IMG/VR virus record: IMGVR_UViG_3300043548_000280
Coordinates: 1 to 25,273 of that record
Direction: 5' to 3' (one strand)
DNA: 25,273 nt
Source of the DNA: a virus
A program made the translations under genes and the position numbers. Positions 1 through 25,273 of the stretch are shown piece by piece (position 1 is the first letter of the stretch; every line of letters starts with the position of its first letter). Under the pieces are notes generated by a model that saw only the letters and a program-made list of their open reading frames with translations, made no database searches and was not told where the DNA came from.

Positions 1-1
1 T

Positions 2-664
2 ATGCAAAAAATAACACATAAACAAGATGTGGTTGAGTATTCAGGCGTCTTTACTAATGAAGAATGTTCTAATTTTATACAATATTGGAATAGTTTAGAC
101 GACTGGATGCTGTCTTGTTTTCCAGGAATGTACACAATATCTGGTAAAAAACCAAATGACGGACCAGGAAAAGAACTTGTCTTTCAAGCTAAAGACAAGA
201 TGCATAAATTAGCAGAAGAGGTTTTTAATAAAAAATTAAAACCTTTAACTCTCAGCACACACAAATGGACACCTGGTGCTTGGGCAGCTGACCATGCAGA
301 TAATGCTGAACTTGACGGAACACCAAATGCTTGGAAAGAAAACAAGCTGGTTGCAATAGTTTATTTAAACGATGACTATGAAGGTGGTAAGTTGACCTTT
401 AGAGATCATAAAATAGGAATAAAGCCAACGAAAGGCAACGTAGTAGTATTTGGGGTTGGCATAGATAACGTTCATGCCGTCACAGAAATATTAGGCGGAG
501 ACAGATACACAATGATGTGCTCTTTTGATTTTGAAGATTCTGTGTATACTGAAGACTTGCAGGCTCAAAAAGAATCTGTTTATGGCGCTCAAGAGGATCT
601 AAGGAAGCAGTGGGCTGAAGGAATAATGATGCCTAAAACTACCGCTACCGACCCAACTATCTAA
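2..664 (+). CDS. Prolyl-4-hydroxylase-like 2OG-Fe(II) oxygenase
   Basis: Predicted Fe(II)- and 2-oxoglutarate-dependent dioxygenase of the prolyl 4-hydroxylase type, 220 residues, cytosolic. The double-stranded beta-helix signature is visible: His98 and Asp100 (HAD) as the first two iron ligands, then YLNDDYEGGKLTF (121-133), distal His158, and Arg168 ten residues later as the probable 2OG carboxylate ligand. These enzymes hydroxylate protein side chains or small substrates; the substrate cannot be read from sequence. The ATG lies one base inside the window, so I cannot see its ribosome-binding site and a start further upstream is possible. The C-terminal 40 residues (from about 180) are charged and probably an extension outside the fold. 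A second oxygenase of the same type lies at 18558. Family confident, role open. Confidence 0.82.
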   Translation: MQKITHKQDVVEYSGVFTNEECSNFIQYWNSLDDWMLSCFPGMYTISGKKPNDGPGKELVFQAKDKMHKLAEEVFNKKLKPLTLSTHKWTPGAWAADHADNAELDGTPNAWKENKLVAIVYLNDDYEGGKLTFRDHKIGIKPTKGNVVVFGVGIDNVHAVTEILGGDRYTMMCSFDFEDSVYTEDLQAQKESVYGAQEDLRKQWAEGIMMPKTTATDPTI

Positions 665-673
665 TAATAGAAA

Positions 674-682
674 TGGTATACT
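674..682 (+). promoter_or_regulatory. Extended -10 promoter, leaderless start of the Dps gene
   Basis: TGGTATACT is an extended -10 box. Its last base is 7 nt before the ATG at 689, so the expected transcription start is the A of that ATG. No Shine-Dalgarno sequence precedes the ATG. No convincing -35 box is seen, as expected for extended -10 promoters. Confidence 0.6.
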
Positions 683-688
683 AGAATA

Positions 689-1138
689 ATGGATCAGTTA
701 ATATCTTTATTAAAAAAATGGCAAGCAAATTCTTTTGTCATGTCGAGTGCAGCCCACGGATTTCATTGGAATGTTGAAGGGCCACTGTTTATGCAGTACC
801 ACGATTTCTTTGGCAAGATTTACGAAGATGTCGATGGGACAATAGATATTATATCCGAGTGGTTAAGAAAATTTGACGTACAGGCTCCTTATGCTTTAAG
901 TCAGATTATTGTAAATCAAAGTACCGTAGATACTGTTACAGCCAGTAACTCTCCAATATCGATGACAAAAATTTTATTTGATGTAAATGAAGTAATGTTG
1001 AGCGACCTTGCAACATTATTTAATACAGCAACAGAAGCAGGCGAAGAAGGCCTGGCTAATTTTATATCTGAAAGACAAGATAGCCATAAAAAATGGCAGT
1101 GGTGGCTTAAAGCAAGCTTAAAACAAACAATTAACTAG
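689..1138 (+). CDS. dps: Dps-like ferritin with intact ferroxidase ligands
   Basis: Dps family mini-ferritin, 149 residues: oligomeric four-helix-bundle cage that oxidises Fe(II) with peroxide, stores iron and protects DNA. The intersubunit ferroxidase ligands are present with family spacing: His26 in HGFHWN, His38 twelve residues later, then Asp53 and Glu57 in DIISEWL. These correspond to E. coli Dps His51, His63, Asp78 and Glu82. There is no Lys-rich N-terminal tail, so DNA binding through a tail is unlikely. The gene appears to start leaderless. It is followed by a TauD-like dioxygenase and a second, degenerate Dps paralogue, suggesting an iron/oxidative-stress cluster. Likely job: sequester iron and remove peroxide during infection (inference). 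Confidence 0.85.
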   Translation: MDQLISLLKKWQANSFVMSSAAHGFHWNVEGPLFMQYHDFFGKIYEDVDGTIDIISEWLRKFDVQAPYALSQIIVNQSTVDTVTASNSPISMTKILFDVNEVMLSDLATLFNTATEAGEEGLANFISERQDSHKKWQWWLKASLKQTIN

Positions 1139-1151
1139 AATAGGAATGCTT

Positions 1152-1949
1152 ATGCAAGAAATTGAGGTCATTGAATTTCCAGGCTTCGAATCAATAAAAG
1201 AAAACTTTTCACATTATAGGCAAAAGTTTTTAGATTCAAAAATTTTAGCTTTTAGAAATGTTCATGCAGACTATTCTTTGCAAGAAGACATAATAAAATT
1301 TTTTGGCGATAATCTTGGGTGGTATCCAAATAATGAGATACCTAATAGGTCTGATTATATAGAGGATCATCACAAGCACATGCTTGGCCCAACCATTGCA
1401 ACAAAAGATGAGTGGATGCTGGGATGGCATATAGAATGGGTAGAAAATGAAAACGACTCATTCAGGGCTGGCGTATGGAATATGACAAAATTTGATTGTG
1501 AGTATGATACGGGAAACACATGTTTTGTAGATATGACCAGCTTATACAATTCATTAACGGAAGAAGAGCAAGGTTTTCTTGACAAGTGTGTAGTAGTATT
1601 AGATTCTCAGGGTAGAAATGTACAGTATTCTTATATTAAAAAACACTGGATTACTGGTGAAAAAACATTGAGAACGTTTTGTGGAAATTATGGAATTACT
1701 ACTTTAAAAACATATGATGGTAGACATTTTACTGATAACGAATTAAAAGAGTTTGAAAGACTGCACAGTAAAATAATTGACAATGTTTGGAATAATAAAG
1801 ATATAAGAATGGTACATAGATGGCAAAAGGGAGATCTACTGATACCAGATCTGTTTAAGTTAGCCCACGCAGTAACGGGCGGGTTTGTTCAAAATCAAAG
1901 ACAGCTAGACGGAATGTTTGCAAAAGCAAACCCCTGGTCATTAAGATAG
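1152..1949 (+). CDS. TauD/AsnO-type 2OG-Fe(II) dioxygenase
   Basis: Member of the TauD/TfdA/clavaminate-synthase superfamily, 265 residues. Iron ligands are His93 and Glu95 (WHIEW) and His239 (LAHAV), with Arg250 eleven residues after the distal His, as in TauD. The GNTCFVDM segment matches the family's GGDTxFxNM. The first motif is HxE rather than HxD, which is typical of AsnO, VioC and clavaminate synthase, enzymes that hydroxylate amino acids or peptides. Substrates therefore could be an amino acid as easily as taurine. I place the start at 1152 because AGGA at 1142-1145 is 6 nt upstream; an in-frame ATG at 1146 sits on top of that site. It lies between two Dps genes and needs Fe(II), which may be why they are together (inference). 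Confidence 0.8.
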   Translation: MQEIEVIEFPGFESIKENFSHYRQKFLDSKILAFRNVHADYSLQEDIIKFFGDNLGWYPNNEIPNRSDYIEDHHKHMLGPTIATKDEWMLGWHIEWVENENDSFRAGVWNMTKFDCEYDTGNTCFVDMTSLYNSLTEEEQGFLDKCVVVLDSQGRNVQYSYIKKHWITGEKTLRTFCGNYGITTLKTYDGRHFTDNELKEFERLHSKIIDNVWNNKDIRMVHRWQKGDLLIPDLFKLAHAVTGGFVQNQRQLDGMFAKANPWSLR

Positions 1950-1959
1950 GAATGGTAAA

Positions 1960-2436
1960 ATGAAAAAGAATGAATTAATTAAGTCTCTACAAGAGTTTCA
2001 GGCCAACTCTGTAGTGTTTGCACATCTGGTGCATGGCTTCCACTGGAACACAGAGTCTGTTTTGATGAGGCAGTCTCGTATTGTTTATGAAGAGATTTAT
2101 AAAGATGCAGAAAATTCAGTACACGAAGTATCGGTATGGTTAAGAAGATTAAATGGTGAAGCTCCTTATACACTAGAAGAGTTTACTAAAAATCAAACAT
2201 TAGGAAATGTAAAGCCAGAAACTTACTGCGGGGTAGAGATGGCACAGCACCTTGTACCAATTAATCAAAGAATGATTGAAGATATTAAGGTGTTAGTAGA
2301 GCAGGCAATTGTTCATAGAGAGCACGGACTTGTTCAATTTTTATCTAATAGACTAGGTCAGCATCAGGAGTGGGATTGGTTCTTGCAATCAAGCTTAAAA
2401 CTACCGCCAAACCCTTGGAAATCTTTAAAGGACTAA
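1960..2436 (+). CDS. Dps-like protein with degenerate ferroxidase site
   Basis: Second Dps-family protein, 158 residues, clearly paralogous to the gene at 689: shared HGFHWN, IY-D/E, V/EWLR+ and final W-W/F-L-SLK features. Aligning the two with a 2-residue offset, His28 is kept, but the other ferroxidase ligands are replaced: His by Arg40, Asp by His55, Glu by Val59. The canonical iron-oxidation centre is therefore absent. It may be a structural or regulatory partner forming mixed cages with the first Dps, a DNA- or other ligand-binding cage, or may bind metal through new residues (His22, His25, His55). AGGAA at 1948-1952 serves as the ribosome-binding site. The C-terminus carries a PPNPW extension missing from the first copy. 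Confidence 0.78.
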   Translation: MKKNELIKSLQEFQANSVVFAHLVHGFHWNTESVLMRQSRIVYEEIYKDAENSVHEVSVWLRRLNGEAPYTLEEFTKNQTLGNVKPETYCGVEMAQHLVPINQRMIEDIKVLVEQAIVHREHGLVQFLSNRLGQHQEWDWFLQSSLKLPPNPWKSLKD

Positions 2437-2439
2437 ATA

Positions 2440-3492
2440 ATGCAGCTTGATACTACTGTTAGTAATATATGTTTTGATGACATACTTTTGTTACCTTCTA
2501 GGTCAAATATAAAAAGTAGATCTAACGTAACAATTAAAAGCTTATTGGGTAATCCAAAAAATCCAGACGGGATTATAGAGATACCTAATGCTTTTATGAC
2601 TGCACCGATGGAATTTATTAATAGTAATAGAATGATAGAGGAAGTAACTCTTGCAGGAGGTATAGCTTTTGTTCATAGATTTATGTCGATAGAAAAAAGA
2701 CTTGAGCAGATGCAGTATCAAATATTAAACAATCCACATAATAATCGTGTGGGATTTTCTATTAATAATCATGAAGCATCAGATAAAAATTTGATTGATA
2801 AGCTTGTTAATATGGGTGTTAAAATTATTTTAATAGACACAGCTTTTGGGCACACAGACACTTCAATATTAGCAGTAAAAGACCTTAGATCTATATGCCC
2901 ATCGTGGGTCCATATAATGTCTGGTAACGTATCCTCTTTTGAAGCATACAGAGATTTGATGGATGCTGGTGCCGACTCTGTACGTGTAGGCATTGGTGGA
3001 GGGGCTGCTTGTACTACTAGGGTAGTCACTGGTTTTGGTCAACCAGTTTTATCTTCAGTTATTGATATTTATGAAAGAGTAAAAGAGTACTCTGTAAATG
3101 GAATAATTTCTGACGGTGGAATTAAAAATAATGGTGACGCAGTGAAGGCTTTAGCTGCGGGAGCAAGTGCAATAATGATGGGTAATTTTTTTGCTGGGCA
3201 TGAAGAATGCGATAGAGACGGCAATGGTAATCTTGCGTTTAGGGGCTTAGCCTCACGAGGTATACAGACAATGGACGGTGTCGTTGTGCCACCAGAAAGA
3301 CTACACGTCGAAGGTGCGGAAGCAATTTTAAATAGTAAAGGTTTTGTAAAAGACTCTATTCAGCAGTTAATTAATAATATTAGAAGCGGAATGTCGTATT
3401 GCGGATCAGAAAATCTAGAGTCTTTAAGAAAAGAAGCAAGATTTATTAAGGTTTCCCCACAGTCATCACTGGAATCTGGTAGCAGAATTTAA
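2440..3492 (+). CDS. IMP dehydrogenase / GMP reductase family enzyme without CBS domains
   Basis: 350-residue TIM-barrel oxidoreductase of the IMPDH/GMPR family (purine nucleotide interconversion). Visible: N-terminal FDDILLLPS (12-20), the catalytic loop [11 protein letters not shown] with nucleophile Cys191, phosphate-binding [10 protein letters not shown] (224-233), FRGLASRG (267-274) and a C-terminal MSYCG segment. The length and the absence of a CBS pair make it resemble GMP reductase or minimal phage IMPDHs. The usual GIGPGSxCTTR is altered (GGGAA). The remaining flap region does not let me choose between IMP oxidation and GMP reduction. AAGGA at 2428-2432 precedes the ATG. It closes the first gene block; a hairpin and new promoter follow. 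Likely role: steering host purines towards guanine nucleotides or salvage for phage DNA synthesis (inference). Confidence 0.85.
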
Positions 3493-3499
3493 AAATATT

Positions 3500-3540
3500 T
3501 GATATAATTTATATAGACCGCCTTATGGGGTCTATATAAT
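3500..3540 (+). promoter_or_regulatory. Tandem -10 boxes around an 11-bp hairpin before hsp20
   Basis: TGATATAAT (3500-3508) is an extended -10. It is followed at once by an inverted repeat with 11-bp arms (3509-3519 and 3529-3539, TTATATAGACC / GGTCTATATAA). A second TATAAT (3535-3540) overlaps the right arm, giving a start near 3547 and a leader with the strong AAAGGAGG site at 3554-3561. The hairpin lacks a T-tract, so it may be an operator or 5' mRNA structure rather than a terminator. Confidence 0.5.
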
Positions 3541-3567
3541 AATTTATTCGCTTAAAGGAGGAATAAA

Positions 3568-3987
3568 ATGGTAACAACATATGCATGGGATCTTTTTCGT
3601 GATCCCCTATTTATTGGCTTCAACGAAATGGTTGATCGCCTAAATTCAGTTCATACAGCAGCATCTCATCAATCATACCCGCCATACAACATCGTAAAGG
3701 TGGATGAAGAAACATATAATGTTGATCTAGCATTAGCTGGGTTTGATAAAAAAGATGTTGATGTAACTGTAGATAACGGAACCCTTATTATTAGGGGTGA
3801 GATTTCTACAGAAAACTCTGGAGAAGCAATTCATAAAGGAATTGCTGCTCGTAAATTCACACGAACATTTGCTTTAGGTGAATATATGGAGGTAACTGCA
3901 GCTGAATTAAAAAATGGTTTACTATCCATAACAATTGAAAAAATTGTTCCAGAAGATAAGAAGCCGAAGACAATTAAAATCAAGTAA
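3568..3987 (+). CDS. Hsp20-family small heat-shock chaperone
   Basis: Small heat-shock protein, 139 residues, an ATP-independent holdase. Order: N-terminal arm (1-38) with LFRDPLFIGF resembling IbpA-type proteins, alpha-crystallin domain (about 39-130) with the A-L-A-GF-K-DV segment and GLLSITIEK (G-x-L hallmark), then the C-terminal IKIK anchor (IxI motif) that docks into a neighbouring dimer. Start is fixed by AAAGGAGG ending 6 nt upstream. It has its own promoter region and is followed by the next promoter 2 nt after its stop codon. Hsp20 genes occur in T4-like cyanophages, where they probably aid virion protein folding; the same role is likely here. Confidence 0.93.
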   Translation: MVTTYAWDLFRDPLFIGFNEMVDRLNSVHTAASHQSYPPYNIVKVDEETYNVDLALAGFDKKDVDVTVDNGTLIIRGEISTENSGEAIHKGIAARKFTRTFALGEYMEVTAAELKNGLLSITIEKIVPEDKKPKTIKIK

Positions 3988-3989
3988 GG

Positions 3990-4096
3990 TATAATTGTAG
4001 TGTCCCACAGGGTGGGGCACGGGCCAATAGTTACGCCTTAGGATACACCTGAGCATGTGTTTAAACTGCTCACCAAACATTAAGGGGAACAAAGTA
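3990..4096 (+). promoter_or_regulatory. Promoter and structured 5' leader of the kinase/nucleotidyltransferase gene
   Basis: TATAAT (3990-3995) predicts a start near 4002. Two hairpins lie in the leader: 4000-4008 paired with 4012-4020 (GTGTCCCAC/GTGGGGCAC, one G-U pair, loop AGG; its outermost pairs precede the predicted start) and 4038-4042 with 4048-4052. GGC 4022-4024 can also pair with GCC 4035-4037. AAGGGGA (4082-4088) is the ribosome-binding site for GTG 4097. A nearly 100-nt folded leader is unusual in a window full of leaderless genes and may be a regulatory RNA; I match it to no known riboswitch. Confidence 0.45.
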
Positions 4097-4858
4097 GTGA
4101 TAATTCAAATTATTGGACTTCCAGGATCTGGGAAAACGGAATTAGCTAAAGCTTTAAAAGAACGCATCAATGCAATTCATTTAAATGCAGATGAAGTTCG
4201 TGCAACAGTAAATTCAGACCTTGGATTTACGCCAGAGGATAGAGTTGAGCAAGCAAGAAGAATGGGCGAAATGGCTCGTCTTATTGCAAAACAGGATGTT
4301 GCTCCAGTTATAGTTGATTTTGTATGTCCAACAGAAGCTACACGACAAGCATTTGGCAAGCCAGATATTTTGGTATACATGTATACAATATCTGAGGGCA
4401 GATTTGAAGATACAAATAAAATGTTTGAAGCTCCACAAAAATATGACATAGGCTTTCCAAGCCACTTACTTGATCCAAATCAAAAAGCTTCTACTATAAT
4501 AGATCAATTTGGATTACATGATTGGTCAGCTCCAACAACACTAATGCTTGGAAGGTATCAGCCCTGGCATGAAGGTCATCATGCATTGTATGAAGAGGCT
4601 GGAAAGAGAACAAAACAAGTGCTACTTGGAGTTAGAAACACTTATAAGACAAGTGAAAAAGACCCACTTACTTTTAATGAAGTAAAAGAATATATTTCAA
4701 AGGATTCATTTATGGATGGATCAATGGTTTTGAGGTTACCAAACATTACAAACATTGTTTATGGTCGTGATGTTGGGTATAAGATTGAGCAGGTAAAGTT
4801 GGGAGACGAAATTGAAGCTATTAGCGCTACGCAAAAGCGTAAAGAAATGGGCATCTAG
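4097..4858 (+). CDS. P-loop (APS-kinase-like) kinase fused to HxGH nucleotidyltransferase
   Basis: Two-domain cytosolic enzyme of 253 residues. N-terminal half: Walker A GLPGSGKT (residues 7-14) followed by LNADEVR (29-35), the layout of adenylylsulfate (APS) kinase and related small-molecule kinases. C-terminal half: GRYQPWHEGHH (152-162) with the HxGH motif and a late ISATQKRKE (242-250), the signature of NMN/nicotinate-type adenylyl- or cytidylyltransferases. The second domain is about 110 residues, far too short for ATP sulfurylase, so this is not a standard PAPS synthetase. Possible roles are NAD-precursor metabolism or activation of a small alcohol. I choose GTG 4097 because AAGGGGA lies 8 nt upstream and the P-loop strand follows directly; an in-frame ATG at 4055 would add MCLNCSPNIKGNKV. 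Confidence 0.72.
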   Translation: MIIQIIGLPGSGKTELAKALKERINAIHLNADEVRATVNSDLGFTPEDRVEQARRMGEMARLIAKQDVAPVIVDFVCPTEATRQAFGKPDILVYMYTISEGRFEDTNKMFEAPQKYDIGFPSHLLDPNQKASTIIDQFGLHDWSAPTTLMLGRYQPWHEGHHALYEEAGKRTKQVLLGVRNTYKTSEKDPLTFNEVKEYISKDSFMDGSMVLRLPNITNIVYGRDVGYKIEQVKLGDEIEAISATQKRKEMGI

Positions 4859-4903
4859 GATATGGGATTACATTTCCAAAGATAACGGAATGGAGTGGCC
4901 CTC

Positions 4904-5107
4904 TTGAAAGTTACTAAAAAAAGATCTGCTTTAAAGGCATTGACATGGAGGGCTATTGGCACACTAGATACATTTCTGCTCTCATGGATTATAACAAAAG
5001 AGCCAATTACGGCAGGTGCAATTGCAAGTTTTGAAGTCTTAACTAAAACAATTTTATATTATTTCCACGAACGTGGCTGGAACAAAGTGCAATGGGGTAG
5101 ACAGTAA
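4904..5107 (+). CDS. DUF2061 small membrane protein (copy 1)
   Basis: Small two-helix membrane protein of the DUF2061 family, function unknown. Typical features are the basic N-terminus, ALKALTWRAIGTLDTF, a second hydrophobic stretch, and the YYFHERGWNKVQWG ending. I prefer TTG 4904, with TGGAG (4891-4895) 8 nt upstream; the in-frame GTG 4895 overlaps that site and would add three residues. The stop codon overlaps the next ATG by 1 nt (TAATG), so it is translationally coupled to the zinc-ribbon gene. A second DUF2061 gene lies at 16460, also next to a Cys-rich microprotein. Confidence 0.75.
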   Translation: MKVTKKRSALKALTWRAIGTLDTFLLSWIITKEPITAGAIASFEVLTKTILYYFHERGWNKVQWGRQ

Positions 5108-5289
5108 TGCCAATATATGAGTATAAATGTGAATGCAATGATAAAGTAGTTCCATTCACAATGTCTATTAAAGATTATCAGCCAAACCAGGTGTGCACAG
5201 AATGTGGTAGTGACATGCAAAGATACTATACTCCAACGGGCATACAGTTCAAAGGCTCTGGGTTTTATAAAACAGATAACCCTAAGTAA
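5107..5289 (+). CDS. FmdB-type zinc-ribbon microprotein
   Basis: 60-residue protein of the FmdB/regulatory zinc-ribbon family. It begins with the family's MPIYEYKCE. It has Cys8 and Cys10 in CEC rather than a clean first CxxC, then Cys31-x2-Cys34 (CTECG), and ends GSGFYKTD as is usual in the family. Likely a one-zinc ribbon; the role of family members is generally unknown. Start overlaps the previous stop by 1 nt. The slightly irregular first knuckle could weaken metal binding. Confidence 0.85.
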   Translation: MPIYEYKCECNDKVVPFTMSIKDYQPNQVCTECGSDMQRYYTPTGIQFKGSGFYKTDNPK

Positions 5290-5345
5290 ATTTATATTTC
5301 ACCTTTAGTTAACCAAAATAAGCAAAGTTTCATATTTAAATCAGA

Positions 5346-5368
5346 TACAATATTATTGTACTAGGAGG
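5346..5368 (+). promoter_or_regulatory. Promoter and ribosome-binding site of pstS
   Basis: TACAAT at 5346-5351 predicts a start near 5358 and a 15-nt leader containing AGGAGG (5363-5368), 4 nt before the ATG at 5373. The 50 bp upstream are AT-rich with no clear -35 or phosphate-box-like repeat that I can see. Confidence 0.45.
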
Positions 5369-5372
5369 TACT

Positions 5373-6389
5373 ATGAAACTTAAAGGTTTTATTTTGACGC
5401 TGGCTTTGACTGCCAGCCTTTTTTATTTACCATCAGCAAATGCTGAAACCGAATTAAAATCAGGAGGATCTACATTCTCTGCTAACTATATAGATAGATG
5501 TAGGGTAATGTATGCTCAGCAAGGTGGCAGTACCTTAAACTATACCGCTAACGGTTCTGGATCAGGAAGAAACTTTTTTAATAATAAATTGATAGACTTT
5601 GCAGTAACAGATACTCCATATAGTTCATCTGACGCAAAGCCAAAGGAAGAGTATATGTACCTACCTTTACTGGCTGGGCCAGTGGCAATCGTATACAACC
5701 TTCCAGAATATAAGGTTAGACTAAAGCTATCTAAAGAAGTACTTGCAAAAATATTTGCAGGACAAATTACAATGTGGAATGATCCTCAAATATCAAAACT
5801 AAATATAGGCAAGCTACCAAAGAAAAGAATTGTTGTTGTGTTTAGATCTGACGGATCTGGAACGTCAGAGGTATTTACTTCTTATCTAAATGCAGTGGCT
5901 CCAAAAATATGGACCAAACCAGGAAGCAAAACATTTACTTCCGCATTTCCAGGAGATATCAATAAATTTACTGGATATTTCCAATCATCTAATGGGGCAA
6001 TGCAAGTAGCCATCACTGGAAAAATGATGCCAGGAACCATTACATATAACGAAGTTTCCTATGTAGGAACTTTAAAGGCTGCGCTAATTGAAAATGAAGC
6101 TGGAAGATTTATTGCTCCCACAACATTAGCAGCATCTGCATTTTTATCAGGTTTAAAGTTTAATACAGATGGATCAGCAAGCTTGGACTATCTAAATAAG
6201 TCTAAAAGCTCATACAACATATCAACATTTGCTTACGCATTAGTTTACAAAAACAATGGAGAAAAGTCTGCTGATATAAAGAAGTTCTTAGAGTTTGCAT
6301 TGACTAAATGTAATAAGATCCCAAATTATGCGCCAATTACTGGCAATGCTTTAAAGGTTGCAAAAGCTCAGCTAGCAAAACTTAATTAA
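5373..6389 (+). CDS. pstS: PstS-like periplasmic/extracytoplasmic phosphate-binding protein
   Basis: 338-residue phosphate ABC-transporter substrate-binding protein. Sec signal peptide 1-24 with cleavage after SANA. Phosphate-binding loops are recognisable: GGSTFSA (31-37), GSGSGR (61-66), TDTPYS (79-84) and RSDGSGTSE (158-166). No lipobox cysteine is present, so unlike most actinobacterial PstS it should be released or periplasm-like soluble rather than lipid-anchored. No pstC, pstA or pstB is nearby, so it must feed a host permease, as proposed for cyanophage PstS. Such genes are well known phage auxiliary genes raising phosphate uptake during infection. A strong ribosome-binding site and its own promoter suggest independent, substantial expression. 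Confidence 0.92.
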   Translation: MKLKGFILTLALTASLFYLPSANAETELKSGGSTFSANYIDRCRVMYAQQGGSTLNYTANGSGSGRNFFNNKLIDFAVTDTPYSSSDAKPKEEYMYLPLLAGPVAIVYNLPEYKVRLKLSKEVLAKIFAGQITMWNDPQISKLNIGKLPKKRIVVVFRSDGSGTSEVFTSYLNAVAPKIWTKPGSKTFTSAFPGDINKFTGYFQSSNGAMQVAITGKMMPGTITYNEVSYVGTLKAALIENEAGRFIAPTTLAASAFLSGLKFNTDGSASLDYLNKSKSSYNISTFAYALVYKNNGEKSADIKKFLEFALTKCNKIPNYAPITGNALKVAKAQLAKLN

Positions 6390-6400
6390 CATTTTTTCAA

Positions 6401-6438
6401 TGATATAATTAACTTGTTATAAAAGTTATAACAAGGAG
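6401..6438 (+). promoter_or_regulatory. Extended -10 promoter, 5' stem-loop and ribosome-binding site
   Basis: TGATATAAT (6401-6409) predicts a start near 6416. A perfect 10-bp inverted repeat, CTTGTTATAA (6413-6422) and TTATAACAAG (6426-6435), has a 3-nt loop and would fold at the very 5' end of the mRNA. AAGGAG (6433-6438) partly overlaps its right arm, 7 nt before the TTG start at 6446. The fold could stabilise the transcript or gate ribosome access. Confidence 0.55.
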
Positions 6439-6445
6439 TTATTAG

Positions 6446-8497
6446 TTGACTAGGACTAAAGCATGGAGATTATCATTAGCAGCCATTTTAGGGTTTGGTT
6501 GGCTATTCCTTACACCCGCTTATAGTGATGATCCATTAAGCTTAGCCGCTCAAGAAATACAAAAACTAAATCAAAGCGTCTCCAGTCTAGGTTATAAAGA
6601 TGAGTTTATTTCATTAATAAATGTAGCAGAAGAAAAATATGATGATGCGGTATCTGCAAAAACTGCGATGGAAAGCTCTACTGCAGCATATGATTCAGCG
6701 GTAGAAGCAGAATCAACAGCATTATCAGAAAAGAATTCAGCTCAACTAGCAGTAGACAATCAAACTTCTGTAGTAGCAACAGCATTGCAAGATAAGAATG
6801 ATGCTCAAGATGCTTTAGATATAGCTAATTTAAATGTTCAAACAACACAGACTGCCGTTCAAAATGCAGGTAATTCTGGATTACAATATACAGTATATTA
6901 TCTTACAAGAGGATTTAATGGAGTAGCAATACCAGACGGAGTTATATGTACTGGGGTATGGAATTCAAATTCTATGCAGCCACCAGTCTGTGGCAGATAC
7001 GAAGACTTTATAGTTAAGTTTACTGGAACCATTACTGTTCCGTCCCATTGGACATCAACGTATTTTGCGGGATATACAGATGATGGATTTAGAATGTATG
7101 TTGACGGACAACTCGCTATTAACAACTGGCAGGAACAAGGATCTACTTGGAGCCCATATTCCCCAGTTTATGATGTAAGCGAAGACAAAACTTTAGATAT
7201 AGAGATATGGTGGTATAACGGAGGAGGCCCAGGATACTATCATCTTGGATGGGCAATTCCAGGAGGATGGACTGGAGCAGGGTGTGATTATACTGGAGGC
7301 TGGGGAGTTGGATTTAGTTGCAATCTTAATACATTTTCATATGGATCTGGTGCAACACAAGCGCAAATAGATGCATATAATGAAGCGGTGGCAGCACAGC
7401 AAACAGCACAAGAAATTTATAATAATAAAGTTTCTTACTATAATGCTGAAAATCAAAACCTAACAACATATAATTCAAACCTAACAACTGCTACACAAAA
7501 CCTAACAACAGCACAAGAAAACCTAACAAATGCTTTGTCTTCAAAAACAAACTCTATTGCTGCTTATGATCAATCTATTATTGATTTAAATAATGCAATA
7601 GATAATGCATGGGAATATTATGAAGAGCAAAAGGCTAGAGAAATTGCTAGTGCTTTGGCACAAGCTGCTGCAGCTGCTGCAGCAAATCAACCAACTCCAG
7701 AACCAGAACCTACTCCAGAGCCAAGTCCTGAGGTTGCCCCTTCTCCTGAGCCATCTCCTGAGCAAACTCAACCAGACGATTCCACTCCAACTCCAGAGCC
7801 TGAAACCACAGATGAGGCGACACCAGAACAAAGCCCTGAGCCTGAGCAAACTCCAGAGCCTTCACCAGAGCCTTCACCTCAGCCATCGGATACAGATCCA
7901 GAGCCAAGCCCTGAACCAGAGCAAACTCCTGACGCACCTGTTGAAGAATCACCAGAAGATAATATCATAATTGATGAAGAATTAAAAGAGCTAATTCCAG
8001 AAGCGGGAACAGGAACAGCAGAAGATCTTTCTGGAGTTATAGCTAATTTAACAAGCAAAGATAATAAACTAGTTACATTAAGTCCTGAGCAGGTTGCTGC
8101 AGTAAGCCAAACTCTTGTGGCATTAACCCAAGAAGCAAAACAGGAAGTGGCAAAAGATTTAGGAATTAAAGCAACTGAAGTTGCAGTAATTGCTGAGGCA
8201 ATGAAAAGCAATACAGAATTAGCCACAGCTTTTGTAGAGTTTAAAGACAGAGCAGCATATGCAGGAGAAACAAGTATGCCTTATACTTTAGCTGACGCTA
8301 CTACAGAAGTTCAAACAGAGGCATTCTTATCAGACCCTTTAGGGGCACTAACAAGTATTAATTTTGAAGAAATATTTAGCCCATCAGAATGGGGCAAAGA
8401 TATGACAGATGATCAAAGAGAAAAAGCTCAGGAAGTAATCGTTCCTGTAGTTATTGCAGCAAATATTGTGGCAGCAGCCATGACTAGGAGGATATAG
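6446..8497 (+). CDS. Large secreted, membrane-anchored PA14-domain surface protein
   Basis: 683-residue predicted surface protein starting at TTG. Order: Sec signal peptide (1-27); Ala/Ser-rich coiled coil (about 30-142); PA14-like beta-sandwich (about 148-275) with YTDDGFRMYVDGQ and Cys168/Cys182; Cys280/Cys292; a second coiled coil (303-415) holding four NLTT heptads; a Pro/Glu/Ser/Thr-rich linker (416-508); a helical acidic region; and a C-terminal hydrophobic helix (about 664-679) followed by TRRI, which looks like a membrane anchor. PA14 domains usually bind carbohydrate. The design, wall-spanning stalk plus anchored C-terminus, suggests display on the infected cell, for example to mask a receptor or aid adhesion. 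A virion fibre is less likely because of the signal peptide. It is translationally coupled to the membrane protein at 8497. Confidence 0.72.
   Translation: MTRTKAWRLSLAAILGFGWLFLTPAYSDDPLSLAAQEIQKLNQSVSSLGYKDEFISLINVAEEKYDDAVSAKTAMESSTAAYDSAVEAESTALSEKNSAQLAVDNQTSVVATALQDKNDAQDALDIANLNVQTTQTAVQNAGNSGLQYTVYYLTRGFNGVAIPDGVICTGVWNSNSMQPPVCGRYEDFIVKFTGTITVPSHWTSTYFAGYTDDGFRMYVDGQLAINNWQEQGSTWSPYSPVYDVSEDKTLDIEIWWYNGGGPGYYHLGWAIPGGWTGAGCDYTGGWGVGFSCNLNTFSYGSGATQAQIDAYNEAVAAQQTAQEIYNNKVSYYNAENQNLTTYNSNLTTATQNLTTAQENLTNALSSKTNSIAAYDQSIIDLNNAIDNAWEYYEEQKAREIASALAQAAAAAAANQPTPEPEPTPEPSPEVAPSPEPSPEQTQPDDSTPTPEPETTDEATPEQSPEPEQTPEPSPEPSPQPSDTDPEPSPEPEQTPDAPVEESPEDNIIIDEELKELIPEAGTGTAEDLSGVIANLTSKDNKLVTLSPEQVAAVSQTLVALTQEAKQEVAKDLGIKATEVAVIAEAMKSNTELATAFVEFKDRAAYAGETSMPYTLADATTEVQTEAFLSDPLGALTSINFEEIFSPSEWGKDMTDDQREKAQEVIVPVVIAANIVAAAMTRRI
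7457..7540 (+). repeat. Four 21-bp tandem repeats encoding NLTT heptads
   Basis: AACCTAACAA recurs at 7457, 7478, 7499 and 7520, an exact 21-bp period. It encodes NLTTYNS, NLTTATQ, NLTTAQE and NLTNALS, four coiled-coil heptads. The DNA identity suggests recent in-frame duplication. Confidence 0.85.
7690..7960 (+). repeat. Pro/Glu-rich linker-coding repeats
   Basis: Degenerate CCAGAGCCT-type units encode runs of PEP, PSPEP and TPEP. This low-complexity tract resembles cell-wall-spanning linkers of actinobacterial surface proteins and is a likely hot spot for length variation. Confidence 0.75.
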
Positions 8498-8694
8498 TGA
8501 AAATAATTAAAGGTTTCTTTAATTGGATATGGGAGGCAATCAAGGAAAGCATAGCCCAGGTTTGGACCCTTCTAGGCTTTTTTATTGCTTGGCTTACCCT
8601 TACTGGCACAGCCCAAGACGTAGTTGGCCTTGCAACAGTAGCAGCTACCATTATTTGGCTGGTTACCATTCCGCTTCGAAAAGAAGACGAATAA
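8497..8694 (+). CDS. Small two-helix membrane protein, possible lysis accessory
   Basis: 65 residues with an amphipathic N-terminus (FFNWIWEAIKE) and two hydrophobic helices (about 22-37 and 41-59) separated by GTAQD, ending in RKEDE. GTG start with AGGAGG at 8486-8491; the start shares one base with the upstream stop. It sits at the head of the lysis cassette, so a holin or antiholin-like role is plausible but not shown by any motif. It could instead serve the surface protein it is coupled to. Confidence 0.6.
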   Translation: MKIIKGFFNWIWEAIKESIAQVWTLLGFFIAWLTLTGTAQDVVGLATVAATIIWLVTIPLRKEDE

Positions 8695-8695
8695 A

Positions 8696-8704
8696 TGATA
8701 TAAT
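8696..8704 (+). promoter_or_regulatory. Extended -10 promoter, leaderless lipoprotein gene
   Basis: TGATATAAT ends 7 nt before ATG 8711, placing the transcription start on the start codon. It overlaps the end of the preceding gene. No Shine-Dalgarno sequence lies before 8711. Confidence 0.6.
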
Positions 8705-8710
8705 AGCCAT

Positions 8711-8920
8711 ATGAAAAGATTAATTAGTATTGCAACGGCAGGCGTAGTAATGCTATCATTGACTAGTTGCGGATATCAGGGGCACTATCGCTATCCCTGT
8801 CAAGATCCAGCAAATTGGGAATTAGCAGAATGCAATCCGCCAATTTGTGAAGCATCTGGTACGTGCACTAAGGACATAGTGGGCGACATAACAACTGAAA
8901 CGGATACAGCAAATGGCTAA
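8711..8920 (+). CDS. Small phage lipoprotein in the lysis cassette
   Basis: 69 residues: type II signal peptide with lipobox LTSC, lipidated Cys20 following, then a compact Cys-rich mature part (YPCQDP, ECNPPIC, GTC) with four further cysteines and an acidic tail. I recall similar CQDPxNW-type lipoproteins beside holin/endolysin genes in T4-like aquatic phages, which would make it an outer-layer lysis factor; this is memory, not a search. It is followed with an 8-nt overlap by the holin-like gene. In a Gram-positive host it would sit on the outer face of the membrane. Confidence 0.75.
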   Translation: MKRLISIATAGVVMLSLTSCGYQGHYRYPCQDPANWELAECNPPICEASGTCTKDIVGDITTETDTANG

Positions 8921-9356
8921 AGAAAGATTGAGTCCAGCAGATTTAGATGCTAGACTAAAGTTTATTCTAGGAATCACATTAGGTTCTATTTTATTTTTAA
9001 CAGCAGTAGGTATTTTGTACGGTCTGCTGTTTGTAACACAACCAGTCGGAGCACAGTCTGAAAATGATAAGATGTTCTTCAATGTATTGGGTTCTGTAGC
9101 AACATTTATTACAGGAACACTTGCTGGTTTATTGATTGGGCAGAGCGGTGCTAAAGATATTATGAAAGCACAGCTAGACAATAAAGAAATTGATGCAAAG
9201 AATACTCAGGCAGATAAGAAACTTGAATCTGAAATTAGGATGTCAGAAGATAAACTTGATGCTGAGCTTGATGAAGTAAGAGCACGTCTTGCAAAGAAAC
9301 CAGACGGCGCAATGCCAGCAGAACAGCCAGTCGATACTGATTGGGATAAGGAGTAA
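8913..9356 (+). CDS. Holin-like membrane protein with cytoplasmic coiled coil
   Basis: 147 residues. Two transmembrane helices (about 17-41 and 57-76) separated by a short loop (PVGAQSENDK), then a long charged helix (about 80-127) and an acidic tail. Two helices plus a charged tail directly before an endolysin gene fits a holin, which makes membrane holes for endolysin release. The long coiled coil is unusual for a holin and could mediate oligomerisation or timing. No strong ribosome-binding site; translation is probably coupled to the lipoprotein it overlaps. AAGGAG for the endolysin lies at its 3' end. Confidence 0.65.
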   Translation: MAKERLSPADLDARLKFILGITLGSILFLTAVGILYGLLFVTQPVGAQSENDKMFFNVLGSVATFITGTLAGLLIGQSGAKDIMKAQLDNKEIDAKNTQADKKLESEIRMSEDKLDAELDEVRARLAKKPDGAMPAEQPVDTDWDKE

Positions 9357-9358
9357 AT

Positions 9359-9958
9359 ATGGCAATAGATGATTTTCCAGTACCAGCAGAGAGCCCTAAA
9401 GCTCCTAAAGGAAGTGCTGCTCGTCTTATCCAAGTTGCTAAGTCTCAGGTTGGATACATTGAGGGGCCAAAAGATAATGAGACAAAGTACGGTGCCTATA
9501 CAAAAGCTAACTTTCAGCCGTGGTGCGGATCATTCGTTAATTGGTGTGCAAATGAGGCAGGAGTAAAAATTCCTAATACAGTATATACCCCAGGAGGAGC
9601 AGAAGCATTTAAAAAAGCTGGGGCATGGATTGATGGAGATATTGCAGATCCAGAGCCAGGAGATATTGCTTATTTTGATTTCCCTTCAGATGGCGTCAAT
9701 CGCATTAGCCACGTAGGTATTGTTATTGAAGATAACGAAGACGGAACTGTTTGGTGCATTGAAGGAAATACTTCAGGAACTAAAAAGGGAAGCCAAAGAA
9801 ATGGCGGAGAGGCATGCAAAAAACTCCGTGCATACAAAAAGAACAAGGCTGGCGAAATGATTTCAATCGTAGGTTTTGGTCGTCCAAAGTTTAAAACTGG
9901 AGGCGCAACAAAGCCAGCAGCAACATCTTCTGGAGTTTGCCCTACTTGCGGTAAATAA
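9359..9958 (+). CDS. CHAP-domain endolysin
   Basis: 199-residue peptidoglycan hydrolase (amidase/endopeptidase type). The CHAP triad is visible: Cys56 in PWCGSFVNWC, His118 in RISHVGIV, and Glu135 with Asn137 in IEGN. The catalytic region spans about 20-165 and is preceded by a Pro/Ala-rich segment. There is no signal peptide, so release needs a holin. No recognisable wall-binding repeat follows; instead the protein ends in a Gly/Thr/Ala linker and GVCPTCGK, a lone CxxC knuckle that may bind metal or form a disulfide. AAGGAG 5 nt upstream fixes the start. Stop overlaps the next ATG by 1 nt. Confidence 0.88.
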   Translation: MAIDDFPVPAESPKAPKGSAARLIQVAKSQVGYIEGPKDNETKYGAYTKANFQPWCGSFVNWCANEAGVKIPNTVYTPGGAEAFKKAGAWIDGDIADPEPGDIAYFDFPSDGVNRISHVGIVIEDNEDGTVWCIEGNTSGTKKGSQRNGGEACKKLRAYKKNKAGEMISIVGFGRPKFKTGGATKPAATSSGVCPTCGK

Positions 9959-10101
9959 TGAATAAGTATCGTATTAAATTAGAGGTAGACGTTGAAGTCG
10001 AAGCATTTAATGCAGAAGATGCAGCAGACTATATTAATGATATTTTTAACATAGACGATGAAATTAAAAAAGTAAATATTATTAAAATAACTCAAAAATA
10101 A
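9958..10101 (+). CDS. 47-residue orphan protein
   Basis: Acidic 47-residue protein (MNKYRIKLEV... IITKITQK-like Lys-rich end) overlapping the endolysin stop by 1 nt. Predicted beta-alpha-beta pattern: a strand (KYRIKLEVDVEVEAF), a helix (AEDAADYINDIF) and a strand (IKKVNIIKI). Similar short beta-alpha-beta proteins are common in phages; I recognise no family. Coupled to the lysis cassette by position only. Confidence 0.65.
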   Translation: MNKYRIKLEVDVEVEAFNAEDAADYINDIFNIDDEIKKVNIIKITQK

Positions 10102-10103
10102 TC

Positions 10104-10153
10104 TTGACACGCTCCGCCTGATTGGTGTATAATTATATTACTAATTAGGCGGA
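10104..10153 (+). promoter_or_regulatory. Sigma70-type promoter inside an 11-bp inverted repeat
   Basis: TTGACA (10104-10109), 18-bp spacer, TATAAT (10128-10133); predicted start near 10140. An inverted repeat with 11-bp arms brackets the -10: TCCGCCTGATT (10113-10123) and AATTAGGCGGA (10143-10153), one mismatch. This is a plausible operator for a dimeric regulator controlling the 10172-11228 operon, which includes whiB. Alternatively the arms could form an RNA hairpin only if transcription began further upstream. Confidence 0.65.
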
Positions 10154-10171
10154 CTTATTAGACAGGGTAGT

Positions 10172-10402
10172 ATGCTTAATTTAACTATGCAAGGCGTTGA
10201 AGTCTTTATAAAAAGATTTCAAAATAAAAACCAAGAATCCTTTTGGGACAATTACGATCTAATTATATGGAAAAATAGCCCAAACGCATATACAGATAAA
10301 AATGGAATGTTTAGAAACTCGTGGGGCATATCTGAAAAAGTAATTGTAAACGATCAAGGTGTCTGGGAGTTGCCTAAAAAATATGTCAAGTATTTTAAAT
10401 GA
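10172..10402 (+). CDS. 76-residue orphan protein
   Basis: Basic 76-residue protein, first gene after the promoter at 10104. Features: LTMQGVEVFIKRFQNK, an aromatic middle (FWDNYDLIIW), and a C-terminal beta-like KYVKYF. CAGGGTAG at 10164-10171 is a weak ribosome-binding site; an in-frame ATG at 10187 is possible. It overlaps the whiB start by 20 nt. I do not recognise it. Confidence 0.6.
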   Translation: MLNLTMQGVEVFIKRFQNKNQESFWDNYDLIIWKNSPNAYTDKNGMFRNSWGISEKVIVNDQGVWELPKKYVKYFK

Positions 10403-10700
10403 TTTAGGCATACATGAAGATGAGGCAAGATGGTATGACTTTGCCTTATGCAGAGGAATGGATACAAATTTATTTTTTGATAAGTATGAGTCGGATATAA
10501 ATATAGCAAAAAGTATTGACAATGCCTGCTTGTCTTGTCCAGTAATAGACATGTGCTACGAATCTGGTGTTTCAGATAACAGCTATGGGGTATGGGGCGG
10601 AGTTTATCTAAGCTCTGGTTCAAATGACAGGGTTAGGAACGCACACAAAACCAAAGCGGTATGGAAAGAATTAAAGGTAAAACATGGCAGATCACTTTAA
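10383..10700 (+). CDS. whiB: WhiB-family iron-sulfur regulator
   Basis: 105-residue WhiB-like protein, a [4Fe-4S]-binding transcription regulator that partners with the primary sigma factor. Four ligands show the family spacing: Cys23, Cys49-x2-Cys52-x5-Cys58, followed by the turn GVWGG (69-73) and a basic C-terminal helix (KTKAVWKELKVKHGR) for DNA contact. ATG 10383 is chosen because it gives a usual WhiB length; GTG 10359 is an in-frame alternative. GGGAG lies 13 nt upstream, rather far, so coupling to the upstream gene is likely. Phage WhiBs such as that of mycobacteriophage TM4 can antagonise host WhiB2 and cause superinfection exclusion. It strongly supports an actinobacterial host. It may act on the leaderless extended -10 promoters here (inference). 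Confidence 0.92.
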   Translation: MSSILNDLGIHEDEARWYDFALCRGMDTNLFFDKYESDINIAKSIDNACLSCPVIDMCYESGVSDNSYGVWGGVYLSSGSNDRVRNAHKTKAVWKELKVKHGRSL

Positions 10701-10992
10701 ACATGGCATTAATCAATGGACGGGTGAGCCAAACAAGCCAGTATTTTATACAAAAGAGATGGCAAAAAAAATAAGAGAGCTAAATAAGCCAGCAGGTAAC
10801 TTAAAAATGGACATAGTTAAGTATCCAGAGTTTCTTGCAATAAGACTGTATGAGGATAACTTTATACAGTACGATGGTTCTTTAAAAATTAGGATCATAG
10901 AGTATATAGAAATGGTAAAAAACATATTGGAATCGTATGGAGTCAGAGTGGAACTTGAAGGAGTTCCAGCCACAACTGGGAGAAATAAATAA
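10684..10992 (+). CDS. Orphan phage protein, 102 residues
   Basis: 102-residue mixed-charge protein, ATG preceded by AAAGG, overlapping whiB by 17 nt. It has an N-terminal polar segment (FKHGINQWTGEP) and two amphipathic alpha/beta stretches (EFLAIRLYEDNFIQYDGSLKIRIIEYIEMVKNI split over 50-82). The last residues (VELEGVP) look like a strand. No recognised domain. Operon context with whiB suggests early or regulatory expression. Confidence 0.7.
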   Translation: MADHFKHGINQWTGEPNKPVFYTKEMAKKIRELNKPAGNLKMDIVKYPEFLAIRLYEDNFIQYDGSLKIRIIEYIEMVKNILESYGVRVELEGVPATTGRNK

Positions 10993-11228
10993 TGGAAAAA
11001 GTTCTTTGTTATTCTTGTAATAAAAGTAAAAATCAGCTATCTGTAAGGAAGTCACAGCTTCTTCCAATTAATTTATTAGTGTGTGAAACATGTCATTCTG
11101 CTAAACTAGAACCACGATGGGTAGTGATTCTGGCTGGAAGACAAAATGGATCTGATTCCGTAAAAGAGTTTGTGATGAAAAAGAAGTACCATGGAGATGA
11201 AATAACTGCTTCTGAATTATTAGTTTAA
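10992..11228 (+). CDS. Two-knuckle zinc-binding microprotein
   Basis: 78 residues with CYSCNK (Cys6, Cys9) and CETCHS (Cys31, Cys34), the spacing of a treble-clef or zinc-ribbon fold, followed by a basic C-terminal half. Its start overlaps the previous stop by 1 nt (TAATGG). Phage microproteins of this shape often bind nucleic acid or host proteins; no specific family recognised. Last gene of the whiB operon. Confidence 0.7.
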   Translation: MEKVLCYSCNKSKNQLSVRKSQLLPINLLVCETCHSAKLEPRWVVILAGRQNGSDSVKEFVMKKKYHGDEITASELLV

Positions 11229-11242
11229 TAATGATTTTGAGG

Positions 11243-11248
11243 TATAAT
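11243..11248 (+). promoter_or_regulatory. -10 promoter with near-leaderless start
   Basis: TATAAT (in GAGGTATAAT) predicts a start at about 11255, 3 nt before the ATG at 11258. There is no ribosome-binding site in the remaining leader. An out-of-frame ATG at 11251 precedes it. Confidence 0.5.
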
Positions 11249-11257
11249 TAATGTACA

Positions 11258-11572
11258 ATGAACATAAGCCTTACCCAAATACTATTAACTATATTTGCTT
11301 CTTTGATGAGCGGATTAGTTACTGCCTTTTACAATCAGAAAAAAACTAAAAAGTTAGAAATTAAGAGGGCAGAAGAAAAAGCCCAAGATGCTTTAAAAAT
11401 AGAGTTAAAAGATCTTCAAATCAAATTATACAAATTAGAAAAAGATTTGGATGAATGGAAAGACAAATATTATGAGGCATTGCAGGAATTAATTTCTGTA
11501 AGGGCTGAGCTTGAAGACACCTTAATTAAGCTTACTCATGTTCAAATTCACGCTCAAAATATAGACGAGTAG
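11258..11572 (+). CDS. Single-pass membrane protein with long coiled coil
   Basis: 104 residues: N-terminal hydrophobic helix (about 5-24, QILLTIFASLMSGLVTAF) then a highly charged continuous helix to the end (about 28-98). This N-anchor plus coiled coil is the shape of inner-membrane spanins (Rz-like) and of some envelope stress proteins. In a host without an outer membrane a classical spanin is not expected, so I leave the function open. Its own near-leaderless promoter separates it from the whiB operon. Confidence 0.65.
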   Translation: MNISLTQILLTIFASLMSGLVTAFYNQKKTKKLEIKRAEEKAQDALKIELKDLQIKLYKLEKDLDEWKDKYYEALQELISVRAELEDTLIKLTHVQIHAQNIDE

Positions 11573-11592
11573 CGCTTTAATTTTTTATTTAG

Positions 11593-11598
11593 TATACT
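11593..11598 (+). promoter_or_regulatory. -10 promoter, leaderless Ntn-hydrolase gene
   Basis: TATACT ends 7 nt before ATG 11605, so the transcription start should coincide with the start codon. The T-rich stretch 11578-11590 lies just upstream. Confidence 0.55.
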
Positions 11599-11604
11599 GT
11601 ATTT

Positions 11605-12162
11605 ATGACCTGTATAGTAGCTATTGCCCAAGGTGGAACCGTTTACATGGGTTCTGACCACGCCGCATCCGATGATAAGTCTGGATGGATTATTTCACGC
11701 AAAGAGCCCAAATGCTTTAAAGTTGGACAATACGGTATCGCTTTTACAGATTCATTCCGCATGGGTCAGATACTTCAATACAACTGGACCCCACCAAAAT
11801 ATACTCCAACAAAAACTAACTCTGGTCTAGATAAGTTCATGAGAACAAAGTTTATTGATTCGGTTAAAGATGTTTTTAAAGAACACGGATACGGAAACTT
11901 TGGTCCAAGCGAGGACGGGGACACAGGTGGAATTTTTATTGTGGGTGTATGCGGAAGAATTTTTACAGTAGATGAAGACTTCCATGTTGGAGAAAACGTA
12001 TACAACTTTATGGCAGAAGGAAGCGGTGGTCAGATCGCTCTGGGCGCTTTATGGGCAACAAAAAATCAAAAGAACCCAAAGATGCGTATGAAGGCTGCTT
12101 TAGAAGCAGCTGCACAGTTCAACATGGCTGTTGCCCCACCATTTACATACATTCAAGTATAA
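11605..12162 (+). CDS. Proteasome beta / HslV-like Ntn hydrolase
   Basis: 185-residue protein of the Ntn-hydrolase (proteasome beta/HslV) fold. It begins MTCIVAIAQGGTVYMGSDHAA: removal of Met1 would expose Thr as nucleophile, and Asp17 in mature numbering sits exactly where HslV and proteasome beta subunits carry it. The usual Lys33 appears as Lys35 (EPKCFKV), implying a 2-residue insertion. The GIFIVGVCGRIFTVDEDF and GSGGQIALGAL segments match the second sheet and the Gly-rich loop. No propeptide is present. No HslU/ATPase gene is nearby. It may be a self-compartmenting phage peptidase or an amidase of the same fold; phages often carry such proteins without known function. It starts leaderless. 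Confidence 0.8.
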   Translation: MTCIVAIAQGGTVYMGSDHAASDDKSGWIISRKEPKCFKVGQYGIAFTDSFRMGQILQYNWTPPKYTPTKTNSGLDKFMRTKFIDSVKDVFKEHGYGNFGPSEDGDTGGIFIVGVCGRIFTVDEDFHVGENVYNFMAEGSGGQIALGALWATKNQKNPKMRMKAALEAAAQFNMAVAPPFTYIQV

Positions 12163-12171
12163 TGGTATAAT
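12163..12171 (+). promoter_or_regulatory. Extended -10 promoter, leaderless
   Basis: TGGTATAAT ends 7 nt before ATG 12178. The same 9-mer occurs at 21081, 23347 and 24234, at the same position within 1 nt relative to a start codon. Confidence 0.65.
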
Positions 12172-12177
12172 AGTTTT

Positions 12178-12549
12178 ATGAAGAAGTTTCTTAGGTGGAT
12201 GCTTGTTGGAATCTTCTTTGCTCCAATATTTGCTATTTATAAAGATTTTAAAAAGCGTTACGATTTCGGATTGTATTATATAAACTTAGAAGAAGAAGCA
12301 AATCAAGAACGTAAGTTTGAAGAGGCGGAATCGCAGGCAAGAAAGTTATTTTTTAGACCAGAAAACTACAGCAATGCGATGGACTTAAGAGGGACTCCAA
12401 CACATGTCTGTGCATGTGGATGCGATATATGGAATTTAAAGGTTTGTTTTGATGACTATCAGATCGCAAACTACTTTTTAGATATGGAATGTGCTAATTG
12501 CGGAAGCATAGCAACAGCCCCAACACCAATAGATAAGGAAGCAAATTGA
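12178..12549 (+). CDS. Membrane-anchored zinc-knuckle protein
   Basis: 123 residues. N-terminal hydrophobic helix (about 4-20) with positive flanks, a charged helix (35-57), then a C-terminal metal-binding unit: CACGC (Cys78, 80, 82) and CANCG (Cys105, Cys108). The zinc domain should lie in the cytoplasm. No known family. The last 4 nt overlap the next gene's TTG start. Confidence 0.68.
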   Translation: MKKFLRWMLVGIFFAPIFAIYKDFKKRYDFGLYYINLEEEANQERKFEEAESQARKLFFRPENYSNAMDLRGTPTHVCACGCDIWNLKVCFDDYQIANYFLDMECANCGSIATAPTPIDKEAN

Positions 12550-12716
12550 GAAAATCAGAACGTTTGCGTCAACTTGAGCTCAGTGTCCAAAGAATGGAAA
12601 TGATTATTGAGCTTATGCAGATGACAATAACAAACTTATTAGAGTCACAAGGAATGTCTACCCCTCCTGAGCTGGACTCTGGCAAATGGTATAAAAAAAT
12701 ACAGAAAAACTCTTGA
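12546..12716 (+). CDS. 56-residue coiled-coil microprotein
   Basis: TTG-start gene overlapping the previous stop (TTGA). 56 residues: one amphipathic, Met-rich helix (SERLRQLELSVQRMEMIIEL) likely forming a coiled coil, then a polar tail. No ribosome-binding site of its own; translational coupling probable. Its stop codon lies inside the -35 box of the next promoter. Unrecognised. Confidence 0.6.
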   Translation: MRKSERLRQLELSVQRMEMIIELMQMTITNLLESQGMSTPPELDSGKWYKKIQKNS

Positions 12717-12740
12717 CATTCTGACAATATTTAGTAAAAT
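12713..12740 (+). promoter_or_regulatory. Sigma70-type promoter of the secreted protease
   Basis: TTGACA (12713-12718), 16-bp spacer, TAAAAT (12735-12740). The expected start is at 12747-12748, the A of the ATG, so the transcript is leaderless. Confidence 0.65.
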
Positions 12741-12747
12741 TAGAGTT

Positions 12748-13896
12748 ATGAACAAAAAGCTAATAACACTAATAACTCTAGTGGCACTTGTTGTGCCATC
12801 ATACACAGTAGCTAAGGCGGAAACAGCTACTCCTACAGTTGCTATTCTTGATACTGCAATTGATACATCACTTCCTGTGTTTCAGGGAAAAATTATTCAA
12901 GAAGTTTGTATTCTTCAAAAAGGAGCATGTCCTAACGGATCTCTTTTTCAGGAAGGCCCTGGAGCAGCAAGCATGCCTGCAAACCTAATTACACTAAATG
13001 GGTTTGATCATGGTACACAAATGACATCTACATTTTTGATGCAAAACTCAAATGCTAATGTTGTTTTTATTAGAATTATTCCAAGCACAGAAACAGGTGC
13101 TCGTATTGCAACTGCTGTAGACCCTACAGTATCTGCTGCATTGCGTTGGGTCAGCCAAAACGCAGAAAAGTATAATATTCAAGCAGTAACAATGTCACAG
13201 GGCCACCACGTACTAGGTGCTGCTGGAACAGACTATTGCCCTAAGTATCAAAGTAACACATATAATGTGATTAATACCCTAGATGCATCTGGAATCCCAG
13301 TGTTTTTTCCAGCAGGTAACGGAAGAGACTATCAGCGCCTAGATTGGCCAGGGTGTTTAACAAATTCAGTTTCTGTTGGTCACACAGACAGCATTGGGGA
13401 AATTTCAGTTGCCTCAAACTATGATTTAACGCTAGATTTCTTTGCTCGTGGTCAGTGGTCAGTGGCTGGTCCAGGTAATGTCGTTAAGAATATTATTGGA
13501 TCATCATCTGCAACCCAAGTTGCAGCAGCTATGTACCTGGAAATTAAATCAAAGCTTGGCTATACTCATAAAGAAGTGCTTAATTTAATGTCCTCTACTG
13601 CAATTCAGACAAGGGGTCGTCAAGGAACATTTAACAAGCTTATTAGTTTAGATAAAGCACTTTCTACAACTGTATTAGCTCCTACTCCTGTACCAACTCC
13701 TACTCCAGTTATAAACCCAACAGGGCCAACTACAGAAGAAATTGCAGCGCAAGAAGCAGCAGTAAAGGCAGCTCTGCAAGCAGAAGCTGATGCAGCAATT
13801 GCAGCAGCACAAGCAGAGTACGATGCTACGGTAAAAGCAGCAGCAGATAAGCTTGCTTCTACAAAAGCAGTTTGGATGGCAAAGCTAAATGGATAA
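12748..13896 (+). CDS. Secreted subtilisin-like serine protease (S8)
   Basis: 382 residues. Sec signal peptide 1-24 (VAKA cleavage), then a minimal S8 peptidase domain (about 28-305): Asp35 (VAILDTAID), His88 (GFDHGT), oxyanion Asn191 (PAGNG) and Ser253 (GSSSAT in place of GTSMA). There is no I9-type propeptide. A Thr/Pro linker (PTPVPTPTP, about 312-322) leads to an Ala-rich coiled coil (330-380) like those of the other exported proteins here. Cys54/61 and Cys164/203 may form disulfides. A phage-encoded exported protease could trim host surface proteins or receptors, or act on the surface proteins at 6446 and 15136 (inference). The gene has its own strong leaderless promoter. Confidence 0.85.
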   Translation: MNKKLITLITLVALVVPSYTVAKAETATPTVAILDTAIDTSLPVFQGKIIQEVCILQKGACPNGSLFQEGPGAASMPANLITLNGFDHGTQMTSTFLMQNSNANVVFIRIIPSTETGARIATAVDPTVSAALRWVSQNAEKYNIQAVTMSQGHHVLGAAGTDYCPKYQSNTYNVINTLDASGIPVFFPAGNGRDYQRLDWPGCLTNSVSVGHTDSIGEISVASNYDLTLDFFARGQWSVAGPGNVVKNIIGSSSATQVAAAMYLEIKSKLGYTHKEVLNLMSSTAIQTRGRQGTFNKLISLDKALSTTVLAPTPVPTPTPVINPTGPTTEEIAAQEAAVKAALQAEADAAIAAAQAEYDATVKAAADKLASTKAVWMAKLNG

Positions 13897-14113
13897 TCAG
13901 CAAACAGTTCTGGAAGAAATTATTGGAGATGTAGCAACAGATCTTTATAACAGATGGTCTGCTGCACTTCCAGAAGAAGAAAGAAACCAACAAGCATTTA
14001 GCGCAATGTCAAAAAATGCACATGAAACAACCGTATTTGTTATTCAAAATTTTATGAAACGGTTTAATGATGCTGCTGAAGAGTTAAAGGGTAATGATGC
14101 TGGGCAGGCTTGA
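13889..14113 (+). CDS. 74-residue helical orphan protein
   Basis: Acidic, mainly helical 74-residue protein overlapping the protease gene by 8 nt. The pattern (LEEIIGDVATDLYNRWSAAL, then TTVFVIQNFMKRF) suggests a helical hairpin. Its stop codon lies within the loop and right arm of the downstream terminator hairpin. Not recognised; its coupling to the protease suggests coordinated expression but it lacks a signal peptide. Confidence 0.68.
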   Translation: MDNQQTVLEEIIGDVATDLYNRWSAALPEEERNQQAFSAMSKNAHETTVFVIQNFMKRFNDAAEELKGNDAGQA

Positions 14114-14126
14114 CCTGCCCAGTTTT
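14100..14126 (+). terminator. Rho-independent terminator
   Basis: Perfect 9-bp stem CTGGGCAGG (14100-14108) / CCTGCCCAG (14114-14122), 5-nt loop, then TTTTATTT. It overlaps the end of the 13889 gene and ends the protease operon. This is the clearest terminator in the window. Confidence 0.9.
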
Positions 14127-14129
14127 ATT

Positions 14130-14138
14130 TGATAGGAT
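14130..14138 (+). promoter_or_regulatory. Extended -10-like promoter, leaderless
   Basis: TGATAGGAT ends 7 nt before ATG 14145, directly after the terminator T-tract. AGGAT could alternatively be a ribosome-binding site, but a new promoter is needed here because a terminator precedes it. Confidence 0.4.
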
Positions 14139-14144
14139 ACATAC

Positions 14145-14639
14145 ATGCAAACATTTCTACCATTTCCAGCTAAACGTAATAGTTTAGATGCGCTTGACAA
14201 CAAGCGTTTGAACAAACAAATACTTGAATGCTACCAGATACTTAACATACTGAGTGGCAACTCTAAGTCTAATGCATGGCGTAATCATCCTGCAGTTTTA
14301 ATGTGGGAGGGTGCAGAGCAAGAGCTTTATAGGTATGCTATGACAGCAGTTGTATTAGCAGACATGCGTGGCATCAAGACAGATAAAAATAAAGCTAATC
14401 TAGAATCATTGTGCAAATCACATGTTCTATCATGGGGAGATGATACCCCACGTTGGGCAATCAATCCAACAACAATTAAGCGTGTTAACGCAACACACAA
14501 AGCAAACTTGTATCGTAAGGATCCAATTTATTATGCAGAATTTGCATCATCTGTAAATGATCCATATAACAAGCCATGCTGCGAACAATGCCAGTATTAC
14601 TGGCCCACCCATGAGGATAAATATGCTTACGCTAAATGA
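14145..14639 (+). CDS. Pyrimidine-dimer-glycosylase-like (MSMEG_6728-type) protein
   Basis: 164 residues. The N-terminus MQTFLPFPAKRNSLDALDNKRLNKQILE, in two parts, matches the pattern MQTFLPY...LDNKRLGKQ..E of actinobacterial MSMEG_6728-type proteins, annotated as pyrimidine-dimer DNA glycosylase-like (T4 endonuclease V relatives). WRNHPAVLMWEG (45-56) is also characteristic. If active it would cut at UV dimers and aid repair in sunlit water. The C-terminal CCEQCQ adds a Cys cluster. It overlaps the thioredoxin gene by 17 nt. Assignment rests on recalled family pattern; the activity is inferred. Confidence 0.6.
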   Translation: MQTFLPFPAKRNSLDALDNKRLNKQILECYQILNILSGNSKSNAWRNHPAVLMWEGAEQELYRYAMTAVVLADMRGIKTDKNKANLESLCKSHVLSWGDDTPRWAINPTTIKRVNATHKANLYRKDPIYYAEFASSVNDPYNKPCCEQCQYYWPTHEDKYAYAK

Positions 14640-14928
14640 TGAAAATTTTGACAAAACAATAGATTTTCAGGGAACGATACTGGTAGATTTTTGGGCTGAA
14701 TGGTGTGGGCCATGCAAAATAATGCTACCAATACTTGAAGAAATAGACTCAGAGGGCCTTGTACTCGTCGGTAAATTAAATGTTGATGAGAATCCAGGGA
14801 AAACTGAAGAATACTCTGTACAATCAATACCAACTATGGTATTATTTACTAATGGTCAACCAGTTCACAAAGTAATTGGTGCTATGCCAAAGCATAAGCT
14901 TCTAGAGGAGCTTAAGCAATGGATTTAA
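14623..14928 (+). CDS. trxA: Thioredoxin
   Basis: 101-residue thioredoxin with active site WCGPC (Cys28, Cys31), preceding VDFWAEW, and the cis-proline loop SIPTMVLF. Standard fold length and no signal peptide, so a cytosolic disulfide reductase. GAGGAT (14613-14618) precedes ATG 14623, which lies within the end of the upstream gene; an earlier in-frame ATG at 14611 is less likely. Phage thioredoxins serve ribonucleotide reductase or act as polymerase processivity factors; neither partner is in view. It may also serve the Cys-rich microproteins nearby (inference). Confidence 0.93.
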   Translation: MLTLNDENFDKTIDFQGTILVDFWAEWCGPCKIMLPILEEIDSEGLVLVGKLNVDENPGKTEEYSVQSIPTMVLFTNGQPVHKVIGAMPKHKLLEELKQWI

Positions 14929-15089
14929 ATTTTAATGAGTGGATGAAATACGGATTCGACAAAGGTTGGATCTCTGATGTATTTTGTAATACTCATGAAG
15001 GTCCGCCAATGACCGATGAAGAAGAATATGAATGGAACGAAGGCGGAGATCCATGCAGTTTCCAAATACGTGTTTGGGAATTAGATTAG
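14919..15089 (+). CDS. 56-residue acidic orphan protein
   Basis: Acidic 56-residue protein overlapping the thioredoxin end by 10 nt, with GAGGAG (14905-14910) about 8 nt upstream. Trp/Tyr-rich (NEWMKYGFDKGW) with Cys23, His26 and Cys46. It ends FQIRVWELD, likely a strand. No known family; similar short acidic proteins are frequent in actinophages. Confidence 0.65.
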   Translation: MDLNFNEWMKYGFDKGWISDVFCNTHEGPPMTDEEEYEWNEGGDPCSFQIRVWELD

Positions 15090-15135
15090 AATTCTGCGCT
15101 CAAATGAGGCAGATAATTAAGGAGAAATAAATTAA

Positions 15136-16242
15136 ATGAAGTCATTTAAGAAAATCGCTCTAGCCATGGTTGCAGCCATGACTACCGCAACAATCGTAGC
15201 AACACCTGCAAGTGCTGCTGTAATGACAGTGGCTGTAGATCTAGCAGGAACAGCAAACACAACTGCTTCCGCTATTGCTACACCAGCATCATTGCCAGTC
15301 CCAGCAGACAACACAGTAGATGCAGCAGATGCTCTACGCTTTGTAGCAACAGTTGATACAGGAACATCAGTTTCTGTTACAGCAACGAATGCAACAATTG
15401 TTTCTGCGCTACACACATCAGCAGCACCAGTAACCGCAGCATCAGGATCAACATCTTTGACAATCGCAACTGGTACAGGAACAACCGCAACATTTTATGT
15501 ATACACAAAGACAACAGCAATTGGTTCAGTTGTAGTAAATAATGGCGGAACAACACTTACATATTATGTACAGGGAACAGCAGGTAAGATCAATAATCTT
15601 ACAGTTGCAGCACCAGCATCAGGCGCTGCTGGAACAAAGCAGGATATTCTAGTTACAGCAACAGACGTATTTGGAAACAAGGTTTCTGGTAAGTCTCTTA
15701 CTGCAACAGTATTTGCTGCTACAGCAACACTAGACACGGCAACAGCAACAACTGGTGCAACACTTACAGATTTTGGAGTTGCCACATTTAAGGCAACACT
15801 TCCAACTGTAGGCACACGTGCTCTAATTATGTTTGCACCAACCACATCAACAGACGCAGTATCAGGCGCAGTAACTGGACTTACAGCACCTACACTAGCA
15901 CCGTTCTCAGAAATTACAGTTCGTGATATGGCTGCAGAACTAGCAGCAGTAACTGCTGCTAAAGTTTCTGCAGAAAATGCTCTTGCTGCTGCAGTAGCTA
16001 ATGCTGCTACAGCCAAGGCTGCAGCAGATGCAGAAATTGCTAAGCTTAAGGCAGAAGCAGTAAGCGCAAAGCTAGCATCAGATTCAGCAACTGCAACAGT
16101 AGTCGCTGCTAAGGATGCAGAAATTGCAAAGCTAAAGGCGGACAACGCCAAGGCACTTGCGGATATTAAGAAGGCATTCAATGCACTCGCTAAGAAGTGG
16201 AATGCAAAGAATCCAAAGTCCAAGGTTACTTTAGTAAAGTAA
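15136..16242 (+). CDS. Secreted Ala/Thr-rich surface protein with Ig-like region and coiled coil
   Basis: 368 residues. Sec signal peptide 1-27 (TPASA cleavage), then Thr/Ala/Val-rich beta-sheet domains (about 28-255) including ATDVFGNKVSGKSLTATVF, typical of bacterial Ig-like (invasin/BIG) repeats. A long Ala-rich coiled coil follows (260-345) with two DAEIAKLKA units, then a basic end (KKWNAKNPKSKVTLVK). There is no membrane anchor or sortase signal. It looks like a host-type surface-layer or envelope protein of planktonic actinobacteria, and its codons (GCA, ACA, CTA) and higher GC differ from neighbours, hinting at recent host origin. AAGGAG is 11 nt upstream. It has a terminator behind it, so it is probably a monocistronic, highly expressed gene. 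Confidence 0.78.
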   Translation: MKSFKKIALAMVAAMTTATIVATPASAAVMTVAVDLAGTANTTASAIATPASLPVPADNTVDAADALRFVATVDTGTSVSVTATNATIVSALHTSAAPVTAASGSTSLTIATGTGTTATFYVYTKTTAIGSVVVNNGGTTLTYYVQGTAGKINNLTVAAPASGAAGTKQDILVTATDVFGNKVSGKSLTATVFAATATLDTATATTGATLTDFGVATFKATLPTVGTRALIMFAPTTSTDAVSGAVTGLTAPTLAPFSEITVRDMAAELAAVTAAKVSAENALAAAVANAATAKAAADAEIAKLKAEAVSAKLASDSATATVVAAKDAEIAKLKADNAKALADIKKAFNALAKKWNAKNPKSKVTLVK

Positions 16243-16255
16243 TCTAATTATTGAT

Positions 16256-16285
16256 AAAGGGGCAGGAGGAAACTCTTGCCCCTTT
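16256..16285 (+). terminator. Hairpin terminator after the surface-protein gene
   Basis: 13-bp stem 16256-16268 / 16273-16285 with one G-U pair and a GAAA tetraloop. The right arm ends in TTT but no long T-tract follows, so termination may be partial. The stable tetraloop may also protect the mRNA 3' end. Confidence 0.75.
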
Positions 16286-16295
16286 ACCTATTAAA

Positions 16296-16304
16296 TGCTA
16301 CAAT
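16296..16304 (+). promoter_or_regulatory. Extended -10 promoter, leaderless GTG start
   Basis: TGCTACAAT ends 7 nt before GTG 16311. No ribosome-binding site precedes that codon, so the placement argues for a leaderless GTG start. Confidence 0.55.
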
Positions 16305-16310
16305 TAGATA

Positions 16311-16460
16311 GTGGAAGAAATAATTAACGAATTTGAGCTTTATAAAACTGCCTATAAAAAAAGATTAAAAGATGAATTTAGGGATTTAGAGTTACCACCA
16401 GAGTGGAGACCACGTGACGTTATAAAGTTTATAATGTCACGAATTGAAAGGATAGATTGA
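16311..16460 (+). CDS. 49-residue charged microprotein
   Basis: 49 residues, helical and highly charged (EEIINEFELYKTAYKKRLKD), with PPEWRPRDV in the middle. Starts at a leaderless GTG; its stop overlaps the next ATG by 1 nt (TGATG). Unrecognised; first gene of the operon that leads to the radical-SAM gene. Confidence 0.65.
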   Translation: MEEIINEFELYKTAYKKRLKDEFRDLELPPEWRPRDVIKFIMSRIERID

Positions 16461-16678
16461 TGGATACTAAGAAAAAAAGTTTCTACAAATCACTTACGTG
16501 GCCAGCAGTCCATATATTGTTTGTGGGAACAATGGTTTATGTTTTTGAAAAGATCATTACTGGCGAAGCCCACTGGGAGTACGCTGGAGCATTTGCAATA
16601 ATTTATACACTGTGTGAAATGTTAGGATTCTTTTTGCACGAAAGAGCCTGGAATAAGTTTGGCGCAAGAATCAAATAA
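16460..16678 (+). CDS. DUF2061 small membrane protein (copy 2)
   Basis: 72 residues with two hydrophobic helices and the DUF2061 hallmarks KSLTWPAVHIL and GFFLHERAWNKFG, clearly related to the protein at 4904. ATG 16460 has AAAGGA (16447-16452) 7 nt upstream; the in-frame TTG at 16457 is less likely. Function of the family is unknown. It is followed 2 nt later by a Cys microprotein and then the radical-SAM enzyme, so it may form part of that module. Confidence 0.8.
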   Translation: MDTKKKSFYKSLTWPAVHILFVGTMVYVFEKIITGEAHWEYAGAFAIIYTLCEMLGFFLHERAWNKFGARIK

Positions 16679-16680
16679 GT

Positions 16681-16788
16681 ATGAATAATTGTGAAATAAA
16701 AAATTGTAATAATAAAGCAACAAGAATATCATCACCAGATAAAAAGTTTATCTGCGAGGAATGTTGGCACAAAGAATATAGATCTTAA
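16681..16788 (+). CDS. 35-residue zinc-binding microprotein
   Basis: 35 residues: CEIKNC (Cys4, Cys9) and CEEC (Cys25, Cys28) followed by WHKEY, the shape of a small treble-clef zinc site. It overlaps the radical-SAM start by 1 nt (TAATG), implying coupled translation. Possible accessory or substrate of that enzyme (inference). Confidence 0.68.
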   Translation: MNNCEIKNCNNKATRISSPDKKFICEECWHKEYRS

Positions 16789-17786
16789 TGATTGAGCAAA
16801 TAAAGGCTGTTCAGATAGACGTCAACGGTTTATGCAATGCAGGCTGCTGGTTTTGCCCAGTGTCTTATGAGGGAAACCCAAAATCAGCAAGAAGAGAGAT
16901 GCCTCTAGAAGAACTAGATAATATTCTAAGGCAACTGCGTGATGGCAAAGGCGATTTTGTTGATCCTAATCTAGAACTAATATATACAGCAAACTATAAT
17001 GAAGTTTTACTATACAAATATTTTGAGGAAATGTTTGATATTTATAGAAAATACGGATTTAAGGTAAATATACTTACTAACGGTGTGGCTTTAACAAAAT
17101 CTCGTGTTGACATAATGTATAAAAATAAAGATGTTATAAAAGGAATTCTTTTAAATATACCGTCTGGTGAAAAAGAAACTTGGGCAAAATATGTAAAAAT
17201 GAATTCAGCTCTGTTTGATAAAATGGTTAATAATGTTAAGTATGCAATAGAAAAGCTACATGAATTTGTAGAATCTGATAGCATACTGCTTATGGTTAAT
17301 GGAGTAAACAGTCTATCATTGACTGAAAATGGAGGGTGGCTAGACCTGCTAGATGGAGCTCCAGATATTGATTTAGATGTAGACAGCGGGTCTTTAGCAA
17401 CTGAAGATAAAAGGCTTCAAGAACTTTTTCCAGGTATCAAGACTTGGGCTGCCAATCATTTATACGACAGAGCGGGACACCTAGAAAATTTTAAAATTAT
17501 AGGACAGTCAAATGCAATTTCAAAATATTTAAAAACTAAGGGATCAAAAGTAATAGGCTGCAATGGTGGTATAGGTCATAGAAGCAGGACCAATAACTGG
17601 GTACACATAAATCCAAATGGTGATTTTTTTATTTGCTGTGCAGATTTTGATTTTGAAACTGTCTTTGGGAATATCAATAAGCAGACGCTAAAAGATATTT
17701 GGTACAGCCAGAAAAGACAAAAAGCAATCCAGGACTCATATTCTGATATGTGTACCAGATGCTCTGCAGCAATTTGGGGTGATTAA
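16788..17786 (+). CDS. Radical SAM enzyme with SPASM-like C-terminus
   Basis: 332 residues. The N-terminal CxxxCxxC site (Cys16, Cys20, Cys23; CNAGCWFC) binds the [4Fe-4S] cluster that cleaves S-adenosylmethionine. The barrel follows (NILTNG at 94-99, LLNIPSG). The C-terminal region has Cys258, the INPNGDFFICC block (Cys283, Cys284), FGNINKQTLKDIW and CTRC (Cys322, Cys325), matching a SPASM/twitch auxiliary-cluster domain. SPASM enzymes modify ribosomal peptides, enzymes or sugars and small molecules. No RiPP recognition (RRE) domain is visible. Neighbouring peptides (16681, 17791, 17942, 18102, 18442) are candidate substrates, but phages also carry SPASM enzymes of unknown purpose. Confidence 0.88.
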   Translation: MIEQIKAVQIDVNGLCNAGCWFCPVSYEGNPKSARREMPLEELDNILRQLRDGKGDFVDPNLELIYTANYNEVLLYKYFEEMFDIYRKYGFKVNILTNGVALTKSRVDIMYKNKDVIKGILLNIPSGEKETWAKYVKMNSALFDKMVNNVKYAIEKLHEFVESDSILLMVNGVNSLSLTENGGWLDLLDGAPDIDLDVDSGSLATEDKRLQELFPGIKTWAANHLYDRAGHLENFKIIGQSNAISKYLKTKGSKVIGCNGGIGHRSRTNNWVHINPNGDFFICCADFDFETVFGNINKQTLKDIWYSQKRQKAIQDSYSDMCTRCSAAIWGD

Positions 17787-17790
17787 TTAA

Positions 17791-17895
17791 ATGTGCTGGA
17801 TATGTGGCTGTGCAGACCACGTTGGGCCTGGAAATGAGCAAAGAGACTCAGAGGATTCAGATTCTAATCAACTAAATGATATAATTGATGAGTGA
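17791..17895 (+). CDS. MCxxCGC microprotein A (34 residues)
   Basis: 34 residues: MCWICGCADH at the N-terminus, then a Gly/Asn/Gln linker and a strongly acidic Ser/Asp tail (SEDSDSNQLNDIIDE). MCxxCGC is the high-affinity nickel site at the N-terminus of HypB in E. coli, where the free amine and three cysteines bind Ni(II). The gene starts 4 nt after the radical-SAM stop. It is too short for chance selection of such a motif to be judged alone, but two relatives lie within 700 bp. Candidate metal-binding peptide or radical-SAM substrate. Confidence 0.6.
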   Translation: MCWICGCADHVGPGNEQRDSEDSDSNQLNDIIDE

Positions 17896-17920
17896 GCGGT
17901 ATTCTAGATCCGCTTATAAT
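17877..17920 (+). promoter_or_regulatory. Tandem promoters for the small-peptide operon
   Basis: TGATATAAT (17877-17885) and TATAAT (17915-17920). The second predicts a start near 17927 and a short leader with AGGAG (17931-17935), 6 nt before ATG 17942. The first would start at GTG 17892, opening a 10-codon frame that ends at 17924; whether it is translated is unknown. Confidence 0.5.
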
Positions 17921-17941
17921 ATAAACCTATAGGAGAAAAAA

Positions 17942-18100
17942 ATGACAACAAATGGTATAAATGGTGGCGGATTTGAAGCTGCAAAGCCAGCAGGCACAAA
18001 CAGCATCAATGCACACTACTCAGATAACACTGGAGCTGCATTCCCAGCTACAGATAAGTCATCACAAGATGGCTCAGGCGTAGGCAACGGCGGTAAGTAA
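17942..18100 (+). CDS. 52-residue Gly/Asn/Ala-rich peptide
   Basis: 52 residues, low-complexity: MTTNGINGGGFEAAKP, a middle with NSINAHYSDNTGAAF, and a Gly-rich end (GSGVGNGGK). No cysteine, no hydrophobic segment. A dedicated promoter and a strong ribosome-binding site suggest high expression. It could be a disordered virion or decoration peptide, or a precursor for the nearby radical-SAM enzyme; nothing in the sequence decides. First of four tightly packed genes. Confidence 0.62.
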   Translation: MTTNGINGGGFEAAKPAGTNSINAHYSDNTGAAFPATDKSSQDGSGVGNGGK

Positions 18101-18101
18101 T

Positions 18102-18248
18102 ATGTGCGTTGAATGCGGTTGCGAAAGCGTAGGCAGCCAGTCAGGTATGCGCTCAGTTAATATGATGGACGTATCAAACGGAATGAATGAGAGAGCAGAA
18201 GAATCTGCTTCTCATGAAGCAGCGGAAGGAATGGTTGATCCAGACTAA
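18102..18248 (+). CDS. MCxxCGC microprotein B (48 residues)
   Basis: 48 residues: N-terminal MCVECGCESVG, again the HypB-type MCxxCGC, then a Ser/Met/Asn-rich middle and an acidic tail (EESASHEAAEGMVDPD). It starts one base after the preceding stop and shares one base with the next start, so the four peptide genes are translated together. Shares architecture with peptide A: metal-site head, flexible neck, acidic tail. Confidence 0.65.
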   Translation: MCVECGCESVGSQSGMRSVNMMDVSNGMNERAEESASHEAAEGMVDPD

Positions 18249-18442
18249 TGTCAGACGGAACACCAGAATCGCTTCCAAGCCAACCATCAGGTGCGGTTAC
18301 TAGTCGTGGTGCAACCAGAAAAAATCCAAAACAAAATGGATTCAGATCTGGAATAAAAATTGATACCAATAAACATGGTATTCGTAGAGAAACATCTACT
18401 GCTCCACGTCCGCCAAAGAAAACTGGTAGAAAAAAAGTATAA
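18248..18442 (+). CDS. 64-residue basic, Pro-rich disordered protein
   Basis: 64 residues, strongly basic (RGATRKNPKQNGFRSG; PPKKTGRKKV at the end) and Pro/Ser/Thr-rich, likely unstructured and possibly nucleic-acid binding. Its basic charge complements the acidic tails of the flanking MCxxCG peptides, with which it is 1-nt overlapped on both sides. No family recognised. Confidence 0.6.
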   Translation: MSDGTPESLPSQPSGAVTSRGATRKNPKQNGFRSGIKIDTNKHGIRRETSTAPRPPKKTGRKKV

Positions 18443-18525
18443 TGTGTAAAAGTTGTGGGGATTGCTCTAAAGAGCATTATCCAAACCTGGATGACAGAAT
18501 TGACGAAGTTCTTGATTCTTTTTAG
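18442..18525 (+). CDS. MCxxCGxC microprotein C (27 residues)
   Basis: 27 residues: MCKSCGDCSKEHYPNL, then an acidic helix (DDRIDEVLDSF). A variant of the MCxxCGC head with an inserted Asp (CGDC). Its start overlaps the previous stop by 1 nt. Third member of the local Cys-rich microprotein set; short, so confidence rests on the shared motif and tight packing. Confidence 0.55.
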   Translation: MCKSCGDCSKEHYPNLDDRIDEVLDSF

Positions 18526-18557
18526 AGCATCCCTCAACCTTAATCAGAAAGAATAAT

Positions 18558-19199
18558 ATGAGCGTAGACATAAATCTTATTAAATCACAAGGGTATAAGG
18601 TCACAAACCTAGACCCCAATATCTACATGGTAGAAAACTTTTTAACAAAAGAGGATATTGATGAAATGTGGAACATAATAGATAATGCTCAAGCTGAAGA
18701 TTGGGCTCAACATCAACATTATACAAAGCATTTAGAAGACAGAGCAGAGGAACTTACTGGCAGCAGAGATTTTAAAGCAGCTGGAATAGAAGTAACTCAA
18801 AATTGGGACGATAAAGTACTTGCGCTCTCTGGAAGAACTGGGCTAGTTCAAGTTCTTGCAAATAGAGTTGCATCTTTTTTTGATCCAAACTGCGGATTTG
18901 ATTTTAGAAGCTTTGGAACGTTGCAAAGAATGTATGACGGTACTGAATTAAAAGCTCATTATGACGATAAGGCAGATGTAAGACACGTATGGGCTTGCGT
19001 TGCATATGTAAATGATGATTACAATGCGGGTGAATTATTTTTTGCCAATAAAGGCATAGAGATAACTCCGCCTGCAGGTTCTGCAATGATATTTCCAGCG
19101 ACAGAAGAGTATGAGCATGGAGTTCGCAAGGTCATTGCTGGGCCAGTACGTTACGTGCTTCCGTCTTTTATTTTTGATCATTCAAAGATGGTAAAATGA
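18558..19199 (+). CDS. Prolyl-4-hydroxylase-like 2OG-Fe(II) oxygenase
   Basis: 213 residues, same family as the gene at 2. Iron ligands His134 and Asp136 (AHYDD) and His187 (EHGVR); Arg198 (VRYVLPSFIF) for 2-oxoglutarate; YVNDDYNAGELFF (150-162) matches the first gene's YLNDDYEGGKLTF. N-terminal VENFLTKEDIDEMW is the usual P4H entry helix. Candidate targets include the peptides just upstream or host proteins. Only a weak AAAGAA ribosome-binding site. The stop overlaps the PLP-enzyme start by 4 nt (ATGA), so the two are co-translated. Confidence 0.85.
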   Translation: MSVDINLIKSQGYKVTNLDPNIYMVENFLTKEDIDEMWNIIDNAQAEDWAQHQHYTKHLEDRAEELTGSRDFKAAGIEVTQNWDDKVLALSGRTGLVQVLANRVASFFDPNCGFDFRSFGTLQRMYDGTELKAHYDDKADVRHVWACVAYVNDDYNAGELFFANKGIEITPPAGSAMIFPATEEYEHGVRKVIAGPVRYVLPSFIFDHSKMVK

Positions 19200-20248
19200 C
19201 ATCTATATATACAAAAGTAATTTGTAAAGGGCGTCCAGAAAAGAATCCAGACGGTCCGATAAATACACCAGTATCTTTAAACTCATCTTACCACGCAGGG
19301 GGAGACATTGGTTATGGAAGATACGGAAATGATGCATGCTCATCTTTAGAAGAAGTAATAGCTTCATTAGAAAAAGGAAGAACTTTAGCATTTAGTTCTG
19401 GCATGTCAGCTACACAAGCAATTGTTAATTTAGCTCCAGTCGGCGCAAAGATAATTGCGTCCAATCAAGGGTACGCTGGAGTAAATGCAACATTAAACAA
19501 ATTAAATAATTCAGGCAAAATAAAATCTGTTTTTGTAGACATTTCAAATACAGGAGAGGTTTTAGGAAACATAGAAGACGCATGGCTTTTATGGATAGAA
19601 AGTCCAACCAACCCTATGTTGCAGGTTGCAGACATAGAAAGATTAATAAAATCTGCAAGACGAAACAACACAATTGTTGTTGTAGACAACACATTTGCTA
19701 CACCAATAAATCAAATACCATTAGATTTAGGAGCAGACATATCAATAAACTCTGTTTCAAAGTATTTTGCTGGACACACAGATGTTCTTGGCGGATCAAT
19801 ATCAACAAATAACTCAGATCTTTATGATCTTATTGAGTTTGAAAGAAAAATTAGTGGGACCATAATTCAACCATTTGAAGCTTTTCTTGCGTTAAGAGGA
19901 ATTAGAACTTTTCCAATCAGATTTGAAAAGGCACAGAATTCAGCCAAATATCTATCTGAAAAAATAAGCTCACATAATCTAATTAAATCAGTATACTATC
20001 CAGGATTTGGTGCAATGATTTCATTTGACATACATGGAACACCAGAAGATGCTGAAAGAATTTGTTCTTCCTCTAGATTAATAGCGAATGCAACAAGCTT
20101 GGGAAGTGTTGAGTCGCTTTGGGAAAGAAGAAGGCGGTGGCCCCTTGAAAGCCATATCGTTCCTGAAACGCTAATTAGATTGTCTGTTGGATGCGAGGAT
20201 CCTGAAGACTTGTGGAGAGACATTAGCGGATGTCTAGATTTAATATGA
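19196..20248 (+). CDS. Cystathionine gamma-synthase/lyase-family PLP enzyme
   Basis: 350-residue Cys/Met-metabolism PLP enzyme (fold type I). Visible: YGRYGND (40-46), SSGMSA (67-72), Tyr93 stacking on PLP, ESPTNP (135-140), VVDNTFATP with Asp164, and the Schiff-base Lys189 in SVSKYFAGHTD. Members transfer or break C-S bonds: cystathionine gamma-synthase, gamma-lyase, O-acetylhomoserine sulfhydrylase or methionine gamma-lyase. It is some 30-40 residues shorter than usual (380-400); GFGAMISFDI, present in synthases, and the C-terminal ETLIRLSVGCEDPEDL are retained, so the shortening seems internal. The exact reaction cannot be assigned. A rare phage auxiliary gene, probably supplying or recycling sulfur amino acids. 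Confidence 0.87.
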   Translation: MTSIYTKVICKGRPEKNPDGPINTPVSLNSSYHAGGDIGYGRYGNDACSSLEEVIASLEKGRTLAFSSGMSATQAIVNLAPVGAKIIASNQGYAGVNATLNKLNNSGKIKSVFVDISNTGEVLGNIEDAWLLWIESPTNPMLQVADIERLIKSARRNNTIVVVDNTFATPINQIPLDLGADISINSVSKYFAGHTDVLGGSISTNNSDLYDLIEFERKISGTIIQPFEAFLALRGIRTFPIRFEKAQNSAKYLSEKISSHNLIKSVYYPGFGAMISFDIHGTPEDAERICSSSRLIANATSLGSVESLWERRRRWPLESHIVPETLIRLSVGCEDPEDLWRDISGCLDLI

Positions 20249-20730
20249 CAAATAATAACGTACCGCATGATTACAATCAAAACGTTGAAAGCATAATCAA
20301 TATATATGGGCAAGTCCCAGAAGGAATAACAGACAGATATGTCTCTGGGGTTCTATCAGGATTATCTCAGTATGCAAAAAGACACCTTTGCGATTTTGGT
20401 CAAGCTGTTTCTCATAACAACTACCTGTACGGTCAGAATACAGATATTGATATTAAAATAGATAAAGATAAAATACATTTTTACGCAAAAGTTGATGGGC
20501 TCGTAGGAGATCTAGACTTAATAATAGATCATCTAAGAGCACCATATTCTAGTAGCGATGAAAATATAGACGGATTTTCAATGTATAATTTTAATTATAC
20601 TATTGAACAAAAAAGCAAGACTTTGGACTACGGTCCTGAAAAATATTATGAAGGGGTTTTTGATCGGATAGATGTTTTTGATGATCAAAATAATTTTTTA
20701 TACACAAAAAATGAGAAAATTAATAAATAA
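20245..20730 (+). CDS. 161-residue orphan protein
   Basis: 161-residue acidic protein. ATG 20245 forms an ATGA overlap with the preceding stop; ATG 20230 is an in-frame alternative. A helical N-terminal part (VESIINIYGQVPEGITDRYV) is followed by beta-rich alternation (DIDIKIDKDKIHFYAKVDG, DLDLIIDHLR). No motif recognised. Possible partner of the PLP enzyme by coupling only. Confidence 0.68.
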   Translation: MTNNNVPHDYNQNVESIINIYGQVPEGITDRYVSGVLSGLSQYAKRHLCDFGQAVSHNNYLYGQNTDIDIKIDKDKIHFYAKVDGLVGDLDLIIDHLRAPYSSSDENIDGFSMYNFNYTIEQKSKTLDYGPEKYYEGVFDRIDVFDDQNNFLYTKNEKINK

Positions 20731-20938
20731 CGTATATAAATTTTTGCCCAAAATGTATCAAGGGGCAGAGGTTCAGTCTTATGAAAAAGCTGTTAATTTA
20801 ACTATTCATACTAAGGCTCCAGGAAAGTGGCTGCTTATTGATTTGGAAACAGGACAAGAGTATATTGGCATGGATAAAGCAGACGAGTGGGGATCCTGGA
20901 AAAGGATTAAAAACGGACCAGAGGATTTTGAGGTATAA
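20711..20938 (+). CDS. 75-residue orphan protein
   Basis: 75-residue protein overlapping its upstream neighbour by 20 nt. Basic N-terminus (MRKLINNVYKFL) then a compact beta-like body containing GKWLLIDLETGQEYIGMD and WGSWKRI. I chose ATG 20711 because it gives the shortest overlap that keeps the basic N-terminus; ATG 20753 is also possible. Function unknown. Confidence 0.6.
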   Translation: MRKLINNVYKFLPKMYQGAEVQSYEKAVNLTIHTKAPGKWLLIDLETGQEYIGMDKADEWGSWKRIKNGPEDFEV

Positions 20939-20939
20939 T
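20934..20939 (+). promoter_or_regulatory. -10 promoter overlapping a stop codon, leaderless
   Basis: TATAAT contains the TAA stop of the upstream gene and ends 7 nt before ATG 20946. An ATG at 20940 is too close for a transcript start, which favours 20946. Confidence 0.5.
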
Positions 20940-20945
20940 ATGTAT

Positions 20946-21071
20946 ATGGTTACACCTTGTTTTTATTGTGATAAAGAGGCCCTGTATGGTGGTGCAGTAG
21001 AGAAAACTGACGATCATTATGAGGTCGTAGAGGTATGTGAGGAACATTTCGTGTTTCCTTCAGCATCATAA
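20946..21071 (+). CDS. 41-residue zinc-knuckle microprotein
   Basis: 41 residues: CFYCDK (Cys5, Cys8) and a later CEEH (Cys31, His34), a C2CH-like metal site. Leaderless start at ATG 20946 inferred from the -10 spacing; starting at 20940 would add two residues. The CxxC-...-C-E-x-H pattern recurs in the protein at 24736 (CYYC ... HCEDH), suggesting a small family. Confidence 0.6.
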   Translation: MVTPCFYCDKEALYGGAVEKTDDHYEVVEVCEEHFVFPSAS

Positions 21072-21080
21072 CTTATAGAT

Positions 21081-21089
21081 TGGTATAAT
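21081..21089 (+). promoter_or_regulatory. Extended -10 promoter of the sulfotransferase gene
   Basis: TGGTATAAT ends 8 nt before ATG 21097, giving a start at or one base before the start codon. Confidence 0.6.
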
Positions 21090-21096
21090 AAACACT

Positions 21097-21684
21097 ATGA
21101 CAAAGATATTTGGCGTGAGCCTAGGAAGAAACGCAACTCAGTCTCTTGCTGAGTACTTAAAGCGACACGGCTTATCCGTTACACATTTCTATAATTACGA
21201 GGGAGTACCTCTTGGCACCTTTAGTGAAGATCTTGCTGGCATATTGTCACATTTCGAAAGCCTTCCTAAAACCGATGCTTATTTAGACATACCTCACTGC
21301 TTTATTTTTGAAGAGCTTTATGAAAAATATCCAGATGCTAAGTTTATAAACATAACTAGAACGCAGGATAAGTGGGTTGCTTCCATGAAAAGAATACAAG
21401 AAGCAAGATCACACGATGGCGATCCTTACATATTTGAAGAAGCATATTGCAATATATATGCCAAAACTGGCAAAACAAAAATTCAAGACTTAACTGATGC
21501 CGAGCTTAGAGTTATTCATGAAAGACACCTTTTGAAAGTTAGGGCATTCTTTGATGGTAAGAAAAATAATTATTTAGAGTTAAATATAGATGATATGCTT
21601 TTAGCGGAAAAGATTAGAGACTTTATAAATGGAGAAGCTAATCCTTTATTCCCTCAATTTGACGATGCAATTATTCCCCAGTAA
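21097..21684 (+). CDS. Sulfotransferase-family protein
   Basis: 195 residues. The N-terminal FGVSLGRNATQSLAEYL (5-21) is the PAPS 5'-phosphosulfate-binding loop of the sulfotransferase family, here SLGRNATQS in place of GLPRTGTTS. The 3'-phosphate-binding Arg88 and Ser96 appear in FINITRTQDKWVASM (84-98), and PDAKF precedes them as in many members. Such enzymes move a sulfuryl group from PAPS to sugars, lipids or proteins. An acceptor cannot be inferred; capsular or cell-surface glycans are possible. The P-loop departs from the usual Thr-Gly-Thr, so substrate or activity may differ. It has its own leaderless promoter. Confidence 0.8.
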   Translation: MTKIFGVSLGRNATQSLAEYLKRHGLSVTHFYNYEGVPLGTFSEDLAGILSHFESLPKTDAYLDIPHCFIFEELYEKYPDAKFINITRTQDKWVASMKRIQEARSHDGDPYIFEEAYCNIYAKTGKTKIQDLTDAELRVIHERHLLKVRAFFDGKKNNYLELNIDDMLLAEKIRDFINGEANPLFPQFDDAIIPQ

Positions 21685-21687
21685 CTC

Positions 21688-21716
21688 TTGTCAAACCCCA
21701 TTTAATATTGTATAAT
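21688..21716 (+). promoter_or_regulatory. Sigma70-type promoter, leaderless
   Basis: TTGTCA (21688-21693), 17-bp spacer, TATAAT (21711-21716), with ATG 21723 exactly 7 nt after the last base of the -10. One of the two best full -35/-10 pairs in the window. Confidence 0.68.
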
Positions 21717-21722
21717 TAATAA

Positions 21723-21902
21723 ATGATAGCTATTAATGGACCAATGCAGGGTAAATTCTATAACACCTCAGATATAACTAAGACAGTTATTGATCATGTA
21801 AGGACTGAGTATGCTATCTTTGAACTTACTTATTATCGTACCCGTAATGGTTGGGCATTTCATTCATGGAGAAATTTATTTAGTGCAAGAAGTTTTATAT
21901 GA
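21723..21902 (+). CDS. 59-residue orphan protein
   Basis: 59 residues: MIAINGPMQGKFYNTSD then a helix (ITKTVIDHVRTEY) and a basic aromatic end (YYRTRNGWAFHSW). The stop overlaps the next start by 4 nt (ATGA). The leaderless promoter fixes the start. No family recognised. Confidence 0.68.
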   Translation: MIAINGPMQGKFYNTSDITKTVIDHVRTEYAIFELTYYRTRNGWAFHSWRNLFSARSFI

Positions 21903-22165
21903 GCAAGAAAAAAGTTGAAAGACCAAAGTACATCATCAAGGTAACTCGTGACTGGAGATATGGCAAGAGAGCCAGATTCTGGGAAATTCAGAAGTGGTAT
22001 GAAAGAGAAGACGGCGGATACTGGTCAAGTGCTTGTAGAGGTGGCCTTGCATACTCAGATTGGGGTATGTGGAGAGCTATTGATAAGCGTTTAAAGAAAA
22101 TGAATCTTGGATATCATGTAGATCATTTTACACTAGATAAACAGAAAATAGATAATATTAAATAA
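21899..22165 (+). CDS. 88-residue basic orphan protein
   Basis: Basic 88-residue protein with many aromatics: YIIKVTRDWRYGKRARFWEI, GGYWSSACRGG, SDWGMWRAIDKRLKKM. Looks like a small alpha/beta domain possibly binding nucleic acid. Overlaps both neighbours (4 nt upstream, 1 nt downstream). Unrecognised. Confidence 0.7.
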   Translation: MSKKKVERPKYIIKVTRDWRYGKRARFWEIQKWYEREDGGYWSSACRGGLAYSDWGMWRAIDKRLKKMNLGYHVDHFTLDKQKIDNIK

Positions 22166-22446
22166 TGAATCAAAAGTTGCATACATATGATCTTTACTGC
22201 AAACAGTGCGGTTCGACAGAGAGACTAGAGTTGTCAAAAGAACTTTCATATGAGCCAAAATGTTTTAAATGTGGAATGTACATGCTTTTAAAATTTTACA
22301 TTGGGCCTGATGGAGAACTAGACATTTTTGACAGAGACTCAGAGATTAAGGCTTTCATAAAAGAAATATTAGAGCAGGACCATGAGCTATTAGAAAGGCT
22401 AGGTTCAGACTATGATGAACATGGCGTTCCCTATTGGGAAAAATAA
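22165..22446 (+). CDS. Zinc-ribbon protein, 93 residues
   Basis: 93 residues: a CxxC pair CKQCG (Cys12, Cys15) and CFKCG (Cys33, Cys36) form a zinc ribbon in the first 40 residues, followed by a strongly acidic helical half (DRDSEIKAFIKEILEQDHEL). Starts 1 nt inside the previous stop. Role unknown. Confidence 0.75.
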   Translation: MNQKLHTYDLYCKQCGSTERLELSKELSYEPKCFKCGMYMLLKFYIGPDGELDIFDRDSEIKAFIKEILEQDHELLERLGSDYDEHGVPYWEK

Positions 22447-23080
22447 ACAAATACAGTTTATATGTGAATACGATCAATTTCCTCCAGTTCCATCAAAAAA
22501 ATTGATACCTGACTGGTATAAAAATGGAGAACAAAGCTTCATAGACGGCGGTGGAAATGAAGTTAGTGGTATGAAGAGATGTGTTCCATTCTTAGAAATA
22601 ATGACATCTGGTTACATGATTTTACTTGGAGAAGACGCTATTGTAAAAATTGAAAATGGCATCCCTAAAATAGAAAACAGCATAGTTTTTGAAAGAGATA
22701 GCAGAATGGGAGCCACGATAGCTAGGCCAAACGGATATTTCCCTAATAATTTTGTCTGGCACAATCCCTGGGCATGGCAAACACCAAAAGGCTGGAGTAG
22801 CATTATAACTCATCCATATAACAGATTTGATCTTCCATTTGTAACACTATCAGGTTTTGTGGAGAGCGATACTTTTGTTTTGGGTGGAAGCTTACCTTTC
22901 TATTTAAAAGAAGGTTTTGAGGGTATTATCCCAGCAGGTACTCCAATAGCTCAAATAATACCTGTAAAAAGAGCAAATTGGTTTTCAAGAACATTAAATA
23001 AAGAGATAGTGTTTGATGGAACGTATACTGGTAAAAACCATTATAAAAAACATTTTTGGAAGAAGAAACAATATGATTGA
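22412..23080 (+). CDS. Phage protein of the DUF6065-like type
   Basis: 222 residues. Recognisable blocks: LIPDWYK (31-37), KRCVPFLEIMTSGY (55-68), HNPWAWQTPKGWS (117-129), HPYNRFDLPF (134-143) and IPAGTPIAQIIPVKR (173-187). I recall this pattern from hypothetical proteins of T4-like cyanophages (DUF6065), function unknown. It overlaps the zinc-ribbon gene by 35 nt. The start is uncertain among ATG 22412, 22415 and 22421. The IPAGTPxAQ segment resembles a dUTPase-like or cupin-like beta turn but no catalytic set is visible. Confidence 0.7.
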   Translation: MMNMAFPIGKNKQIQFICEYDQFPPVPSKKLIPDWYKNGEQSFIDGGGNEVSGMKRCVPFLEIMTSGYMILLGEDAIVKIENGIPKIENSIVFERDSRMGATIARPNGYFPNNFVWHNPWAWQTPKGWSSIITHPYNRFDLPFVTLSGFVESDTFVLGGSLPFYLKEGFEGIIPAGTPIAQIIPVKRANWFSRTLNKEIVFDGTYTGKNHYKKHFWKKKQYD

Positions 23081-23345
23081 TAAAATTATTAGACTTATAT
23101 TCAGTTTTAAGAAACTAAGACTTGCTATATTTGATGAAGTAGATTTGTACAACTCTATTAAAAGAACCCTAGCAGACCCGTATCATGGATCAACAGTGCT
23201 TTCCGTATGGTGCGAAGACGACGGGTGGCGGGGATGGACAAAAAAAGATGACGGGTACTTGTTTATAGACTATCCAGAAACAAGCTTATATAATATATTT
23301 TCAGAACTAGAGCTAAAAGACTCAGGATTGGTTGACAAGGAATAA
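23073..23345 (+). CDS. 90-residue orphan protein
   Basis: 90 residues starting inside the last codons of the upstream gene (8-nt overlap), with a purine-rich site GGAAGAAG before it. A basic amphipathic helix (IDKIIRLIFSFKKLRL) leads to an acidic beta-rich part (TVLSVWCEDDGWRGW, YLFIDYPE). No family recognised. Confidence 0.65.
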   Translation: MIDKIIRLIFSFKKLRLAIFDEVDLYNSIKRTLADPYHGSTVLSVWCEDDGWRGWTKKDDGYLFIDYPETSLYNIFSELELKDSGLVDKE

Positions 23346-23346
23346 A

Positions 23347-23355
23347 TGGTATAAT
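23347..23355 (+). promoter_or_regulatory. Extended -10 promoter, leaderless
   Basis: TGGTATAAT ends 7 nt before ATG 23362. This decides the start of the next gene; the longer reading from ATG 23332 would place the promoter within the coding region. Confidence 0.65.
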
Positions 23356-23361
23356 AAATCT

Positions 23362-23985
23362 ATGAGCGAAAAAACAGGATATAAGCCAACAGCTGGGATG
23401 CAATCAGCTGCACGTAGGGCATTGAAGTTAAAAGAAGATGGTAAGGCTAATGGCGCAGGAACTGCCGTAGGTTGGACTAGAGCAAGACAGCTTGCTAATG
23501 GTGAAACCTTAAGCCTTTCAACAGTCAAAAGAATGTATTCATTTTTCTCACGCCACGAGGTGGATAAAAAGGGCAAAGACTGGAACAACTCAGAAAACCC
23601 TTCAAATGGAAAGATCATGTGGCTTGCATGGGGCGGAGACGCAGGGTATTCTTGGTCTCGCAAAATAGTAGAGCGTGAAAAAAATGTAAAGAAATCTGCA
23701 GATGAAGGCAACTTGATCCATGAACTCGCAGAAACTATTGATGATATTATTAACCCATTTACCAAGGTAATTGAAATGGAAGATGATCCAGAAGATTACG
23801 AGTCTGAAAACGAAGAAGAAGACAAATGGGACAACATGCAAAAAGCTTGTTGGAAAGGCTATAAGCAAGTAGGTACAAAAGAAAAGAACGGCAGACAAGT
23901 ACCGAATTGCGTACCAATTAAGAAATCAATATTTGGTACAGAAGGACCGCAGACATTAGTCCCAAGAAATAAAGGCGGGAACTAG
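23362..23985 (+). CDS. Phage protein with KTGYKPTAGMQSAARRAL-type domain
   Basis: 207 residues. The N-terminal domain (about 1-105: ARRALKLKEDGKANGAG, TRARQLANGETLSLSTVKRM, then WLAWGGDAGYSWSRK) is a module I recall in phage head-maturation/XkdF-type proteins and as a stand-alone; it is basic and may bind DNA or the virion core. A very acidic stretch follows (DDPEDYESENEEED), then MQKACWKGYKQVGTKEKNGR and PNCVP, another frequent phage tail module, before a basic end. Function unproven. Its start is fixed by the leaderless promoter. If it belongs to head morphogenesis it would be the only virion-related gene in view. Confidence 0.72.
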   Translation: MSEKTGYKPTAGMQSAARRALKLKEDGKANGAGTAVGWTRARQLANGETLSLSTVKRMYSFFSRHEVDKKGKDWNNSENPSNGKIMWLAWGGDAGYSWSRKIVEREKNVKKSADEGNLIHELAETIDDIINPFTKVIEMEDDPEDYESENEEEDKWDNMQKACWKGYKQVGTKEKNGRQVPNCVPIKKSIFGTEGPQTLVPRNKGGN

Positions 23986-24027
23986 ACTGCTTCATACCAC
24001 TATAGATATACTTATTTTAATAGGTGT

Positions 24028-24177
24028 ATGGGTAAATGCTTATATAAATATACAGCATCACATAGCGAGAAAGAAGAGAAAATGATGGGTTTCCTAGAAT
24101 ATTTAGAAAACTATATAGACCTAGATCTTGTTGATATAGACTTATCTGAAGATATAGATAAAGAAGAATTAGTCTAA
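24028..24177 (+). CDS. 49-residue acidic microprotein
   Basis: 49 residues, Lys-rich at the N-terminus and very acidic at the C-terminus (DLDLVDIDLSEDIDKEELV). TTTAAT at 24016-24021 stands 7 nt before ATG 24028, again the leaderless spacing, though the hexamer is imperfect. The acidic helix could mimic DNA or bind a host protein. Unrecognised. Confidence 0.5.
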   Translation: MGKCLYKYTASHSEKEEKMMGFLEYLENYIDLDLVDIDLSEDIDKEELV

Positions 24178-24233
24178 TTAGATCGCAATTAGTGAAGTCG
24201 TCGGCGAGAGAGACATTTTAGTCAACTGAGATA

Positions 24234-24242
24234 TGGTATAAT
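24234..24242 (+). promoter_or_regulatory. Extended -10 promoter, leaderless
   Basis: TGGTATAAT ends 7 nt before ATG 24249 and runs into an (AT)5 tract. Confidence 0.65.
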
Positions 24243-24248
24243 ATATAT

Positions 24249-24479
24249 ATGATGTGGTCATGGATATTAGCAACAATAGGTGTAACAGGAATCTATTTTG
24301 TTGGACGCAAAACAATATGGGGATGGTTTGTCCTTTTATTTAACGAATGTCTGTGGATAGCCTATGCTTTGATCACAAAGCAATATGGCTTTATAGCATC
24401 AGCAATTGCCTATGCAGCCGTTTATATTAAATCCTACATACATTGGTCAAAAGAGCCAGTAAATAAGATTCACTTATAG
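24249..24479 (+). CDS. Small multi-pass membrane protein
   Basis: 76 residues with three hydrophobic segments (about 4-18, 23-41, 46-60) and a basic end (KSYIHWSKEP). WGWFVLLFNECLWIAYALI recalls half-size transporter or PnuC-like membrane proteins, but no motif confirms that. Leaderless start at ATG 24249 (a second ATG follows immediately). Role unknown. Confidence 0.68.
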   Translation: MMWSWILATIGVTGIYFVGRKTIWGWFVLLFNECLWIAYALITKQYGFIASAIAYAAVYIKSYIHWSKEPVNKIHL

Positions 24480-24490
24480 GGCGGGAATCA

Positions 24491-24739
24491 ATGGCATATA
24501 GCAGATTCTTCGATAGCGATATATACATATATTCTCACGTAGATGGCTATATAGAATGCTGTGCATGCTGGCTAAATGAAAGATTAGATATAGGAGTATT
24601 TGGCCTATCAGAGAAAATAACCAATGATGATCAATTAACAGCTCATTTAGACGAGCATATCCTAGCTGGTCATAGCATCCCATATGACTTGCTCCAAGAG
24701 ATTCTGGATGATCCAGACAGATATGGGCGGGAGTCATGA
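24491..24739 (+). CDS. 82-residue Cys/His microprotein
   Basis: 82 residues. ECCACW (Cys23, 24, 26) followed by HLDEHILAGHSIP (His52, His56, His61) forms a possible C2H2-like metal site, with acidic residues throughout. GGGCGGGAA precedes the ATG as a ribosome-binding site. The stop overlaps the next start by 4 nt (ATGA). Confidence 0.68.
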   Translation: MAYSRFFDSDIYIYSHVDGYIECCACWLNERLDIGVFGLSEKITNDDQLTAHLDEHILAGHSIPYDLLQEILDDPDRYGRES

Positions 24740-24900
24740 AATGCTACTATTGCTCTAAAGAAGCTATACATATAAAGACCTATATGGATGATGTAGATGG
24801 AATTACATATCCATTTGAACATTGTGAAGATCACCAGGATATAGACGATATGACCCAAGAAGCAGTGGATCTATGGGCATCACAAACTACGTTTGAATAG
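24736..24900 (+). CDS. 54-residue zinc-knuckle microprotein
   Basis: 54 residues: CYYCSK (Cys3, Cys6) and HCEDHQD (Cys30, His33), matching the CxxC...CxxH design of the protein at 20946. Acidic C-terminal helix (DIDDMTQEAVDLW). ATGA overlap with the upstream gene. Last gene before the non-coding region. Confidence 0.66.
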   Translation: MKCYYCSKEAIHIKTYMDDVDGITYPFEHCEDHQDIDDMTQEAVDLWASQTTFE

Positions 24901-24963
24901 ACCCTATCTCCTATATCCCCCTCCCATTTATCTCCTCTCTATGGGCTTCCTATGCCCTTTTAT

Positions 24964-24991
24964 GTGGAGTAAAGTGGAGTATTGTGGAGTA
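24964..24991 (+). repeat. Three GTGGAGTA direct repeats at a 10-bp period
   Basis: GTGGAGTA occurs at 24964-24971, 24974-24981 and 24984-24991, separated by two A or T bases. The 10-bp spacing puts each copy on the same face of the helix, as in iterons or cooperative operator arrays. Confidence 0.88.
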
Positions 24992-25079
24992 AAATGGTTA
25001 TAAATTCTTTTCAGTTTACTATGATATATACTTAAATAAGTTTACATGTAATTGAGCATATCATATGATGAGACGTAAT

Positions 25080-25237
25080 GTCAATAGCACAATTTGAAGC
25101 ATATTGATCCCATTTTGTCAATAGTTTTATGCAGAAATTTTGATCGAATTTGATCCAATTCTGTACAGATTTGTCGACATTTAATAATGATTCATTATCT
25201 ATTTAGACATATTCTGTACACATTTTCTAGCATTTTC
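25080..25237 (+). repeat. Short dispersed repeats, some 10-bp phased
   Basis: GTCAATAG at 25080 and 25117; TTGATC at 25104, 25140 and 25150; TCTGTACA at 25160 and 25213; CATTTTC at 25221 and 25231. Two of the pairs are spaced by exactly 10 bp. Individually such short words can occur by chance in AT-rich DNA, but their density together is notable. Confidence 0.55.
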
Positions 25238-25273
25238 AGGGATTTTTGTCAAGGGTTCGTAAATAGAAAAATT

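Follow-up and report, generated by a model that had tools for sequence, protein, structure and literature searches.

As shown in Table 1, a radical-SAM (rSAM) gene and a run of very small genes lie on the plus strand of the window, which is the whole 25.3-kb IMG/VR virus record analysed here. Three of the small genes, termed A, B and D, start with MCxxCG. The window has three matches to the corresponding pattern ATGTGYN6TGYGG, whereas shuffles predict 0.07; all three lie on the plus strand and within 670 nt. In the 68-120 kb relatives searched, CxxCGC starts are found at this locus only. The stop codon of B overlaps by one nucleotide with the start codon of a gene for a basic protein, which overlaps in the same way with D (TAATG in both cases). 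The MCxxCG microproteins had been proposed in an initial annotation of this DNA, and their frames are indeed present at those positions and conserved in relatives. The four frames listed there hold, while a conserved 52-aa protein, the first gene of the cassette, had been overlooked.

Table 1. Features of the microprotein locus (window positions). The head pN/pS values are from loci that were not picked by the peptide's own search pattern.
Feature	Position	Strand	Remarks
35-aa Cys4 microprotein MNNCEIKNCNNKATRISSPDKKFICEECWHKEYRS, zinc-ribbon-like	16681..16788	+	TAATG overlap with radical-SAM gene
Radical SAM/SPASM protein, 332 aa	16788..17786	+	PF13186 1.2e-12, PF04055 7e-11
Peptide A MCWICGCADHVGPGNEQRDSEDSDSNQLNDIIDE	17791..17895	+	34 aa, net -8; head pN/pS 0.10
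Extended -10 promoter (predicted) TGATATAAT in the last codons of A (..NDII..)	17877..17885	+	28/32 A genes; before 90/91 cassettes
5' leader hairpin GCGG-TATTCTAGAT-CCGC, invariant CTAG	17896..17913	+	Compensatory changes in relatives
Ribosome-site box CCTATAGGAG, conserved	17926..17935	+	Unique in window
52-aa Gly/Asn-rich protein ending SGVGNGGK, first gene of the cassette	17942..18100	+	dN/dS 0.41
Peptide B MCVECGCESVGSQSG...	18102..18248	+	48 aa, net -8; head pN/pS 0.20
Basic 64-aa protein, DTNKHGIRRE motif	18248..18442	+	Net +11; dN/dS 0.27
Peptide D MCKSCGDCSKEHYPNLDDRIDEVLDSF	18442..18525	+	27 aa, net -4; head pN/pS 0.17
2OG-Fe(II) oxygenase, follows D	18558..19199	+	PF13640 1e-10
PLP enzyme, cystathionine gamma-lyase/synthase type	19196..20248	+	PF01053 1.5e-79

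A WhiB gene was found in the window by profile search (PF02467, 2.6e-11). Since whiB is a marker gene of actinophages (PMC6802176, PMC10202952), an actinobacterial host is indicated. The gene content and the contig naming suggest that the source is a freshwater phage. A relative with the same microprotein locus (IMGVR 3300043419_000731) is 120 kb long and has repeated ends, which suggests a circular genome of about 116 kb. It encodes a DnaE-like polymerase and a 2735-aa tape-measure-like protein, both named by sequence inspection.

The MCxxCG frames are found again in other viral contigs, in numbers from dozens to more than a hundred. A scan of viral contigs with the A pattern gave 47 stretches, 46 of which are genuine, and scans with the B, D and basic-motif patterns gave at least 120 contigs each. 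Because the D and B patterns fix several residues, the conservation claims made here use unbiased subsets only, namely loci that the pattern of the peptide in question had not selected. The median dN/dS values are 0.27 for A, 0.29 for B, 0.16 for C, 0.36 for D and 0.28 for E (C and E are relatives of A and B), and 0.27 for the basic protein, 0.41 for the 52-aa protein and 0.45 for the 35-aa Cys4 microprotein, which has 71 DNA-unique relatives. Purifying selection across relatives, the check that the initial annotation had named for these small ORFs, is thus borne out for A, B and D. In the loci not picked by a peptide's own pattern, synonymous sites are near saturation and the heads of A, B and D are nearly invariant; the tails are under weaker constraint (pN/pS of 0.43 for the IDDAVD tail of D). 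The microproteins are genuine, conserved genes under strong purifying selection, and they are probably abundant or well expressed. A, B and D have no match above threshold to any Pfam, NCBIfam or PHROGs model, and tblastn found nothing convincing for them among 50,697 phage records. No convincing relative of rSAM, A, B or D was found among the known phages in INPHARED.

Do A, B and D belong to one family? They had been described as a three-member family, which is rejected as stated because the ligand spacing differs and the profile support is weak. A, B, C and E have CxxCGC heads with Cys2, Cys5 and Cys7. The Cys7 residue is present in 26/26 A and 19/19 C sequences and, among the matches listed, in 91/91 B and 11/11 E sequences. 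A has an invariant His10 in addition. In contrast, every D among the matches listed has CxxCGxCxxEH, that is, Cys2, Cys5, Cys8 and His12, with the CxxCxxC loop in 95/95. The Cys8, Glu11 and His12 residues are kept in all ten D peptides from loci that were not picked by the D pattern. Profile comparison gave weak support for a kinship of A and B and little for D.

The rSAM protein is a SPASM/twitch enzyme, as judged from its domain matches, its AF2 model (pLDDT 87.6) and its fold matches, which include the peptide maturases SuiB, SkfB, EpeE and anSME and the small-molecule enzymes BtrN and DesII. It resembles BtrN, SuiB, anSME, SkfB and EpeE in domain content and predicted fold, but unlike them it belongs to a family restricted to phages in the collections searched. 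A host origin was considered and rejected, the best match in genome_contigs being a partial one of 29%. A scan of viral contigs gave 76 rSAM loci. Relatives of at least 62% identity carry A, except for L016 and for contigs that end before the position of A, and all 46 genuine A genes lie directly after the rSAM gene or after an rSAM-PLP gene pair. L016 (2343-2470) has a deletion of the Cys head of A but retains the part of the tail that holds the promoter, and its rSAM frame is intact. No Cys peptide was found alongside the marine relatives of rSAM (habitat from gene content and contig naming), which adjoin glycosyltransferase-like and 2OG-like genes (names by inspection). The distant relatives in L037, L039, L044, L045, L058 and L068 lie amid such genes and Thr-Pro-rich repeat proteins (by inspection), a neighbourhood suggesting the decoration of virion proteins.

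The tail of A deserves a separate description. It was revealed that its conserved end (..LNDIID) is the translation of CTAAATGATATAATTGAT, which contains a putative extended -10 promoter, TGNTATAAT. Of 32 A genes, 28 have this box unaltered. The residue that precedes II varies between D, A and G, and these changes map to the free N of TGN in TGNTATAAT; in L034, where A has M instead of I, TATAAT is preserved. The box is missing from four A genes, all of which precede a PLP gene and have lost II, and the headless A of L016 keeps the stretch. Thus, a role of the acidic tail of A in protein docking is largely rejected; the TGNTATAAT pattern explains the DII codons, and the conserved tail is largely, or at least partly, the DNA footprint of the promoter. 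With or without A, TGNTATAAT stands upstream of CCTATAGGAG in 90 of the 91 cassettes among the matches listed, and the distance between the two is almost always 43-47 nt. Between them lies an 18-nt hairpin (GCGG-N10-CCGC) with compensatory GTAG/CTAC and ACGG/CCGT versions. All 44 pair cells hold standard pairs, and slid versions come nowhere close. Among the matches listed, sufficient sequence upstream of B or E is available in 98 cases, and in 89 of these the gene is preceded by the dyad and CCTATAGGAG. Since this leader stands before nearly every B or E cassette whether or not A is present, A lies outside the overlapping unit. The overlapping operon of the initial annotation therefore holds for B, the basic gene and D but not for A, which is separated by the promoter and the hairpin. 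It is likely that A closes the rSAM unit and that the 52-aa gene, B, the basic gene and D form a separate one with its own leader.

The TGNTATAAT pattern occurs eight times on the plus strand and once on the minus strand of the window, usually just before a gene, while 2.6 occurrences are expected on both strands together. The additional plus-strand sites before genes are at 3500, 6401, 8696, 12163, 21081, 23347 and 24234. The layout of the microprotein cassette, with a hairpin and a ribosome site after the box, recurs at 3500 (before Hsp20) and 6401. At 8696, 12163, 21081, 23347 and 24234, an ATG lies within about 10 nt downstream, and the genes behind these sites likely have leaderless mRNAs.

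The PLP gene is often found together with rSAM and A. B and D mostly occur away from rSAM; among the 44 B+D loci listed, seven have an rSAM gene nearby. The relatives L007 and L086 encode the 2OG oxygenase with an MCxxCGC head fused to it. AF2 was tried for placing this Cys head, and the head came out disordered, with pLDDT below 50 for the first 22 residues. Two further Cys-containing sequences were observed. The APS-kinase-like gene of the window may begin with an extra MCLNCSPNIKG head (4055-4100), while in relatives the gene starts at MIIQ, for example in L005. Cassettes without A (L152, L156, L158, L161, L162 and L269) often have an extra Cys-tailed microprotein before B, ending in ..CTRDTRGEA.C.VKDCENCN.

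Two known metal sites resemble the heads. In E. coli HypB, nickel is bound by the N-terminal amine together with Cys2, Cys5 and Cys7, with a sub-picomolar Kd (PMC7055735). The peptides A, B, C and E begin with MCxxCGC and share the Cys2/5/7 spacing of the HypB nickel site (NF053667, HypB_prefix_1), but the phage proteins are 23-68 aa long and lack the GTPase domain (A stops after 34 residues). Nickel is suggested by analogy of spacing. The HypB_prefix model touches 19/19 A variants with a best E-value of 0.0019, which is below the cut-off (19.5 bits against the curated 30 bits). D resembles the [4Fe-4S] loops of ferredoxins (Pfam Fer4) and of maquettes, having CxxCGxC at cluster spacing (for example, CKDCGNC), after which come xxE and, four residues past the third Cys, a potential ligand. 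In the assembly of [4Fe-4S] clusters on short peptides, the CxxCxxC spacing is fixed (PMC10946529). D differs from ferredoxins in having the invariant His12 in place of the fourth Cys, a single loop in 26-45 aa and no ferredoxin fold. The best PDB match of D was a ferredoxin with a non-significant E-value of 0.78, and Fer4_21 was touched by 2 of 24 D variants, again without significance (best E 0.0039). With the profile matches falling short of the threshold, it is the spacing of the ligands that supports the metal assignment.

I propose that the peptides are genuine phage proteins with an N-terminal thiolate hook for a metal or an Fe-S cluster, and I give a carrier role about even chances. 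Removal of the initiator Met, which is expected before Cys, would expose the N-terminal Cys amine and three thiolates in A, B, C and E, the ligand set that E. coli HypB uses for nickel. In D, Cys2/5/8 would form a [4Fe-4S] loop with His12 taking the place of the fourth Cys. In such a role, these small peptides may carry or buffer metal or Fe-S clusters for redox and iron enzymes or serve them as docking tags. The client of A would be the rSAM protein and that of the fused MCxxCGC head (two relatives) the 2OG oxygenase, while B and D would be more general. The nearly invariant heads, the strict linkage of A to rSAM, the fused oxygenase head and the thioredoxin gene near 25 of the 44 B+D loci listed favour this model. 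Most B and D loci lack rSAM, and no common client emerges. The 52-aa gene, B, the basic gene and D would be expressed from their own promoter and hairpin leader, and the A gene, which lies just upstream, overlaps it. The disordered head in the AF2 model of the fused oxygenase, the marine rSAM relatives without peptides and the headless A beside an intact rSAM in L016 count against the carrier model, as do the sub-threshold profile matches and, in D, the missing fourth Cys and ferredoxin fold.

The initial annotation had offered another reading, in which A, B and D attach by their acidic tails to the basic 64-aa protein in one charge-driven assembly. The charges are indeed constant. Among the matches listed, the basic protein carries +9 to +12 in 103/103 variants, and the tail is negative in all A, B and E sequences and in 97% of the D sequences. 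In this phage group, the basic gene adjoins a Cys peptide far above background and overlaps with both B and D. An MCxxCG peptide lies within 900 nt of the basic gene at 111 of the 126 loci with enough flank (among the matches listed; 0.014 expected), and these 126 loci were mostly picked by the B or D patterns. However, when loci were fetched by the basic motif (HGIRRE) alone, 22 of 46 had an MCxxCG peptide within 900 nt and 24 did not, among the matches listed; many of these 24 have shorter HGIRRE proteins in other gene contexts. The gene before D is the basic gene in 50 and another gene in 58 of the 108 cases listed, with 17 upstream clusters, and a 75-aa protein with an acidic end precedes D in 24 of the 108. 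Thus, the complex may exist here but is not a rule, and an obligatory acid-base pair is rejected as a general explanation. Furthermore, the end of the tail of A is promoter sequence, and several rSAM loci (L024-L031) have A without the basic protein. These counts do not support the assembly as originally described, and I consider such charge pairing improbable. In another phage group (L135, L181, L220 and similar loci), D follows the 75-aa protein ending in ..EYGDDYEDD, always with the one-base TAATG overlap. The motif ID[TIV]NKHGIRRE is also found in short basic proteins of other phages (L318-L367; for example, L324, L326 and L349), and many of these proteins follow a gene ending in ..YPYAKDLYY...FGF..LK.FLD..

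Is A instead a RiPP precursor or another substrate modified by the adjacent radical-SAM/SPASM enzyme? Its strict linkage to rSAM, the SPASM domain and the maturases among the fold matches favour this idea, and A is the only peptide that adjoins a radical-SAM/SPASM gene (directly or after the PLP gene) as a RiPP precursor would. On the other hand, the conserved Cys residues of A at positions 2, 5 and 7 apparently leave no room for an N-terminal leader, and no RRE-type domain was matched in rSAM. The fold matches also include small-molecule enzymes, the marine rSAM relatives lack A, B and D have similar heads mostly without rSAM, and L016 keeps the rSAM frame although the head of A is gone. I regard a modified substrate as very improbable. 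Zinc binding or a redox-thiol function is an alternative for the heads of A, B, C and E. As structural zinc-binding or host-takeover adaptors, the peptides would fold their heads on zinc and dock on a host protein with the short tail. The conserved tails of D (IDDAVD) and B (FINE) fit such adaptors, and D keeps the same tail across many contexts, like a stand-alone effector. This reading is possible but rather unlikely; the CxxCxxC spacing of D is one usually seen in Fe-S loops and not in single zinc sites, no partner was found, and the tail of A is weakly conserved outside the promoter codons. It was also considered that the peptides are redox-thiol microproteins which cycle disulfides or buffer ROS alongside thioredoxin and peroxiredoxins in a phage redox module. 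Within 4 kb of the 44 B+D loci listed, thioredoxin was found in 25 and a peroxiredoxin-like gene in nine, and many ROS-defence genes were reported in a freshwater phage survey (PMC6802176). However, thioredoxin is near only 4 of the 65 D-only loci listed, and three Cys residues rather than two, with the invariant His of A and D, point to metal ligation. A redox-thiol function has little probability.

The metal or Fe-S carrier role, the reading preferred here, has a bolder form. The D-type peptides might be the smallest natural ferredoxin-like proteins, with a single [4Fe-4S] loop and a His ligand, and the A-type peptides might be dedicated metal or electron donors of a phage rSAM enzyme. I consider this combination a long shot. 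If true, a single strongly expressed cassette would supply these phages with a set of free-standing metalloproteins of one loop each. The tail of A is a clean case in which what looks like a conserved "protein motif" is probably promoter DNA, which is a trap for small-ORF discovery. The B, D and basic-motif families each occur in at least 120 viral contigs, yet Pfam, NCBIfam and PHROGs contain no model for the peptides. Should the heads bind metal, they would be natural minimal metallopeptides, and the ideas of a one-loop ferredoxin and of an N-terminal metal hook would become directly testable.
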